A DNA stretch of 64,000 bases, taken from positions 1 to 64,000 of the forward strand of contig NZ_JARFVB010000007.1 of the NCBI RefSeq assembly GCF_029193885.1. The letters run 5' to 3'. A program made the translations under genes and the position numbers. Source of the stretch: Flagellimonas yonaguniensis (GTDB taxonomy: Bacteria > Bacteroidota > Bacteroidia > Flavobacteriales > Flavobacteriaceae). Every line of letters starts with the position of its first letter. Position 1 is the stretch's first letter. Below are positions 1 through 64,000 of this stretch, piece after piece. Under the pieces are notes generated by a model, which had not been told where the DNA came from, did no database searches, and saw only the letters and a list, made by a program, of their open reading frames with translations.

Positions 1-127
1 GACTTTTTACAGATAGATCTAATCTAAAGGTGGGTCACTTTGGCCCGGCGGGGGTGGGTCACTTTCGTCCGGCCAGCTATGGTCACTTTAACCCGGCGAG
101 GGTGGTATACTATGTCCGGCGTTTCCA
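1..127. mobile_element. End of an IS21-type insertion sequence (partial)
   Basis: Four related units of about 22 bp lie at 29-50, 53-74, 79-98 and 101-121, repeating every 23-24 bp. Each has the form GGTGGGTCACTTT followed by CCGGCG or a close variant. Multiple terminal repeats of this kind are characteristic of IS21-family elements in Bacteroidota. Read on the minus strand, the presumed terminus starts with TGG at 127. The transposase genes istA and istB would lie to the left, outside the window. The element appears to have landed in the 3' part of the neighbouring ParB-like gene. The family assignment rests on repeat architecture only. Confidence 0.6.
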
Positions 128-1405
128 TTCAGGCGTACAATCTGCCATTTTTCTGTTGGCCAATGGTGCCGAATAATCTGTTGATTCATCTTTTGTTTTT
201 TCAACAATTTTTATGAAGACTTCTTTATTCCTGTACGTTTCAGGATGGAACAAAATGCCATTGACAAATCCATTTTCTTTCGCTGAATTATATTTCACAA
301 ATTCTTCATCATAGTCCTGTTTTGCTTCTTCAAGTTCAGCTTTCAATCGTTCTTCAGAATAATCATAGTGTTGATATTCTATCTTAATATCCTGGATTGT
401 TGGCTCAATCGGATGCACTATAATTTCAACATCATCCAGTAGATAGACTTTCAATCCCTTCTTTTCTAATTGTGATATAATTAGCTGATTGTTTTCGTCA
501 TCTGCCCAATACTGTCGCATTTCAGGGATTAAAAAGATATTCTCTTTCTTGGACTTTTCAATCAGGTTTAAGAACGATTTACTTTTCTTAGTTTCAAAAC
601 AGGCTGCTTTTGTACAGACCATTTTACCATCGCCGAACAGATTGCCTTGATTTGCCGCGTTGAAAGGACATTCAACGCAAGACCCAGCTTTTGGGACCAA
701 TTTTTTATCGGCTACATCAAAAGATGCTTTTTCCAAATCGTAGGTCTGGTCTTTAATCATCTTGTTTATCTGATGCGCATTAAAATCCTCGCCCATCGTT
801 TCCAGCATCATCTGTTGTTCTTCCGGTTCAAAGAGCGCGACACCTACACCCAAGGAAATGGTCATTTCGCCATTGCGGACATAGTGCTTGAAACCGTCAA
901 TCAATCCAGCTAATTTTAATCGCTGTCTGATGAAGTTATCCGTTCTACCTAATCGCTTTGCGATTTCAGATGTTGAATACTTTTCACTTAGGTAAGCAAT
1001 TGCCTCGGCTTCTTCGGTAGGTTCAACATCTTGTCTTTGCAGATTTTCGATGATTTGAACTTCCAGAATATCATTGGTCTCATAAGTCCTCACGATACAG
1101 GGCACAGTCTTCTTTCCTGCCAGCTTGCTTGCGCGATATCGGCGTTCGCCCATCACGATGATGTAATGGCCATTTAGTTGCCTTACCGTGATTGGTTGCA
1201 ACACACCGTGCTTTTCGATACTCTCAGAAAGCTGCTGCAAGGCATCATCATTAAAAGTCTTTCTGGGCTGCTCAAGGTCAGGCTTGATTTTACCCAATGG
1301 TAAGTTCTGAATTTGAAGTGCGGATGATTTCTTTCCATTTACTTCTTTCTTGGCAGCTACTTTAGTTCTACTGCGCTTCTTTGTGGTACTAGCTTTTGTT
1401 GTCAT
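110..1405 (-). CDS. ParB/RepB/Spo0J-family protein, 3' end truncated by an IS
   Basis: ParB-like DNA-binding protein of an integrative element. The ParB/Srx domain covers roughly residues 35-130 and includes the signature GERRYRASKLAGKKTVPC. A helix-turn-helix follows (TSEIAKRLGRTDNFIRQRL). A Cys-rich segment around residues 240-270 has CVEC and CTKAAC and may bind metal. Such ParB proteins are common on Bacteroidota conjugative transposons and plasmids, where they act in maintenance or regulation. A longer reading starts at a TTG at 1414; the ATG at 1405 is preferred. The last residues (WKRRT) and the stop codon are encoded by IS terminal repeat sequence, so the native C-terminus is lost. 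Whether the shortened protein still works is unknown. Confidence 0.8.
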   Translation of the reverse strand: MTTKASTTKKRSRTKVAAKKEVNGKKSSALQIQNLPLGKIKPDLEQPRKTFNDDALQQLSESIEKHGVLQPITVRQLNGHYIIVMGERRYRASKLAGKKTVPCIVRTYETNDILEVQIIENLQRQDVEPTEEAEAIAYLSEKYSTSEIAKRLGRTDNFIRQRLKLAGLIDGFKHYVRNGEMTISLGVGVALFEPEEQQMMLETMGEDFNAHQINKMIKDQTYDLEKASFDVADKKLVPKAGSCVECPFNAANQGNLFGDGKMVCTKAACFETKKSKSFLNLIEKSKKENIFLIPEMRQYWADDENNQLIISQLEKKGLKVYLLDDVEIIVHPIEPTIQDIKIEYQHYDYSEERLKAELEEAKQDYDEEFVKYNSAKENGFVNGILFHPETYRNKEVFIKIVEKTKDESTDYSAPLANRKMADCTPEWKRRT

Positions 1406-1770
1406 AATACTCAAATTTTTGATTAAACAATATTTGAGCAGAAACCAAACGGAAGATAAAATCTTGGCTCAAAAGGAAACGGAATAAATGAGTAGTGGAA
1501 GAAGTGTTGGCTTTATGCCGTAGTCTTTTGATGGAAGTATTTTACGAGTTTACCTTGCGTGTATATTGTATGATAATAAACCCCTCTAACGAAGAACGAA
1601 GGTTGAGCTAACCTAAAATTTATTAATTCTCAATAAAGAAAATTGTATTTGGTATCAAATGAAAGGATATAGTATTAAAGCCAATTCGGTTCTGAAAAAA
1701 GACAAAATGTTGTACCTATGTTGTACCCAAGGTCAAAAATCGTGAAGAAAAGCCGCATTTTTAAAATGAA
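1406..1770. other. Non-coding stretch between the ParB gene and tRNA-Leu
   Basis: About 365 bp, AT-rich, with no convincing ORF on either strand. It must hold the ParB promoter (minus strand), but I could not fix one confidently. It probably also contains the element end and attachment site next to tRNA-Leu. Confidence 0.5.
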
Positions 1771-1797
1771 AAAGCCGAAGATTTCTCTTCGGCTTTT
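1771..1797 (-). terminator. Hairpin terminator of tRNA-Leu
   Basis: An 8-bp perfect stem (GCCGAAGA / TCTTCGGC) with a 4-nt loop sits directly after the tRNA-Leu 3' end on the minus strand and is followed by a T-rich run. It fits a Rho-independent terminator. Confidence 0.7.
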
Positions 1798-1798
1798 G

Positions 1799-1880
1799 TA
1801 CGGGCGGGGAGACTCGAACTCCCACACCTCGCGGCATCAGATCCTAAGTCTGACGTGTCTACCAATTCCACCACGCCCGC
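1799..1880 (-). tRNA. tRNA-Leu (UAG anticodon)
   Basis: A complete class II tRNA. The acceptor stem GCGGGCG pairs with CGCCCGT, the D-arm contains GGTAGACACG, and the anticodon loop CTTAGGA gives anticodon UAG. A short variable arm and the T-arm GTTCGAGTC follow. The discriminator base is A, as expected for Leu, and CCA is not encoded. A partial second copy lies 33 bp upstream of its 5' end. Confidence 0.95.
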
Positions 1881-1913
1881 ATTTTAACAATATTTTAAGA
1901 ACCTATACTTGGT

Positions 1914-1956
1914 TAAATCCTAAGTCTAGCGTGTCTACCAATTCCACCACACCCGC
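1914..1956 (-). pseudogene. 5' half of a second tRNA-Leu (attachment-site remnant)
   Basis: About 43 nt match the 5' half of tRNA-Leu (acceptor 5' strand GCGGGTG, D-arm, anticodon loop CTTAGGA). Similarity stops in the 3' side of the anticodon stem; no variable arm, T-arm or acceptor 3' strand follows. Sequence differences from the intact copy (GCGGGTG against GCGGGCG) show it is not a simple local duplication. The break point fits integrase crossover at an anticodon loop. A promoter stands immediately upstream. Confidence 0.75.
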
Positions 1957-1967
1957 GAAATGGAGTG

Positions 1968-1997
1968 CAAATATAAATCAATTTTCCGATTTGCAAA
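1968..1997 (-). promoter_or_regulatory. Bacteroidota-type promoter in front of the tRNA-Leu pair
   Basis: On the minus strand, TTTG (1997-1994), an 18-bp spacer and TATATTTG (1975-1968) match the Bacteroidota -33/-7 consensus TTTG-N19-TAnnTTTG. It lies 12 bp upstream of the half tRNA and would transcribe through it into the intact tRNA-Leu. Confidence 0.65.
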
Positions 1998-2053
1998 TGC
2001 ACTCCCCATAAAAACTTGTTTTTTGTACTTTTAGGGTCCTTTTTAAATCATAT

Positions 2054-3439
2054 ATGAAAGACATAAATAATTACATCAGTACCAACAAGGACAGATTTAT
2101 CAACGAGTTGATCGACCTTTTAAAAATCCCCTCAATAAGTGCCGATAAGGCATACGCCAAAGACGTTCTGAAAGCCGCTAAAGCTGTTAAAAAATCTTTG
2201 GACGATGCAGGTTGCGAAAACACGGAGATTTGTGAAACCAAAGGATACCCCGTGGTGTATGGCGATAAGATCATAGACCCCAATTTGCCCACCGTTTTGG
2301 TGTACGGCCATTACGATGTGCAACCCCCGGACCCAATCGACTTGTGGGACTCCCCTCCTTTTGAGCCCGTCATCAAAAAGACGGAGCTACATCCCGATGG
2401 GGCCATTTTTGCCCGTGGGGCCTGCGACGATAAAGGCCAGTTCTTTATGCACGTCAAAGCCGTGGAATTTATGATCAAAAACGATACACTGCCCTGCAAT
2501 GTAAAATTCATGATCGAAGGAGAGGAAGAAGTGGGAAGCGATAGTTTGGAGGATTTCCTAAAGGAAAACAGCGAAAAATTCAAAAATGATATCATCCTTA
2601 TTTCCGATACAGGTATGATTTCCAATGATACCCCATCCATTACAACGGGATTGCGCGGACTTAGCTATGTGGAAGTGGAAGTAACCGGCGCCAACCGTGA
2701 TCTTCACTCGGGAATATACGGTGGAGCCGCACCAAACCCCATCAACGTACTCGCTAAAATGATAGCACAACTACATGATGAGGATAACCATATCACCATC
2801 CCTGGTTTTTATGATAAAGTGGAAGTCATCTCAGATGACGAGCGTGCTGAAATGGCCAAAGCCCCTTTTGACCTTGAAGCTTACAAAAAATCATTGGACA
2901 TTGGCGATGTACACGGAGAAAAAGGGTATTCCACACCAGAGCGATTCGGCATCCGTCCCACCTTGGATGTGAATGGAATCTGGGGAGGCTATATGGGCGA
3001 AGGGGCAAAAACCGTAATCGCCAGTAAAGCTTATGCCAAAATATCGATGAGATTGGTCCCAGACCAAGATTGGCACGAAATCACCGACCTGTTCACCAAA
3101 CATTTTGAATCCATTGCCCCAAAAAGTGTGAAAGTGAAGGTAACTCCCCATCACGGAGGTCAGGCATACGTAACACCAATTGACAGCATTGGCTACCAAG
3201 CAGCTTCCAAAGCCATGGAAACCACCTTTGGAAAAACACCTGTTCCACAACGAACCGGAGGAAGTATACCAATCGTGGCCCTTTTTGAAAGCGTTTTTGA
3301 CAGTAAGACCATCCTTCTTGGATTTGGTTTGGACAGTGATGCCATCCACTCCCCCAACGAACATTTTGGGGTCTGGAACTTTTTAAAGGGCATTGAAACC
3401 ATACCCTATTTTTACAAGTATTTCAACGAAATTTATTAA
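2054..3439 (+). CDS. M20-family dipeptidase
   Basis: Zinc-dependent metallopeptidase of the M20 (ArgE/DapE/carnosinase-like) family, 461 residues, a usual length. Metal and catalytic motifs are visible: GHYDVQPP with metal ligand His86, the bridging Asp in RGACDDKGQ (about residue 125), EGEEEVGS with the general-base Glu (about 157-158), and a late His in SPNEHFG. The dimerisation domain fits the middle region with DLHSGIYGG. There is no signal peptide, so it is probably cytoplasmic and cleaves imported di- or short peptides. It is followed 23 bp later by a secreted S9 peptidase in the same direction, so the pair may form a peptide-degradation unit. Confidence 0.92.
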   Translation: MKDINNYISTNKDRFINELIDLLKIPSISADKAYAKDVLKAAKAVKKSLDDAGCENTEICETKGYPVVYGDKIIDPNLPTVLVYGHYDVQPPDPIDLWDSPPFEPVIKKTELHPDGAIFARGACDDKGQFFMHVKAVEFMIKNDTLPCNVKFMIEGEEEVGSDSLEDFLKENSEKFKNDIILISDTGMISNDTPSITTGLRGLSYVEVEVTGANRDLHSGIYGGAAPNPINVLAKMIAQLHDEDNHITIPGFYDKVEVISDDERAEMAKAPFDLEAYKKSLDIGDVHGEKGYSTPERFGIRPTLDVNGIWGGYMGEGAKTVIASKAYAKISMRLVPDQDWHEITDLFTKHFESIAPKSVKVKVTPHHGGQAYVTPIDSIGYQAASKAMETTFGKTPVPQRTGGSIPIVALFESVFDSKTILLGFGLDSDAIHSPNEHFGVWNFLKGIETIPYFYKYFNEIY

Positions 3440-3462
3440 TCAACCTTAAACAACCTTATGAA

Positions 3463-5763
3463 ATGAAGTCAACCAACTTTATTATTCACACCTGTTTGGC
3501 CGCCTTGTGTGTTTCGTCATCCCTATTGGCCCAAAACAAAATGCCCTTTGAAACTTATGAAAGAGCCACCAAATATTTGAGCAAGAACATGGCTCCATGG
3601 GTACACGATGAAATACAATATCCGTCTTGGGGCAGCAACAATACGTTTAGCTATACATTGAACGCCAAGGAGGGTCCACAATACATGAAGGTCAATTTGT
3701 CCAACGGTAAAAAGAGTACTGCTTTTGACCCACAAAAAATGGCATCTGCCCTCTCTAAAACTCTTGGAAAAAGTATCGACCCTAAAAACCTCCCTATTAG
3801 ATTCTTTGATTTTCAAGACAAGAATACCATAGCCTTCACTTTTGATGGGAAAAATTACCTGTACAATACCAAAAACAGCACTATTTTGGATGGAGAGACC
3901 ACATCACAAAGAAATCGTGATGAATATGTTGCCCCAAATGGTAAAATAGCAGCATTCATAGACGATTATAATCTTTGGATCAAGGATTTAGAGACAAACC
4001 AAAAAATCCAGCTGACTTTTGATGGTGAAAAGGATTATGGATATGCCACCAACAATGCTGGATGGACAAAAGGAGATAATCCTGTACTGAAATGGTCCCC
4101 CAATTCTGATAAAATCGCCACTTTTAGACAAGATGCCCGAAACGTTGGCGAAATGTACCTTACCAGTACCAATGTAGGGCATCCGGAACTGAAAGCTTGG
4201 AAGCACCCTTTGCCTGGGGACAGCGCCGTTTTTAAATTGGAAAGGGTCATCATCAATCTCAATACCAAAGAACTAATCCCCCTTAAAAAAGAATCAGATT
4301 TCCAACGTTCCACGATTACGGACCATGTAGCGGGGAGGAATGGTGAGTTTTATGATAATGATTGGAAACAAGACGGTTCCCAACTGGCCTTAGTCTCTTC
4401 TTCGCGAGACCATAAGGTAGCCCACCTCCAAGTAGCAGATGCGCAAAATGGAGAGGTAAGGTCGGTTCTCAAGGAAGTGACCAAGACATATTTTGAATCC
4501 GGGGCAAGAAAAATCAATTGGAATGTACTTTTTGACAGTAATGAGGTCATATGGTTTTCTGAAAGGGACAATTGGGGGCACCTCTATTTGTACAATTTGG
4601 AAACCGGAGAATTAAAAAATCGTATTACCCAAGGAGATTGGGCCGTTCAACAAGTGCTCCACGTTGATGAAAAAAACAGAAAAATCTATTTTACCGCCGC
4701 TGGAAAAGAATCGGGAAATCCATACTACCACTATCTCTACTCAGTTGATTTTGATGGAAGCCATTTAAAATTGCTCACCCCAGAAAAAGCAGCCCATAGA
4801 ATTACCTTGGCTCCCGACAATAAAACCTTTTTGGACGAATACTCCACGGTAAACACTCCACCAACTTGGGTACTCAAAAAAATGAATGGGGCACTCTTAT
4901 CCACCCTAGGTACAGCAGATATTTCAGAACTTAAGGCCAATGGATGGCAAGAACCAGTGGAATTTCATGTAAAGGCAAGGGATAACGAAACAGATATTTA
5001 CGGCATCCTCTTTCTTCCCAGCGACTACGATGAAACAAAGTCATATCCCATTTTAAACCACATCTATCCAGGTCCACAATCGGGCAGTGTGGGCAATTAT
5101 GCGTTCCTTCCTGCACGTAGAGATCGACAGTCATTGGCAGAACTGGGCTTTATCGTGGTGGGAATAGATGCCATGGGCACCCCGGGACGCTCTAAAAGCT
5201 TCCATGATGCTTATTATGGAAATATGGGCGACAATGGCTTGCCAGATAATATTACCGCTATCAAACAACTGGCAAGTAAATATCAAGGCATGGATACCAC
5301 GAGAGTTGGTATTTGGGGACATTCTGGAGGTGGTTTCGCCTCTACTGATGCCATTCTTCGTTATCCGGATTTTTATGATGTTGCTGTATCCACCTCTGGA
5401 AACCATGACAATAGAAATTATGAAGCTGATTGGGGTGAAAAATGGCATGGCCTATTGGAAAGCTATCCTGATGGCACCACTTCCTATGATAAACAAGCCA
5501 ACCAATTATTGGCCCAAAACTTAAAAGGGAAGTTGCTTTTGGGACATGGAACCATGGATGATAATGTTCCCCCATCGAACACTTTATTGGTAGTGGAGGC
5601 TCTCATAAAAGCGAATAAAGACTTTGATCTTATTCTATATCCCAACAAACGTCATGGTTATGGAGACATGACCTCCTACATGACCCGCAAGCGGTGGGAT
5701 TATTTTGTGAAAAACCTAAAGGGTATGGAACCTCCCAAAGAGTTTCCTTTGGAAAAACTCTAG
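3463..5763 (+). CDS. S9-family prolyl oligopeptidase (DPP IV-like), exported
   Basis: Serine peptidase of 766 residues with an N-terminal signal peptide (about residues 1-23, ending SSLLAQ). An eight-bladed beta-propeller (DPPIV_N) covers roughly residues 100-480 and the alpha/beta hydrolase Peptidase_S9 domain covers 530-766. The catalytic triad can be read directly: Ser621 in GHSGGG, Asp699 or Asp700 in MDDNVP, and His731 in KRHGYG. The family removes dipeptides from peptide N-termini, usually after Pro or Ala, in the periplasm. Its product would suit the upstream dipeptidase. A strong terminator follows. Confidence 0.92.
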   Translation: MKSTNFIIHTCLAALCVSSSLLAQNKMPFETYERATKYLSKNMAPWVHDEIQYPSWGSNNTFSYTLNAKEGPQYMKVNLSNGKKSTAFDPQKMASALSKTLGKSIDPKNLPIRFFDFQDKNTIAFTFDGKNYLYNTKNSTILDGETTSQRNRDEYVAPNGKIAAFIDDYNLWIKDLETNQKIQLTFDGEKDYGYATNNAGWTKGDNPVLKWSPNSDKIATFRQDARNVGEMYLTSTNVGHPELKAWKHPLPGDSAVFKLERVIINLNTKELIPLKKESDFQRSTITDHVAGRNGEFYDNDWKQDGSQLALVSSSRDHKVAHLQVADAQNGEVRSVLKEVTKTYFESGARKINWNVLFDSNEVIWFSERDNWGHLYLYNLETGELKNRITQGDWAVQQVLHVDEKNRKIYFTAAGKESGNPYYHYLYSVDFDGSHLKLLTPEKAAHRITLAPDNKTFLDEYSTVNTPPTWVLKKMNGALLSTLGTADISELKANGWQEPVEFHVKARDNETDIYGILFLPSDYDETKSYPILNHIYPGPQSGSVGNYAFLPARRDRQSLAELGFIVVGIDAMGTPGRSKSFHDAYYGNMGDNGLPDNITAIKQLASKYQGMDTTRVGIWGHSGGGFASTDAILRYPDFYDVAVSTSGNHDNRNYEADWGEKWHGLLESYPDGTTSYDKQANQLLAQNLKGKLLLGHGTMDDNVPPSNTLLVVEALIKANKDFDLILYPNKRHGYGDMTSYMTRKRWDYFVKNLKGMEPPKEFPLEKL

Positions 5764-5788
5764 CTCAACACCTTACAAGCCTTAATAA

Positions 5789-5817
5789 AAAGCCCCCTTT
5801 GATAAGGGGGCTTTTTT
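5789..5817 (+). terminator. Rho-independent terminator after the S9 peptidase
   Basis: The stem AAGCCCCCTT / AAGGGGGCTT with a 4-nt loop is followed by a T-run. It ends the 2054-5763 transcription unit and may also work from the other strand. Confidence 0.9.
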
Positions 5818-5921
5818 CTCTATTAGGATAGAGTTAGGGGTAATTGGGAATTCTCTTATTCCAATAATTTTTTCGCCAACCTGTCAGCAGTAGTAGCTCC
5901 CAGTTCGAGGGAGGTAAAGGC

Positions 5922-6500
5922 CTAAAGCTTTTTAACGTACTTGGTAATGATCACAATTTGTTGACCATCTACCTTACCCTCAATATATTCAGCATTATCG
6001 TGATCTAGGGAAATCCGTCTAACGGCGGTTCCCTGTTTCGCGACCATGCTGGAACCTTTCACTTTCAGGTCTTTGATCAAAACAACACTATCTCCGTTCT
6101 CCAAAATGTTACCGTTTACATCCCGGTGCACAATTTTTTCGCCCTCTTCCCCATCTTCCCCAGTTGCTTTGGCCCATGCCAATGTCTCATCTTCCAAATA
6201 CATCATATCCAGCAAGTCCTGCGGCCATCCTTCGGATTTCAAGCGGTTCAGCATGCGCCACACCACCACTTTTACAGCATCATGTTCGCTCCACATACTA
6301 TCGTTCAAACAACGCCAGTGGTTGGCATCTGTGGTTTCCGGATTTTCTATTTGGTTTTTACAAGTGGTACTTATCAAAATACTGCCATCCAATCCTCCTG
6401 TAGAAACAGGTGGAACCTCATAAATTACCAAATCGTCAGCAACACCACTTAGTTCGCAAACACCCCCACTCCTTTCTAGCAAGTCTTCCAATAAAGCCAT
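5922..6500 (-). CDS. PhnA (YjdM)-domain protein
   Basis: A 192-residue protein whose C-terminal third (about 125-192, with NGDSVVLIKDLKVKGSS and RRISLDHDNAEYIEGKVDGQ) is a clear PhnA/YjdM C-terminal domain of SH3-like fold. The N-terminal part (CELSG, WRCLNDSMWSEHDAVKVV) is an extended version seen in Bacteroidota. The name PhnA comes from an old link with alkylphosphonate use; the actual molecular function is unclear. It is a single gene facing the terminator of the S9 peptidase. Confidence 0.85.
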   Translation of the reverse strand: MALLEDLLERSGGVCELSGVADDLVIYEVPPVSTGGLDGSILISTTCKNQIENPETTDANHWRCLNDSMWSEHDAVKVVVWRMLNRLKSEGWPQDLLDMMYLEDETLAWAKATGEDGEEGEKIVHRDVNGNILENGDSVVLIKDLKVKGSSMVAKQGTAVRRISLDHDNAEYIEGKVDGQQIVIITKYVKKL

Positions 6501-6612
6501 TTTCGAATATTTTAAAGTGCCACAAACTTAGGCTTTTTAGACCAAAAGCTTCAAAAGAAAAAATCCACCCATTTTGCAATGAGTGGATTTCATCAAACTG
6601 CCACCTCAATCA

Positions 6613-7815
6613 CTAAGGTAATTGTGAATATCCGTGTCTTGTTTTCCAAAGGAAATATTTTTCGAACAACACTTTGGAGAAGTCGTAGAACACATTGGGT
6701 ATCATGATGGCAAAGTTTCGTGGTTTGAACAAGTGGTCACTTACGATGATCACTTCCTTTTTACCGGCATCCATTACACATATACCTGGGATTTTTCCCC
6801 AAGCTTTCTTCTTCAATTTATCTTTGCCCTTTGTTATCCTGATGATGTTCTCAGCAACTATTTTACCTGTCTCATCGGATGGATATCCCGTTTTTGGGCC
6901 TGAAAATGGCACTTTTCCAGGTTTAAATGGCAGTTTCACATCCACAGCAATACCTGCAGACCAAATATTGGGGTATTTAAAGTGTCTGTAATCTTCCCCA
7001 ACGGGCAAGTATCCTGCTGCATTAGCCTCCAATTTTGGAGAGTTCACCACAAAGTCCACGCCCACAAAAGGTGGCATCAACATGGTAAATTTGCTTGGCA
7101 ACACCTCATCTGAAGTAAGGGTAACGCTATCCTCGGTCACTTCCTTGACCCCAACCTGGGTTCGGTAGTGAATGTTGAACATATTCATAAAGGACTTGAG
7201 CATGGTTTCGCCCCCGGTGATTCCGTCAATACCGAAGTGGCCTAAAAATGTTTCGGGGGTAATCCAGTACAAGTCCACTTTCTTTCTGATTTTTTGTTCT
7301 CTCAACCATTTCTCCACATTGAACAAAAACTCATAGGCCGCACCCATACAACCAGCATTTTGGGTGGCTCCAATCACAATAGGGCCAGGATTTTTCTTAA
7401 ATTCTTCCAGAGCGCTCCTTGTTTTCATGGCACCATTCGGAGTGCCAATGTAATGGGCATACTCTCTTACCCCTGGGGCCACATCGTATTTTACTTTGGG
7501 GCCTGTGGCAATGACCAAATGATCATACGTAAAATCACCTTTGGTCGTATGCACTATTTGACTTTCGGGATCTACCTCCAAAGCTTCCGCCTGTACAAAT
7601 TCAACTCCTTTCTTTTCAAGAATGGTGTCTTTTCTGAATGAAATATCCTTGATTTCCCTTCTTCCAAAAGGTACCCAGATCAATGAGGGAACAAACAAGA
7701 ACAATGGTGATTTATCTATCACTAACACCTTATGTTCCTTTTTCCCTTTCCTCTTAATTTCCAATGCGGCGGTCATTCCTGCAAAATTCCCACCAATAAC
7801 TACTGTGGTTTTCAT
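6613..7815 (-). CDS. Sulfide:quinone oxidoreductase-like FAD/NAD(P) flavoprotein
   Basis: A 400-residue flavoprotein disulfide-reductase fold. It has an N-terminal FAD-binding GxGxxG-like motif (VIGGNFAGMTAA) and a later ATG-type FAD contact (VIATGPK), and it lacks the CxxC of glutathione-reductase types. Two cysteines, in NAGCMGAAYE and GICVMDAG, align in context with the redox cysteines of sulfide:quinone oxidoreductase, which oxidises sulfide to polysulfide and passes electrons to the quinone pool. A C-terminal amphipathic stretch (FYDFSKVLFEKYFLWK) fits membrane attachment. It stands alone. Sulfide as the substrate is likely but not proven by sequence; NDH-2-like activity is the alternative. 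Confidence 0.78.
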   Translation of the reverse strand: MKTTVVIGGNFAGMTAALEIKRKGKKEHKVLVIDKSPLFLFVPSLIWVPFGRREIKDISFRKDTILEKKGVEFVQAEALEVDPESQIVHTTKGDFTYDHLVIATGPKVKYDVAPGVREYAHYIGTPNGAMKTRSALEEFKKNPGPIVIGATQNAGCMGAAYEFLFNVEKWLREQKIRKKVDLYWITPETFLGHFGIDGITGGETMLKSFMNMFNIHYRTQVGVKEVTEDSVTLTSDEVLPSKFTMLMPPFVGVDFVVNSPKLEANAAGYLPVGEDYRHFKYPNIWSAGIAVDVKLPFKPGKVPFSGPKTGYPSDETGKIVAENIIRITKGKDKLKKKAWGKIPGICVMDAGKKEVIIVSDHLFKPRNFAIMIPNVFYDFSKVLFEKYFLWKTRHGYSQLP

Positions 7816-7980
7816 GATTGTGTGATTTAATATTATAAATATACCTTTCTATCTCCTATGGGTCAGTAACTTAAGGCACATAAGCGTACCCTGTCCAAAC
7901 ATCCAAAACTAACCTTTGCCGATGTGATTTTTGCCTAAATCCAGTTGATGGACCAAAAAGTTTTTGCTTACAAATAAACT

Positions 7981-8020
7981 CTACATTTGTAGAATTGATA
8001 TTTTTATTCTATGTTTGTAG
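7981..8020 (+). promoter_or_regulatory. Promoter with two overlapping BlaI-type operators
   Basis: Two dyads, CTACA-TT-TGTAG (7981-7992, perfect) and CTATG-TT-TGTAG (8009-8020, one mismatch), match the BlaI/MecI/CopY operator consensus TACAnnTGTA. The same bases supply a Bacteroidota promoter: TTTG at 7986-7989 (in dyad 1), a 20-bp spacer and TATGTTTG at 8010-8017 (in dyad 2). Repressor binding would therefore cover both promoter elements of the blaI-M56 operon. Confidence 0.75.
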
Positions 8021-8045
8021 AACAATTCTTTTAAATCATCAAAAA

Positions 8046-8411
8046 ATGCAACTGTCAAAATCCGAGGAGGAGTTAATGAACATTGTTTGGAAATTGAAAA
8101 AGGCCTTCATGAAGGACATACTGGAAGCCTATCCAGAACCCAAACCAGCGACCACAACGGTGGCCACACTTTTAAAGCGGATAGCGGACAAAGGTTTTAT
8201 AGCCTACAACAATGTTGGAAGAAGTAGGGAGTACTACCCTTTGGTCATGAAGAAGGACTATTTTTCCAAGCATGTGAACGGACTCATCAAAAACTTTTTC
8301 AATGATAGTGCGAGTCAGTTTGCTTCCTTCTTTACCCAAGAGACCAACTTGAGCAAAAGTGAGTTGGAAGAATTGAAAAAGCTCATCGACAACGAAATCA
8401 AAAAGAAATAA
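8046..8411 (+). CDS. BlaI/MecI/CopY-family transcriptional repressor
   Basis: A 121-residue winged-helix repressor. MQLSKSEEELMNIVWKLKK begins the fold, the recognition region lies around EPKPATTTVATLLKRIADKG, and a C-terminal dimerisation helix follows. A longer reading from 7995 would start inside the operator, so the ATG at 8046 is chosen. The family represses its own operon until the partner M56 membrane peptidase triggers its removal. The M56 gene follows after 2 bp, and two TACAnnTGTA-type dyads lie directly upstream. Confidence 0.9.
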   Translation: MQLSKSEEELMNIVWKLKKAFMKDILEAYPEPKPATTTVATLLKRIADKGFIAYNNVGRSREYYPLVMKKDYFSKHVNGLIKNFFNDSASQFASFFTQETNLSKSELEELKKLIDNEIKKK

Positions 8412-8413
8412 TT

Positions 8414-10441
8414 ATGCTGACCTTTCTTTTAAAATCGACCGCCTGCATGGCCATCTTAATGATCTTTTACAAATTAGTACTGGAAAAGGAAAGCATACAC
8501 CATTTTAAACGGTTCTTTCTTTTGGGAGCACTACTTGCCTCATTCATAATTCCCAATTTGGTGTTTATCGAATACATTGATGCCGTTGAACCCACCATTA
8601 ATTCAATTACTCCTATTACCGACCCTATTTCTGATACCGTTATCGCACAAAACGTCCCAAAAGCTTCAATTTTTGATTGGCAACTTTTGTTGTGGCTCAT
8701 TTATGGATTGGGAATTATTGGATTCGGACTGCGTTTTATTGCAAATCTGTTCCGAATACGTTTACGCATCAAAAAGAACCCCAAATTCAAGGAAAATTTT
8801 GTGACCAAGGTGCTTTTAAATGAATCGTTGCCCCCACATACTTTTTTGAACTATATCTTTTTAAACCAAAAACAACACGAGGAAAACAGCATTCCTCAAG
8901 AAGTTTTGTTGCACGAGGAAACCCACGCCAAGCAACGACATAGTTTGGACATTCTGCTTATTGAACTTGTTCAAGTCATCTTTTGGTTCAATCCCTTGAT
9001 ATATCTTTTTAAATCATCCATCAAGCTGAACCATGAATTTTTAGCGGATAAAGCGGTCATCCAAAAAGAATATGATCATTCGCATTATCAAAACACTTTA
9101 CTGTCGTACTTGTCAAACGAAAAATATCAGTCGGTTGGCATCGCAAATGCCATTAATTATTCATCAATCAAAAAACGTTTTACAGTCATGAAAACAAACA
9201 CATCCAAAAAATCATTTGTATTCAGAAGTCTTTTACTTCTGCCACTTACGGCTCTATTGTTATTTGGGTTCAGTGAAAAACGCGAAGTTCCTTTATCCAA
9301 AAAAACAATTTCTGAACCGACAAACTATCCAAGAACCAACAATCTGGAACCAGCAGATGCTATGTCATCTAGGTCCATCGAACTAGCAGGTATTGTTGTA
9401 GATTCCAAAACAATGTTACCATTAGAAAATGTATCCATAATAGGACCTGAAGGGGTAATTCTTTCCAAAACCGACAACAGGGGGTATTACCATGTGGAGT
9501 TTAACATTTTAACATCCGGTGAAATATTCTTCCAGTTCTCAATATCCAAAGAAGGTTATAATCCAATTCTACAAAAGGAACATTGGGGAAATCTTCAGGG
9601 AAAGATTGGTTCGGCCATGTATTTTGCTTTACAACAAAAGAAATCAGAGTCAGAACAACTTTCAACTTTAGTTACAAACACACAGAACCTGGATTATGAG
9701 TCTATTTTGATGAATTATAGTAAAGTCGAAGCCGACTTTAAGTTTCATGAAAAGATGGAAGAGGCCAAAAGGAATAATCAACATGTTTTCATACAGTTGA
9801 ATGGTGGTCATTATTTGGTAAGCGACAGCTGGATAAAGCTTGAATCAAAAAATGATTTGGTCACAATAGATGACAAAACCATTTTACCTGCCTTTAAATT
9901 GAACAAAGCAATCAAAAGAAGTCAAATAGCTGGCATGACGCCGTTGGAAAATGGCAACAAGGCGAATTTTGCCATATATACCTTTGAAAACAAAAAAAGT
10001 TATTCCCAAAATCAACAACAAAGCGCTACCCGAGAGGAAATGAAAGAATACAATGCCTTGGCCCAAAAGTACAATGAAATGAATCAAAACCAGATGATTA
10101 TCAAAAAGAAAGAGGTCGTTCGTTTAAAAACCATTTATGGAAAAATGTCCAAAAAACAACAAGCGGATGCCGAACCATTCCCTGATTTTCCACCAGCACC
10201 ACCTGTACCAAATACACCTGGAGCCCCTAAAGCTCCGCTCCCACCTCAATCGCCATTGGAGCATGTCAAGGAAATGGTAGCCAAGGGTGCAACATTCATG
10301 TTGAACGGCAAGGAAATATCTGCCAAGAAGGCAATTCAGGTCATTAAAGACAATGATAAAATAAACATAGACACCAGAGACTCGAAGGATAAAAAGCCAA
10401 CAGTGAAACTTTCTGTGGATCCCATTGAAATAGACAACTAG
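8414..10441 (+). CDS. M56-family (BlaR1-like) membrane metallopeptidase
   Basis: A 675-residue integral membrane sensor peptidase. N-terminal transmembrane helices (about 5-20, 37-52, 90-112) surround the zinc motif HEETH (167-171), followed by NPLIYLF and LNHEFLADKAV, typical of M56/BlaR1. A fourth membrane helix lies near 270-285 (SLLLLPLTALLLFGF). The periplasmic part has a carboxypeptidase-regulatory-like beta-sandwich (about 320-405), a middle region without a recognisable fold, and a Pro-rich segment (PPAPPVPNTPGAPKAPLPP, about 592-610). By analogy to BlaR1 it senses an envelope signal and inactivates the adjacent BlaI. No beta-lactam-binding domain is visible, so the signal is unknown. 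Confidence 0.85.
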   Translation: MLTFLLKSTACMAILMIFYKLVLEKESIHHFKRFFLLGALLASFIIPNLVFIEYIDAVEPTINSITPITDPISDTVIAQNVPKASIFDWQLLLWLIYGLGIIGFGLRFIANLFRIRLRIKKNPKFKENFVTKVLLNESLPPHTFLNYIFLNQKQHEENSIPQEVLLHEETHAKQRHSLDILLIELVQVIFWFNPLIYLFKSSIKLNHEFLADKAVIQKEYDHSHYQNTLLSYLSNEKYQSVGIANAINYSSIKKRFTVMKTNTSKKSFVFRSLLLLPLTALLLFGFSEKREVPLSKKTISEPTNYPRTNNLEPADAMSSRSIELAGIVVDSKTMLPLENVSIIGPEGVILSKTDNRGYYHVEFNILTSGEIFFQFSISKEGYNPILQKEHWGNLQGKIGSAMYFALQQKKSESEQLSTLVTNTQNLDYESILMNYSKVEADFKFHEKMEEAKRNNQHVFIQLNGGHYLVSDSWIKLESKNDLVTIDDKTILPAFKLNKAIKRSQIAGMTPLENGNKANFAIYTFENKKSYSQNQQQSATREEMKEYNALAQKYNEMNQNQMIIKKKEVVRLKTIYGKMSKKQQADAEPFPDFPPAPPVPNTPGAPKAPLPPQSPLEHVKEMVAKGATFMLNGKEISAKKAIQVIKDNDKINIDTRDSKDKKPTVKLSVDPIEIDN

Positions 10442-10462
10442 ACCACTCCCGAACACAATGTT

Positions 10463-10487
10463 AAAAGCCCCTTAATTGGGGCTTTTT
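10463..10487 (+). terminator. Terminator of the first blaI-M56 operon
   Basis: The stem AAAAGCCCC / GGGGCTTTT with a 6-nt loop and a T-run sits 21 bp after the M56 stop codon. Confidence 0.88.
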
Positions 10488-10545
10488 ATGTAACAAATCC
10501 ACAAAAATTGCGTTCTAATAACCTATCAATCAAAGAGAACACTTT

Positions 10546-11646
10546 ATGTTACAACGCTTTTTCATCTTCTGCTCGGGTGCGGACACCCAAATCCTAGACA
10601 CTTGTTCCAACGGGGAACGCAACAAATATGCAGGCATCGGTGCCACGGTATTCTTTACGGCTGTCACGGCATTCATTGCATCGGGCTATGCGCTTTACAC
10701 CGTTTTTGACAATATTTACACCTCTATTTTCTTTGGATTGATTTGGGGTTTGCTCATTTTCAACTTGGACCGGTACATTGTTTCCACCATCAAAAAGAGG
10801 GATAATTTCAAGGGCGAATTACTGCAAGCTGCCCCACGAATCGTATTGGCCTTGATTATCGCCGTTGTGATTTCCAAACCGTTGGAGATGAAGATTTTTG
10901 AAAAAGAAATAAACCAAGTGCTATTGGAAGAAAAGAATGCCATGACCTTGAACAACAAGGAACAATTGGCGCTCCAATACACCCCAAAAATTGAAGGTCT
11001 TAACCAGGATATCGCCAACCTGAAGAACGAAATTGCGGCCAAAGAGGCAGAGACCAACGCACTTTACGATACCTATATTTCTGAGGCCGAAGGTACCGCA
11101 GGAACAGGTTTGTTGGGCAAAGGCCCCGTGTATAAGGAAAAACGCGAAAAGCACGACGCAGCACTTGCAGAACTCAATGCTCTAAAAGAATCGAACGGCG
11201 ATAAAATTGAAAACATCGAAGCACAGATTGCCACCCTGCAGACCGATTACGATACCGCAGTTACCAATTCCCAGCCCATTATTGATGGTTTTGACGGATT
11301 GATGGCCCGCATCAATGCTCTGGGCAAATTGCCTTGGTTTTCCTCCTTCTTTATCTTTTTGTTGTTCTTGGCCATCGAGACAGCTCCGATCATTGCCAAA
11401 TTGTTGGCCCCAAAAGGCGAATACGACTATAAATTTGAAGAGCAGGAAAGTGTGGTGGCCACCTGGGTGACCCAAAAAGTGGAGCAACGCAAATTACTGC
11501 TCGCCACCGACGGGGAGCTCAATCAGCAAATCTATGCCAACATTAAAAACGAGGAAGAACTCTATCGATACAAAAAGGAAAAAGCAGAAGAATTGCTGCG
11601 CCTTCAGGCCGATTCCTTCCACAATGTGCAGGTAAAAGGGCTTTAA
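10546..11646 (+). CDS. DUF4407 membrane protein
   Basis: A 366-residue protein of the DUF4407 family. The hallmark N-terminus (CSGADTQILDTCSNGERNKY) is followed by three membrane helices within about residues 25-115, a long coiled coil (about 120-245) and a fourth membrane helix (about 262-282, WFSSFFIFLLFLAIETAPII). The C-terminal cytoplasmic tail is charged and helical. The family has no established function. The gene converges tail to tail with the MutS-like gene, with a 4-bp overlap. Confidence 0.85.
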   Translation: MLQRFFIFCSGADTQILDTCSNGERNKYAGIGATVFFTAVTAFIASGYALYTVFDNIYTSIFFGLIWGLLIFNLDRYIVSTIKKRDNFKGELLQAAPRIVLALIIAVVISKPLEMKIFEKEINQVLLEEKNAMTLNNKEQLALQYTPKIEGLNQDIANLKNEIAAKEAETNALYDTYISEAEGTAGTGLLGKGPVYKEKREKHDAALAELNALKESNGDKIENIEAQIATLQTDYDTAVTNSQPIIDGFDGLMARINALGKLPWFSSFFIFLLFLAIETAPIIAKLLAPKGEYDYKFEEQESVVATWVTQKVEQRKLLLATDGELNQQIYANIKNEEELYRYKKEKAEELLRLQADSFHNVQVKGL

Positions 11647-13412
11647 TCGACTATACCCATATTTTTCAAAAGGAAAGAGGCATTCATGTTCTGGCAGATT
11701 CCTTCTTTGAATTTATAATCGAAGAACAGTTCTCCGTTCACGATTTGCGCATCAAAATAGCGGTTCTCCACTTCTGGAAGTTCATCGGCGAGTGCACAAA
11801 GACTCAAATCATGCGTGGCCACCATTCCCGTAGATCTATTTTTTACCAATCGTGCCACAAACTTTTTAGATCCCTCGGCCTTGTCCACGCTGTTGGTACC
11901 CTTCAGGATTTCATCCAGGATCACGAAGCAATCTTCTTTTTCCAACTCTTCCACGATATACTTTAAACGTTTGAGCTCGGCATAAAAATAGGAGGTCTCA
12001 TCAGCCAAGGAATCTGAAGAACGCATACTCGTCAACAAACGGACTGGGTTGTACTGTACTTCTTCTCCTTTTATGGGCAAGCCCATGTTTGCCATTACAA
12101 TCTGTAATCCAACGGCACGTAAAAAAGTGCTTTTACCAGCCATATTCGCCCCAGTGACAATGCAGAAACGGCCTTTTCCTATCTCAAAATCGTTCAAGAC
12201 GTTTTTTTCAGGGTCCACCAAAGGATGACCCACTTGTTTTCCTGTGAGCACCATATCTCCAGCTATCAAACTTGGATATGTATGGTCCGGATGATTGAAG
12301 GCATAGGTTCCCAAACTGATGTAGGCATCGAACTGGGCAATGGCCAAAAACCAACTTCCCACCGCCTCCCCGTATGTTGAAATCCAAGATTCAACAGAAT
12401 GGGCATAATAAACACTGTACAGACCAAGCCCTTGGGCGAAAAATGAAACAATCAAATTGAATTGTTGTTCCAACATCGTCGTGCTTTGGGAGAAGTGCCT
12501 TAATATTTTTGATGTCTTCTCTCCCTTGACCTCCAATTTCTTCTGGAGTTCCCGAAGCAGTTCTGAATTGAATGTGTGTTCTTCCAATTCAGAAATCAAC
12601 CGTTGATGTTGCTGGATGGTTTCTTGCGCTTCTGACACCCTAGCGGTAAATGCAATAATCTTCTTTGCGTATCGACCAACGATTCCCACACCCAAAACGT
12701 ACCAAAATATAATTAAACTTTCCGGCACCCATCCCAAAAAGGCCAAAGTGATCAATACAATGGACAACAAGGCAAAAATCGGAGGAACGATTCCTGCCCA
12801 TTTGGGCATAAACGATTTGTGGTTTTTCATCCAATCGGAAACCACATCGGGAGAAATTTTGGGTTGGGTTTCCCCGGCCAAGGCGGAAAAATGTTGTCTC
12901 CACTCGGGCAATTGGGCCAACTCTTGAATCGCGACTTGTTTTTGGGCAACATCCTTTGGATATCCGTCTAACAACAAGCTTGAAAACACTTCCCTACCCT
13001 GCATCAAAACAGTACGGTTGGCATACTGATAAAAAGAACCTCTACCGAACAAGTCAAGGTCCTGCGCATACGGATGATCGGGTTCCAAAAACTCTTTTCC
13101 ATCTGGCAAATGATGAAACTTACGGGTTAAAATATCCAATTCGGTTTCATTGATCTCAATGAGCCTTTGCAAGTATTCCTTGTGCCGTTTTACATTGCTG
13201 AATCGAGTGACCAAAAACAAAAACAGTGCTATACCGAGGGGCAAAGCCACAAATAGCAACGAACTTCCCCAAAGGAAATAAATGCCTAGTGCCAATGCCA
13301 CAAAAACGGACAATCGCAACGTGGCCAATAGACCCAATCGCTTTTTTACCTGTTGAAGTTCTTGCTGATGTTTCTTGCGCTGGGAGGTATAAAAACCCTT
13401 TAAATCTTTCAT
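11643..13412 (-). CDS. MutS-family ATPase lacking the mismatch-recognition domain
   Basis: A 589-residue protein with only the C-terminal MutS core and ABC ATPase. Walker A is in TGANMAGKSTFLRA (near residue 425), Walker B in CFVILDEILKGTNS and the H-loop in VATHDLSL. The N-terminal part has two hydrophobic helices (about 28-65) and two more near 208-245, so it is probably membrane-anchored. Domains I and II of true MutS are missing. This type is common in Bacteroidota and annotated as DNA mismatch repair protein MutS, but a role in repair is not supported by its domains. It is probably co-transcribed with the MmcQ-like gene upstream (6-bp gap). Confidence 0.85.
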   Translation of the reverse strand: MKDLKGFYTSQRKKHQQELQQVKKRLGLLATLRLSVFVALALGIYFLWGSSLLFVALPLGIALFLFLVTRFSNVKRHKEYLQRLIEINETELDILTRKFHHLPDGKEFLEPDHPYAQDLDLFGRGSFYQYANRTVLMQGREVFSSLLLDGYPKDVAQKQVAIQELAQLPEWRQHFSALAGETQPKISPDVVSDWMKNHKSFMPKWAGIVPPIFALLSIVLITLAFLGWVPESLIIFWYVLGVGIVGRYAKKIIAFTARVSEAQETIQQHQRLISELEEHTFNSELLRELQKKLEVKGEKTSKILRHFSQSTTMLEQQFNLIVSFFAQGLGLYSVYYAHSVESWISTYGEAVGSWFLAIAQFDAYISLGTYAFNHPDHTYPSLIAGDMVLTGKQVGHPLVDPEKNVLNDFEIGKGRFCIVTGANMAGKSTFLRAVGLQIVMANMGLPIKGEEVQYNPVRLLTSMRSSDSLADETSYFYAELKRLKYIVEELEKEDCFVILDEILKGTNSVDKAEGSKKFVARLVKNRSTGMVATHDLSLCALADELPEVENRYFDAQIVNGELFFDYKFKEGICQNMNASFLLKNMGIVD

Positions 13413-13418
13413 GTAATA

Positions 13419-13778
13419 TCAGCCTAAATTGTTGAGCTCTTGCTGAAGTTTTTTGGTTAATCCAGATACGACCAATTCGTAGGAATGGTCCACCAGATCT
13501 TTGATCAATTGAGGAGGGAGTTGTTCCAAAAACAAGGTGTTCCAATGCTTTTTACTCATATGATAGCCAGGCATGATGATACCATCATGTTCCTCCCGAA
13601 GCTCCTCGGACCTTTCGGGGTCGCATTTTAAATTGCATTGGGGAGGGAGGCGTTCCAAAGGAACCAAGGCGAACATCTTGCCCATTACCTTAAAGACCAA
13701 GGTATATGCATCAAAAGGAAGTTCTTCGGTCACTCCTTTTTTGGCCAAACAAAACTCCCTAAGTTCCTCTACATTCAT
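13419..13778 (-). CDS. MmcQ/YjbR-family protein
   Basis: A 119-residue protein of the MmcQ/YjbR family (CyaY-like fold). Typical features are ELREFCLAKKGVTEELPFD at the start and the SKKHWNTLFLEQLP and HSYELVVSGLTKK segments. The longer reading to 13832 is rejected because the family begins at MNVEEL; this ATG also overlaps the stop of the upstream gene (ATGA), which indicates translational coupling. Members are described as possible DNA-binding proteins; function is unproven. Confidence 0.88.
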   Translation of the reverse strand: MNVEELREFCLAKKGVTEELPFDAYTLVFKVMGKMFALVPLERLPPQCNLKCDPERSEELREEHDGIIMPGYHMSKKHWNTLFLEQLPPQLIKDLVDHSYELVVSGLTKKLQQELNNLG

Positions 13779-14176
13779 TGTTCGATGCCCTGCGAGTCGT
13801 AAACAATCACCTTTTCCCAAAGATCTTCGCACTCTTTGATAAATACTTTGTGTGGTGCTTCATCTTGGTAAGCAGCTTGATCTTCGGCCGATTCAAAAGA
13901 AAGAATCAATGAGTACGTAAACGAATCATCCACTACATCACGAATCGCCTTTGGCGGTTTGCCGATGAATTTGGTCTTGGCATACTGGGATTTGTTCAAA
14001 AACTTGGTCAAAGATGCTTCAAAGGTATCTCTTGCATCTTGACTATCAGGGTTTTTGAACCAGAAATAGACCACATGTGCAAAGGTATGGTCAAAAGTGG
14101 TTTTGTCGGATTTTTGTGCGTTGCTCATAGCGGATATCATTCCTACCAGCAGTAGGGTTAAAATTTTGGTTTTCAT
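13775..14176 (-). CDS. Exported Dabb-family (stress-responsive A/B barrel) protein
   Basis: About 133 residues with a signal peptide (MKTKILTLLLVGMISAMSNAQ) and a Dabb ferredoxin-like barrel (FAHVVYFWFKNPDS, TYSLILSFESAEDQAAYQ, HKVFIKECEDLW). Two ATGs are possible. The ribosome-binding-like AGAAGG touches the first (14182) but is 6 nt from the second (14176), so 14176 is preferred. Its stop overlaps the MmcQ start. Substrate and role are unknown. Confidence 0.82.
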   Translation of the reverse strand: MKTKILTLLLVGMISAMSNAQKSDKTTFDHTFAHVVYFWFKNPDSQDARDTFEASLTKFLNKSQYAKTKFIGKPPKAIRDVVDDSFTYSLILSFESAEDQAAYQDEAPHKVFIKECEDLWEKVIVYDSQGIEQ

Positions 14177-14178
14177 AT

Positions 14179-14802
14179 TCATCCTTCTAAAAATTGTTTT
14201 TCCCTGTTTGATATTTCCAAGGCGGAATAATCCAATGTCCACCCAATGGTCTCTACAATTTTTTCCACGACCAAAACCGCTTGTAATGCTTCTTTTTTTG
14301 CGGTTTCCATCAACCCGCTCTCTGGTATTTTTTGTTTGATATGCGCCTTGGCCTCCTGATTGAGATTCGTTAGGTCTGTGGGAGAAAAGCTGTTGAAGAT
14401 ACCATTTTTAATATCATAAAATTGTAAATCGGGCTCTATGGACAATACTTCTGGTTCTGGAAAATGGCTCAAAACGATCTTCTTTTTATCATTTTCTGCC
14501 TTCATATCCAATTTGTTCAGGTCATACCCGATATGTGCCTTCGCCTTTATGACGATCAATGCCTTTTTCTTACTTCGGAATAGGCTCATAAAGCTGTCCT
14601 TGGTATTCTCGTAATGATAAATTTCGGCAAAATCCCCTTCAACAGAAACGAGCTTGCACACGCTCCGTATTTTATTGAGAATCACGGTGGATTGCTCTTT
14701 GGTAATTTCTTTGTCCTTCTTTTTTCTAAATAGGGAATAGACCCAATACATGATTATCGCGCCCAAAATCAACCCTAAAACAATGTCTACAATGTCACCC
14801 AT
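14179..14802 (-). CDS. DUF4230 protein
   Basis: A 207-residue protein with an N-terminal membrane helix (about 4-22, IVLGLILGAIIMYWVYSLF) and a DUF4230 domain over most of the rest (SVCKLVSVEGDFAEIYHYEN, KALIVIKAKAHIGYDLNKL). The family is widespread and uncharacterised; the domain should face the periplasm. It lies in a compact minus-strand cluster, 1 bp from the DUF4260 gene upstream. Confidence 0.82.
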   Translation of the reverse strand: MGDIVDIVLGLILGAIIMYWVYSLFRKKKDKEITKEQSTVILNKIRSVCKLVSVEGDFAEIYHYENTKDSFMSLFRSKKKALIVIKAKAHIGYDLNKLDMKAENDKKKIVLSHFPEPEVLSIEPDLQFYDIKNGIFNSFSPTDLTNLNQEAKAHIKQKIPESGLMETAKKEALQAVLVVEKIVETIGWTLDYSALEISNREKQFLEG

Positions 14803-14803
14803 G

Positions 14804-15154
14804 TTACTTGCCTATTTCACCCAAATGGGTAAACTTGAATCCTTTGTCATATTTTAATCCGTAACCCAACATTCGGTCCAAAGCGGAGTGGGAAAACAAA
14901 ATCACCCCAATCAACTGGCATAAAGGTAGGGAAAAGTAGATGCCCGTGAGGTAGACCAATAGGGCAACCCCCTTATGATGGAACAAATTATAGGAAAAGG
15001 CTCCCGCCTTGTTTCCGAAAAGGTAGCCCACCATTCCAATATCGGGCGTTAGAATCAACACCAAAAACCACCACCAGGCATAATCCAACAAACTAAAAAG
15101 ATAGATGCCCAAAACAAGCATCATTAGCTCTTCCAATTTGAGTGTTGTTTTCAT
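14804..15154 (-). CDS. DUF4260 membrane protein
   Basis: A 116-residue, very hydrophobic protein with three to four predicted membrane segments (LMMLVLGIYLFSLL, WWFLVLILTPDIGMVGYL, VALLVYLTGIYFSLP) and the SHSALDRMLGYGLKY motif of DUF4260. Function unknown. It immediately abuts the cyclase gene upstream (15155). Confidence 0.85.
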   Translation of the reverse strand: MKTTLKLEELMMLVLGIYLFSLLDYAWWWFLVLILTPDIGMVGYLFGNKAGAFSYNLFHHKGVALLVYLTGIYFSLPLCQLIGVILFSHSALDRMLGYGLKYDKGFKFTHLGEIGK

Positions 15155-15916
15155 TTATTGGTTTTCAATTTTGTACAAAACGGGCCTACTAGGACTTGCA
15201 TCGTTCTCAAATGGTGCCACTTGCAAGTTTAAGAAATAAGTACCGTCCTCCACAGGGTTGGGGACGTAAATAAACTCCGTAATGGTCGCTTTTTGTCTTT
15301 TTTTGCCATTCATGTTCCAAAAGGCCTTGTGCGCCAAAAGCTCTCCCCCGTCCCTTTCCTTATCCACAGAAGGAAGGTCCACAAGCAAGTGCTCCACTCC
15401 TTTTTTTACCAAGTGTTTGGCGGCTGCCTCGGTCAAATAGGTAGGGTTGGTGTCCGAATATTTTTTGGAACGTTTGTAACCCAAATTAGGCATCGTCCGT
15501 ATGACCACGGCCTGTCTTTTCTTATTGCCCAAAGCGTACTTTATTTGTTTTTCCGAAATCACAAAATCTTCTCCCATTTGTTCAGGTGCCACGGTAATTA
15601 CCTCAGCCAAAAAGAAAAATTGCTTCAACTTTTTATTGATGGAGTTGAACTCCTCGGATATATGTCCCAAACATTCCGTATGTGTTACATGCGAATGAGG
15701 GTTGAACCAAATATCATTGAAATTAGTGGATGCGCCTTCGGTCACTTTACCCACAAATCCTTCCTGTTCGTGCGGGGCGATTTTAGGCGGATCCAAATAC
15801 CAAGCATTCACGTTTTCATCGCCACCTTTGAGTGCTATGGAAATATCAAGCGGTTTGCCCAGGTCTATTTTATAGTTTCGGGAGTTATGTTTTATTGAGG
15901 CTATCAAATTTTTCAT
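15155..15916 (-). CDS. Cyclase-family (kynurenine formamidase-like) metal hydrolase
   Basis: A 253-residue cyclase-family protein. The metal-binding segment is visible as FNPHSHVTHTECLGH (about 71-85), which corresponds to the HxGTHxDAPxH pattern of the family, and VDLPSVDKERDGG occurs later. Known members hydrolyse N-formylkynurenine or related amides. No tryptophan-degradation gene lies nearby, so the substrate is not assigned. Confidence 0.8.
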   Translation of the reverse strand: MKNLIASIKHNSRNYKIDLGKPLDISIALKGGDENVNAWYLDPPKIAPHEQEGFVGKVTEGASTNFNDIWFNPHSHVTHTECLGHISEEFNSINKKLKQFFFLAEVITVAPEQMGEDFVISEKQIKYALGNKKRQAVVIRTMPNLGYKRSKKYSDTNPTYLTEAAAKHLVKKGVEHLLVDLPSVDKERDGGELLAHKAFWNMNGKKRQKATITEFIYVPNPVEDGTYFLNLQVAPFENDASPSRPVLYKIENQ

Positions 15917-15990
15917 TTTTTTTCATTCTCGACTGAATCGAGATTCTGTTCTACTCCATGGATTCCTGCTTTTGCAGGAATGACAATTTA

Positions 15991-17139
15991 CTATTTTAAG
16001 TTAAGCATAAAAAGGTCGGAAGCAATCCCATCCGCCAAAAACTTGCCTTTTTTGGTCGTGAGCAACTTTCCATCATCTACGACCAACAAACCTTGCTCTA
16101 GAAATTTTGATGATTGTTGGTTGAGATATTTCAGGTAGTTTTCTCCAAATTCTGATGCAATTCTACCCAAATCAACGCCCCAAATAGTCCTAAGCCCTGT
16201 CATCACGTATTCATTGTATCTATCATTTTTAGATAGCGTTTCAATTTCCATGGGCAGCATACCTTCTTCTATTTTTTTGATGTAAGTGGGGTTGTTTCGA
16301 ATGTTCCAGCTTCGCTGTGTTCCATCAAAAGAATGTGCCGACGGACCAACTCCCAAATACGTTTTGCCTAACCAGTACGATGTGTTATTTTTTGAGAAAA
16401 AGCCAGGTTTACCAAAATTGGAGATTTCGTAATTGATAAAACCCTCTTCTTCGAGCACATCCACCAGAATATGAAACTGCGCCTGCGCCTGTTCATCGTC
16501 CACATCGGAAACCACACCTTTTTCTATAAATTTTTTGAGTGCGGTGCGTGGTTCAACGGTCAAGGCATAGCTGGAAATATGAGGCAGTCCAAAATCCAAG
16601 GCTTTTTGAATATTGGCCTTCCATCTTGCGTTATCCATCCCGGGGATGCCGTAAATCAAATCGATAGTGATATTGTCAAAATACTGTGTGGCTTCTTTGA
16701 TACATTCTTCCGCTTCTCCCGCATTGTGGGCGCGGTTCATCAACTTTAAATCTTCTTCAAAAAAGGATTGGATGCCGATACTGAGTCGGTTAATGCCTGC
16801 CTTTTTATATTCTGAAAAGAGGTCTCTCGACTGCGCTCGAGATGACACCAAATCATCAGGATTGGCTTCCAAAGTGATTTCTGGAGCATCAATTACTTTG
16901 TAATTGTCATAAACAGCCTGTATCAACCCTTCAATCTCTTCATTGGAAAGTAAAGATGGCGTCCCCCCACCAAAGTATATGGTCTCAACTTCATCATCCA
17001 CCTCCGTTTTTCTCAAAACCAGTTCTTTGGCAATGGCATTGACCATGGCTTCCTTTTTTCCCAATTGTGTGGAAAAATGGAAATCACAGTAATGGCAAGC
17101 TTGCTTGCAAAATGGAATGTGAATGTAAATACCGCTCAT
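15991..17139 (-). CDS. hemW: HemW-like radical SAM heme chaperone
   Basis: A 382-residue radical SAM protein. The 4Fe-4S motif CKQACHYC (Cys11, Cys15, Cys18), the SAM-binding YFGGGTPSLL and a C-terminal HemN_C-type domain identify HemW, which delivers heme to respiratory enzymes and is often misnamed coproporphyrinogen oxidase. An unusual insertion, VSSRAQSRD (about residues 103-111), is encoded by a dispersed palindromic repeat at 16825-16847 and keeps the reading frame. It is probably co-transcribed with ruvC upstream (7-bp gap). Confidence 0.92.
   Translation of the reverse strand: MSGIYIHIPFCKQACHYCDFHFSTQLGKKEAMVNAIAKELVLRKTEVDDEVETIYFGGGTPSLLSNEEIEGLIQAVYDNYKVIDAPEITLEANPDDLVSSRAQSRDLFSEYKKAGINRLSIGIQSFFEEDLKLMNRAHNAGEAEECIKEATQYFDNITIDLIYGIPGMDNARWKANIQKALDFGLPHISSYALTVEPRTALKKFIEKGVVSDVDDEQAQAQFHILVDVLEEEGFINYEISNFGKPGFFSKNNTSYWLGKTYLGVGPSAHSFDGTQRSWNIRNNPTYIKKIEEGMLPMEIETLSKNDRYNEYVMTGLRTIWGVDLGRIASEFGENYLKYLNQQSSKFLEQGLLVVDDGKLLTTKKGKFLADGIASDLFMLNLK
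16825..16847 (-). repeat. Dispersed palindromic repeat inside hemW
   Basis: This 23-bp unit contains the palindromic core CTCGACTGCGCTCGAG followed by ATGACA. An identical unit lies at 35609-35631 and close variants lie at 48821-48843 and 48873-48895. Only this copy lies within a gene. Confidence 0.85.
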
Positions 17140-17146
17140 TCAATCG

Positions 17147-17698
17147 TCACTTGATCTTATCCGGATTTTGTTTGATAAAAGCTTCCCAGCCTGTATAACT
17201 TTTGCCAATCTCTACCCTGCCATCATTGTAGAAATGGCATACTGCTGCGGCCAGACCATCGGTGCTGTCCAGGTTTTTGGGCAAGGATTTCAATTTAAGT
17301 ACACTTTGAAGCATTCGGGCCACTTGCTCCTTACTGGCATTTCCATTGCCCGTGATGGCCATTTTTATCTTTTTGGGCATATACTCGGTAATCGGAATCT
17401 CTCTAGACAACCCTGCGGCCATCGCCACACCCTGTGCTCTGCCCAATTTGAGCATGGACTGCACATTTTTGCCATAAAACGGCGCTTCGATGGCAATTTC
17501 ATCGGGATGATAGGTGTCGATGAGTTCTAAAGTACGTTCAAAAATAAGCTTGAGTTTGGTGTAGGGGTCATCATACTTACGGAGCATCAACTCGTTCATC
17601 TGCACAAAGTGCATTTGCTTGTTGATGACCTTGATGATTCCGAAACCCATGATTGTGGTTCCCGGGTCTATTCCCAATATAATTTTTTCTTTTGCCAA
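17147..17698 (-). CDS. ruvC: Holliday junction resolvase RuvC
   Basis: A 183-residue resolvase that cuts Holliday junctions with RuvAB. The catalytic acids are in ILGIDPGTT (Asp11), AIEAPFYGKN (Glu) and the C-terminal STDGLAAAVCH (Asp). The start codon is TTG at 17698: the catalytic Asp11 precedes the next in-frame ATG, and the TTG follows the upstream lipoprotein stop by 1 nt. hemW follows in the same direction. Confidence 0.95.
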   Translation of the reverse strand: MAKEKIILGIDPGTTIMGFGIIKVINKQMHFVQMNELMLRKYDDPYTKLKLIFERTLELIDTYHPDEIAIEAPFYGKNVQSMLKLGRAQGVAMAAGLSREIPITEYMPKKIKMAITGNGNASKEQVARMLQSVLKLKSLPKNLDSTDGLAAAVCHFYNDGRVEIGKSYTGWEAFIKQNPDKIK

Positions 17699-17699
17699 A

Positions 17700-18179
17700 T
17701 CAGTAGGTGTTTAGTACCAGCGGCAGCCTAAAACGCAGACTTACCGGGTTTCCCCTTTTCAATGCGGGCGCCACTGTGGTCAAATCGTTCAAACGTTCGG
17801 AAATTTTGGTATTGAAATCCGATATTTCGGTAAGCACGGACGTTTTTTCCTCCACATTCAATACCGAAATAAAGCCGTGCTCATCAATCAGAAAATCGAT
17901 GTATACTGTATCGTTCATATCGTTACGAACCTGAAACTTGAGTCCGGCCAATGCTTCTGAAAAATATTCAGTGATCACATTCTGGAAGCATTCCTGCTGC
18001 GCATCTTTGGGTGCCGTTTCGTCACAATCGTCAAAAAGAGGGTATTGGTCCACATCGTTCCAATCGATGGCCATCAGTTCCTCATTGACCAGTTTTTGGG
18101 CTTTGTCCTCCTTGGACTCAAACAGCTCACAGGACACGAGCAAACCCATAAAAATGATTACCAAAACAAACTTCTGCAT
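17700..18179 (-). CDS. Lipoprotein with a TonB C-terminal-like domain
   Basis: A 159-residue protein with a lipoprotein signal (FMGLLVSCELFE, lipid-modified Cys at about 17). The C-terminal part has the pattern of a TonB_C domain: VYIDFLIDEHGFISVLNV, then RLNDLTTVAPALKRGNPVSLRFRLPLVL. It lacks the usual transmembrane anchor and Pro-rich linker of TonB, so an energy-transducer role is doubtful. It lies directly upstream of ruvC. Confidence 0.65.
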   Translation of the reverse strand: MQKFVLVIIFMGLLVSCELFESKEDKAQKLVNEELMAIDWNDVDQYPLFDDCDETAPKDAQQECFQNVITEYFSEALAGLKFQVRNDMNDTVYIDFLIDEHGFISVLNVEEKTSVLTEISDFNTKISERLNDLTTVAPALKRGNPVSLRFRLPLVLNTY

Positions 18180-18223
18180 GACAGCCCCTAGAATTTGGCT
18201 GAAATTACGACATTTTGAAGAAA

Positions 18224-19375
18224 TCAGTTACTGGCAAAATGGATTTCCTCCTTTATCTCACTGATGCGGTTTCTGACCCGCTCCTTGAGCCAAGGAACTA
18301 TATCAGGATACATTTCGAGCAGTTTTTCATAATAGTTTAAGCGGGTTTCTGGGTCCTTGTAATATTCATCGGCCAAAACACAGACTTGATAGTAGTTGTA
18401 ATAGTTTTCCTTGTTTTCCTCCCATGCTTTTACATAGTAATCCATGGATTTTTTGGTCTGTCCCTTGAGTCGGGCTATGCGGCCAAGATCTGCATATTCC
18501 TGTGGAAATGTGGCCATTCGCTCCTCAATGGATTTTTCGATGTAGTATTGTGCACTGTCCAGCTCTTTTTCATCAAAATATACCTCCCCCAAACCCCTAT
18601 AGGCGGCAGCCAATTTATCCGGGAAGCCACTCAATTTTCGATAAGCCTCCAACGCCTTTTCAGGCTCCCAGTTTCGAAAATAGCAAAAGGCGAGTTTCTC
18701 GTAAACAAAAGGCTTTTCCTCCCCCAATTCCAATAATCGCTCAAAATGGGGAATGGTTTGTTTAAACTGACCATTATTAAAAAAAGCCAGGGCCTTTAAA
18801 TTGATCATGGCCACATCGTTCTCGTAAAACCGAAGCCCCATATCAATATAAACCAAGGCGGAATCCTTTATTTCCTGGCCTACATAATATTTCCCCAAGG
18901 CATATAAACTCCGTAAATGGGTGCTATCTTTTTCCACTGCGGTCTTGAAAGCCCTGTTGGCCTTGTCAGTTTGGTTCACTGACTCATAGGTACGGCCCAA
19001 ATAATAGAAATACTCTGGGTTTTCCTTTTTTGAAGAAGTCAAAGCATTGAATACTTCCAATGCTGGCTCACTTTTTTTGGTTTTCAACAATAACTTACCC
19101 AGTTCGAACCGTGCAAGGTCAAACTCTGGGTTGTTGTCCAAAACAGCCGTGTATTGGGCAATGGCCTTATCGTAATTTCCGATGGTATTGTAGGCCCGTG
19201 CTATCTGAAGATTTGATTTTTTGTCCCCAACCTTTGCATACGCATTAATGGCCGAGGTGTAATTGCCCAGAGCATATAAACTATCGGCAACGGCCAAAGC
19301 CGATGTTTGTGCACCGGCTTTGGAAAAAAACAAAATCAAAAATGTAATGTAGATGTATTTTGTTGTACGTATCAA
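18224..19375 (-). CDS. Exported tetratricopeptide-repeat protein
   Basis: A 383-residue protein with a signal peptide (ITFLILFFSKAGAQ) and about nine TPR units from residue 35 on (for example NLQIARAYNTIGNYDKAIAQY and FDLARFELGKLLLKTKKSEPAL). The only available start is TTG at 19375, since a stop codon lies two codons upstream. It is the last gene of the S41-blaI-M56 operon (23 bp after M56). TPR proteins mediate protein contacts; no partner can be named. Confidence 0.82.
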   Translation of the reverse strand: MIRTTKYIYITFLILFFSKAGAQTSALAVADSLYALGNYTSAINAYAKVGDKKSNLQIARAYNTIGNYDKAIAQYTAVLDNNPEFDLARFELGKLLLKTKKSEPALEVFNALTSSKKENPEYFYYLGRTYESVNQTDKANRAFKTAVEKDSTHLRSLYALGKYYVGQEIKDSALVYIDMGLRFYENDVAMINLKALAFFNNGQFKQTIPHFERLLELGEEKPFVYEKLAFCYFRNWEPEKALEAYRKLSGFPDKLAAAYRGLGEVYFDEKELDSAQYYIEKSIEERMATFPQEYADLGRIARLKGQTKKSMDYYVKAWEENKENYYNYYQVCVLADEYYKDPETRLNYYEKLLEMYPDIVPWLKERVRNRISEIKEEIHFASN

Positions 19376-19398
19376 TGGCTAGGATTTAGTTCTTTTGA

Positions 19399-21561
19399 TT
19401 AGTAATTGGATACTTCCACCCGTTTGTCGGGAAGGCCATTGTATTGGAATTTCAATACATCATTATCTGCGACCTCAATCAGAAAATATCCGTTAAAATT
19501 TGACATTACCCCAGATTCTTTTCCTTCAATGGAAACCACAACTCCAGATAGCCCCAGAGATTCTTTGTCAGTCACAACACCCTCAAAAAAAGTCTTCCCC
19601 TGCTTTTTAATCTTCATTCCATCCACTAATAAATAATCTTTGGAACCATTTACTGTAGAGCCTTCGGGTTGGGTTTGCAACCTAAAAGTTATCGGAATGG
19701 CAAATGGCACTTCAACCTCTTTACCTTCATGTTTCCCAGGTTGCATTTTGGGCAAGCGTTCTATAATCCGTACCGCTTCGTTTTCCAATAGTTCATGGGG
19801 CCCTCTTTTCCTTATTTGAGATATTGCACCATCTGTTCCAACCACAAAAATCACACTAACCCTACCTTGAATGCCTTGCTCCTGCGCTTCTGATGGATAT
19901 CTGAAATTCTTGCGGATATGGGCTTGGATTTTCTCTCGGAAGCAAGCTCGCTTATCTGATGCATCCTCGCAACCGGGAAATACAGGGACTTCATCAATGG
20001 TGGCAAAGGGAACTGACTTTCCAGTTTCTTGTGCTTGATCTTTGTCCTCTTCCGTTCCTTCCAATTTAAAGGTTATCGGTATGGAAAATGGCACATCCAC
20101 GGCTTTACCATCCATCATTCCGGGGCTGGACATCTGAGGGACTTTCTTAATGATCCTTACTGCTTCTTCTTCTAAAAGTTCATGGGGGCCACGTTTTCTG
20201 ATATTGGTAATGTTACCATCCGTATCTATAGTGAAAATCATTGAAACCCTACCCTGTATACCTTGTTCTTGTGCTTCTTCAGGATATCTGAAATGCTTTC
20301 TGATGTGCTCTTTGATTTTCTCAAGGAAACATGCTTTGCTATCTTCCGCACCTTCACATCCAGGGAAAACAGGCGCTTCATCTATCATTCCAAAAGGGGT
20401 TCCATTGTCCGTGACCGATTGAGATGCATCTTTGGATATCTTATCAACTTTTATGGTTTTAACAACGCCATCCTTCAATTCAATCTTGATGGCACGCTGT
20501 TCCCTATCCACTATTTCGAACAACTTGGTTTCTTTGTTCATGGCCAACTCTTCCAAAAGTTGATCTCTTTTTTCTTCCTCAACGTCTGTCAGTGCGTCCA
20601 AGTTTTCTACCTGCAATGTGATTTTTTCAGTTGAACCTTCATATCCCACAATTACCATTTCTTCCAACGCAACTGTGCTGAGATCCTCGGTGTCCGATAC
20701 CTTTTCATTCTCGCACGAGGTGTAGACCAACATCCCCAATACAAGGGGCAACAACAATACATACTTTAACTGCCATACGGCGTTCGATTTCTTTTTTTGT
20801 AACATGACTATTCGTTTTTTGATTAGTGATTTAGTAAAAAATTGATTGACAAAACTGATGTTCTGCGTATGGAACGCTTCGGACAATAGCATTTCAAAAT
20901 GTGCTTCCTTGTTTTGTTTGACGGCTTTTTCATCAGCAATGAACTCATGGAGCTCTGCAAGCCTGTTTTGGTAGATATACACCAATGGATTGAACCAGAA
21001 AACGATTCGTGCCAACTCAAAAAAGAGCAGGTCCAAGGTGTGCCATTGCTTCACATGAACCAATTCGTGAGCCAAGATGTTGGCTTCCTTGTCCTTTTTG
21101 ATTTCCTCCCCCATAAAAATGTTTCGGAAAAAGGAGAAGGCAGAGGTGCTTTTGGGCACTGTGACTTTCGTGAAGTCTTGATAATCCTCCACAACACTTC
21201 TGTAACGGAGTCTGCTTATCTGAATCAACTTGTAAGCGAACCAAATGGTGGCCAAAATACTTCCCGTTCCCAAAACCAAATACGGCCAGGAAATACGCTC
21301 CAAAAAACTGGTCTCCTCTACGCCTGGTCCAAGGACCACTCCATTCAATTGTGCAAGAAATACCGTTGTGGTCTCCAGCTCCTGTGGCATAGCGGTCTGT
21401 AGGGCTTGAATCTTTACCCAAGGTAAGACAAGAGAAAGTGCAAACGTACCCAGCAGATATGCACGGTTCCATTGAAAAAAGGTCTCTTTCTTTAGAAAAA
21501 GGTCGTAAGCCAATAAAAAGACGAGCTGAAAAGCCAGGGCTTCCAATATGTAAGTAATCAT
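19399..21561 (-). CDS. M56 membrane peptidase with two tandem TonB C-terminal domains
   Basis: A 720-residue BlaR1-like sensor. Membrane helices occur near 3-20, 33-50 and 92-112, the zinc motif HELVH is at 165-169, and a further membrane helix is at about 268-286. Its periplasmic half carries two near-identical TonB_C modules (about 395-505 and 515-635), each starting with DE-PVFPGCE and containing EAQEQGIQGRVS and IRKRGPHELLE. A carboxypeptidase-regulatory-like domain ends the protein (about 653-720). The start overlaps the blaI stop by 4 bp. By family analogy it relieves repression by BlaI; the TonB_C modules suggest coupling to outer-membrane transport, which is inference. Confidence 0.85.
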   Translation of the reverse strand: MITYILEALAFQLVFLLAYDLFLKKETFFQWNRAYLLGTFALSLVLPWVKIQALQTAMPQELETTTVFLAQLNGVVLGPGVEETSFLERISWPYLVLGTGSILATIWFAYKLIQISRLRYRSVVEDYQDFTKVTVPKSTSAFSFFRNIFMGEEIKKDKEANILAHELVHVKQWHTLDLLFFELARIVFWFNPLVYIYQNRLAELHEFIADEKAVKQNKEAHFEMLLSEAFHTQNISFVNQFFTKSLIKKRIVMLQKKKSNAVWQLKYVLLLPLVLGMLVYTSCENEKVSDTEDLSTVALEEMVIVGYEGSTEKITLQVENLDALTDVEEEKRDQLLEELAMNKETKLFEIVDREQRAIKIELKDGVVKTIKVDKISKDASQSVTDNGTPFGMIDEAPVFPGCEGAEDSKACFLEKIKEHIRKHFRYPEEAQEQGIQGRVSMIFTIDTDGNITNIRKRGPHELLEEEAVRIIKKVPQMSSPGMMDGKAVDVPFSIPITFKLEGTEEDKDQAQETGKSVPFATIDEVPVFPGCEDASDKRACFREKIQAHIRKNFRYPSEAQEQGIQGRVSVIFVVGTDGAISQIRKRGPHELLENEAVRIIERLPKMQPGKHEGKEVEVPFAIPITFRLQTQPEGSTVNGSKDYLLVDGMKIKKQGKTFFEGVVTDKESLGLSGVVVSIEGKESGVMSNFNGYFLIEVADNDVLKFQYNGLPDKRVEVSNY

Positions 21562-21920
21562 TGCTCTTTATCCTTAATGTTCTTCATAATCTCTTCGAGT
21601 TCCTTCAAGCTGATATCGTTTTTCTTCATAAAAAAGGATACCATACTGCTAAACGATCCTTGGAAATAACCATCCATTAACGTATTCAACCTTTGGTTGC
21701 TGTACTCTTCCTTCTTCATCAAAGGAAAGTACACATGTCCCTTGCCCACTTTTTCGTGTGAAACAAAACCTTTGTCCTCCAAAATCCTGACAATGGTGGA
21801 TACGGTATTATAGGCTGGTTTGGGCTCTGGCAATTCTTCCAAAATGGCGGCGACATTCCCTTTCTCAATTTTCCAGAGGAGCTGCATTACTTCTTCTTCT
21901 GCTTTTGTCAACTGTTTCAT
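21558..21920 (-). CDS. BlaI/MecI/CopY-family transcriptional repressor (second copy)
   Basis: A 120-residue winged-helix repressor similar in layout to the one at 8046 (MKQLTKAEEEVMQLLWKIEK, PEPKPAYNTVSTIVRILEDKG). It sits between an S41 peptidase (12-bp gap) and its M56 partner (4-bp overlap). The likely operator is the pair of ACTAAnnnnTTAGT dyads upstream of the S41 gene. Confidence 0.9.
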   Translation of the reverse strand: MKQLTKAEEEVMQLLWKIEKGNVAAILEELPEPKPAYNTVSTIVRILEDKGFVSHEKVGKGHVYFPLMKKEEYSNQRLNTLMDGYFQGSFSSMVSFFMKKNDISLKELEEIMKNIKDKEQ

Positions 21921-21932
21921 TTTAATTCTGAT

Positions 21933-24206
21933 TTAGTTGTTTCTTGCCAATTTTAGAGCTTTCTCCAAGAATTCATCCTTTCCTTGCTTGACCCCTTCAA
22001 TGGTTTTGGTTAAATAAATATCTGGGAGAACACCAATGGCATGGTGTTGGGTTCCATCGTGCTTTACTACTTTCATCCCTGTCCATACAATCCTTATTTT
22101 GCCGGGCAGGTCAAAGTAGTTTATATTTCCGTTGGTACCTGCGGTGGGCTGTCCTATTATCGTGGCTAGGTCATATCCCTCGATATAGCCCATATAGCTT
22201 TCTGCATAACTGATGGCCCTTCCGTCTGTAATAAAAATTACATTCTTGTCTCCCAAATAAGGTTCCATGGTGGGCATGTTCCATTGAAATTGCTCAAATT
22301 CATCTAAATTCTCTCGATTAGGTGCTACAATTCTTGGCACACTCATCCAACCCATGGTAGTGTCCTTGGATTTCAACAAGTGTGAAATGAAATCGTGATT
22401 GCCTTTGGGATAGCCTCTTAAATCACAAATAATGGCCTTACTATTTTCCAGTTGGGGCATTAATTGGTTAATGGTATCCATTTCGATGACATCGAGATTT
22501 ATGTAAACTACACCATCGTCGTAAATTTTGTATCTGTCCTTAATTTTTCCTTTAGTTCCCTTTGATCGTAAATCATGGTCTCTAACAAGCGTAACTTCCT
22601 TATTGTTTACCTTGACTACGAGTTCGGAATCTTTTACACCTTTTAAACTTTCTGTCTTGGCACGATAATCTAGCCATCCTTTTGTACCTGCCGATATTCT
22701 CGACTCCACTTCATCAAAATATGTTTTACTCGAAAGCCCATTTATATGTGTGATAACATCTCCAACCTTTAAGGGCACGGTAGCATAAACCTCCGTTACC
22801 ACCAATTTATCACCAATCCATTCCCATGAAATGGGAGGCGAATATTTTTGGTTGTTGGACGCGCTCACTCGCACATGGCCATCTTTTAATTTCGCCGTAA
22901 ACTTTTGAAGTGTCACCAAATGGTCTTGCAAAGTTGAATCTTGATATGAACGGTTCAGTGCGGAATTTAGGTCTTGGTTCCAGTTGGTTCCCACCACATC
23001 ATAATAAGGATAGAAGTGTTGGAATACATTATAGACATTTATGATGTTGCCCAGTCTGAAAGCCAAATCGTCTGGGCTTAGTTCTAAGTCCGAAATGCTT
23101 TTCCGTAAGACTCTTAAATCTTCACTGTTTGAAACTGGAAAGGTTCCTTTTTCATTTGCGTACAATGCCAAAGGTATCCGGCAAAAAATATTGGGGGCAA
23201 GTTCATCTTTATATACTGCTCCAATATTTCGGTCATAGTCAAATAGTTTATCGCCAGTGGTATTTTCGAATTTTCCGTAATAAGTAACCTCCAAGGATTG
23301 TTCTCCTTGCACATGGTCATCTTTATCCATGTCAAATCGATACCCTTTCCCAACAGCTTTCCATTTGGCAACTCCGTCCTCGTCCCCCTGTTCTTCAAAA
23401 TCCGAATTTTCAAAAGGAATATCGATCCATTCCCCATTATCTTCATAAGAAAGCTTTACATCATCGACCCACATTCTTCCTTTTCCGTTGAGAAAAAAAC
23501 CGAAAAATATCTTGTCCGTTATAGAGCTCGCTTCACCACTCAGCTCATATTGTTGCCACCCATCTTTTGGCAAAATAGGTTCCTCCATCATATTTTGAAA
23601 AAAACCCATACCACCATCCGTTTTGTCTTCCCTGATCCAAAGATGTCCCGTTCCCTCAGAGTCTTTTGACAGCTTTACCCAAGCTGAATATTTAATCTTC
23701 TTATTCTGATATTTTTTTCCATCCAGAGCATTTATCAGATTGCCCATTTGAGCAGAAACATCGATTTTCTCTGACCTATTTACCCTAACACTTTTGTATA
23801 TCCCTCTTTTATTGGCCATTCCATAGCCCAACCCCTTATGCTGCCAATAGATCAAATCGTAATTCCCTGAATCATTTTTGGGTGTCAAAACAGCATTGTC
23901 AAAATCTTTTTGCTTGTCCTTTTCACCATAAATCCTAACTGTCGGCGCAATGGGCTCAAACAACTCCTTTAATGTCAAAACCAACTCATCATCCGTTTTA
24001 CAATCTACCACCTTACCTGCCCCGTACATAGCGAACTTGTCCCAATCCATTTCATGGGCCTCATCGCTAGGATGAAAGTATTTGACATAACCGTACAATT
24101 TGGAAAATGTGGTCAGGTTTTTAATTTTTCTGTCTTCCTGCTCGCAACAGCCTAGAAAAATCAAAACCATAATAATGAGATAGAATACTTTATTTCGATG
24201 AATCAA
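21933..24206 (-). CDS. S41-family (tail-specific) peptidase lipoprotein
   Basis: A 757-residue protein. The lipoprotein signal is VLIFLGCCEQ (lipid Cys about 20-21). An N-terminal beta-sandwich-like region (about 100-320, WVDDVKLSYED, YSAWVKLSKDSE) may bind substrate. A PDZ-like segment follows (DKLVVTEVYATVPLKVGDVITHING), then the S41 domain with ICDLRGYPKGNHDF and FITDGRAISYAESYMGY, whose Ser is the likely nucleophile. TTG at 24206 is taken as the start because it supplies the positively charged signal N-terminus; the first ATG would begin inside the hydrophobic core. It is the first gene of the second BlaI/M56 operon, so it is probably induced by the same signal. Confidence 0.82.
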   Translation of the reverse strand: MIHRNKVFYLIIMVLIFLGCCEQEDRKIKNLTTFSKLYGYVKYFHPSDEAHEMDWDKFAMYGAGKVVDCKTDDELVLTLKELFEPIAPTVRIYGEKDKQKDFDNAVLTPKNDSGNYDLIYWQHKGLGYGMANKRGIYKSVRVNRSEKIDVSAQMGNLINALDGKKYQNKKIKYSAWVKLSKDSEGTGHLWIREDKTDGGMGFFQNMMEEPILPKDGWQQYELSGEASSITDKIFFGFFLNGKGRMWVDDVKLSYEDNGEWIDIPFENSDFEEQGDEDGVAKWKAVGKGYRFDMDKDDHVQGEQSLEVTYYGKFENTTGDKLFDYDRNIGAVYKDELAPNIFCRIPLALYANEKGTFPVSNSEDLRVLRKSISDLELSPDDLAFRLGNIINVYNVFQHFYPYYDVVGTNWNQDLNSALNRSYQDSTLQDHLVTLQKFTAKLKDGHVRVSASNNQKYSPPISWEWIGDKLVVTEVYATVPLKVGDVITHINGLSSKTYFDEVESRISAGTKGWLDYRAKTESLKGVKDSELVVKVNNKEVTLVRDHDLRSKGTKGKIKDRYKIYDDGVVYINLDVIEMDTINQLMPQLENSKAIICDLRGYPKGNHDFISHLLKSKDTTMGWMSVPRIVAPNRENLDEFEQFQWNMPTMEPYLGDKNVIFITDGRAISYAESYMGYIEGYDLATIIGQPTAGTNGNINYFDLPGKIRIVWTGMKVVKHDGTQHHAIGVLPDIYLTKTIEGVKQGKDEFLEKALKLARNN

Positions 24207-24233
24207 AATTGGTATTGTTAATGGTTAACGCAT

Positions 24234-24273
24234 CAAATATAACTAAATATTTAGTTTAAACTAATTTTTTAGT
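24234..24273 (-). promoter_or_regulatory. Promoter with two ACTAA-N4-TTAGT operator dyads
   Basis: On the minus strand a -7 element TATATTTG lies at 24241-24234. Directly upstream are two dyads of the form ACTAAnnnnTTAGT, at 24242-24255 and 24260-24273, with centres 18 bp apart; the second covers the -33 position. The predicted transcript start is about 20 bp upstream of the S41 start codon. They are probable binding sites for the BlaI encoded at 21558. Confidence 0.65.
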
Positions 24274-24280
24274 TAAAAAA

Positions 24281-24317
24281 TGGATTAAAAATCCGCCAGC
24301 GTAGTATACTGGCGGAT
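24281..24317 (-). terminator. Terminator of the TonB-dependent receptor gene
   Basis: The 9-bp perfect stem ATCCGCCAG / CTGGCGGAT, followed on the minus strand by a T-run, ends the 24324-26549 gene just before the promoter of the S41 operon. Confidence 0.85.
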
Positions 24318-24323
24318 AATTAT

Positions 24324-26549
24324 TTAGAAAGTTACGGTAACCTTTCCTCGTAAATAAAAAGGTGAGCCCGGGGTAAAATGAATCTCTTCAAAAGAGTTCG
24401 GTTCATTGAACAAACGGCTCTCCGTAGCGAATTGTGTTTCGTTCCATTCAGTGTCGAACAGGTTTTCCACAATCAATCCAAAAGTCCAATTGTTCACACT
24501 ATAATTGAGTGTGGCATCGGTCACAAAATAGCCTTCGGCCACTATGGAGTTGTCCTCATTGGCAGGTCTATCATCGATATACCTGTAGTTCAATCCTCCT
24601 GAAAAGCCTTGATCACCTCCCATGGTAAGACCACCGACCATCGTGAAATCGGGTGCCAAGGGTATGTAATCTTCCCCATCTGCCTCTTCAGTGCTACGGG
24701 CATGGGTGTAGTTGGCATCGGTATAAAGGTAAAGCCAATCCATGGGCTGGTATCTTGCCCCTACTTCGAGCCCCATTCTTCTGGTTTTTCCGCTAGGTTC
24801 CACAATACCTGCGTCACCTACGTACACAAACTCTTGATCCAAGAACAAGGTCCACAATGTAGCGTTCAAGACCAATTTATCCGCTGGTTTTATAATGGTT
24901 CCCAAATCCACCCCGTAGGCGGCAGGTAGAATCTCTTCACCTTCGTTTGCCACGACCACTCGGGTATCATTGGAGTGAAAGCCAATACCTGTCTTCAAGA
25001 ATAACTGAGTGTTCTCGTTTAAACTAAAAATGGTGTTGAATTTAGGGCTAAAAGCCACTTTTTCTTCACTACGGCTATCGTACAGTTCGTTCATCTTATT
25101 GATGTAATCGAAACTGAAGTAATCCAACCGCAGGGCGGGTTCAAACGTAAATTTGCCCGATTTGAACTCTGCTCCGGCAAAAGCGTAACCATTTACCTCA
25201 TCGACATCGCCATAGGCCAAACGATTCAACAATTCTTGACGGTTCAAGGTATGCGACAATTGGTTGTCGTCCACATTATCGTATCTAAAACCGATTCCTG
25301 CATGGTACTTGAATCCCGTTTCGCCCAAATTGGCCGAATTGTTCTGAAAAACCATCTTGGCACCCGCCATTAATCGGTCTTCAAACTGCTTGATCTGGTC
25401 ACCGTTCACAGGGTCGTCCAAGAAAAAGGTAAAGTTGGAATAAAGCTCAAAATCGTAATGGGACACAAATGCCATGGTGTTGAGCGATTTGCCTGTTCCA
25501 AGATTCTTGTTATGGTTCAATACAAAATTGGTCCTGCTCGTTTGTCCGCCCTCGGTATCATCAATGGCTCCAAAACGGCCAATCAATCCCTGATCCACGG
25601 CACGTTGCGGTATTTGGCCCGATGCATCCCACTTACTGGAAAAGTGCGAAGCCGTCAACAACAACTCCTGATCTCCTGGCAGCGCATATCTATATCGTCC
25701 CAAAATGTTGATTCTATTAAAATTCTGAGGCGAATCAAACGGACCATCCGTCAAATACAGTTCGGAAGCCAAGTAGGCATTGCTGTTTTGATTGTCCATC
25801 ACATTGAACATTCCCATAAACCTACGTGCGCCAAACTGCCCCACTTCGGTGGACAACATACTTTTGTCCAGGCTTTTTCTCAGCTTTAAGTTCACATAAC
25901 CGGCGGTATTAAAGTTCCCTTGATCAGCGTAATAGGGTCCTTTTCCAAAGTTTACATTTTCTATGGTCTCCGGAATCACAAAGTGAAGGTCCGCGTACCC
26001 CTGTCCGTGGGCATGGGACACCATGTTTACGGGCATACCGTCCACATTGATGGCCACATCGGTTCCATGATCCACATCAAAACCTCGCAAGAATATCTGC
26101 TCGGCCTTTCCCCCACCAGCGTGTTGGCCAATGATCAGGCCAGGGACCTTTCTTAAAATTTCCTGTGAGGATTTTACAGGATTCGTTTTCACATCAACAT
26201 CCACCACTCTGCTCAAGGCATCCACTTCGGATACCAAAACCACTTGATCTAAAGAAATAGAGCTCTCTTCAAGGACAATGGTAATCGGGTCTTGCAAATC
26301 TGATTGGCTCACCACTTTCGTTTGAGTGGCATAACCGAGTTTTGAAAAATAAACAGTATCGTTTGCCGAAGTCCTGCCAAGAACAAAATGCCCAGTACCA
26401 TCGGTGTGGCTATGTTGGCCGCTGGTCTTGTTGAAAATTCCAGCATCCTCTATCGGGGAACCAGTTACATCCACCAGCTTCCCCTTTATGTTTTGTGCAG
26501 CGATAGTGCCCATGAACAACATGGACAGTGCCGCCATAAAATATTTCAT
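24324..26549 (-). CDS. TonB-dependent outer membrane receptor
   Basis: A 741-residue outer membrane channel. Signal peptide about 1-18, then a carboxypeptidase-like domain (about 19-105, IKGKLVDVTGSPIEDAGIFN), the plug (about 118-225, SSQEILRKVPGLIIGQHAG and IFLRGFDVDHGTDVAINVDG) and a beta-barrel ending in an aromatic residue (LRGKVTVTF). Substrate uptake uses TonB energy. A His-containing segment, SGQHSHTDGTGH, and the His-rich gene upstream suggest a metal-ion substrate, which is inference only. Confidence 0.9.
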   Translation of the reverse strand: MKYFMAALSMLFMGTIAAQNIKGKLVDVTGSPIEDAGIFNKTSGQHSHTDGTGHFVLGRTSANDTVYFSKLGYATQTKVVSQSDLQDPITIVLEESSISLDQVVLVSEVDALSRVVDVDVKTNPVKSSQEILRKVPGLIIGQHAGGGKAEQIFLRGFDVDHGTDVAINVDGMPVNMVSHAHGQGYADLHFVIPETIENVNFGKGPYYADQGNFNTAGYVNLKLRKSLDKSMLSTEVGQFGARRFMGMFNVMDNQNSNAYLASELYLTDGPFDSPQNFNRINILGRYRYALPGDQELLLTASHFSSKWDASGQIPQRAVDQGLIGRFGAIDDTEGGQTSRTNFVLNHNKNLGTGKSLNTMAFVSHYDFELYSNFTFFLDDPVNGDQIKQFEDRLMAGAKMVFQNNSANLGETGFKYHAGIGFRYDNVDDNQLSHTLNRQELLNRLAYGDVDEVNGYAFAGAEFKSGKFTFEPALRLDYFSFDYINKMNELYDSRSEEKVAFSPKFNTIFSLNENTQLFLKTGIGFHSNDTRVVVANEGEEILPAAYGVDLGTIIKPADKLVLNATLWTLFLDQEFVYVGDAGIVEPSGKTRRMGLEVGARYQPMDWLYLYTDANYTHARSTEEADGEDYIPLAPDFTMVGGLTMGGDQGFSGGLNYRYIDDRPANEDNSIVAEGYFVTDATLNYSVNNWTFGLIVENLFDTEWNETQFATESRLFNEPNSFEEIHFTPGSPFYLRGKVTVTF

Positions 26550-26603
26550 GTCGTTGTCTTTTAATTTGATTTGTGTAAAATTATCTCTCTAATTCATCAA
26601 AAA

Positions 26604-26700
26604 ACTGAAGAAGGGGCATGCTGAACTCGTTTCAGCATCCCACAACAAATATTCTGATATTCATGTGACCCTGAAACAAGTTCAAGGTGACGAATTCAAA
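26604..26700. repeat. Dispersed intergenic repeat related to GCTGAACTCGTTTCAGC
   Basis: Contains the interrupted palindrome GCTGAACTCGTTTCAGC and, further on, an inverted related unit (CCTGAAACAAGTTCAAGG). Similar unit families are common between genes of Flavobacteriaceae. No coding potential. Confidence 0.6.
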
Positions 26701-26729
26701 ACTCATTTGAAAAATTAGTTCAGCTTAAT

Positions 26730-27203
26730 TCAACTATGTTGGGGAGGTGGCGTGGTAACGCTTTGCGACCAAAAAGAAGTCATACATTGATAAACCCAAT
26801 TTCCGTTACCGATTGGCAGCGTTTTAATTTCTGATGCAATACGGATTTCTTTAACAAAATGTTTATCCAATTTAAGGGTAAAATCATCCTTGGATTCTTG
26901 TTCATCCGTCTGGCTGGCCTCCAATAAATCCTTTAAGGCTTCCAAAGCTTCGTGTGAATGGCCCACCATGGCCTCTAGCGATGAATAATCAATGGCTTCG
27001 TGATCCGATGCAAAATTATGATGGTGTGTCTTGGGAGCCAAAACGTGAGACACCTCGTGAAGGGTCTCCAACACCAGTCCATTAAAAAGTCCGAGTAAAT
27101 AGAACAGACACATCGCAGCGCATCCCATTCGGATGAACTTTGATTTTGTATGTGTTTTTTTTGGTTTCACGGCTTTTTGATAAGCAGTTTCAAATTTACC
27201 CAC
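26730..27203 (-). CDS. Small His-rich membrane-anchored protein
   Basis: A 157-residue protein of unknown family. One hydrophobic segment (about 29-46, CAAMCLFYLLGLFNGLVLET) is followed by a His-rich stretch with EVSHVLAPKTHHHNFASDHE and HSHEALEALK. The rest is acidic and helical, ending with CMTSFWSQ and a Pro-rich tail. The reading opens with GTG at 27203; no in-frame ATG occurs before the hydrophobic segment. It lies upstream of the TonB receptor on the same strand. The His cluster would suit binding of Zn, Cu or Ni at the periplasmic face. Confidence 0.6.
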   Translation of the reverse strand: MGKFETAYQKAVKPKKTHTKSKFIRMGCAAMCLFYLLGLFNGLVLETLHEVSHVLAPKTHHHNFASDHEAIDYSSLEAMVGHSHEALEALKDLLEASQTDEQESKDDFTLKLDKHFVKEIRIASEIKTLPIGNGNWVYQCMTSFWSQSVTTPPPQHS

Positions 27204-27234
27204 GAAAAAATTAACATCAGGGTTTTATTTTGAT

Positions 27235-27264
27235 TTTGTTTGTAACAATTGTCGGTTACATTTG
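27235..27264 (+). promoter_or_regulatory. Promoter of the DUF456 gene
   Basis: TTTG (27235-27238), an 18-bp spacer and TACATTTG (27257-27264) match the Bacteroidota consensus, 20 bp before the ATG. Confidence 0.65.
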
Positions 27265-27284
27265 TCTAACAGTAAAACACAACC

Positions 27285-27797
27285 ATGGACATTGCATTGC
27301 TCATTATCGGGTTTATTTTGATGCTGGTCGGGATATTGGGCAGCTTTTTACCCGTTTTGCCCGGTCCGCCCATAAGTTGGGTCGGATTGCTGTTGCTTTA
27401 TTTAACCAAAGCTGTCCCAGATAATTGGTGGGTACTTGGAATTACTTTTGTGATAGCCATAGCCATAACCATCTTGGATTATGTGATTCCTGCCATGGGC
27501 ACCAAACGTTTCGGCGGTAGCAAAGCTGGTATGTGGGGTACCATCATAGGATTGTTGGTCGCCATATTTGTTCCCATATTCGGGCCATTGGGCATTATTA
27601 TTTGGCCCTTTGTTGGGGCCTTGGTCGGCGAATTATTGAACAAGGCCAATAAAGAAACCGCCATGAAGGCGGCTTTTGGTTCGTTTTTAGGCTTTTTGAC
27701 GGGTACTTTTATGAAGTTTGTCGTAACTGCATTATACGCCGTTTTTTACGTTTATATTACCATTAAGTACGCAGGCGAACTGTTCACGTTCAGTTAG
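27285..27797 (+). CDS. DUF456 membrane protein
   Basis: A 170-residue protein, mostly hydrophobic with glycine-rich helices (LIIGFILMLVGILGSFLPVL, GLLVAIFVPIFGPLGIIIWP). It has the DUF456 hallmark PGPPISWVGLLLLYL and the MGTKRFGGSKAGMWGTIIG loop. Function unknown; glycine-zipper-like inner membrane protein. It converges with the nitroreductase gene (4-bp overlap of ends). Confidence 0.88.
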   Translation: MDIALLIIGFILMLVGILGSFLPVLPGPPISWVGLLLLYLTKAVPDNWWVLGITFVIAIAITILDYVIPAMGTKRFGGSKAGMWGTIIGLLVAIFVPIFGPLGIIIWPFVGALVGELLNKANKETAMKAAFGSFLGFLTGTFMKFVVTALYAVFYVYITIKYAGELFTFS

Positions 27798-28348
27798 TCC
27801 AGCCACACCACTTTTTCAGAAATAGGGGTTCTGTCAGATGGTTCCACATTACCATCATAATATCCCATAAACAAAAATCCTAGGCATTTTTCACCTTCGT
27901 TCAGGTCAAAAAATTCATTCATGAATTTTATAAGCCCGGGAGAGGCCCAATAAGTTCCAATACCCAATTCGGTACAACACAACCACATATTTTGCACCGC
28001 CATGGCCACAGAAGCAATCTCTTCCCATTCGGGTAGGCTTTCCTTTGGATCACGTTGCATGCAAATAGCAATAACTGCGGCCGAATTGGAAGGGTTGAAC
28101 TGTAACTTTTTGATTTTTATTTGCTTTGGCTTGGGGTCCACTTCTTGGTATTTGTTGGATAAAAAAGCACCTAATTCCTGTTTCTTATCTCCCATAAGCA
28201 CTTTGAACCGCCATGGTTCCGTTTTCTTATGAGTTGGGGCCCAATTTGCGGCTTCTAAAATTTTTTCCAGGGTCTCTTTTGAAATGGGCTTATCCGTAAA
28301 TTGGGGCGGAAAAATACTTCTTCTTTCCTTGATCAAATCGAAAATCAT
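27794..28348 (-). CDS. Nitroreductase-family protein
   Basis: A 184-residue FMN-dependent nitroreductase. RRSIFPPQFTDKPISKETL at the N-terminus provides the FMN-phosphate contacts, ANWAPTHKKTEPWRF is the typical second FMN motif, and GIGTYWASPG and GFLFMGYYDG come near the end. It reduces nitro compounds, quinones or similar acceptors with NAD(P)H; substrate unknown. It precedes no obvious pathway gene. Confidence 0.9.
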   Translation of the reverse strand: MIFDLIKERRSIFPPQFTDKPISKETLEKILEAANWAPTHKKTEPWRFKVLMGDKKQELGAFLSNKYQEVDPKPKQIKIKKLQFNPSNSAAVIAICMQRDPKESLPEWEEIASVAMAVQNMWLCCTELGIGTYWASPGLIKFMNEFFDLNEGEKCLGFLFMGYYDGNVEPSDRTPISEKVVWLD

Positions 28349-28396
28349 AATGCTGTATTAAGTTGAATTCCAAAGTTACGCTGCAAAATGTTGCTA

Positions 28397-29284
28397 TCAT
28401 AATTTCATAAGAAGGTCCATACATTTTTGAAGGGCAGGATTCCGGTTGTCCGTTTTCCAGACCATACTCAAAACCGCTCGCTGTTTTATATTTTTCATTT
28501 CGATGAATTTTACCTTCATCTGAAACCCGTATTGAAGCGTGGTCGGCACGATGGCAATACCCAATTTATTCTCCACCAATTTAAAAATGGTCTGTGCATG
28601 TACCGATTTATGCGAAACATTGGGCACAAACCCACTATCCTCACAAATACTCAGCACTGTATCATAGTACATGGGACTATAATCTTGGGAAAAAAGAATG
28701 AAATCCTCATCTGCAACTTGACTGATATTCTTGAAGTACTTCTCGTCCAAAGGATGATCCTCCGGCAACACCAACGAAAAGGTATCCTCAAAAACAGGTT
28801 TCACATCCAAGCCTTTGGGCACTCGGGACAATCGCACAAAGCCCAAATCCAATCGGTCGGCCAGTATTGCATTGATCTGTGCACGGTTGGATAGTTCCTC
28901 CAGAGTAGTATGGACGGTAGGGTACTTTTCTTTCAGCCCCAACAACAAATTGGGAACCACATTTTGCATGGCCGAACCCAAAAAGCCGATGCGCACCTCC
29001 CCTAATTGTCCCTCTCCGATAAGTTTGACCTGTTTTTTGGTCTGTTCCAGATGATTCAAGATAAATTCCACCTCCTTTTTCAAAAATTCACCAGCAGGGG
29101 TCAGGCTTACCTTTTTTTTGTCCCTCACAAAAAGTTGAGTGCCCAGTATCTCCTCCATTTGTTTGATTTGCGTGCTCAAACCTGGCTGGGAAATAAACAA
29201 CTTCTCAGCTGCTTTCCTATAATGAAGTTCTTCTGCCACGGCCAAAAAATAAATGAAGTGTCGCAGTTCTATTTGATAATTCAT
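28397..29284 (-). CDS. LysR-family transcriptional regulator, divergent from hut
   Basis: A 295-residue LysR regulator: N-terminal winged HTH (about 3-62, RHFIYFLAVAEELHYRKAAE and SQPGLSTQIKQMEE) and a periplasmic-binding-protein-like effector domain (about 92-295). It is transcribed away from hutH across a 77-bp gap containing an 8-bp inverted repeat. LysR proteins usually control the divergent operon, so it is a good candidate for the hut regulator; urocanate as the inducer would be a reasonable guess. Confidence 0.88.
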   Translation of the reverse strand: MNYQIELRHFIYFLAVAEELHYRKAAEKLFISQPGLSTQIKQMEEILGTQLFVRDKKKVSLTPAGEFLKKEVEFILNHLEQTKKQVKLIGEGQLGEVRIGFLGSAMQNVVPNLLLGLKEKYPTVHTTLEELSNRAQINAILADRLDLGFVRLSRVPKGLDVKPVFEDTFSLVLPEDHPLDEKYFKNISQVADEDFILFSQDYSPMYYDTVLSICEDSGFVPNVSHKSVHAQTIFKLVENKLGIAIVPTTLQYGFQMKVKFIEMKNIKQRAVLSMVWKTDNRNPALQKCMDLLMKL

Positions 29285-29340
29285 ACTTATTGATTGTTAC
29301 AAAAATAAGTATTGGTAATTATTAAACCTAAATGGTAATT
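29283..29340. promoter_or_regulatory. Divergent LysR/hut control region
   Basis: The perfect inverted repeat ATACTTAT (29283-29290) / ATAAGTAT (29305-29312), with a 14-bp spacer, overlaps the LysR start codon. GGTAATT is repeated directly at 29314-29320 and 29334-29340, two helical turns apart. These are likely sites for LysR binding and autoregulation; no clear -7 element was found. Confidence 0.5.
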
Positions 29341-29361
29341 TTATTCAAAAGAAAAAAACAC

Positions 29362-30939
29362 ATGGCGATAGACCGAACATTTCTATTTGGCGAAGACCAT
29401 TTGACCGCAAGCATAGCTTTGGGCATGGCCCATGGTGCCATAAAAGGTATTTTCTCCGATAAATGCCTAAAAAATGTAAATGCAAGTTACCAACGCGTTC
29501 AGCGTATCGTGGAAAAAGGTGATACGGTGTACGGCATCAATACGGGGTTTGGACCTTTGTGCAACACCAAAATTTCCAAGGAGGACACCAAAATACTTCA
29601 ATCCAACATATTGCAAAGCCATAGTGTGGGAGTGGGCCACCCCATCTCCGCAGAGTTGGCAAAAATTATGTTGATCCTGAAAATCCATGCCTTGGCGAAA
29701 GGATATTCCGGAATTGCCGAAACCACCCTGCAACGCATGCTTTGGCATTTGGACAACGATGCCATTCCCGTGGTTCCCTCCCAAGGTTCAGTTGGGGCTT
29801 CTGGGGATTTGGCACCGCTATCCCATTTATTTTTGCCCTTAATCGGTCTGGGCAAGGTGGAATACCACGGAAAGACCATTCCAACACAAGAACTTTTTAA
29901 ACAAACAGGGTTAAAACCGCTTGAATTAGGTCCAAAGGAAGGGCTTGCATTGATCAACGGCACCCAATTTATTGCCGCCCATGGGGTAATGGTTGTTCAC
30001 AAATTGCAGTATTGCTTACGCCATGCAGATATTATTGGTGCCATGATGCTCGAAGGATTACAAGGTTCCATGAAGCCCTTTTTTGAGGAACTACATGAAT
30101 TGCGACCTTTCAAAGGCAACCAACATGTAGCAGGCAGAATCCGAACATTGCTCCAAGGTTCCGAGATTTTGGAAGACCATATTGACTGCGAACGGGTTCA
30201 GGACCCTTACTCCCTTCGTTGCATGCCACAGGTGCATGGTGCTTCACGAAATGCTTGGCTACACTTAAAGGAACTCTTGGAAATCGAGCTCAATTCGGTT
30301 ACCGATAACCCTGTCATCATTAATGATGAATTGACCATCAGCGGTGGAAATTTCCACGGCCAACCCTTGGCCATGGCCTTGGATTATGCCGCTCTGGCCG
30401 CTTCGGAAATCGGAAATATCTCCGACCGACGCATCTATTTGGCCCTAGAAGGCAACAGTCCAGGTGTTCCAAAATTGCTGATGAACGATACGGGCATCAA
30501 TTCCGGTTACATGATTTTACAGTACACTTCCGCGGCATTGGCCAGCGAGAACAAAAGTCTGTGTTTCCCTGCCAGTGCCGATAGCATCCCCACCTCATTG
30601 GGGCAGGAAGACCATGTGAGCATGGGATCTATTAGCGGTAGAAAAGCACTCAATATTATTGAGAATGTAGAGAAAATCCTGGCTATTGAGTTATTGACCT
30701 CAGCACAGGCATTTGAGTACAGAAAGCCATTAAAATCAGGTATAGTATTGGATGAAATCCATACATTCCTTCGAACCAAAGTCGCCTTTGCCGAAAACGA
30801 CCGTGTTTTTGCAGATGATATTGAAAAAGGAATCGAAATCATTCAAAATCGAGAAATCATTGATTTGGTAGACCGTGTGATGGATGAAAAACAACTAAAG
30901 TGGAACACCCCACATCTTGAAGAATTTGAAACATATTAA
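29362..30939 (+). CDS. hutH: Histidine ammonia-lyase
   Basis: A 525-residue enzyme that converts L-histidine to urocanate and ammonia, the first step of histidine use. The Ala146-Ser147-Gly148 triad in VGASGDLAPLSH forms the MIO electrophile. Other family motifs are YGINTGFGPL near the start and GNFHGQPLA. An upstream in-frame ATG (29332) would overlap the control region; MAIDRT is chosen. hutI begins 1 bp after the stop. Confidence 0.96.
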   Translation: MAIDRTFLFGEDHLTASIALGMAHGAIKGIFSDKCLKNVNASYQRVQRIVEKGDTVYGINTGFGPLCNTKISKEDTKILQSNILQSHSVGVGHPISAELAKIMLILKIHALAKGYSGIAETTLQRMLWHLDNDAIPVVPSQGSVGASGDLAPLSHLFLPLIGLGKVEYHGKTIPTQELFKQTGLKPLELGPKEGLALINGTQFIAAHGVMVVHKLQYCLRHADIIGAMMLEGLQGSMKPFFEELHELRPFKGNQHVAGRIRTLLQGSEILEDHIDCERVQDPYSLRCMPQVHGASRNAWLHLKELLEIELNSVTDNPVIINDELTISGGNFHGQPLAMALDYAALAASEIGNISDRRIYLALEGNSPGVPKLLMNDTGINSGYMILQYTSAALASENKSLCFPASADSIPTSLGQEDHVSMGSISGRKALNIIENVEKILAIELLTSAQAFEYRKPLKSGIVLDEIHTFLRTKVAFAENDRVFADDIEKGIEIIQNREIIDLVDRVMDEKQLKWNTPHLEEFETY

Positions 30940-30940
30940 C

Positions 30941-32167
30941 ATGAACAGACCACTATTAATAGGACCCTTTGCCCAATTGCTTCCCATGACGAGACTCCCT
31001 TTAAAGGGAGCTTTAAAAGATGAGCAATTGCCCATTATCGAAAATGGGGGCATCTTGGTTTCCGATGGAAAAATTCTCAAAGTTGGGGTTTTTGACGCAT
31101 TGAAATCCAGTGACGTCGACATCCACTATATCGAAGGAAAACAAGTTTGCCTTCCTGGCTTTGTGGATTCCCATACCCATATCTGTTTTGGCGGTACCCG
31201 AGCACGCGATTATGCCTACCGAAATGCGGGGAAAACCTATTTGGAGATTGCCAAAGCAGGTGGTGGCATCTGGGACACCGTAACCCAAACACGAAAAGCT
31301 TCACAAGACAAATTGGTTGAAGGAATCGTTTACAGAAGCCAAAAACATTTAAAAAATGGCGTCACCACCATCGAAGTGAAAAGCGGTTACGGTCTTTCCG
31401 TGAATGAGGAACTGAAAATGCTACGCGCCATCAAAAAGGCCAATGAAACTTCAAATGCGACTTTAGTTCCGACCTGTTTGGCAGCCCACATGAAGCCCAA
31501 AGATTGGAATCAGGACAAGGATTATCTAGATGTAATCATAAAGGAATTGTTCCCAATCATTAAAAAAGAAAACTTGGCAAATCGTGTGGACGCCTTTGTA
31601 GAGGAAAGTGCTTTTTCTCCAGAGGAAATCAAACCTTATTTCCAAAAAGCGAAAGAAATGGGATTTGATATCACGGTACATGCTGACCAATTTACCACAG
31701 GGGGCAGTCAAGTTGCCGTGGATTTTGATGCTGTAAGTGCCGACCATCTAGAAGCCAGTACCGAAAAAGAGATTCAATTACTGGCCAAGAGCAATACCAT
31801 TGCAACGGCATTGCCCGGAGCATCTCTCGGTTTGGGATGCGACTACACCCCTGCCCGTAAAATTTTGGATGCAGGCGGTGCTCTTTCTATTGCAAGTGAC
31901 CATAATCCAGGGTCTGCTCCCATGGGCGACCTATTGACACAAGCCAGTATTTTGGGAACCTTTGAAAAATTGTCCAACACCGAAGTTTTGGCCGGCATCA
32001 CTTATAGGGCCGCAGCTGCTTTACGATTGGCCGACCGAGGAAAACTGGAAGCCGGTGCAGTGGCAGATTTTGTGGTTTTCCCAACAGATAATTATCAAGA
32101 AATCACCTATCGCCAAGGACAATTAAAGCCCAGTGCTGTTTGGAAAAATGGAACACCTATCCACTAA
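30941..32167 (+). CDS. hutI: Imidazolonepropionase
   Basis: A 408-residue amidohydrolase-fold enzyme, the third step (imidazolonepropionate to N-formimino-L-glutamate). The metal-binding DSHTHICFGG, TTIEVKSGYGLS and SDHNPGSAPMG are visible. A longer reading from 30917 overlaps hutH; MNRPLLIGPF at 30941, 1 nt after the hutH stop, fits better. Confidence 0.95.
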   Translation: MNRPLLIGPFAQLLPMTRLPLKGALKDEQLPIIENGGILVSDGKILKVGVFDALKSSDVDIHYIEGKQVCLPGFVDSHTHICFGGTRARDYAYRNAGKTYLEIAKAGGGIWDTVTQTRKASQDKLVEGIVYRSQKHLKNGVTTIEVKSGYGLSVNEELKMLRAIKKANETSNATLVPTCLAAHMKPKDWNQDKDYLDVIIKELFPIIKKENLANRVDAFVEESAFSPEEIKPYFQKAKEMGFDITVHADQFTTGGSQVAVDFDAVSADHLEASTEKEIQLLAKSNTIATALPGASLGLGCDYTPARKILDAGGALSIASDHNPGSAPMGDLLTQASILGTFEKLSNTEVLAGITYRAAAALRLADRGKLEAGAVADFVVFPTDNYQEITYRQGQLKPSAVWKNGTPIH

Positions 32168-32178
32168 AACATTGCATC

Positions 32179-34182
32179 ATGACCGAATTTCAGCAACAAA
32201 TATTACAAGGCATACCCGAACAGCTTCCTTCAAAAAAGGCCTATCCCAAAAATGGGAACCCAGCTCCAAAACGAAAAGATATCCTTTCCAAAGAAGAGAA
32301 AAAACTGGCCGTACAAAATGCGCTACGGTATTTTCCAGAGGCTTGGCACAAGGAACTCGCATCCGAATTTGCAGAGGAACTAAAAACCTATGGCCGAGTC
32401 TACATGCATAGGTTCAAGCCCGATTATAAAATGTATGCCCGACCGATTTCGGAATATCCTGCCAAAACGCATCAGGCAGCAGCCATTATGCTCATGATCC
32501 AGAATAATTTGGACCCTGCAGTGGCACAACACCCTGAGGAATTGATTACCTACGGAGGCAATGGAGCAGTTTTCCAAAACTGGGCACAGTACCTGCTTAC
32601 CATGAAATATTTGGCAGAGATGACCGAGGAACAGACCTTGAACATGTATTCAGGTCACCCGATGGGGCTTTTTCCATCATCCAAAGAAGCACCAAGAGTA
32701 GTGGTCAGCAATGGCATGATGATTCCGAACTACTCCAAGCCCGACGATTGGGAACGTTTCAATGCGCTTGGAGTGACACAATATGGGCAAATGACAGCAG
32801 GTTCTTATATGTACATTGGTCCTCAGGGAATTGTCCACGGAACGGCCATCACAGTCATGAACGCTTTCCGGAAAGTTTTAGAGAAAAGCGAATCCCCAAA
32901 AGGAAAGATTTTCTTGACCGCTGGACTTGGTGGCATGAGTGGAGCCCAACCCAAAGCAGGGAACATCGCGGGAGGCATCACCATTTGTGCGGAAGTCAAT
33001 CCCGAAGCTGCCAAAAAACGTCACGACCAAGGTTGGGTAGATGAACTTTTGGTGGATTTGGACCTATTGGTTGTCCGAACAAAAGAGGCTGTTGAAAACA
33101 AGGAAGTGGTTTCCTTGGCCTATATCGGAAACGTAGTGGATGTTTGGGAACGTTTTTACGAAGCCAACATTTTTGTTCAACTGGGTTCCGACCAAACCTC
33201 ATTGCACAACCCCTGGGCAGGTGGTTACTATCCCGCTGGACTCTCTTTTGAAGAATCCAATGCCATGATGGTGGAAAATCCAGAAGCGTTCAAGGAAAAA
33301 GTACAGGAATCGCTGCGAAGACAAATCAATGCCATCAACAAGCACACTGCAAAAGGCACTTACTTTTTTGATTATGGAAATGCCTTTTTATTGGAAGTTT
33401 CCCGTGCTGGTGGCGACGTGATGGCCGAAAACAACATTGATTTCAGATATCCTTCCTACGTACAGGATATTTTAGGGCCTATGTGTTTCGACTATGGATT
33501 TGGCCCATTCCGATGGGTATGCACTTCTGGCGATGCTAAAGACCTTCAAAAAACGGATGCCATTGCTTTAGAAGTGATGAAAAAGATAAAATCCGAAGCT
33601 CCTGAAGAAATCCAACAGCAAATGCAGGATAACATCAAATGGATTTCGGAAGCGGAACAAAATAAATTGGTGGTAGGCTCGCAAGCTCGAATCCTGTATG
33701 CCGATGCCGAGGGACGTAGCAAGATTGCGGACGCCTTCAACACGGCTATTGCCAAGGGAGAAATCAGTGCTCCCGTAGTATTGGGCAGGGACCATCACGA
33801 TGTTAGTGGCACAGATTCTCCCTTTAGGGAGACCAGTAATATTTACGACGGTAGCAAGTTCACCGCCGATATGGCCATCCAAAATGTGATAGGTAATAGT
33901 TTTAGGGGAGCCACTTGGGTCTCCATCCACAATGGTGGCGGCGTTGGTTGGGGAGAAGTGATCAACGGCGGTTTTGGCATGGTACTCGACGGTTCCGAAG
34001 AAGCCTCTAACCGATTGAAAAAGATGTTATTCTTTGATGTGAACAACGGTATTTCCCGCAGAAGCTGGGCGAGGAACAAAGAAGCCCGCTTTGCCATTGA
34101 ACGAGAAATGGAGCGCTCTCCAGATTTAAAGGTAACTTTGCCCCACATAGTGGAACCCGATATTTTGGACCATCTTTTTTAA
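32179..34182 (+). CDS. hutU: Urocanate hydratase
   Basis: A 667-residue NAD-dependent urocanase, the second step. Characteristic segments are QYGQMTAGSYMYIGPQGIVHG, GLGGMSGAQPKAG (NAD-binding) and QLGSDQTSLHNP. MTEFQQQIL at 32179 is chosen; the longer frame runs back into hutI. At about 667 residues it is of the longer urocanase type rather than the ~555-residue proteobacterial one. Third gene of the hut operon. Confidence 0.95.
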   Translation: MTEFQQQILQGIPEQLPSKKAYPKNGNPAPKRKDILSKEEKKLAVQNALRYFPEAWHKELASEFAEELKTYGRVYMHRFKPDYKMYARPISEYPAKTHQAAAIMLMIQNNLDPAVAQHPEELITYGGNGAVFQNWAQYLLTMKYLAEMTEEQTLNMYSGHPMGLFPSSKEAPRVVVSNGMMIPNYSKPDDWERFNALGVTQYGQMTAGSYMYIGPQGIVHGTAITVMNAFRKVLEKSESPKGKIFLTAGLGGMSGAQPKAGNIAGGITICAEVNPEAAKKRHDQGWVDELLVDLDLLVVRTKEAVENKEVVSLAYIGNVVDVWERFYEANIFVQLGSDQTSLHNPWAGGYYPAGLSFEESNAMMVENPEAFKEKVQESLRRQINAINKHTAKGTYFFDYGNAFLLEVSRAGGDVMAENNIDFRYPSYVQDILGPMCFDYGFGPFRWVCTSGDAKDLQKTDAIALEVMKKIKSEAPEEIQQQMQDNIKWISEAEQNKLVVGSQARILYADAEGRSKIADAFNTAIAKGEISAPVVLGRDHHDVSGTDSPFRETSNIYDGSKFTADMAIQNVIGNSFRGATWVSIHNGGGVGWGEVINGGFGMVLDGSEEASNRLKKMLFFDVNNGISRRSWARNKEARFAIEREMERSPDLKVTLPHIVEPDILDHLF

Positions 34183-34186
34183 TGTG

Positions 34187-35158
34187 ATGAAACACTACGA
34201 ACACCCTAAAAAGAACCTTTGGACAGGTCGAATCTCCAATAAGTGGCTGTACCTGCACGAAAAAGTGCATTGTACACCCTTGGAGGAACTTCCCGAGGCC
34301 CAAAAAAAATCCATAGCGCTTTTGGGCTATGCCTGTGACGTCGGAGTACACCGTAACCAAGGTCGTATTGGAGCTGCTGAGGGTCCGGATGCCATTAAAA
34401 GCAGTTTTGCCAAAATGCCCAACCATTTGGGAAGCAATGTGCTCTTGCACGATGTGGGTTCCATTACCTGCGCCAATAGTGATATGGAGTCTGCCCAAAA
34501 TCAGCTTGCCAAAGCAGTCACAACCCTCTTGGATAGAAAACAATTCCCAATTGTTTTGGGTGGCGGACATGATATGGCCTATGGACATTACAACGGCATC
34601 AAAACATATTTGGACACCAAAAAAGCAGGACAGACTATCGGCATCATCAATTTTGATGCGCATTTTGATTTGCGGAAAAACATAGAACAAAGCAATTCGG
34701 GCACTCCGTTTTATCAGATAGCCAAGGACTGCGAAAAAAAGGGCATCGATTTTAACTATCTCTGTCTCGGTATCCGAAAAGATGCCAATGATAGAAACTT
34801 ATTTCAAACCGCAAGGGACCTTGATGTCATTTATGTGATGAATGACACTTTCCAAGTCCCATTGTTGAATGAAATCACGACTTGGATCAATGCCTTTACC
34901 AAAAACGTGGACCACATTTATGTGACCATTGACCTGGATGGGTTCTCCTCTGCCTATGCACCCGGGGTAAGCGCGGCTTCGCCCATGGGCTTTAGCCCGT
35001 ATATGGTTTTGGAATGCTTAAAAACGATTATCGGCTCTGGAAAATTGATCAGCTTGGACATCGCCGAGATGAATCCCAAGTACGATATTGACGGGCAAAC
35101 GACAAAATTGGCCGCTTCACTCGTGCATCATGTGGTACATACTATTACCCAAACTTAA
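34187..35158 (+). CDS. hutG: Formimidoylglutamase
   Basis: A 323-residue arginase/ureohydrolase-fold enzyme, the last step, giving glutamate and formamide. Manganese-binding motifs are VLGGGHDMAYGH, NFDAHFDLR and TIDLDGFSSAYAPG. The ATG at 34187 is preferred over the preceding GTG. With hutH, hutI and hutU it makes a complete four-enzyme histidine degradation operon. Confidence 0.93.
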   Translation: MKHYEHPKKNLWTGRISNKWLYLHEKVHCTPLEELPEAQKKSIALLGYACDVGVHRNQGRIGAAEGPDAIKSSFAKMPNHLGSNVLLHDVGSITCANSDMESAQNQLAKAVTTLLDRKQFPIVLGGGHDMAYGHYNGIKTYLDTKKAGQTIGIINFDAHFDLRKNIEQSNSGTPFYQIAKDCEKKGIDFNYLCLGIRKDANDRNLFQTARDLDVIYVMNDTFQVPLLNEITTWINAFTKNVDHIYVTIDLDGFSSAYAPGVSAASPMGFSPYMVLECLKTIIGSGKLISLDIAEMNPKYDIDGQTTKLAASLVHHVVHTITQT

Positions 35159-35650
35159 TACAGCCATCAAACTGTCATTCTGAACTGAGCGAAGAATCTG
35201 TTATGGCCGTTATGCTATTGCTTGTTTGACACGGATTTCCACTAATACTACTATGTAATTCATTAGGAAAGGATTCCGCTTTTCATCGGAATTTGTTCTA
35301 CCTGGCATTTTGAACAAGTTCAAAACTGGGTCTCACAAACAAAAAAAGCCTTCCAAAAGGAAAGCCTTTCATTGGCGAGCATCGGTTTGATGCTTCAACC
35401 CGATTCCAATCATCGCGATTGGAATCCAACACAACGGGACAAAGATAGCAAAGGTTTTTGAACTTGCCTTCTTTTCAAGAAAAATCAAGCTAAAATCATT
35501 CCAAAGGAATATACCCAACATTCAAAGTATTGCTAAGGTTTAACAGAAATGGCACTAATTTTCACTAATAAAATAATTCTCCACATTATCTTGAACCCGG
35601 GGTCAATCTCTCGACTGCGCTCGAGATGACATTGTTCCACTATTAAGAAA
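35159..35650. repeat. Intergenic repeat cluster between hutG and umuD
   Basis: About 490 bp without a gene. It holds a unit of the TCATTCTGAACTGAGCGAAG type (from 35174), a perfect 10-bp stem GATTCCAATC / GATTGGAATC with a 5-nt loop (35402-35426), and a full copy of the dispersed palindrome CTCGACTGCGCTCGAG (35609-35631). Part may terminate the hut and umu transcripts; I see no coding potential. Confidence 0.7.
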
Positions 35651-36100
35651 TCATATAGCTTTGATCACATAGGTGACCACTCCCCAAATCAATAAATCGG
35701 TGTCCTTGGATACCTTGATGGGTTTGTAGCTTTTATTCTCAGGCATCAATGTTATGGCGTTCTTTTCTATATGCAGCCGCTTTACTGTAAATTCTCCGTC
35801 CAAAAAACAAACGGCTATTTTACCGTGCTCAGCTTCCATACTACGGTCTATGATCAAGAGGTCTCCGTCATCAAGCCCAGCATCTATCATAGATTTTCCA
35901 CTCACGCGTGCGTAGAAAGTCGCTTCTTTGTTTTTGACCAAGGTTTTGTCCAAACTAATTCGCTTCTCCTTAAAATCGTCTGCCGGCGAAGGAAATCCTG
36001 CCGAAACGGTGTTATTGGAGATGGGAATGGTCACATCTTCGTTCTCATCCGGTGCGAAAAAAGTAAGGGCATCTGTGCTTGAAGGTTTCCTTGAGGTCAT
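35651..36100 (-). CDS. umuD: UmuD-like self-cleaving S24 protein
   Basis: A 149-residue LexA/UmuD-type protein. A cleavage site Ala34-Gly35 (SAGFPSPA) is followed by the Ser70 nucleophile in GKSMIDAGLDDGD and Lys107 in FTVKRL, the Ser-Lys dyad. RecA-stimulated self-cleavage gives the active partner of the error-prone polymerase. Its ATG overlaps the umuC stop by 4 bp, so it is translated after umuC, the reverse of the E. coli order. Confidence 0.9.
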   Translation of the reverse strand: MTSRKPSSTDALTFFAPDENEDVTIPISNNTVSAGFPSPADDFKEKRISLDKTLVKNKEATFYARVSGKSMIDAGLDDGDLLIIDRSMEAEHGKIAVCFLDGEFTVKRLHIEKNAITLMPENKSYKPIKVSKDTDLLIWGVVTYVIKAI

Positions 36101-37356
36101 TTTACCACTATAATTTCATTGATATTCGTAGTGTATCTTGGAGAAAGGTGTTTTTGGCGCATCTTCCAAGTCCTCTCCAAATCTTGATTGGCGATTTTCA
36201 TTTTGTTGGTGCCATACTTGTTGTTGATTCCGTCCATAACCTGCATAAGTTTATGGTGTTTTGGATTTTCGGTCAGGAACAGGTCCAATTGCCGTTCATT
36301 GGTGGGGACCAGTCCCGATACGATCACTCCTGCCCTTTTGTATTTGATGCCTGGTTTAAAAAGTGAAACGGCTGCTTTAACTGCATAGTTGCTTATGGTC
36401 AAGCTTGAATCCGTAGCATAGGGCAAGGTAACAATAAGGCTACTTCTATCCTGTGGCTCATCTTTTTTATGTCTGTCGCTTCTCAAGAGCACCACTAGAT
36501 AATTGCAACTGCTTCCTTGGTTCCGCAATTTTTCGGCACAACTGGTCGCAAAGGTGGATATCCGTTCCTTGATATTTTCCATATCGGAATAGGTGCTTTC
36601 AAAGCTTCGTGTGGTCGCAATGGCTTTTTTGTCGCGGGTGTCGTCATCCAAATCCAATGTTGGTTTGCCCTCCAAATCTTTTTTTAGCCTAAGACCGATA
36701 ATGGCCATTTGTTTCCGTACCCATTCATCCTGTAATTGGGTAAAATCATAGGCTGTTTTTACATTTCTGGTCTGAAGTCGCTTCAGATTTCCCCGTCCTA
36801 TCCCCCATACACTCTCTATTTTTGTCCATTTCAATGCTTTTATCCGTCTCTCTTCGGATTGAACCACATACACGCCACCTGTTTTTGATTTCAGCTTTTT
36901 GGCGATTTTATTGGCGACCTTGGCCAATCCCTTTGTGGGTGCAATTCCTATACTGATGGGAATGCCAGTGCATTTTTGGACAGTCCGTTGGATTTCCCTG
37001 CCGTAAGCATCAAAATCATAATTCTTAAAACCATCAAACTTTAAAAAAGCCTCATCCACACTGTAGACCTCCATATCCGGAGTGAATGTACCGAGAATGT
37101 TCATCACTCTGGCACTCATATCCCCATACAGAGGGTAATTGGACGAAAATACCTTGATGCCATTCTCCTTACAGAATTGCCTATACTTAAATTCCGGGGC
37201 GCCCATGGGCAGCCCAAGTACCTTCGCTTCATCACTACGCGAGATAAAACAACCATCATTATTGGACAGGATCCCCATAGGAACATTATTGTACTGAGGT
37301 TGAAAGGCCCGCTCACACGAGGCATAGAAGTTATTGCAATCTACAAGGGCAAACAT
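36097..37356 (-). CDS. umuC: Y-family translesion DNA polymerase UmuC
   Basis: A 419-residue polymerase V catalytic subunit. Active-site motifs are MFALVDCNNFYASCERAFQP (first Asp) and EVYSVDEAFLKFD (Asp-Glu pair), with HhH-type DNA contacts at SVWGIGRGNLKRLQ and a little-finger domain C-terminal. It is the first gene of a umuC-umuD pair and is probably damage-inducible. A perfect 12-bp palindrome lies 50 bp upstream. Confidence 0.93.
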   Translation of the reverse strand: MFALVDCNNFYASCERAFQPQYNNVPMGILSNNDGCFISRSDEAKVLGLPMGAPEFKYRQFCKENGIKVFSSNYPLYGDMSARVMNILGTFTPDMEVYSVDEAFLKFDGFKNYDFDAYGREIQRTVQKCTGIPISIGIAPTKGLAKVANKIAKKLKSKTGGVYVVQSEERRIKALKWTKIESVWGIGRGNLKRLQTRNVKTAYDFTQLQDEWVRKQMAIIGLRLKKDLEGKPTLDLDDDTRDKKAIATTRSFESTYSDMENIKERISTFATSCAEKLRNQGSSCNYLVVLLRSDRHKKDEPQDRSSLIVTLPYATDSSLTISNYAVKAAVSLFKPGIKYKRAGVIVSGLVPTNERQLDLFLTENPKHHKLMQVMDGINNKYGTNKMKIANQDLERTWKMRQKHLSPRYTTNINEIIVVK

Positions 37357-37405
37357 GCTTTAAAATACTCGATTTTCACTAAATTACATAGGAAATCCAT
37401 TGTAA

Positions 37406-37417
37406 TTCAAATTTGAA
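37406..37417. promoter_or_regulatory. 12-bp palindrome upstream of umuC
   Basis: TTCAAATTTGAA is a perfect palindrome in the gap between divergent umuC and the FdhF-like gene. It may be an operator (damage response?) but no known Bacteroidota SOS box was matched. Confidence 0.3.
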
Positions 37418-37497
37418 CCAAAGGTAATCCCGTTCGGCGTGGAATTGCCCAAAGTGAGGAAAAATAATTATCCCGCACCAAAATCCTATATTAGAGC

Positions 37498-39804
37498 ATG
37501 GAAACAGAGATTAAGCGCAAGGTTTCCCTTACCGGGGACATCAAATTCACTGGACTGCGCCTAAAAGAACCCATGCATACTTCTGCGGGTCTTTTAGGAG
37601 TAAAGGAAGCATTACGGCACACTTTTAAGGAAATGGGCATTATGCGTTCCATGCGAACTCTTTTGGAAATGAACCAAGAGGATGGTTTTCGATGTCCCAG
37701 TTGTGCTTGGCCCGTTCCCGAACATCCATCAAAAATTGCAGAGTACTGCGAAAATGGGGCAAAAGCATTGGCTGATGAAGCCACTCTAGAACATGTTGAT
37801 GCCGATTTTTTTGCGGAACACTCCGTGGAGGAACTGTCCATGTTAAGTGATTTTGAGCTCAACAAATTAGGGCGTGTGGTTGAACCCATGGTTCTGCAGC
37901 CAAATAGTGTCCATTACGAACCTATAACATGGCAAGATGCCCTTGAATTGATTTCCGAAAAGTTGCACAATTTAAAAGACCCGAACGAGGCTATTTTTTA
38001 CACTTCGGGCCGATCGAGCAACGAGGCAGCATATCTCTACGGGATGTTCGCCCGTGCCTTTGGCACAAACAATATGCCCGATTGTTCCAATATGTGCCAC
38101 GAGTCATCTGGAGTGGCACTTTCAGAAACGTTGGGTATTGGGAAGGGTTCCGTAAAACTGGACGATCTCTATGGAGCGGAAGTTATTCTGGTGGTGGGAC
38201 AAAATCCTGGCACCAATCATCCAAGAATGCTATCGGCCTTGGAAAAATGCAAAAAGAATGGCGGGAAGATCATCAGTATAAATCCATTGGCCGAAACGGG
38301 ATTGGTCAATTTTAAAAACCCGCAAAGTATTTCGGACATGTTGGGGAACGGACAACCGATTGCCGACATCCATTTACCGGTAAAAATCAATGAGGATATC
38401 GCCTTGGCCAAATTGATCTTGAAAAAGCTAGTTGCACTCGATGCCAAAAACAACAATGTCCTTGACCATGAATTCATTGTGGAATATGTCGATGGTTATG
38501 ATGATCTGTTGAAAGACCTTGATCACTACGACATGGAAAGCCTTCAACGCAGAAGTGGGGTGTACATGCGAAAAATAGACAAGGTAGTGGAATTATTGGC
38601 TGAAAACTCCAAAATTGTGATCTGCTGGGCCATGGGAATTACCCAACATAAAAATGCAGTGGAGTGCATCAAGGAATATGTGAATATTTTGTTGCTCAAG
38701 GGAGCCGTAGGAAAACCCTTTGCTGGGACTTGTCCTGTGCGGGGCCATAGCAATGTACAGGGAGATCGCTCGGTGGGCATCATGCACTACGTGAACAAAA
38801 CCTTGAACGAGAATATCCAGAAGCATCTCAATTTTGACCCTCCCACCGAAAAAGGGTATGATACGGTGGAGGCCATCGAGGCCATGCACGAGGAAAAAGC
38901 CAAGGTTTTTGTTTGTTTGGGCGGTAATTTTTTGATGGCTGCCTCAGATACCCAATACACGGCCGAAGCCATTCAAAATTGTGATTTGACCGTACAAATC
39001 AGCACCAAACTGAATCGAAGTCATTTGGTAACGGGCAAAACTGCATTGTTGTTACCCACTTTCGGGCGTTCCGAAAAAGATGAAAAGAACGGCGAGCTCC
39101 AATTTTTGACCATGGAAAGCAGTACGGGCAAGGTTAGACAGAGCAAAGGCCTATTACAACCGGCTTCGGAACACATTAAAAGTGAACCTGAAATCATTGC
39201 TCTTTTGGCACACACTTATTTTCGAGGCAACCACTCCATGAATTGGTATGAGTTGGGCCAGGATTACAACCTCATCCGAAAATTGATAGACAAAACAGTG
39301 AAGGGATTCGAAAATACCAGCGAACAATCCAAAGGGTTTGGATATTACCTGCCCAATAATGTTCGTAATCGTGATTTTAGGATGCTTCCCAACGGAATGG
39401 CACAATTGTCCATTACCTCGTTGCCCGACCATCAATTGGAACCCGATGAGTTATTATTGATGACCATTCGCTCGCATGACCAATTCAACACCACCATTTA
39501 TGGGTTGAATGATAGGTATCGTGGCATCCATAACGAACGGCGTGTGGTTTTTATGAATGAAGAGGATATGGTTGAAAAAGGACTGTCACAACTGGATGTC
39601 ATCAATCTACACAGCAATTATGATGGTATCCGAAGAATGGCAGAAAAATTCTTGGTAGTGACCTACGAAATACCAAAGGGAAACCTGGCCGCATATTTTC
39701 CTGAGACCAATATGTTGGTGCCCCACAATCATTTTGCGGACAAGAGCCAGACGCCCATTAGCAAATCCATTAAGGTAAGCGTGGAGAAAATTCCTCGAAC
39801 TTGA
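37498..39804 (+). CDS. FdhF/YdeP-family molybdopterin oxidoreductase
   Basis: A 768-residue Mo-bis-MGD enzyme of the FdhF/YdeP type. It has CPSCAWP (residues about 62-68), EAIFYTSGRSSNEAA, CHESSGVALSETLG, and WAMGITQHKNAVE, then the C-terminal dinucleotide-binding domain (MTIRSHDQFNTTIYGLNDRY). A four-Cys FeS motif of true formate dehydrogenases is not obvious, so formate as substrate is doubtful. YdeP relatives are linked to acid resistance. No accessory subunit lies beside it. Confidence 0.85.
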   Translation: METEIKRKVSLTGDIKFTGLRLKEPMHTSAGLLGVKEALRHTFKEMGIMRSMRTLLEMNQEDGFRCPSCAWPVPEHPSKIAEYCENGAKALADEATLEHVDADFFAEHSVEELSMLSDFELNKLGRVVEPMVLQPNSVHYEPITWQDALELISEKLHNLKDPNEAIFYTSGRSSNEAAYLYGMFARAFGTNNMPDCSNMCHESSGVALSETLGIGKGSVKLDDLYGAEVILVVGQNPGTNHPRMLSALEKCKKNGGKIISINPLAETGLVNFKNPQSISDMLGNGQPIADIHLPVKINEDIALAKLILKKLVALDAKNNNVLDHEFIVEYVDGYDDLLKDLDHYDMESLQRRSGVYMRKIDKVVELLAENSKIVICWAMGITQHKNAVECIKEYVNILLLKGAVGKPFAGTCPVRGHSNVQGDRSVGIMHYVNKTLNENIQKHLNFDPPTEKGYDTVEAIEAMHEEKAKVFVCLGGNFLMAASDTQYTAEAIQNCDLTVQISTKLNRSHLVTGKTALLLPTFGRSEKDEKNGELQFLTMESSTGKVRQSKGLLQPASEHIKSEPEIIALLAHTYFRGNHSMNWYELGQDYNLIRKLIDKTVKGFENTSEQSKGFGYYLPNNVRNRDFRMLPNGMAQLSITSLPDHQLEPDELLLMTIRSHDQFNTTIYGLNDRYRGIHNERRVVFMNEEDMVEKGLSQLDVINLHSNYDGIRRMAEKFLVVTYEIPKGNLAAYFPETNMLVPHNHFADKSQTPISKSIKVSVEKIPRT

Positions 39805-40983
39805 TTATTTGAACGCAGGGATTCCCGTAATATCAGCACCTGTGATCAATAAGTGAATATCGTGAGTGCCTTCGTAGGTAATCACACTTTCGAGATTCAT
39901 CATGTGGCGCATAATGCTGTATTCTCCTGTGATGCCCATTCCACCCAACATTTGTCGTGCTTCGCGGGCAATTTTGATGGCCATTTCCACATTGTTCCGT
40001 TTGGCCATGGAAATCTGTGCGGTTGATGCCTTGCCCTCGTTCTTTAACTGTCCCAAACGAAAAGCCAATAACTGGGCCTTGGTGATTTCCGTGATCATTT
40101 CGGCCAATTTCTTTTGCTGAAGCTGGTATGCGGCAATGGGCTTCCCAAATTGGACACGCTCTTTGGCATAACGAAGTGCGGTATCATAGCAATCCATGGC
40201 GGCTCCAATAGCTCCCCATGCAATACCGTAGCGGGCGGAATCCAAACAACCAAGTGGTGCTCCGAGTCCGCTTTTACCAGGCAAAAGGTTTTCTTTGGGC
40301 ACTTTTACATCATCAAAAATAAGTTCACCCGTAGCCGACGCCCTCAACGACCATTTATTGTGGGTCTCTGGAGTGGAAAAGCCTTCCATTCCACGTTCCA
40401 CGATAAGTCCATGGATTCTACCTTCTTCATTTTTGGCCCAAACAACGGCCACATCTGCAAATGGTGAGTTGGAAATCCACAATTTGGCGCCGTTCAATAT
40501 GTAATGGTCACCAGCGTCCTTGAACTTGGTCTCCATACCTCCGGGGTTGGAGCCATGGTTGGGTTCTGTAAGTCCAAAACAGCCCATCCACTCCCCCATT
40601 GCCAACTTGGGCAGATATTTTTTGCGCTGTTCTTCGGTTCCGTAAGCAAATATGGGATACATCACCAAAGAAGACTGTACGGAAGCGGTAGAGCGAACGC
40701 CACTATCGCCACGCTCGATCTCTTGCATGATCAACCCATAGCTGATTTGATCCAAGCCTGCCCCTCCATATTCTTCGGGAATGTAGGGGCCAAAAGCACC
40801 GATTTCGGCCAATCCTCCAATAATCTGTTCAGGGAACTCTGCCTTTTGGGCATATTCCTCAATAATTGGGGATATATCCCGCTTTACCCATTGGCGGGCA
40901 GCATCACGAACCAGTTTATGTTCCTCGGAAAGTAAATCATCAAGGTTGTAGTAATCTGGGGCTTCAAATAAGTCGGGCTTCAT
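39805..40983 (-). CDS. Acyl-CoA dehydrogenase (glutaryl-CoA dehydrogenase type)
   Basis: A 392-residue FAD enzyme. FAD and substrate motifs are FGLTEPNHGSNPGGMETK, WISNSPFADV and RQMLGGMGITGEY, and the catalytic Glu lies in VITYEGTHDIHLL. The overall sequence is closest to GcdH (glutaryl-CoA to crotonyl-CoA plus CO2), which would act in lysine or tryptophan breakdown. It converges immediately with the FdhF-like gene. Confidence 0.88.
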   Translation of the reverse strand: MKPDLFEAPDYYNLDDLLSEEHKLVRDAARQWVKRDISPIIEEYAQKAEFPEQIIGGLAEIGAFGPYIPEEYGGAGLDQISYGLIMQEIERGDSGVRSTASVQSSLVMYPIFAYGTEEQRKKYLPKLAMGEWMGCFGLTEPNHGSNPGGMETKFKDAGDHYILNGAKLWISNSPFADVAVVWAKNEEGRIHGLIVERGMEGFSTPETHNKWSLRASATGELIFDDVKVPKENLLPGKSGLGAPLGCLDSARYGIAWGAIGAAMDCYDTALRYAKERVQFGKPIAAYQLQQKKLAEMITEITKAQLLAFRLGQLKNEGKASTAQISMAKRNNVEMAIKIAREARQMLGGMGITGEYSIMRHMMNLESVITYEGTHDIHLLITGADITGIPAFK

Positions 40984-41027
40984 CTATATTTAATTTTAAG
41001 TAAATATAACATTTCATTCGTGTATTG

Positions 41028-41738
41028 TTACATTTTTAAATAAAATGCTTGGGTCAATTTGATGTATTCCTTAGTGTATTGATGTCGACCTTCTTCGATT
41101 ACCAATGAATCAATATATGGTTCGCTATCATGGAAGCTGAATTCCATCAAACTCCTTTTAAAATCGGCATTGGGATTTCCCTTGACCCTCGTAATTCGAT
41201 TGGGGAATAAATCAACGCTTTTAGCTAGGTGAACAAAGTACGCTTCTTCTTTATAAGGGATGATCACAGCAAAATTCCCACTTTTGGTCAAAAACTTGGA
41301 TACACCATGGACCAATTCATCAAACGGCAACGAACTGCTCTGCCTTGCCTTATCTCTAGATTGATCGCCACTCGGAACATCTTCGGCATAGAATGGTGGA
41401 TTGGAAACAATCAAATCGTACTTATCATCCATTTCATCCACAAATTCATCAAACCCCGCATGGTAACAGAACAGTCTGTCTGCCCAAGGCGAAGCTTCAA
41501 AATTGGTAACACATTGCTCATGGGCACCATCATCCAACTCAATGGCATCAATGGTTTCCGCCAACGAACGTTGAGCGAGTTGCAAAGCAATGAGTCCCGT
41601 TCCCGATCCAATATCCAAAATGGATTCGGGTTGTTTTTCCAACGAGGCCCAAGCTCCCAATAAAACACCATCGGTGCCTACCTTCATGGCACATTGGTCT
41701 TGATGAACGGTAAATTCCTTGAATTTGAAAGGTTTCAT
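41028..41738 (-). CDS. trmN: tRNA1(Val) A37 N6-methyltransferase (YfiC type)
   Basis: A 236-residue SAM-dependent methyltransferase. SAM-binding motif I is LDIGSGTGLIALQLAQR and the catalytic N6-adenine motif is IVSNPPFY. The N-terminus FKFKEFTVHQDQCAMKVGTDG is typical of the YfiC/TrmN6 family, which modifies adenosine 37 of tRNA1(Val). Confidence 0.9.
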   Translation of the reverse strand: MKPFKFKEFTVHQDQCAMKVGTDGVLLGAWASLEKQPESILDIGSGTGLIALQLAQRSLAETIDAIELDDGAHEQCVTNFEASPWADRLFCYHAGFDEFVDEMDDKYDLIVSNPPFYAEDVPSGDQSRDKARQSSSLPFDELVHGVSKFLTKSGNFAVIIPYKEEAYFVHLAKSVDLFPNRITRVKGNPNADFKRSLMEFSFHDSEPYIDSLVIEEGRHQYTKEYIKLTQAFYLKM

Positions 41739-41926
41739 TACCTCAAAGATACGTTAATGATGTGTACTTGATTTACGGACATCAATTCAAATAGGGCATT
41801 CATTAACTGAGATAGGGCATTCGTGAATTCATAGGGTAATTACTCGAGTGATTGTGGTTATTTCGGCAACAATTTACGGGGAAGAGCCCCAATAAAATCA
41901 TTACCAAATTATCTAAACTTATGATT

Positions 41927-42493
41927 ATGAAAAAAATCTTTTTTGCATTCCTACTTATGCTTGCTGTGGTTCAAGTATCCCAAGCTCAAGAGCAAGGTAA
42001 ATTCCGTGTTGGATTGGATTTAGGGTATACTATGCCCGATGGGGGTGGCGGTGTTCTCATCGCAGTGGAGCCAAAATACAATATTGCCGACAATATGAAT
42101 ATTGGTTTGCGCTTTGAGTCCGCAGCGATGGCTAAAAACGTAACTGATTCGGGATTGACCGTTGAAGCAGATATAGCAGCAAGTGCATCCTATCTAGGAA
42201 CTTTTGATTACTATTTTCACAATGGGTCGTCTTCTTTTGCTCCATTTTTTGGAGCTGGAGCTGGATATAGCACTTTAGCTAATCTTAGCTTCGAAGATTT
42301 TGATGATGCAGAAGCAGAAGTAGATGGAAAGTTTGGAGGACTGGTCCGAGCAGGCTTTGAGGCAGGTAAATTTAGGATGGCGGCAAGCTACAATCTAATC
42401 GGAAAATCTGAGATTGAAGGAGCAGAAATCAAAAACTCCTACTTAGGCATATCATTAGGATTTTACCTAGGTGGCGGCAAGTGGAAAAAATAA
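41927..42493 (+). CDS. Small outer membrane beta-barrel protein
   Basis: About 188 residues with a signal peptide (MKKIFFAFLLMLAVVQVSQAQ). The rest is an OmpA/OmpW-like beta-barrel with alternating strands (FRVGLDLGYTMPDGGGGV, PFFGAGAGYSTLANLSFEDF) and a terminal strand LGISLGFYLGGG. The longer reading from 41852 lacks support, as the signal peptide fixes the start at MKKIFF (or MIMKKI 6 nt earlier). Function unknown. Confidence 0.8.
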   Translation: MKKIFFAFLLMLAVVQVSQAQEQGKFRVGLDLGYTMPDGGGGVLIAVEPKYNIADNMNIGLRFESAAMAKNVTDSGLTVEADIAASASYLGTFDYYFHNGSSSFAPFFGAGAGYSTLANLSFEDFDDAEAEVDGKFGGLVRAGFEAGKFRMAASYNLIGKSEIEGAEIKNSYLGISLGFYLGGGKWKK

Positions 42494-42520
42494 AATTTCG
42501 TCTAGTTTTGTTAAGTGAAT

Positions 42521-42549
42521 AGGGGGGCATTGATTTGCCTCCTTTTTTT
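42521..42549 (+). terminator. Terminator of the beta-barrel gene
   Basis: A G-rich arm, AGGGGGGCA, pairs with TGCCTCCT across a short loop (one mismatch) and is followed by seven T. Confidence 0.75.
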
Positions 42550-42552
42550 GTC

Positions 42553-43080
42553 TTAACCTAGATAAAGGTCCACCAATCCCTCGGGTGTCTTTACGTGGAT
42601 GGTTTTGTTTTCCCTGTCCACTTTGGTAATAATATCATCGCTGATGGGAATCAGCAGTTCCTTGTCTCCTTTCTTTATTTCGAACAAATCTTGGGAAGCA
42701 CTATCGTTTACGGATTCAACAATGCCTATATTACCATGAACTTCATCCAAAATGGTAAAACCGATGACTTCATGATAATAGAATTTATTGCCTTTAAGCG
42801 GGGGCAACATGGTCAATGGCAAATAAAGTTCTGAACCGATGAGTTTATCTGCGGAGGGTTCATCCTTTACCTCTTCAAAATCGATGCGGAGCAGATTAGA
42901 TTTGTGCAATCGGCACCTATCAATAAAAAATGGAATCAGGTTGTTTCCGAATGAAACAAGCACTGATTCCATATTTTCGTAGATATCTGGCTCATCGGTG
43001 TCCAACTTGACCAACACCTCGCCCTTAAAACTATATTTTGAAACGACTTTGCCCAGGTAGAAACAGTCTTCCTTACGCAT
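42553..43080 (-). CDS. rimM: Ribosome maturation factor RimM
   Basis: A 175-residue RimM: N-terminal barrel (CFYLGKVVSKYSFKGEVLVK) and C-terminal PRC-barrel (KFYYHEVIGFTILDEVHGNI, LLIPISDDIITKVDRENKTI). It binds ribosomal protein S19 and helps process 16S rRNA in the 30S head. It follows rpsP by 12 bp on the same strand, the usual pairing. Confidence 0.95.
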   Translation of the reverse strand: MRKEDCFYLGKVVSKYSFKGEVLVKLDTDEPDIYENMESVLVSFGNNLIPFFIDRCRLHKSNLLRIDFEEVKDEPSADKLIGSELYLPLTMLPPLKGNKFYYHEVIGFTILDEVHGNIGIVESVNDSASQDLFEIKKGDKELLIPISDDIITKVDRENKTIHVKTPEGLVDLYLG

Positions 43081-43092
43081 CGTCCTACGTTT

Positions 43093-43662
43093 CTATTCTT
43101 CTTCTTTGGCAGCTTCTTCAGCAGCAGGAGCCTCTTCGGCTGGTGCTTCTGCAGTAGTGTCCTCAGTTGCAGCTTCAGCAGTTTCTTCGGCAGCCTCCTC
43201 AGCTACTTCCTCTTCAGGTAGTGCAGCAGCGGCCCTCTTGGCGCTTACTTCCTTCTCAGCTTCCAATGCTTTTGCTCTAGCTTCTGCTTCTGCTTTGCTC
43301 AAACCATCCCTTTTGGCTTGGACTTTTTGTTCTTTCTCTTCCAACCAAGCGTTGAATTTTTCCTCAGCTTGCTCTTCGGTCAATGCCCCTTTACGGACAC
43401 CGCCTGCCAAGTGGTGCTTCATCATCACACCTTTGTAAGAAAGAATTGCTCTAGCTGTATCGGTTGGTTGTGCACCATTCTGTAACCATTTTACAGAACC
43501 GTCAATATCAAGATTGATTGTGGCTGGATTGGTGTTTGGGTTATAAGTACCCAATTTTTCCAAAAATTTACCATCTCTTTTTGCTCTGGAATCTGCGGCA
43601 ACCACCCAATAAAATGGTTTACCTTTTTTACCGTGTCTTTGAAGTCTAATTTTAACTGGCAT
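43093..43662 (-). CDS. rpsP: 30S ribosomal protein S16 with Ala/Glu-rich tail
   Basis: A 189-residue protein. Residues 1-80 are the S16 domain (MPVKIRLQRHGKKGKPFYWV, RDGKFLEKLGTYNP, NGAQPTDTAR). The remainder is a charged helical linker followed by a low-complexity Ala/Glu tail (EEVAEEAAEETAEA). Such extensions are common in Bacteroidota S16. A clear promoter lies upstream. Confidence 0.96.
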   Translation of the reverse strand: MPVKIRLQRHGKKGKPFYWVVAADSRAKRDGKFLEKLGTYNPNTNPATINLDIDGSVKWLQNGAQPTDTARAILSYKGVMMKHHLAGGVRKGALTEEQAEEKFNAWLEEKEQKVQAKRDGLSKAEAEARAKALEAEKEVSAKRAAAALPEEEVAEEAAEETAEAATEDTTAEAPAEEAPAAEEAAKEEE

Positions 43663-43767
43663 ATCACATTAATTTGTAGGGTGCCCGACCCTGGTTATTA
43701 ATTCTTTTATTTTTCAAATGTCATTTCCAAGAAATCGGAAATCAACTGCTTGTCTCTTAAGCGGGTG

Positions 43768-43797
43768 CAAATATAGTTCAATTCTTTCAACCTACAA
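43768..43797 (-). promoter_or_regulatory. rpsP-rimM promoter
   Basis: On the minus strand TTG (43797-43795), a 19-bp spacer and TATATTTG (43775-43768) match the Bacteroidota consensus closely, about 100 bp upstream of rpsP. Confidence 0.75.
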
Positions 43798-43907
43798 CTC
43801 TCCGATAGGATTTTTATTGGTTGATAAATCGTAAAAACTCTTTTTTACCAGTTCTTTGTTCTTCCGTACTTTTATTCATTCTTTTTTTTGACCGAGACAG
43901 ATAGCCT

Positions 43908-46900
43908 ATGTATTTGATTTTTGATACGGAAACCACTGGTTTGCCCAAGCGCTGGGATGCACCGATTACCGATACCGACAACTGGCCAAGATGCGTTCAG
44001 ATTGCGTGGCAATTGCATGACGAACTCGGTAATTTGATGGAGCATCAGGATTTTTTGATAAAACCCGAAGGGTTCAACGTACCGTACGAGGCTGAACAGA
44101 TACATGGTATATCAACGGCCTTGGCCGAAGAACAAGGGGTTCCATTAGATCAGGTTCTTGAAGCTTTTAATAAAGCAATGGAACAAGCCAAATTCATTGT
44201 CGGGCAAAATGTGGGGTTCGATGTCAATATAATGGGTTGCGAGTTTCATCGCGGGAATATGGAAAGTCCACTGACAGAACTCCCGGTTCTCGACACCTGT
44301 ACCGAACATACGGCCGAATTATGTAAAATACCCGGAGGTCGTGGTGGCAAATTCAAGTTGCCCACCTTGACAGAACTCCACGAGTTTCTGTTCGGCGAAC
44401 CCTTTGCCGAAGCCCACAACGCAACGGCCGATGTGGAAGCCACTACACGCTGTTTTTTGGAATTGGTCCGTAAAAAGCAATACAGCTATCAAGAACTGGA
44501 TGTTCAGCCCGATTATTTTGAGCGTTTCTCAGAGGCCAATCCCCACGAGATAGCGCTTATCGGTTTAAAGCACATCAACCTAAAGGCCGCATCAAAAGAA
44601 ATTGCCGATGCCCTATGGGCGGGAGATACAGGCGGAGTTTCCGACGAGGAAATCAAAGAGAATGTGGAGACCCTGGAAGATCAGCCTTTTGTGCATCTTC
44701 ACAACCACTCCCAGTTTTCGGTACTTCAGTCCACTATCAACATAAAGGATTTGGTCAAGGCCACTGCTAAAAACGGGATGCCAGCGGTTGCACTGACCGA
44801 CCATGCCAATATGATGGGCGCTTTTCACTTTGTGAAAGAAATCATGGGTCACAATAAAGCGGTAAAGGCCAAAAACGAGGAACTTATCGCCAATGGCGAA
44901 CAACCTACAGAAAAAGAAATCACACCGATTGTTGGTTGTGAATTTTTTGTTTGTGAAGACCATACCTATAAAAACGTAAAGGACTACGGACATCAAATCG
45001 TGCTCTTGGCCAAAAACAAAAAAGGATACCACAATTTGGCCAAAATGTCCTCCATTGCTTACACGGATGGCTTTTACTATGTTCCCAGAATCGACAAAAA
45101 GGTGATTGAGCAATACAAGGAAGATGTAATTGCCCTTACCGGTAACTTATATGGCGAAGTCCCCAACAAAATTTTGAACGTTGGCGAGAATCAGGCCAAA
45201 GAAGCCCTTTTATGGTGGAAAGAGCAATTTGGCGATGATTTTTACATCGAAATCATGCGCCACGGGCAAGAGGACGAAGATCGGGTAAACCAGGTATTGG
45301 TACGAATGGCCAAAGACCATAATGTAAAACTAGTCGCCACCAACAATACTTATTATTGCGATAAAAAAGATGCTGAGGCACACGATATTCTATTGTGTGT
45401 GAAAGACGGGGAAAAGCAATCCACTCCAATAGGTAGGGGCCGTGGCTATCGTTATGGTTTGCCCAACCAAGAGTATTACTTCAAGTCTTCCGACGAGATG
45501 AAGGAACTCTTCAAGGATTTGCCAGAAGCCATTTTGAACATCAAGGATATCGTGGACAAAATCGAACCCTACGACCTTGCAAGCGATATTTTGCTGCCTA
45601 AATTCAGTATTCCAGAAGAATTCAAGGACCCAGAAGATGAAGTGGATGGTGGCAACCGAGGCGAGAACGCTTACCTAAGACATATTACCTACAAAGGGGC
45701 CGAAAAGCGATACGGAGAGCTTACGGATGAAATTAGGGAGCGGATAGATTTTGAATTGGAGATTATTAAAAACTCAGGATACCCAGGATACTTTTTGATC
45801 GTGGAGGACTTTATCCGCGAAGCACGGAATATGGATGTATCCGTAGGTCCGGGACGGGGTTCTGCTGCAGGATCGGTGGTAGCGTACTGTTTGACGATTA
45901 CCAACATCGACCCCATGAAGTACGATTTACTTTTTGAGCGGTTCCTAAATCCGGATAGGGTTTCCATGCCCGATATTGATATTGATTTTGATGACGAAGG
46001 CCGTAGCCGCGTGATGGATTACGTAATCAACAAGTACGGGGCCAACCAAGTGGCACAGATCATTACTTATGGTACCATGGCGGCTAAATCGTCCATTCGG
46101 GACACTGCGCGTGTTTTGGATTTGCCCCTGGGCGATGCCGACCGTATTGCCAAGTTGATTCCAAACATGTCCAAGCTCAATAAAATATTTGGGGTTGAAG
46201 AAGCTGATCTAAAAAAGAAATTTCGTTCCGAAGAACTGGAAAAGGTCCATGAACTTCTCAATATCGCCGAAACGGATGATTTGGAAGGGCAAACCTTGAA
46301 GATGGCCCGGGTCCTAGAAGGTTCGTTGAGAAACACGGGAATCCATGCCTGTGGGGTGATCATTACTCCAGATGACATTACCAACTTCGTTCCCGTATCC
46401 GTAGCCAAGGATTCGGATTTATACGTTACCCAGTTCGACAACTCCGTAGTGGAGAGTGCTGGACTATTGAAAATGGATTTTTTGGGATTGAAAACCTTGA
46501 CCTTGATCAAGGATACCGTGAAAATTGTAAAGGCCAGAACAGGAATAGAGTTAGTGCCTGATGATTTCCCACTGGACGATGAAAAAACGTATGAGCTTTT
46601 CCAACGAGGGGAAACAGTAGGGGTGTTCCAATACGAATCCCCTGGGATGCAAAAGCACATGAAAAACCTGAAACCTACGGTTTTTGATGACCTCATCGCC
46701 ATGAATGCCCTGTACAGGCCCGGCCCCATGGAATACATCCCCAGCTTTATTGCCCGTAAACACGGTGATGAGGAAATCACTTATGACCTTCCGGACATGG
46801 AAGAATACCTCAAAGAAACCTACGGGATCACGGTATACCAAGAGCAGGTAATGTTACTCTCACAAAAACTGGCCGGGTTCTCCAAAGGTGATGCGGATGT

Positions 46901-48293
46901 GCTCCGAAAAGCCATGGGCAAAAAGATATTTGCCCTGCTGGAAAAACTAAAACCACAATTTTTGGATGGTGGGGAAAAAAATGGTCATCCACGCGATGTA
47001 CTGGAAAAAATCTGGAAGGACTGGGAAGCTTTTGCCTCTTACGCGTTCAACAAGAGTCACTCTACTTGTTACGCCTATATTGCTTATCAGACTGCATACC
47101 TTAAGGCCCACTACCCTGCCGAATATATGGCGGCCGTTTTGTCCAACAACATGAACGACATTAAGCAGGTTACCTTCTTTATGGAAGAATGTAAGCGCAT
47201 GGGATTGGAAGTACTGGGACCGGATGTCAATGAATCCTACTACAAATTTGCCGTGAACAAGGACAATGCGGTACGTTTTGGCATGGGAGCCATTAAAGGT
47301 GTAGGGCGCTCCGCTGTGGAGACCATTGTGGAAAACCGTAAAGAAGGAGGTGCTTACAGATCTATATTCGATATGGCAAAACGCGTAGATCTGCGTGCGG
47401 CCAACAAAAAAGCATTCGAGAACTTGGCGCTCGCAGGTGGCTTCGACTCCTTCGGCGACACCCATCGTGCACAATATTTCCATGATGAGGGAGATGGTAT
47501 TACCTTCTTGGAGAAGGCCGTTAAGTATGGTTCCAAGTTCCAAGAAAACCAGAATTCATCCCAGGTAAGTCTTTTTGGCGAAGCGAGCGAAGTTCAGATT
47601 CCCGAGCCCATTGTGCCTCCCTGCGAGGAATGGGGCACCATGGAAAAGCTACGTCGTGAGAAAGAAGTGGTCGGTATTTACATTTCTGGACACCCGTTGG
47701 ATGACTTCAAAAAAGAAATTAAAGCATTCTGCAAGAACACCGTAAGCGATTTCTCCCGTTTGGAAGAACACGTAAATAGAGAGCTGACCGTCGCAGGAGT
47801 AATTACCGACGTACAGCACCGGGTTTCCAAAAACGGTAAAGGCTGGGGACTCTTCACACTGGAAGATTATAATGAATCCTTTGAACTTCGGATTTTTGGA
47901 GAGGAATATTTAAAGTTCCGCCATTTTTTAATGATGAACTCCTTCGTACACGTGAGAGCTTATGTGCGCGAAGGCTGGGTAAATCGTGATACAGGCAAAA
48001 AAGGAGACCCAAGGTTACAGTTCAATGATTTTAAACAGCTTCAGGATGTAATGGATGCCTTTGCGAAAAAGCTGACCATCAAACTGAATATTGATCGCCT
48101 TCAAGAACAAAGGATTCAAACCTTAAAGGACACTGTGCGGATGCACAAGGGCGACCACCCTATTAGTTTCATTATTTATGAAATGCAAGAGGAAATCAAA
48201 CTCAAACTATCGAGCCGAAAACAAAAAGTTAAGATAACCAGCGAATTGCTTTCTGAACTGGATGCGAACGAGATTCATTACAAATTGAATTAG
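43908..48293 (+). CDS. dnaE: DNA polymerase III alpha subunit fused to a DnaQ-like exonuclease
   Basis: A 1461-residue replicative polymerase. An N-terminal DEDD proofreading exonuclease (about 1-190, Asp6/Glu8 in LIFDTETTGLP, later HNATADVEATTR) is fused to a PHP domain (FVHLHNHSQFSVLQS, about 262 on) and the PolIII palm with catalytic Asp689, Asp691 and Asp693 in PDIDIDF. Finger, HhH and OB segments follow (GKGWGLFTLEDYNESFELRI). The exonuclease-DnaE fusion is usual in Bacteroidota, which often lack a separate DnaQ. It is divergent from rpsP. Confidence 0.96.
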   Translation: MYLIFDTETTGLPKRWDAPITDTDNWPRCVQIAWQLHDELGNLMEHQDFLIKPEGFNVPYEAEQIHGISTALAEEQGVPLDQVLEAFNKAMEQAKFIVGQNVGFDVNIMGCEFHRGNMESPLTELPVLDTCTEHTAELCKIPGGRGGKFKLPTLTELHEFLFGEPFAEAHNATADVEATTRCFLELVRKKQYSYQELDVQPDYFERFSEANPHEIALIGLKHINLKAASKEIADALWAGDTGGVSDEEIKENVETLEDQPFVHLHNHSQFSVLQSTINIKDLVKATAKNGMPAVALTDHANMMGAFHFVKEIMGHNKAVKAKNEELIANGEQPTEKEITPIVGCEFFVCEDHTYKNVKDYGHQIVLLAKNKKGYHNLAKMSSIAYTDGFYYVPRIDKKVIEQYKEDVIALTGNLYGEVPNKILNVGENQAKEALLWWKEQFGDDFYIEIMRHGQEDEDRVNQVLVRMAKDHNVKLVATNNTYYCDKKDAEAHDILLCVKDGEKQSTPIGRGRGYRYGLPNQEYYFKSSDEMKELFKDLPEAILNIKDIVDKIEPYDLASDILLPKFSIPEEFKDPEDEVDGGNRGENAYLRHITYKGAEKRYGELTDEIRERIDFELEIIKNSGYPGYFLIVEDFIREARNMDVSVGPGRGSAAGSVVAYCLTITNIDPMKYDLLFERFLNPDRVSMPDIDIDFDDEGRSRVMDYVINKYGANQVAQIITYGTMAAKSSIRDTARVLDLPLGDADRIAKLIPNMSKLNKIFGVEEADLKKKFRSEELEKVHELLNIAETDDLEGQTLKMARVLEGSLRNTGIHACGVIITPDDITNFVPVSVAKDSDLYVTQFDNSVVESAGLLKMDFLGLKTLTLIKDTVKIVKARTGIELVPDDFPLDDEKTYELFQRGETVGVFQYESPGMQKHMKNLKPTVFDDLIAMNALYRPGPMEYIPSFIARKHGDEEITYDLPDMEEYLKETYGITVYQEQVMLLSQKLAGFSKGDADVLRKAMGKKIFALLEKLKPQFLDGGEKNGHPRDVLEKIWKDWEAFASYAFNKSHSTCYAYIAYQTAYLKAHYPAEYMAAVLSNNMNDIKQVTFFMEECKRMGLEVLGPDVNESYYKFAVNKDNAVRFGMGAIKGVGRSAVETIVENRKEGGAYRSIFDMAKRVDLRAANKKAFENLALAGGFDSFGDTHRAQYFHDEGDGITFLEKAVKYGSKFQENQNSSQVSLFGEASEVQIPEPIVPPCEEWGTMEKLRREKEVVGIYISGHPLDDFKKEIKAFCKNTVSDFSRLEEHVNRELTVAGVITDVQHRVSKNGKGWGLFTLEDYNESFELRIFGEEYLKFRHFLMMNSFVHVRAYVREGWVNRDTGKKGDPRLQFNDFKQLQDVMDAFAKKLTIKLNIDRLQEQRIQTLKDTVRMHKGDHPISFIIYEMQEEIKLKLSSRKQKVKITSELLSELDANEIHYKLN

Positions 48294-48343
48294 ACCATAA
48301 TTATTGTCAATGGCACAATAATTAAAACGAATACGCCCTGTGT

Positions 48344-48374
48344 AAGTTACATGGGCATTATTTGACTAACTTTG
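48344..48374 (+). promoter_or_regulatory. trxA promoter
   Basis: A -7 element TAACTTTG (48367-48374) matches TAnnTTTG, 21 bp upstream of the trxA ATG; the -33 box is weak. Confidence 0.5.
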
Positions 48375-48395
48375 CATAATATTAAAACAAATAAG

Positions 48396-48713
48396 ATGGC
48401 ACTAGAAATAACAGATGCGACTTTTGACGAAGTAGTTTTAAAAAGTGACAAGCCTGTCCTAGTAGATTTTTGGGCAGCATGGTGCGGGCCTTGTAGAATG
48501 GTAGGTCCGATCATTGAAGAAGTAGGACAAGAATACGATGGCAAAGCCGTTGTTGGTAAGGTTGATGTAGATGCCAACCAGCAGTTTGCCGCTAAGTACG
48601 GTGTACGTAACATCCCTACCGTTTTGGTTTTCAAAGATGGTGAGGTTGTTAACCGTCAAGTGGGCGTATCTCCTAAAAAAACCTATACAGATGCAATTGA
48701 TGCAGCACTGTAA
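48396..48713 (+). CDS. trxA: Thioredoxin
   Basis: A 105-residue thioredoxin with active site WCGPC (Cys30, Cys33), the cis-Pro in VRNIPTVLVF and the usual five-strand fold. It is a cytoplasmic disulfide reductant. The ATG at 48396 (MALEIT) is chosen over an upstream ATG at 48372, which lies in the promoter. Confidence 0.97.
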   Translation: MALEITDATFDEVVLKSDKPVLVDFWAAWCGPCRMVGPIIEEVGQEYDGKAVVGKVDVDANQQFAAKYGVRNIPTVLVFKDGEVVNRQVGVSPKKTYTDAIDAAL

Positions 48714-48739
48714 AAAGAAAATTGGAATTGGATTTTAAA

Positions 48740-48770
48740 AAAGGTTTGGCAAATGCCAAGCCTTTTTTAT
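48740..48770 (+). terminator. trxA terminator
   Basis: The stem AAGGTTTGGCA / TGCCAAGCCTT with an AA-rich loop is followed by a T-run, directly after trxA. Confidence 0.85.
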
Positions 48771-48820
48771 TTTATCTTCATCAATAATAACAATTAGTTC
48801 TAAAGTTTGATTCTAACAAA

Positions 48821-48895
48821 TGTCACCTCGAGCGCAGTCGAGAGGTCAATTGTATTTTAGTCATGAACGAGGTCTCGACTCCGCTCGACCTGACA
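48821..48895. repeat. Two copies of the dispersed palindromic repeat
   Basis: An inverted copy (48821-48843) and a direct, diverged copy (48873-48895) of the CTCGACTGCGCTCGAG unit stand 30 bp apart between trxA and the DUF58 gene. The pair could fold into a large hairpin. Confidence 0.8.
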
Positions 48896-48943
48896 ACCAT
48901 TCATACTAAATCGAAATCAAACCGAATGCTTTTGAAGTGAACC

Positions 48944-49873
48944 ATGGACGTACGATCGGAACTTAGCAAAACAACCCTTTTCCAAAATTTGGAACTTTTG
49001 GCCCACCAAATTGTGGAGGGGTTTATCAGTGGTATCCATAAAAGTCCGTTCCATGGATTTTCAGCAGAGTTTGCCGAACATAAAATTTACAATCCCGGAC
49101 AAAGCACCAAACATATCGACTGGAAGCTATTTGCAAGGACAGACCGTTTGTACACCAAACGTTTTGAGGACGAAACCAATCTCCGTTGTCACATGATTCT
49201 GGACAACTCGGCCTCCATGTACTACCCCGAGGTAAAGGAATATTCCTTGGGCAACCTCAACAAAATCGGTTTTGGGGTGCTTTCCATTGCCGCCCTCATG
49301 CAAATTTTGAAAAAGCAACGGGATGCCGTTGGACTCAGTATTTATTCTGACACGTATGATTTCCATGCTTCGGAAAAGAACAGCGAACGCCATTTTCAGA
49401 TGCTGTATTCCAAACTGAATGAGGTAGCAACCCATACTCCAAAAACAAAAGAGACCAAAACCTATACCTTCCTCCATCAAATTGCCGAGAAAATCCACCG
49501 CAGAAGCTTGATTTTTCTGTTTACCGATATGTTCCAGACGGAAACGGAAGAGGAAAAACTTTTTGAAGCCTTACGCCATCTCAAGTACAACAAGCATTCC
49601 GTGGTCCTTTTCCATTTGTTGGACAATGAGCATGAGCTTTATTTTGATTTTGACAATACACCCAAACGTTTTGTGGATGTGGAAACGGGCGAACAGATAG
49701 ATTTATATGCCCATTCCATTAAAAAGGCATATTCAGAAACGGTATTGCAATACCAGAAGGACCTCAAACTAAAATGTGCACAATACCAAATTAAATATGT
49801 GGGCGTGGATATAGGAGCGGACTTCTCCCAAGTCTTGAATTCCTTTATGATAGAGCGGCAGAAATTTGCTTGA
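48944..49873 (+). CDS. DUF58-domain protein
   Basis: A 309-residue protein with the DUF58 hallmark GFSAEFAEHKIYNPGQSTKH and DWKLFARTDRLYTKRFEDET, followed by a von Willebrand A-like fold (MILDNSASMYYP) with DxSxS-like metal contacts. Such proteins usually work beside MoxR ATPases and vWA membrane proteins; none is adjacent here, so its complex is not visible. Confidence 0.9.
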   Translation: MDVRSELSKTTLFQNLELLAHQIVEGFISGIHKSPFHGFSAEFAEHKIYNPGQSTKHIDWKLFARTDRLYTKRFEDETNLRCHMILDNSASMYYPEVKEYSLGNLNKIGFGVLSIAALMQILKKQRDAVGLSIYSDTYDFHASEKNSERHFQMLYSKLNEVATHTPKTKETKTYTFLHQIAEKIHRRSLIFLFTDMFQTETEEEKLFEALRHLKYNKHSVVLFHLLDNEHELYFDFDNTPKRFVDVETGEQIDLYAHSIKKAYSETVLQYQKDLKLKCAQYQIKYVGVDIGADFSQVLNSFMIERQKFA

Positions 49874-49893
49874 TTATTTTTTTAAAAAAATGT

Positions 49894-49925
49894 TTTGCCA
49901 TATCCGAAATGAGAATGTATATTTG
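49894..49925 (+). promoter_or_regulatory. tRNA-Asp promoter
   Basis: TTTG (49894-49897), a 20-bp spacer and TATATTTG (49918-49925) match the Bacteroidota consensus, 75 bp upstream of tRNA-Asp. Confidence 0.7.
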
Positions 49926-49999
49926 CACTCGCTTTAAAAAAGCAAATGAACAAGATTTGAATCCGACTGTTGTCGGGGTCTTCTAAAGACAAAATCATT

Positions 50000-50073
50000 G
50001 GTCTGGTAGTTCAGTTGGTTAGAATACCTGCCTGTCACGCAGGGGGTCGCGGGTTCGAGTCCCGTCCAGACCG
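50000..50073 (+). tRNA. tRNA-Asp (GUC anticodon)
   Basis: A 74-nt cloverleaf. The acceptor stem GGTCTGG pairs with CCAGACC, the D-arm has TCAGTTGGTTAGA, the anticodon loop CTGTCAC gives GUC, and the T-arm contains GGTTCGAGTCC. CCA is not encoded. The integrase gene and all genes after it belong to a mobile element, so the 3' end of this tRNA is the probable integration site. Confidence 0.96.
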
Positions 50074-50098
50074 CTTGGATAGCGTTAAATAATCCGCA

Positions 50099-50132
50099 AA
50101 AGCCTGTAAATGAATAATTTACAGGCTTTTTA
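50099..50132 (+). terminator. Terminator after tRNA-Asp
   Basis: The stem AAGCCTGTAAA / TTTACAGGCTT with a short loop and a T-run ends the tRNA transcript. Confidence 0.85.
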
Positions 50133-50316
50133 ATTTTATCCATCTCCAAAACTCACCAAATAATATCAAAAAAAAGGTGAGTCTCGCGGTGAGTCTAAAT
50201 GTCTCTTTGAAAGACTCACCAACATCGCTATAATCGACTGTTAAAGAAATCTTTACGCCGAAATTTTAACATTTGGTTTTTATACCTTCCCGGCCAATCA
50301 TTCAAAACCCTTGTCA

Positions 50317-51552
50317 ATGTTTGGACCAATGAACATATTGTTCTATCCGAAAAAAATGGATTCGGACACCGATGGAAAAGTGACCATCTATACCCGTATT
50401 ACCGTTAACGGAAAGCGCAGTGAGTTCAGCCTCCGCAGAAGGGTCGAGGAGCGCAAATGGGACCGAAGAGCGGGAAAACTCAGGGGGACGGCACCAAAGG
50501 TGGCCAATTTCAACAGGTTCCTTGAAAACGTGAAAAACCGGTGTTTTGAGGTGTATGACAACCTACTGAAGGAAAGGGAGGATATCTCTGCCACGATGAT
50601 CAGGGACACCTATTTAGGGAAGGGGAAGAACCAGCATATGCTCCTGGAGATCTTCGATGACCATAATCGGGAAGTCGAAAGCTTGATAGGTAGGGGCTTC
50701 GCCAAAGGGACCTTACAGCGTTACAATGCGGCCAGGAGGCATGTTTTCGATTATATCCAACATGCTCACCAAAGAAAGGACATACCCGTTAAAAAGGTGG
50801 ACCACAAGTTCATTACCGGATTGGAATATTTCCTTAGATTCAAAAAGAACTGTAACCACAATACCACGGTCAGGTACATCGTGAACTTTAAAAAAATCAT
50901 CAGGATCGCCTATGCCAACCAATGGATTGAACGGGACCCCTTCTTCCATTGGAAGGCCAGTTGGAAACACAAGGAACGACAATATCTCACCCAAGAGGAA
51001 CTGACCCGAATTTTTGAAAAGGAATTCGACATTGTAAGATTACAGACCGTCAAGGATATTTTTCTGTTCTGCTGTTATACGGGCTTGGCTTTCGTGGATG
51101 TTGAAAAATTGAACAAAGATCATATCGTCAAGGACATCAAGGGCCAAAAATGGATCAAGACCCATCGACAAAAGACCAAGGTATTGAGCAGTATACCCCT
51201 GTTGAGCATTCCGGAGGCCATTATTGAAAAATACAAAGATCATCCCAGGGTGGTGGCAAAAGGGACACTGCTCCCTGTCTACACCAATCAACGGACTAAC
51301 TTTTATTTGAAAGAAATCGCCATAGGCTGTAAGATCAACAAAACACTTACCACACACTTGGCCAGACATACCTTTGCCACCACGGTGACACTTTCCAATG
51401 GGGTATCTATAGAATCGGTAAGTAAAATGCTTGGGCACACCTCATTGAAAACGACCCAAATCTACGCGAAGGTATTGGACAGTAAAATTTCAGATGATAT
51501 GGAAAAATTGAAAAATGACCCGGCGCTATTGGAGTTTGCCAAGTCAATCTAA
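50317..51552 (+). CDS. Tyrosine site-specific integrase of the ICE
   Basis: A 411-residue integrase. An N-terminal arm-type DNA-binding domain (about 1-90), a SAM-like core-binding domain (about 105-205) and the catalytic domain (about 215-400). His347-x-x-Arg350 in HLARHTFA, His374 in GHTSLKTTQIY and nucleophile Tyr383 are present. The first catalytic Arg position reads Ala258 (CYTGLAFVDV), a substitution also known from IntDOT-type Bacteroidota integrases. Starts at 50317 or 50329 are both possible; the TTG at 50311 is not needed. The gene directly follows the target tRNA. Confidence 0.9.
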   Translation: MFGPMNILFYPKKMDSDTDGKVTIYTRITVNGKRSEFSLRRRVEERKWDRRAGKLRGTAPKVANFNRFLENVKNRCFEVYDNLLKEREDISATMIRDTYLGKGKNQHMLLEIFDDHNREVESLIGRGFAKGTLQRYNAARRHVFDYIQHAHQRKDIPVKKVDHKFITGLEYFLRFKKNCNHNTTVRYIVNFKKIIRIAYANQWIERDPFFHWKASWKHKERQYLTQEELTRIFEKEFDIVRLQTVKDIFLFCCYTGLAFVDVEKLNKDHIVKDIKGQKWIKTHRQKTKVLSSIPLLSIPEAIIEKYKDHPRVVAKGTLLPVYTNQRTNFYLKEIAIGCKINKTLTTHLARHTFATTVTLSNGVSIESVSKMLGHTSLKTTQIYAKVLDSKISDDMEKLKNDPALLEFAKSI

Positions 51553-51987
51553 ATCTTTTTAATCCGGTTTTTATTGGTTGTTCCTTAAGGATTCTTTGAG
51601 CTATAAAAATGAAATTTATAGCCCATTTTTTACAATTTCTTGGGCATTTACAAAAAAATATCACATGTAATATTTGAAGGAAAGACTGGGGTTTTCCTTC
51701 ACGGAGAGGACACAATCCTATACTCAGGGGTCAGACAAAAAAATCGAAGATATGCAACCATTGATTAAATTCTTCCATTCCATAAAGACATATTTATCTA
51801 TGATGGTTTAAACCTATCTTTGGAACAAAGAAAAATTATACAATCGAAAAACTATTGAAATTTGATAATTTTTCATATTGCAATACAATATTTTATAATA
51901 CAAAAATGTATCATAATTTCACATAGTAATAAAATGTATTGTATTCTATTAATAGATTTTATTACATATTGATATGAAATTATATTA
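51553..51987. promoter_or_regulatory. Gap between integrase and cargo operon, with operator-like repeats
   Basis: About 435 bp, AT-rich towards the right. Near the HTH gene are a 9-bp inverted pair AATACAATA (51882-51890) / TATTGTATT (51937-51945) and a nested dyad ATACA-AAAA-TGTAT (51898-51911). They are probable binding sites for the HTH protein that starts at 51988. The rest (51553-51880) shows no gene. Confidence 0.5.
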
Positions 51988-52200
51988 ATGAGTACCAAAA
52001 CCAGAATGAATCGGGTAAAAGAAGTTTTGCAGGAACAAGGTAGAACCCAAACTTGGCTTGCAGACAAAATCAATAGAAGTTATGTTGTTGTCACAAATTA
52101 TTGCAATAACAACAATCAACCTAGCATTGCTGTCCTACGTGCCATCGCAAAAGCTTTAGATGTAGATGTCAGAGAGCTCTTAGTTCCCACCAAACCCTAA
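51988..52200 (+). CDS. Small XRE-type HTH regulator
   Basis: A 70-residue protein that is essentially one HTH_3/Cro-CI domain (VKEVLQEQGRTQTWLADKIN, recognition helix about SYVVVTNYCNNNN). Such single-domain proteins control restriction-modification operons as C-proteins. It ends 4 bp before the methyltransferase start, and dyads occur directly upstream. Probably autoregulatory and the controller of the operon. Confidence 0.88.
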   Translation: MSTKTRMNRVKEVLQEQGRTQTWLADKINRSYVVVTNYCNNNNQPSIAVLRAIAKALDVDVRELLVPTKP

Positions 52201-52204
52201 TATA

Positions 52205-53272
52205 ATGGAAAATTATTCAGTAATTGATTTATTTTGTGGAGTAGGAGGCCTAACCCACGGGTTTGAAAAAGAAGGATTTGACGTTGTAGCAGGCATAGAT
52301 TTTGACAAAAGCTGCGAACATGCATATAATTCAAATAACAAGGCGAAATTTATTTTTAGGGATATTGGTGATATGGCTCCCCAAGAGATTGATGCACTCT
52401 TCCCTGAAGGATCTAAGAAAATCCTGATTGGTTGTGCTCCCTGTCAGCCATTTTCCATTTTTAATCGGAAGAATGGCGGAAAAATGAGTGAATCCAATGA
52501 CCTACGCTGGAAGCTTCTATATGCTTTTGCCAACATAATAGTAAAAACCAAACCTGATATCATTTCAATGGAAAATGTCCCGCATCTTAAAGGTTTTAAG
52601 AACGGGAAAGTTTTTAATGATTTCGTTTCTATATTAGAAAAAGAAGGATATAATATCTCCTATGAAATACATAATGCCCAAGATTTTGGAGTACCACAGC
52701 GAAGACATAGATTGGTACTTTTGGGTTCCCTACAAGGTAAAATTGAAATGATACCCCCATCACATAAAGACAATCCTGTTACAGTACGCGAAACTATTGG
52801 CTATCTTCCTCCGATTCAGGCTGGACAAATATCAAAAACTGATTTACTGCACCGTGCTAGAAACCTCTCCGAACTCAGCATGAAAAGAATCAAGGCTACG
52901 CCTGAAGGTGGTGGCTGGAAGGATTGGGACCAAGAACTAATCGCTGATTGTCATAAAAAAGAAGGCGGGAAAGCTTTTGGAAGTGCCTACGGAAGAATGA
53001 GCTGGGATAAAGTTGCTCCAACCATGACAACTTATTGCATCGGGTATAATAATGGTAGATTTGGCCACCCCGAACAAAATAGGCCTATATCAATTAGGGA
53101 GGCAGCATTACTCCAATCATTTCCTGAAAATTATGACTTTATTGACCCTGAAGCATCATTTTCTTCTGGGCGCTTGGCAAGACATATCGGAAATGCGGTC
53201 CCTGTCCTTCTGGGACAAGCAGTTGCAAAAAGTGTTGCAAGACATGTTGAAACAATAGAAAATGTCAAATAA
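52205..53272 (+). CDS. C5-cytosine DNA methyltransferase
   Basis: A 355-residue type II-like C5 methyltransferase. Motif I DLFCGVGGLTHGF, motif IV GCAPCQPFS with nucleophile Cys80, motif VI ENV (123-125), motif VIII QRRHRLVLLG (165-174) and motif X IGNAVPV are all present, so it should be active. Target sequence unknown. No restriction endonuclease or Vsr gene follows; instead the next gene overlaps it by 11 bp. Confidence 0.95.
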   Translation: MENYSVIDLFCGVGGLTHGFEKEGFDVVAGIDFDKSCEHAYNSNNKAKFIFRDIGDMAPQEIDALFPEGSKKILIGCAPCQPFSIFNRKNGGKMSESNDLRWKLLYAFANIIVKTKPDIISMENVPHLKGFKNGKVFNDFVSILEKEGYNISYEIHNAQDFGVPQRRHRLVLLGSLQGKIEMIPPSHKDNPVTVRETIGYLPPIQAGQISKTDLLHRARNLSELSMKRIKATPEGGGWKDWDQELIADCHKKEGGKAFGSAYGRMSWDKVAPTMTTYCIGYNNGRFGHPEQNRPISIREAALLQSFPENYDFIDPEASFSSGRLARHIGNAVPVLLGQAVAKSVARHVETIENVK

Positions 53273-55385
53273 AAATAACATATTAAAATGGAGATTCGAT
53301 GTAAATACATTCCGCCTATTAGGTAGAGAGCTTATTACAGATAGAATAACGGCAGTTTATGAGTTGGTCAAAAATTGTTATGACGCCAACGCCAAAAAAG
53401 TCACAGTCCATTTTAATAATGTTGGGGCAGACTCTGAGGGATTAGCACAAATCATTATTGAGGACGATGGTCACGGGATGTCCTTTGAGGACATTCGCGA
53501 CAAATGGATGGTTGTTGGAACCGCCAGCAAGCGGACTAACCTTTTTTCCCCACCCCCGTTCAACCGAAGATATGTAGGTGAAAAAGGAATAGGAAGGTTT
53601 GCTGTTGACAAACTTGGAGGAAAAGTCAGAATTATTACGAAACAAGCTGGAACTAACGAACGGTTAATTGTTGTAATAGACTGGGATGAATATGAACGAT
53701 TATCTAACCAACCACAATTGGAATTGTTTACTGACGTCCCAAACGATTACCACTGGGAACCCGCACCAATTGAAGAACAAGGCACCAAGCTTGAAATATC
53801 TTCGATACCAGATAACGAAATTTGGACAGATTTAGATATCAGGAGATTGGAACGCGAGTTGGAAAAAATAGTGTCCCCATTCTTTCCCTTAAAACCTCCC
53901 TTTAATATTTGGATAAAGTCCAACGAATATAAAGAATTTGAGAGAAAACATATTGAACCTGAAACAGTCAAATATTCAAGTCATGAGTTTTCTATCGGAT
54001 TTGATCAAAAAAGAAACTATCAAGAAACTCTGGTTTTCGATAAAGAAAAAAAAGAAATTATTACCAAAAGAGTCCCCATGAAATCTTTTGGACCAGTAAA
54101 ACTGCATTTGTACTACTTTAACGAGCAGGCGAAAAAAAAATACAACGCAGTATACAAAAATGATGATTACCGAGTTGATGGTGTCAAAATATATCGCGAT
54201 GGGCTAATTACAACCCCATTTGCGGAATTTGAAGACAATGTAGACAAGAAAAGGGATATTCTCGGAATTGACAAACGCCGATGGTCAGGTGCGTGGGATA
54301 AAATAGGAACTAGGGAAATAATAGGTATCCTTGAAATTACAAATGATGACAATCCTAAGATTCGGGATGCAACCAACAGGCAAGATTTTGTTGATTGTCG
54401 AGAATATAGAGAACTAAAGGAATTCATCATTGATCAACTAAATACATTGGGAGAGCTTAAAAAGCATGAACGTGATATCGTCAAAGAAGAAACAGATTCG
54501 GCTCTCGTAAAGGCCAATATGGAAATCAAAGAATTTGAATCAGCCTTAGCAGATATAAAGCGTGAAAATCCAACATTGAGTCCTGCCCTTCAACCTTTGT
54601 TGAAACAAGCAAAACAGATTGATCGATCATTAAAGAAAGGAATCCAACAACAAAAAAAAGAACGTCAGGAACACATTCGGAAAGAGAATATTTACTTAAG
54701 CCTGATGTCACTTCAAGATTATGCCATTCATATTTCACATGCAGTAAGAACGGCACTTGGAAAAGTCAAACGAAGGGCAGAGTTTTTCAAGGATAATTTT
54801 CCCAATCCCAAATACCAGGAATTATTCTCAGATTATGCATTTGAGATATACACGGAAATGGAAAATCTCAATCGGATTATTGACTTTATGTTAAGTTATG
54901 CAGGCTCAAACATTGCAATGGAAGATTTCAATGTCCGTAATCTTTTACTTGATCTTTTCAATAGATCTTACAAACCTGAATTTGAAGCAGAAAACATCAA
55001 TGCCCATGTAGAAGTAAAAGATAATTTTATTCTACATGCGAATAAAAAATTTTTCGAAGATATTATAGAAAACCTTATTTCCAACTCTGTTAAAGCTCTT
55101 AGAAACGAACAGAACAAAATCATAAAATGTACTGGGTTTATTGAAAATGATCATTTCATACTTTATTTTTCTGACAATGGTGAAGGCATAGTACCAGGCA
55201 ATGAAGAAAAAATATTTGAGATGTACCATACCACAACTGCTGATCTTGGGGGAGCAGGAGTGGGTCTATATATTGTAAAAACGCGTGTTGAATCTCTAAA
55301 AGGAGATATAAAAGTAGTGTCAAGCGAGTTTGCCCCTAAGGGGGCAACCTTCAAAATTTCATTCCCATTTAAGAAGAATAGCTAA
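53262..55385 (+). CDS. Dual GHKL protein: Hsp90/MORC-like ATPase plus histidine-kinase module
   Basis: 707 residues with two ATP-binding GHKL folds. The N-terminal one has N-box ELVKNCYDA (34-42), DDGHGM (68-73) and GEKGIGRFA (106-114), and continues with an S5-like region containing VDGVKIYRDGL (about 305-315) as in Hsp90/MORC ATPases. A coiled coil (about 405-475) leads to a DHp-like pair of helices with His493 in ISHAVRTALG, resembling a kinase H-box, and a HATPase_c domain with N-box ENLISNSVKAL (603-613), DNGEGI and GGAGVGLYIVK (663-673). It fits a sensor histidine kinase with an ATPase sensor. It overlaps the methyltransferase end and the next start. Confidence 0.82.
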   Translation: MSNKNNILKWRFDVNTFRLLGRELITDRITAVYELVKNCYDANAKKVTVHFNNVGADSEGLAQIIIEDDGHGMSFEDIRDKWMVVGTASKRTNLFSPPPFNRRYVGEKGIGRFAVDKLGGKVRIITKQAGTNERLIVVIDWDEYERLSNQPQLELFTDVPNDYHWEPAPIEEQGTKLEISSIPDNEIWTDLDIRRLERELEKIVSPFFPLKPPFNIWIKSNEYKEFERKHIEPETVKYSSHEFSIGFDQKRNYQETLVFDKEKKEIITKRVPMKSFGPVKLHLYYFNEQAKKKYNAVYKNDDYRVDGVKIYRDGLITTPFAEFEDNVDKKRDILGIDKRRWSGAWDKIGTREIIGILEITNDDNPKIRDATNRQDFVDCREYRELKEFIIDQLNTLGELKKHERDIVKEETDSALVKANMEIKEFESALADIKRENPTLSPALQPLLKQAKQIDRSLKKGIQQQKKERQEHIRKENIYLSLMSLQDYAIHISHAVRTALGKVKRRAEFFKDNFPNPKYQELFSDYAFEIYTEMENLNRIIDFMLSYAGSNIAMEDFNVRNLLLDLFNRSYKPEFEAENINAHVEVKDNFILHANKKFFEDIIENLISNSVKALRNEQNKIIKCTGFIENDHFILYFSDNGEGIVPGNEEKIFEMYHTTTADLGGAGVGLYIVKTRVESLKGDIKVVSSEFAPKGATFKISFPFKKNS

Positions 55386-55996
55386 TGGAGCCTATTAAAA
55401 TACTTATTATTCATGATGATATGAGCGATAATGATCCGCTCATTGTCACCTTAAAAGAGAAGTACGGAGAAGATAACATAAAGCTTGAAAAAAGATCAAG
55501 TAAGGGATTAGCATATATACATAATCATCTGACCAGTAAATTGATTGTGCTTTTGGACTTTGATTTAGGTCAAGGTGAACCCCATGCACCCGAAGTGATT
55601 GAAAGAATTAGGGAAGAAACTTCTTTAATTTATGTCATTATTATAACGGCCAAGCAATTCTCAAGTATTTCACATGAAGCATTGATTAAGTTCATCAATA
55701 ATGAAACTTTAGGAATAATCCAAAGCACAGCGGACATTAAGGATATAGTGAGTCTAATTGATAAGGCCGCTCATGAGTTGGATACAAGGGTTGACTGCGT
55801 TTTGGAGCAATGGATTGCTAAACGACCAAAGGAAGAAAGAGAAAAACCGTTCCTAACAACCCGCTCAGGTGAAACGTATACCTTAGATGATCTCATAATT
55901 GAAATTAGAAAAGAATCTGAACTAGGACAAAGACTAGAAAAAGGGATATTGCAACTTGCAATTGAACAATTGACCAATGGTGACAAGAAGCTGTGA
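55385..55996 (+). CDS. Divergent response-regulator receiver protein
   Basis: 203 residues. The first about 130 resemble a REC domain: acidic Asp11-Asp12 after the first strand (ILIIHDD), a likely phospho-acceptor Asp58 in IVLLDFDLG, and Thr88 in VIIITAKQ. The conserved Lys near the fifth strand is not evident (LGIIQSTAD), so it is an atypical receiver. The C-terminal part (about 145-200, TRSGETYTLDDLIIEIRK) is helical and may be an adaptor. TAATG start-stop coupling links it to the kinase, its probable partner. Confidence 0.7.
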   Translation: MEPIKILIIHDDMSDNDPLIVTLKEKYGEDNIKLEKRSSKGLAYIHNHLTSKLIVLLDFDLGQGEPHAPEVIERIREETSLIYVIIITAKQFSSISHEALIKFINNETLGIIQSTADIKDIVSLIDKAAHELDTRVDCVLEQWIAKRPKEEREKPFLTTRSGETYTLDDLIIEIRKESELGQRLEKGILQLAIEQLTNGDKKL

Positions 55997-56655
55997 TGAT
56001 TGAATTCATAATCGCTTATGATGAAAGGGATTTGGAACTTGGAACCTATTTCCAAAAGTGTAGGGACGAACTGCACACTTTAATTCAGAACCTACCCAAC
56101 TTTTCTCATACAGCAAACGATGTTCCTGCTAATCGGTGCAATATGGCGTACCTTGAAATAAACCTTGGGAAATTAAGGGATATGCCATTCATTATAGCCG
56201 CATATACACATGGAAACTCAAAACAACTTGTAGTAAACGGAACTCGTTTTATTGACACAGATGAGGACAATTCATATTTCCAAAATTCCTTCTTTTATAC
56301 AAATAGTTGCTCAAGCGGGATTAAATTGGGTCCGAACCTTATTGACAATAATTGTAGTGCATTTATTGGTTTTGATAGCGACGTCGATGCGTTATTAGGT
56401 GATTACTATGAGGATTTATCGATTAAATGCGATAACTATGGCATCACTGCCTTTCTTAGCCAAGAAATTACTGCTATTCAGGCCTATGATCAAATGCGTG
56501 ATAATTACACGAATGAAATACAGAAACTGCAAAATAGTATGGATATTCTCCGGGCAGGCATCCTTATTAACGCTAGAGAGTCTTTAGTATTTCATGGGAA
56601 TAAGGAGTTGACAAAAACCGATTTAGAAATTTCTGAAATCTCGGAAGAAGAGTAA
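55996..56655 (+). CDS. Putative caspase-fold peptidase (effector candidate)
   Basis: 219 residues with no clear annotation. Strand-like FIIAAYTHGN (65-74) with His72-Gly73 and, 33 residues on, FFYTNSCSSGIKLG with Cys105-Ser-Ser-Gly108, followed by a further strand AFIGFDSDV, match the His-Gly...Cys-x-x-Gly layout of clan CD (caspase, CHAT, gingipain) peptidases. This fold call is from pattern only and the protein is smaller than many members. The start shares bases with the previous stop (TGATG); it is the last gene of the operon. If correct, it would be a protease effector triggered by the kinase relay. Confidence 0.6.
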   Translation: MIEFIIAYDERDLELGTYFQKCRDELHTLIQNLPNFSHTANDVPANRCNMAYLEINLGKLRDMPFIIAAYTHGNSKQLVVNGTRFIDTDEDNSYFQNSFFYTNSCSSGIKLGPNLIDNNCSAFIGFDSDVDALLGDYYEDLSIKCDNYGITAFLSQEITAIQAYDQMRDNYTNEIQKLQNSMDILRAGILINARESLVFHGNKELTKTDLEISEISEEE

Positions 56656-56764
56656 TAGATTTTTTTGAAATAATAAAGTATTGACCAAAATCCTTTCAAC
56701 AAAACAGAAACATGGATTTTATAGAAAAAGCTATTTAAAAGTTCTCTAAAAAATACCGCTCAAA

Positions 56765-56785
56765 AAAGGGGGTTGCCCCCTTTTT
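56765..56785 (+). terminator. Terminator of the cargo operon
   Basis: The stem AAAGGGG / CCCCTTT with a GTTG loop and a T-run lies 110 bp after the last cargo gene and also serves the convergent gene at 56789. Confidence 0.8.
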
Positions 56786-56788
56786 CTT

Positions 56789-57238
56789 CTAATTCCCTAG
56801 ATTTTTGGTCTGTTCCTGAAGATCCTTTTTGAAGACTCCCACGACTTGATCTACTTCGTTCAACAGATAGGCGGTAAAGTTTTCGACAGTCTCAGGTTGG
56901 TTGATGGTAAAGATCTCTTCAAACCGGTCATAATCCCCTTTGCCTTTCAGGACAATGACGTACGGGAATTCCTCCACTTCCTCTTGCTCGAACTTGTCGC
57001 TCTTTTTGGATTTGTGCGTTTTGATCTTTTCCAAGGCTTTTTGGAGGTCGGTCTGCTTGTACTTCAATCGACCATAGTGTCTTTTGAGCTGTTCCAAGCG
57101 TTCGATCTTTTGGAGGATGGTCTCCATGTTCTCCAATTTTGTTTCCCCATTTGCTGGAACCACGTTCGCAGCTTTTGGTTTTGCTGCCACTGCTGTTGCC
57201 TTGGCATTCTTTTTTGGTGTTTCCACTGTTTTTTCCAT
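56789..57238 (-). CDS. Coiled-coil ICE protein of unknown function
   Basis: 149 residues: an Ala/Lys-rich, probably disordered N-terminus (1-35), a coiled coil (about 36-85, LENMETILQKIERLEQLKRH) and an acidic, folded C-terminus (EEFPYVIVLKGKGDYDRFEE). I do not recognise a functional family. Proteins of this layout stand between cargo and tra genes in other Bacteroidota ICEs, so a housekeeping role for the element is plausible. Confidence 0.65.
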   Translation of the reverse strand: MEKTVETPKKNAKATAVAAKPKAANVVPANGETKLENMETILQKIERLEQLKRHYGRLKYKQTDLQKALEKIKTHKSKKSDKFEQEEVEEFPYVIVLKGKGDYDRFEEIFTINQPETVENFTAYLLNEVDQVVGVFKKDLQEQTKNLGN

Positions 57239-57496
57239 GATTAAAAAGATTTTAAATTAAACATGCCGTGAACCCAACCAACAGGAGCGAAGCGGGGGAT
57301 GGGTCAAGGTGGAATTAGGGAGCTGGCTCCCGGTAAAAAATTGGTCTGCCCATTTTTTAAATCGACCTTGACAGGGGCTGCGGCTTGGTTAGCTTTACGG
57401 AATGATTAAGGTAAATCGAATTATTCCCCTTTCCTGAACCAACATTTGATCTGACCATGGACTTCCTTCAAAATGCATTTGATCAATGCTAGGGCC
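57239..57496. other. Structured non-coding region before the amidase gene
   Basis: No ORF. Holds a perfect hairpin GGGAGC-TG-GCTCCC (57318-57331) enclosed by a longer, slightly imperfect inverted repeat GTCAAGGTGGA (57303-57313) / TCGACCTTGAC (57362-57372). Could be an RNA regulator, leader or a transfer-related site (oriT); not identifiable from sequence alone. Confidence 0.4.
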
Positions 57497-58150
57497 TCAT
57501 TGGTGATTTCCTCCATCGCAATAGACTTTTATGGTTTCCAATAGAACAAGGGCGATGGCTGTTATGCTTGGTTTCTTAGAAAGGTGCTCCTCCTCTACCC
57601 CATTGGACAAAAATCCCAGTTCTACCAATACCGAGGGGCACAGTTGGGCGGTCTTGCGAAGCACCTGAAAATTGCCCGTTTTCACTCCCCTATCCTTAAG
57701 ACTCAAATGCAGGTTAAGATTCTGGCCAATGGTATTGGCCAATCGAAAGGAAGCTTCCGTATGCCTTCCCCTACCCTTGGATACATACATTTCAATGCCT
57801 TGGGCTCCCTTCCTTTGGGCCTGGTTGCAATGGAGGGAAATATAGGCATCTGCTTTCAAGGCTTTGGCCAATCCGGTCCTATCTTTAAGAGAAACCAGGG
57901 TATCTGTATATCGGGTAAGATAAAGCTCCAAGGTACCGCAATGGATGTCCTGGTTCAACCGGACCATTTCCTGGGCCACCTTTAGTACAATGTCCTTTTC
58001 CAGGACCCCTTGGGTCCCGATGGCCCCGGAATCGGTGCCCCCGTGTCCGGGATCGATGGAGACTATGGGCAAATTATGGGTGCTTTGCCCGTAACATAGT
58101 GGTGGGTATACTGTAAATAGCAGAAATAGGATCCGTAGTGCGGTTTTCAT
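57497..58150 (-). CDS. N-acetylmuramoyl-L-alanine amidase (Amidase_3)
   Basis: About 217 residues. Signal peptide 1-22 (ILFLLFTVYPPLCYGQ), then an Amidase_3 zinc domain: IVSIDPGHGGTDSGA (first His), Glu in QGVLEKDIVLK, ISLHCN (second His) and a C-terminal VLVELGFLSNGVEE (catalytic Glu). It opens peptidoglycan; on ICEs such enzymes probably make room for the transfer channel. MKTALRI at 58150 is the start because the longer frame breaks the signal peptide. Confidence 0.88.
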   Translation of the reverse strand: MKTALRILFLLFTVYPPLCYGQSTHNLPIVSIDPGHGGTDSGAIGTQGVLEKDIVLKVAQEMVRLNQDIHCGTLELYLTRYTDTLVSLKDRTGLAKALKADAYISLHCNQAQRKGAQGIEMYVSKGRGRHTEASFRLANTIGQNLNLHLSLKDRGVKTGNFQVLRKTAQLCPSVLVELGFLSNGVEEEHLSKKPSITAIALVLLETIKVYCDGGNHQ

Positions 58151-58365
58151 TGCAATGGGTTTTGGATTTCCATTGCACAATTTTTACCGAATCCTCCATT
58201 TCGCTTTAAATCCTCCAAATTTTAACGCTCCGATTTGTTAATTTTTATGGGCTTTCCATGGAACCTTTCCAAACGCTGGAAATTCCGTATCGGAAATCAA
58301 ACATTCATTAATAACCGGCCCTCATTCCCGAAGCATCGGGACGGGCAGTCAAAAAACGAACAGTC

Positions 58366-58659
58366 ATGAAAAACCAAAAAAGAGCATTATTGCTTTGGGC
58401 CTGCCTCTTGGCGTCCCTGCCCATCTACCCTCAGATTGGGGGCATCGAGGATTCCGTCAACGACATCTCGGACACGATCCGGACCATCTTTCCCATCATC
58501 CTTGGGGTCATCTTCCTGATCGGGTTCCTGTTCAATGCGGGGCATTTCTTCGGGGAGAACGCCGACCTGAAAAAGGGGATTACCCGTGTCTTGGTCTTTG
58601 TATTGATCGCAGGGGCGGTGGTGGGCATCTTTACCTATCTGATCGGCATCGTGGTCTAA
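58366..58659 (+). CDS. traE: TraE-like DUF4134 conjugation protein
   Basis: 97 residues. A signal-like N-terminus (LLLWACLLASLPIYPQ) is followed by two membrane helices (TIFPIILGVIFLIGFLFNAG and VLVFVLIAGAVVGIFTYLIG). It matches DUF4134, the TraE protein of Bacteroidota conjugative transposons, VirB2-like in layout and a probable pilin subunit. First of the forward tra genes. Confidence 0.9.
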   Translation: MKNQKRALLLWACLLASLPIYPQIGGIEDSVNDISDTIRTIFPIILGVIFLIGFLFNAGHFFGENADLKKGITRVLVFVLIAGAVVGIFTYLIGIVV

Positions 58660-58700
58660 CGCACACCGAGCGCTTTGGCATCAAATCCTTATGTAGCCGT

Positions 58701-58991
58701 ATGAAACAGTATGAAGTCTATCGCCATATCCGTGGGCGTGCCCTGATCTTTGGGTTGCCCGTGGCCTTTTTTGCCCTACAGATGCTGGCCGTCATCGGCT
58801 CCCTGATGGCGGTCATCTTCTCCTTTGACCTGGTTTTGCTCTTTGGGGCAATGATGGCCAATGGGATACTCTATGGTTTCCTCCTCAAATGGGCCCAACG
58901 ACCTGAATTGTTACCAATGGGGAATGTATTTCCCCAGATGATCTCCAACAAAAAAATCACCTTCAATGAAACATACGATGAACTTGCATGA
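58701..58991 (+). CDS. traF: TraF-like DUF4133 conjugation protein
   Basis: 96 residues starting MKQYEVYRHIRGRALIFG, with two membrane helices (LPVAFFALQMLAVIGSLMAV and FDLVLLFGAMMANGILYGFL). DUF4133 corresponds to TraF, a VirB3-like inner membrane piece of the type IV secretion channel. Its end overlaps the traG start. Confidence 0.9.
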   Translation: MKQYEVYRHIRGRALIFGLPVAFFALQMLAVIGSLMAVIFSFDLVLLFGAMMANGILYGFLLKWAQRPELLPMGNVFPQMISNKKITFNETYDELA

Positions 58992-61401
58992 GCGGTATCC
59001 CATCGTGGATGTGGACCAAAACAGGATCTTGGCCAACAATGGAAATCTGGCCTATGCCTACCGTTTGGAACTGCCCGAGATCCACTCGCTGTCCGAGCAG
59101 GATTTCGAACAGCTCCACGGCCTGTGGTGCCAAGCACTAAAGTCCCTTCCGGTGGGTACCTTGGTCCATAAACAGGATATCTACCGAAAAACGGCCTTTG
59201 ATACCAAGGGCTTGCCGGACGATACTTTTTTGGCCCAAGCCACCTGTAAACATTTTCAGGGTCGGGAGCACCTGTCCCATGAATCCCTGCTCTTCTTTGT
59301 CTGGCCGAAGAACAGGGCAGTGAACAGTTCCAATCTGGTCAATCCCTTTGCCCATATCCCCAAAAAGCTGCCGGAGAGCCTTGGGGAAAAGGCGGAGGAG
59401 TTCGGTAAAGCGGTACGGGATGCGGTGGGCTTTTTGAACAATGGCCCCCACCTTTCCCTATTACCGTTCAACCAGGCTTCCATCATCCAATACACGGATG
59501 CCTATTTCAATGGGTTCAACGAGGGCTTTGACACGGATATGGTCTTGGGCAGGGACAAGGTCAAGATCGGGGACCATTTTTTCGGCGCCATGGCCGTGAA
59601 CAACGAGGCCTGTTTCGGGGATATGGTGAAGACCAGTAGGCCCAATGAAAAGTACACCGCTGATGGGTTCCTGTTCCATCAGGGCTTTATCGATGGGCTT
59701 GGACTTACCTTTCCGGGGAACCACATCGTCAACCAGATCATCCATCTGGATGACCGGCACAAGTGGCGAAAACTGTTGGAAAAACGTCTGGAGGAACTCT
59801 CCAAGAGCAGCAATTTTGGGACGTGGAACAAGGTGCTGTACGACAGGGTATCGGACACCTTGGATAAGATCAACAACGATGATTCCGCCCGGATCGTACG
59901 GGGCCAATTGAATGTGGTCCATTGGTCCAGGGATGAAAAAGGATTGGACCATACGGTCTCGGAACTGGTGGCCCGGTTCAAGGAACTGGACATCCAGCCG
60001 TACCGGCCCGAGGGGCAGGCCCGCATCCATTACCTGCTGAACAGCTTTCCGTTGTTCTCTTCCAATTTCTCGGACAGCGACCTCTACGTGACCGATCTGA
60101 AGCATGCCCTTTGCCTGATGGTCAACACCACCAACTACCGCTCTGATGGCGAAGGGATCCTTTTCAATGATCGCTTGGACAACATCCCGGTGCTGAAGGA
60201 TGTATGGGACGAGAGAAAAAAGCGCATCAAGGCTAGGAACTTTGCCATTTTTGCCCCTACAGGGGAGGGCAAGTCCTTTTTGGCCAACAACATCCTGCGG
60301 CAATATTTTGAGCAGGGGGTCCGCTTGGTGATCATCGATTTGGGGGGCAGTTATGCCAAGTTTGCCCAACTCTATCCGGACCAGCACATCATCCTCAAAT
60401 ACGAACAAGGCAAAAACCTCGGTATCAATCCTTTCTATTTACCAAAACCCCACGATGTGGGGGCGGAATGGTTGGAGGATCTGACGGTCTTTTTGATGGA
60501 GCTCTATGGGTCCCATCAAAACGTGACCAAGGCCCAGGAAGTGGCCTTGAAGAAAATATTGCGCCATTATTATGGAACGGTCCAGGAGGGCCACAGTCTT
60601 GATGGACTGTATGCCTTTATTACCGATAACAAAGATTCTCTGTTAAGGGAACTGGGCATCGACCCAAGCTATTTCAACCTGACCCATTTCCTGCACATCC
60701 TTTCCGAATATGTGGGCAATGGCCTCTACAGCTTTCTCTTCAAGGTCGGGGAAGACCGATCCCACCGTCTGGAGGACAAACGCCTTATCGTCTTTGAACT
60801 GGACGAGGTCAGGGACAACAAGGAATTATTGTCCGTAATGCTGAAGCTCATCAAGTCGGCCATCCAACGGACCATCTGGCGGAACCGTTCGGAGCGGGGC
60901 ATTATCCTCTTCGATGAGTTCGCCAAGCAGCTCAAGTTCGACAATGTGTTGGAGAGCGTAGAGTTCTATTACCAGGCCATCCGCAAACAGAACGGGGCCA
61001 TCGGCATCGTTCTACAGTCCATCAACCAATTGCCCGAGAACCATACCTCGGCCACCATTTTGGAGAACACCCAGGTCATCTACAGCCTGCGTAACGAAAA
61101 GGGGTACGATGCACTCCAACAGCGGCTCAACCTGAGCGCCCACGACCTGAACCAACTCCGTTCGATCCAAAACGACCTGAAGGGCGAGCGCAAGTATACG
61201 GAGATCTTTATCAAGATAGGTTCGGAGAGCAACGTCTACCGCTTGGAAGTGCCCCCGGAGGCCTATGCGGCCTACTTGACCGACGGTACCGAAAATGAGG
61301 CCATTATGGCCCTTTATGAAAAAAACCAAGATATGGAGCAGGCCATCAAGGAATTTATCGCTACAACCCAAAAATCATCCATCAAAAATCATGAATCATG
61401 A
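58978..61401 (+). CDS. traG: TraG-family conjugation ATPase (VirB4-like)
   Basis: About 807 residues; it is the energy source for the type IV secretion channel. Walker A lies in APTGEGKSFLANN (about 426-438) and Walker B in GIILFDEFAKQL. The N-terminal domain (NLAYAYRLELPEIH) and NRSERG, QNGAIGIVLQSINQ support a VirB4/TraG assignment. MNLHERYPIVD (58978) or an ATG 12 nt upstream may be the start; both overlap traF. The stop overlaps the traI start (ATGA). Confidence 0.92.
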   Translation: MNLHERYPIVDVDQNRILANNGNLAYAYRLELPEIHSLSEQDFEQLHGLWCQALKSLPVGTLVHKQDIYRKTAFDTKGLPDDTFLAQATCKHFQGREHLSHESLLFFVWPKNRAVNSSNLVNPFAHIPKKLPESLGEKAEEFGKAVRDAVGFLNNGPHLSLLPFNQASIIQYTDAYFNGFNEGFDTDMVLGRDKVKIGDHFFGAMAVNNEACFGDMVKTSRPNEKYTADGFLFHQGFIDGLGLTFPGNHIVNQIIHLDDRHKWRKLLEKRLEELSKSSNFGTWNKVLYDRVSDTLDKINNDDSARIVRGQLNVVHWSRDEKGLDHTVSELVARFKELDIQPYRPEGQARIHYLLNSFPLFSSNFSDSDLYVTDLKHALCLMVNTTNYRSDGEGILFNDRLDNIPVLKDVWDERKKRIKARNFAIFAPTGEGKSFLANNILRQYFEQGVRLVIIDLGGSYAKFAQLYPDQHIILKYEQGKNLGINPFYLPKPHDVGAEWLEDLTVFLMELYGSHQNVTKAQEVALKKILRHYYGTVQEGHSLDGLYAFITDNKDSLLRELGIDPSYFNLTHFLHILSEYVGNGLYSFLFKVGEDRSHRLEDKRLIVFELDEVRDNKELLSVMLKLIKSAIQRTIWRNRSERGIILFDEFAKQLKFDNVLESVEFYYQAIRKQNGAIGIVLQSINQLPENHTSATILENTQVIYSLRNEKGYDALQQRLNLSAHDLNQLRSIQNDLKGERKYTEIFIKIGSESNVYRLEVPPEAYAAYLTDGTENEAIMALYEKNQDMEQAIKEFIATTQKSSIKNHES

Positions 61402-61979
61402 GGAAAAAACTCACCAAAACACTCATCATCGCTCTGTTCATCCTAATACCAAAAGGCCACTGTGTGGCCCAGGGGATGCCTGTGTATGACAATACCAATT
61501 TTATTTCCCTTGGGAAACAACTGATCGAATCCGCCAAGCAGACTGCGGAACTGTTAAAAATGGTGGACGAGCTGGGTGCCGTCCGGGAAAAGATCGAGAA
61601 GGTCAACAATGCCGTCAAGCAGTACCAGGCCGTCCGGGACATCACCCGCAACAACGAACAACTCTTCGAGATGGTCCGGGATGACCTGAGGGAAATCTTG
61701 GACTCCCCCTATATCCATGGCGATGAAGTGGAGGCCATAAGCAATGCCTTCAATGGTATCATCGAACATTCCCTGGACCAACTTGATTTTATGGGCCAGG
61801 TGCTCAGCAGCGACATCTTGAACTTGACCGATGCGGAACGCCTGGAAATCTTGGAGGCCCAACGGGAGGCATCCCAAGCGATGGTGGCCGACATCCAACT
61901 AAAAAAGCGGCGGTATGATAGGATCATTTCGTTCCGGAAAATGCAGGCCCTTATCAAGGACCGGAAATTAAACTATTAA
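61398..61979 (+). CDS. traI: TraI-like DUF4141 conjugation protein
   Basis: 193 residues, with a signal peptide (LIIALFILIPKGHCVAQ) and a long helical coiled body (AKQTAELLKMVDELGAVREK, EAQREASQAMVADIQLKK). DUF4141 corresponds to TraI of CTnDOT-type elements, VirB5/TrbJ-like, a periplasmic piece of the channel. Note that the name here is not the F-plasmid relaxase TraI. Confidence 0.87.
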   Translation: MRKKLTKTLIIALFILIPKGHCVAQGMPVYDNTNFISLGKQLIESAKQTAELLKMVDELGAVREKIEKVNNAVKQYQAVRDITRNNEQLFEMVRDDLREILDSPYIHGDEVEAISNAFNGIIEHSLDQLDFMGQVLSSDILNLTDAERLEILEAQREASQAMVADIQLKKRRYDRIISFRKMQALIKDRKLNY

Positions 61980-61988
61980 AGGTAAGTT

Positions 61989-62810
61989 ATGGGACTCGAA
62001 TATGTGGACGCGGTCTTCCAGACCATCAAGGACAGCAGTTTTGCCACCTACACCATCGGGGGCATGAAGGCCCTGGCCGTACTGTTCTTTTTGGTCAACA
62101 TCCTCAAAAAATACTATGAGGGCGGGGCGACCCGTACAGGACTTACTTGGGGGCTGACCCCCACCGATCTGATCAAGAACTTTGCGGTGGTGTTGGTGGT
62201 ACTGTTCTCCACGGAGGTACTGGCGGCCTTTGATGGTATTTTGGTGGCCATTGAGGGGCAGTACCGGGACACGGCCCCCGATCTCTTGCCCTTGGGCCTA
62301 CAGGAGGTCGAAATCGAGGAGGAAACGGGCCTCTTTGATGCGGCGACCAAGGCCATGGCCCTGCTGTACGAATGGCTGGCGACCCCATTTTTGGGACTGC
62401 GTACCCTGGCCTGGGGCGGGGCGTTGGTCCTCTGGGTCCTGGACCTCTTCATCTATCCGCTCTTTTTGGCTGAACGTTATTTTATCCTGGGGGTGATGCA
62501 GGCCTTTTTTCCGCTGGTGATCAGCATGGCGGTCTTTGAAAAATTCCGGGAAATGGGCTATCGCTTTTTTAGGCTCTATGCGGCGGTGTACATGATTGTG
62601 CCGGCTTTCTTTCTGGTCAACGTCTTTGTCAATGCGCTGTACCAGGAGGTGACGGAAAACTTTTGGCCCAACCTGTTCGGGACGGACTATGGGAGCGAGC
62701 TGTTCGAGCCCTTGATCGAACTGGCGGGGATCGGTTTTATCGTACTGTTGAAGTTCAAGCTCTACCAACGGGCGACCTCGTTCACCTTCCGCCTCTTCAG
62801 TGGTGCATAA
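61989..62810 (+). CDS. traJ: TraJ-family conjugation protein (VirB6-like)
   Basis: 273 residues with six to seven membrane helices (MKALAVLFFLVNIL, FAVVLVVLFSTEVLAAFDG, LAWGGALVLWVLDLFIYPLF, VYMIVPAFFLVNVFVNAL). It matches conjugative transposon TraJ, VirB6-like core of the inner membrane complex, and is somewhat shorter than many TraJ proteins. It lies 9 bp after traI. Confidence 0.88.
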   Translation: MGLEYVDAVFQTIKDSSFATYTIGGMKALAVLFFLVNILKKYYEGGATRTGLTWGLTPTDLIKNFAVVLVVLFSTEVLAAFDGILVAIEGQYRDTAPDLLPLGLQEVEIEEETGLFDAATKAMALLYEWLATPFLGLRTLAWGGALVLWVLDLFIYPLFLAERYFILGVMQAFFPLVISMAVFEKFREMGYRFFRLYAAVYMIVPAFFLVNVFVNALYQEVTENFWPNLFGTDYGSELFEPLIELAGIGFIVLLKFKLYQRATSFTFRLFSGA

Positions 62811-62839
62811 TGCACATTAATTTATTTAAATGGAGTTAT

Positions 62840-63454
62840 ATGAAAACAACTTATAAGAACATCACCGACATCCTCCGTCTTAACCGCTTTATCGTTTTGG
62901 CGGTGGTCAGTCTCTGTCTGTTGACAAGTGGGCTTTCCCTAGGATTGCTCTACCATTATCAGGAAAAACTGTTGAACGCTGCCTTTGCCATCCAAAGCGA
63001 TGGCACGGTCCTGCCCTTGGAACTGGTGGACCAACGGGAAAACCGGGAAGTGGAGGCCCTGGCCCATATCGAGCGCTTCCACCGGCTCTTTTATGGGATC
63101 GACGGGACCAATTATCGCGCGCGGTTGGAAAAGGCGCTTTGGCTGGGGGATGCCTCGGTGGATGCGGTCTATCGACAAAAACGCTCGGATGGGGTCTATA
63201 ACCGCCTCTTGCAGTTTTCGCTCCGACAGGAAGTGGTGCAGGTGGACATTGAACTGAACCTGGACCAAGAACCCTATAGCTTTCGGGCCAGGACGGTATT
63301 CGAAGTGAACCGGGGCACGGTCACGGACCGTTACCAGTTGGACACTTCCGGGGAACTGGTGCCCGTGGACCGGAACTTTCCGCACAACGCCCACGGGCTA
63401 TTGATCACCAACTTCTTTGAGGATGCCTTGCGCAAACTGGAACCACAACCGTAA
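62840..63454 (+). CDS. traK: TraK-family conjugation protein (VirB8-like)
   Basis: 204 residues. A single membrane helix (about 18-38, FIVLAVVSLCLLTSGLSLGL) is followed by a periplasmic NTF2-like domain (ALAHIERFHRLFYGIDGTNY, VQVDIELNLDQEPYSFRA). A GGAG ribosome-binding site precedes the ATG at 62840. An upstream in-frame extension to 62663 overlaps traJ and is rejected. Confidence 0.9.
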   Translation: MKTTYKNITDILRLNRFIVLAVVSLCLLTSGLSLGLLYHYQEKLLNAAFAIQSDGTVLPLELVDQRENREVEALAHIERFHRLFYGIDGTNYRARLEKALWLGDASVDAVYRQKRSDGVYNRLLQFSLRQEVVQVDIELNLDQEPYSFRARTVFEVNRGTVTDRYQLDTSGELVPVDRNFPHNAHGLLITNFFEDALRKLEPQP

Positions 63455-63465
63455 AAGCTGTTATC

Positions 63466-64000
63466 ATGAAACCTGAAAAGAACAAGATCGTATTCATTGG
63501 ATTATTATTGGCCATTGCCATCTTTATCGTCCTCTATGCCATTTCCCTGAACAAGGAAGATGAGCAGCCTAAACTGAAGCAGCCCAAGGTACCGGAATTG
63601 AAGGATGTGCCCGAGGAGTACGGTTCCAAACTGGAGGCGGTGGATGCCATCAAGGAACAGCGGGAGATCCCCAAGCCCAGCCTGTACGGGGAAGGCCGGA
63701 TTGATTCCACCGGGACCTATGATCCCCTATTGGGGGAAAAGGAGCGGCAGCGCATCGTGGACAGCATCTATCGGGAGGGCCGCATCGATTATGGGGAGGG
63801 CACCTACCGAAAACCCCAAAGAATGATCAGGAAAAATGAAGATACCATTCCCAAAAGGTCCGATCCACCTATAGAACAGGAGCCCGAACTTGTCGATTTT
63901 TCAGAGGCCCATCGGGACTTCTTTGGCCATACCAAAACGGATACCCATACCGAACCGCCCATGGCGGTGGCGGTGGCCATGGTCAATGGGGAGCAGACGG
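63466..64000 (+). CDS. traM: TraM-family conjugation protein (VirB10-like), 3' end beyond window
   Basis: 178 codons visible, still open at 64000. A short cytoplasmic start, one membrane helix (about 8-27, IVFIGLLLAIAIFIVLYAIS) and a charged, Pro-rich periplasmic stretch with repeats of the type YGEGRID and YREGRIDYGEG. Position after traK and layout match TraM of Bacteroidota conjugative transposons, VirB10-like. Starts 11 bp after traK. Confidence 0.85.
   Translation, partial: MKPEKNKIVFIGLLLAIAIFIVLYAISLNKEDEQPKLKQPKVPELKDVPEEYGSKLEAVDAIKEQREIPKPSLYGEGRIDSTGTYDPLLGEKERQRIVDSIYREGRIDYGEGTYRKPQRMIRKNEDTIPKRSDPPIEQEPELVDFSEAHRDFFGHTKTDTHTEPPMAVAVAMVNGEQT

Follow-up and report, generated by a model that had tools for sequence, protein, structure and literature searches.

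The window, the whole 64,000-nucleotide stretch analysed here, is contig C42 from its first base in the draft genome under study (G000; 44 contigs, 99.84% complete). Near its start, a broken and a complete tRNA-Leu(UAG) lie one behind the other on the reverse strand, between a ParB-like gene and a peptidase gene; a related element in another genome, G555, serves as reference. The features are as follows.

1..127, no strand: DNA not common to the G555 element, and contig end (the G555 alignment begins at 128)
110..1414, minus: ParB-like gene of the element (Pfam ParB_N, HTH_ParB; 434 aa in this reading, against 595 aa in G555)
1769..1797, minus: intrinsic terminator of the element tRNA, AAAAGCCGAAGA..TCTTCGGCTTTTT, hairpin and T-run (direct reading)
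1799..1880, minus: complete element-borne tRNA-Leu(UAG) (ARAGORN; Rfam tRNA, 57.9 bits)
1881..1916, minus: left end of the element, an AT-rich spacer of 36 bp without a recognised promoter
1917..1927, minus: attachment core AGACTTAGGAT in the anticodon loop region, with copies at both element ends (in the window, and on contig C41 by the integrase)
1917..1956, minus: stranded 5' half of the resident tRNA-Leu(UAG), matching the relatives' uninterrupted genes as far as the core
1968..1996, minus: resident promoter, TTG (-33), N18, TATATTTG (-7) (direct reading)
2054..3439, plus: resident flanking gene, M20-family peptidase (Pfam Peptidase_M20, M20_dimer)

The motif TTG-N18-TATATTTG, which from the consensus we take to be a promoter, reads from 1996 to 1968, where an earlier sequence-only reading of this DNA had also placed a promoter just before the tRNA-Leu 5' half; the same motif precedes the uninterrupted gene of relatives (for example G001 and G017). 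Past ...AGACTTAGGAT, the resident half gives way to unrelated sequence. The split that the sequence-only reading described in the anticodon region is real, with the break in the 3' stem strand, one base beyond the loop, and the gap to the second tRNA is short as it had said, but measures 36 bp (1916-1881) to the last resident-matching base and not 33 bp, three extra bases presumably having been counted as tRNA. The second tRNA-Leu(UAG) is intact and has its own terminator, as had been claimed and as ARAGORN, Rfam and the hairpin and T-run at 1797-1769 bear out; its anticodon stem is TCAGA:TCTGA, and CCA is not encoded. Among 16 element tRNAs inspected, 13 have a similar terminator on their 3' side and one further terminator is cut by a contig end. 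Window positions 1-127, at the contig end and outside the G555 element, hold GGTGGGTCACTTT-type repeats, possibly another mobile element interrupting parB.

A whole-genome search located the 3' half of the resident tRNA-Leu(UAG), which the sequence-only reading had expected at the far end of the element, at positions 29679-29734 of contig C41. Its sequence opens with the core AGACTTAGGAT and closes with CACCCGCACCA, after which come a hairpin and T-run; some 210 bp away begins a 404-aa tyrosine integrase (domains Arm-DNA-bind_5, Phage_int_SAM_5 and Phage_integrase) that reads away from the 3' half. Between the stranded 5' half (GCGGGTG...CTAGA) and this 3' half (TCTAG...CACCCGC), 7/7 acceptor pairs and 5/5 anticodon-stem pairs form. 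A script recovered full pairing of host halves in 12 of 14 genomes chosen for the test; in the other two (G005 and G008) a base before the loop differs and the script pattern missed the 3' half, and by reading TCTAG and CACCCGC pair there as well. The two ends of the element lie on separate contigs in this genome (C41 and C42), and both match the G555 element, which is contiguous over ~55 kb: C41:1-29732 aligns at 98.8-99.98% identity, and window positions 128-1956 align to its other end at 92.6%, these two ends being the parts located in G000.

The displaced half also bears on another account, in which the tRNA gene was duplicated locally in tandem and one of the copies then decayed, without any element. 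Tandem tRNAs exist, and an array of eight rungs in G577 (below) may include a tandem duplication; at the present locus, however, this account needed the 3' half to be absent, and the half was found. An integrase adjoins it; in G000 the two tRNA halves are on different contigs, and in relatives that have both on one contig the distance between them runs from 22 kb (G008) to 73 kb (G586). The same spacer, tRNA and terminator stand behind different host flanks (an identical spacer recurs behind differing flanks in G019, G030, G267 and G278). We consider a decayed tandem duplicate extremely improbable and have set it aside in favour of an integrated element.

Relatives of the genome supply the uninterrupted state. 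With the joined empty-site sequence as query, matches were obtained in 60/60 genomes of the same genus, and the best 30 matching loci all hold an uninterrupted, scar-free gene with the stem CTAGA:TCTAG; the ranking favours completeness, but the pre-integration state is visible at these loci. Direct reading recognised the interrupted layout in 12 of the 60 genomes, the remainder having been read in part. The draft genome itself yields 37 tRNA matches, four of them tRNA-Leu (TAA, CAA, GAG and TAG), and the sole tRNA-Leu(UAG) found is the element-borne window copy at 1799-1880. The comparison with relatives and the copy-number count proposed by the sequence-only reading thus both came out in its favour: one uninterrupted gene without a tandem scar stands at the best 30 loci, one tRNA-Leu(UAG) was found, and neither of the contrary results it had named (the same tandem in element-free relatives, or an absent 3' half) appeared. 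Separately, four tRNA-Leu(UAG) matches with CTAGA stems lie in a single genome at G322:C12:269359-282218 (L388 covers three of them).

The arrangement recurs across the Flavobacteriaceae, which we surveyed in overlapping sets of 397, 149 and 48 genomes. A strict tandem pattern (5' half, spacer, second tRNA start) occurs in 16/397 genomes, this one included, as against 0/397 for its reversed control, and is therefore not due to chance. Among 149 genomes drawn at >=90% completeness, 134 match the full tRNA-Leu(UAG) pattern, in 138 rows, and in 31 of these rows the anticodon stem is not CTAGA (16 TCAGA, 12 CCAGA, 2 TTAGA and 1 CTTGA, by reading). These 31, 25 of them read upstream and six already in the strict-pattern set, comprise 22 ladders, that is, a host 5' half, 33-47 bp and a complete foreign tRNA, together with one core without a 5' half (L386) and eight scar-free rows, all eight CCAGA. 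No scar was seen within 120 bp in any of the 27 of 107 CTAGA rows that were read upstream (three from one genome). The ladder layout is thus present in 22/149 genomes (21/148 without this genome), in all of which the sole tRNA-Leu(UAG) pattern match is element-borne, and translation of some leucine codons in them would therefore depend on a mobile element, a dependence that could act as an addiction trait. When genomes were instead reached via related integrases, a ladder was found in 42 of 48 of the UAG type (39 from a first listing and three more), with a single scar-free tRNA in three (G599-G601) and three assigned to neither class; G559, G587, G596 and G545 are unclassed, and the ladder search covered loci other than L134 and L159. 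Element tRNAs also occur at sites without a host 5' half (L386 in G321:C10, and L310 and L311 in G574); G321 has a CTAGA tRNA elsewhere.

The body of the element is visible in G555. On this contiguous copy, the integrase and conjugation genes lie between the junctions, and its scanned proteins include a TraG P-loop protein (two fetched pieces), TraM, DUF4138, a coupling protein, DUF5712 and ParB, with 3/10 scanned lacking a family; cargo among selected C41 proteins consists of efflux pumps, P-type ATPases and a cation-efflux protein. No phage family scored above the cut-off among 18 proteins scanned, and no close relative of the integrase was found in viral_contigs. In plasmid records, the query of core, spacer and tRNA gave 59 matches, none covering 80%; in the 20 rows listed the match starts at query base 46-51 and so comprises the tRNA alone. 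By these tests, the gene content of the G555 copy fits an integrative element with conjugation genes of the Bacteroidota type, and the element is not a temperate phage. A 21.8-kb member in G008 (L323, L324; C9:1138700-1160300) carries type I restriction, GmrSD, TIR, SLOG and other genes; it was considered as a conjugative element and rejected, with no transfer gene among ten scanned of 18 listed ORFs.

Elements of this kind also stack. In G555, the element has inserted into the tRNA carried by an older element, so that the 5' halves of the host and of the first element precede the tRNA of the second, with both 3' halves downstream in nested order. The most extended case, in G577 (L301; G577:C30:23134-23808), comprises eight stacked 74-bp rungs, each made up of a 5' half and a spacer, with a single intact tRNA after them; T and C alternate after the core from rung to rung, which suggests tandem duplication within this array.

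Integration at tRNA genes ordinarily leaves a working hybrid, the element carrying a 3' half that completes the tRNA at the junction; excerpts of PMC4383910 describe this as the customary mode for islands that target tRNA genes. It also appears to operate within the present integrase family, where single scar-free tRNAs, which we read as ordinary hybrid rescue, accompany the integrase in 6/12 CAA-type and 3/48 UAG-type genomes. At the window locus, however, a dead 5' half stands upstream of a whole tRNA whose acceptor and anticodon-stem bases differ from it, and in 66/70 rungs the five bases after the loop are unable to complete the anticodon stem. Because the core shared by the element ends is only 11 bp, a working tRNA is restored at neither junction. 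A junction hybrid is ruled out here by the presence of a complete tRNA on its own and by the displacement of the host 3' half, and we give that reading hardly any credence beside the supply of a whole tRNA by the element.

The integrases of the two target types are related. Among 77 related-integrase loci in named genomes, the exact UAG core GACTTAGGAT adjoins the integrase in 52, and a tRNA-Leu(CAA) 3' half takes its place at others. A prediction that the sister CAA clade would carry complete tRNA-Leu(CAA) genes was borne out in 5/12 genomes (G544, G547, G548, G549 and G554), in which a complete tRNA-Leu(CAA) of a different type begins ~25 bp after the host 5' half; besides the scar-free six, one of the 12 showed only a 3' half. 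In the integrase tree, built without L132, L188, L189 and L190 and with 19/74 rows labelled 'unk' (L139 and L154 are unlabelled though their genomes have ladders), the CAA clade has support of 98/93 and those of its members that carry a whole tRNA are surrounded by hybrid types, while the distant UAG hybrids L185-L187 form a separate branch (100/100). This topology suggests that whole-tRNA rescue arose at least twice, the direction of change being uncertain given long branches, 19 unlabelled rows and a midpoint root.

Of 60 distinct ladders, 56 have the -7 element TANNTTTG in the 110 bp upstream and 42 have the full motif there, with four of the 60 lacking the -7 motif. A consensus scan of the dead half and spacer of the same distinct ladders found the -7 motif in 0/60 and the full motif in 0/60. 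At the integrase-side ends, which precede the tRNA in the circular form, the full motif occurs in 0/58 and the -7 motif in 6/58, compared with 0.7 and 6.5 in mononucleotide shuffles. Such absence is not proof, because 10 of 30 ordinary tRNA loci in G000 also lack the -7 motif (-7 in 20, full motif in 13; some are not first in their cluster). Spacer length is held at 33-37 bp in 59/60 ladders and is 47 bp in one. The sequence-only reading had supposed that the intact copy has no promoter of its own, and the motif scans agree, with none found in front of it; for this reason the carried tRNA probably works only once integrated.

An element tRNA with its own unrecognised promoter, for which capture of the host promoter would be incidental, is the alternative of most weight, and we regard it as unlikely. 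The scans above searched for a consensus only, in the closest known system a promoter of its own serves the phage tRNA that was tested (excerpts of PMC10865867), and one common spacer type contains TTAATTTG, one base off the -7 motif. The complete lack of the -7 motif from the 60 dead-half and spacer stretches, set beside its 56/60 frequency in host flanks, its shuffle-like frequency at the integrase-side ends, and the constancy of the spacer argue instead for use of the host promoter. Two features of leaders were noted in passing. In L273, L274, L281, L283, L286, L287 and L289, from Salegentibacter, Leeuwenhoekiella, Aquimarina and Aequorivita, a hairpin whose loop GTCCTAAGT is the reverse complement of the anticodon loop region stands between promoter and tRNA-Leu(UAG). 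By eye, the leaders of L206 (G044) and L216 (G056) contain, upstream of the tRNA, a degenerate tRNA-Leu 5' part split by the palindrome CCTGTCTGCCGACAGGCAGG.

The carried tRNA looks functional from its pattern of substitution. Across 27 distinct element tRNAs, 621/621 stem cells are paired, and 12/23 pairs have changed on both sides, as compared with a mean of 5.2 and a maximum of 9 in 500 shuffles; a smaller set of 17 hand-picked tRNAs gave 391/391 cells paired and 12 pairs versus 4.9. In one of the 27 (L210, G003) a T-loop base is changed. When the leader is folded with the tRNA, the mean probability of native pairs is 0.31, versus 0.54 for the tRNA alone. Misfolding was considered as the cause of the changed anticodon stem and dropped because the difference is too small (native pairs have a mean probability of 0.311 with the real stem as against 0.300 when the host stem is put in its place, the real stem giving the higher value in 37/54).

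We are therefore highly confident that an element integrated at the host's only tRNA-Leu(UAG), split the gene and supplied a complete tRNA behind the host promoter; the central proposal of the sequence-only reading, that an element cut the resident gene and provided a full tRNA, stands on the 3' half by the integrase, the uninterrupted relatives and the single copy found. The DNA itself shows that the gene is split, that both halves exist, that relatives have it uninterrupted, that one copy is present, that the layout recurs and that the promoter motif is absent; from this we infer transcription and expression of the carried tRNA, its processing, its essentiality and excision of the element. 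A tyrosine integrase would insert the element at the anticodon loop of the sole tRNA-Leu(UAG) gene, bringing in a complete tRNA-Leu(UAG) and terminator 36 bp inside the left junction without a recognised promoter. Integration would then set this tRNA behind the host tRNA promoter, and transcription from there would traverse the dead 5' half and the spacer before reaching the element tRNA, which RNase P would free.

One possible reason for carrying a whole tRNA lies in its stems. In the final tRNA of 60 ladders the anticodon stem is always complementary (TCAGA 33, CCAGA 17, TTAGA 7 and CTTGA 3), and the carried stem is never CTAGA, the stem of 55 of the 60 first 5' halves (CCAGA in five). Interior rungs are CCAGA in 4/4 ladders having them, and never TCAGA, TTAGA or CTTGA. 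A hybrid of host 5' and element 3' parts would have at least one acceptor mismatch in 30/60 distinct ladders (26/60 rows with repeated loci). We tentatively propose, as a possibility short of an even chance, that the whole promoterless tRNA is an integration-gated survival device that spares the element a match to the host acceptor stem and rewrites the anticodon stem recognised by the integrase, leaving a poorer target and a record of nested insertions. Both gains, acceptor freedom and target immunity, would then be out of reach for a carrier of a 3' half. The stem counts fit target immunity, with interior cases few, related elements biasing the counts, and the eight scar-free hosts themselves CCAGA.

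Whole-tRNA rescue itself is already in print, as tRNA-dependent lysogeny in mycobacteriophages (Guerrero-Bustamante and Hatfull 2024, PMC10865867, on actinobacteriophages). As far as excerpts of that paper describe them, those phages share with the present elements a tyrosine integrase, a short core in a tRNA gene (8-17 bp in phage table rows), the failure of either junction to rebuild the tRNA, and an encoded tRNA of the disrupted isotype; both rescue modes also occur there among related integrases (phages Omega and Gaia), as in the UAG/CAA family here. The phages are temperate and the tested phage tRNA has a strong promoter of its own, whereas here conjugative elements and islands of Bacteroidota set the tRNA behind the host promoter, a short and constant way in from the junction, stack their insertions, and carry an anticodon stem that is never the commonest host one. 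The element thus works like tRNA-dependent lysogeny without being a member, not being a phage by the tests made, and the main mechanistic difference would be promoter use, as judged from motif scans. The same excerpts leave open how the two rescue modes are related; with both modes and two target isoacceptors in one integrase family, that relationship becomes testable by phylogeny.

Other systems resemble parts of the arrangement. In Sinorhizobium meliloti, phage-related sequences inactivate tRNA-Leu(UAG) by integration and replace it with their own 80.6% similar tRNA-Leu(UAG) (PMC11476347, excerpts), the same isoacceptor and principle in Alphaproteobacteria and in a phage-related setting, the word 'promoter' being absent from the main text; related prophages rebuild the tRNA (PMC12429752, excerpts). 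The Discussion of PMC10865867 mentions prophage Lj965 of Lactobacillus johnsonii, a phage of another phylum unlike the Bacteroidota elements, in which the tRNA is reportedly not rebuilt and a cognate tRNA is encoded. Classical tDNA islands (Islander, PMC4383910; PMC8371274) share the integrase, the anticodon-loop site, the displaced 3' half and tandem arrays, but in the excerpts consulted carry a gene-restoring fragment, in contrast to the whole gene and separate dead 5' half here. Bacteroides elements of the CTnDOT/NBU1 type are alike in phylum and in transfer genes (TraG, TraM and DUF4138 in the G555 copy) and differ in crossover point (PMC10865867 places the NBU1 core at a tRNA-Leu 3' end) and in the whole tRNA carried here. 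Tycheposons (PMC10872708, excerpts) likewise have a tyrosine recombinase and a tRNA gene at their boundary. In the titles and abstract openings searched, from a literature that includes few subscription journals, no paper on whole-tRNA rescue by elements of Bacteroidota was found. What is new here is its occurrence in Bacteroidota conjugative elements and islands, with promoter capture, target switching and stacked insertions, which extends it to integrative elements of another phylum with apparently different wiring, a promoterless-looking tRNA taking the host promoter.

Lastly, the same genome has a second whole-tRNA replacement, at a tRNA-Met(CAU) gene on contig C40, where a 5' half (123970-124012) is followed after 28 bp by a complete tRNA (124041-124114; L321, L322). 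The matching 3' half lies on the same contig, ~155 kb away at C40:279488-279535, adjoining an integrase 46% identical to that of the tRNA-Leu site. The tRNA-Met spacer recurs in G370, which belongs to another genus, and the pattern occurs in 2/249 genomes, this genome included.
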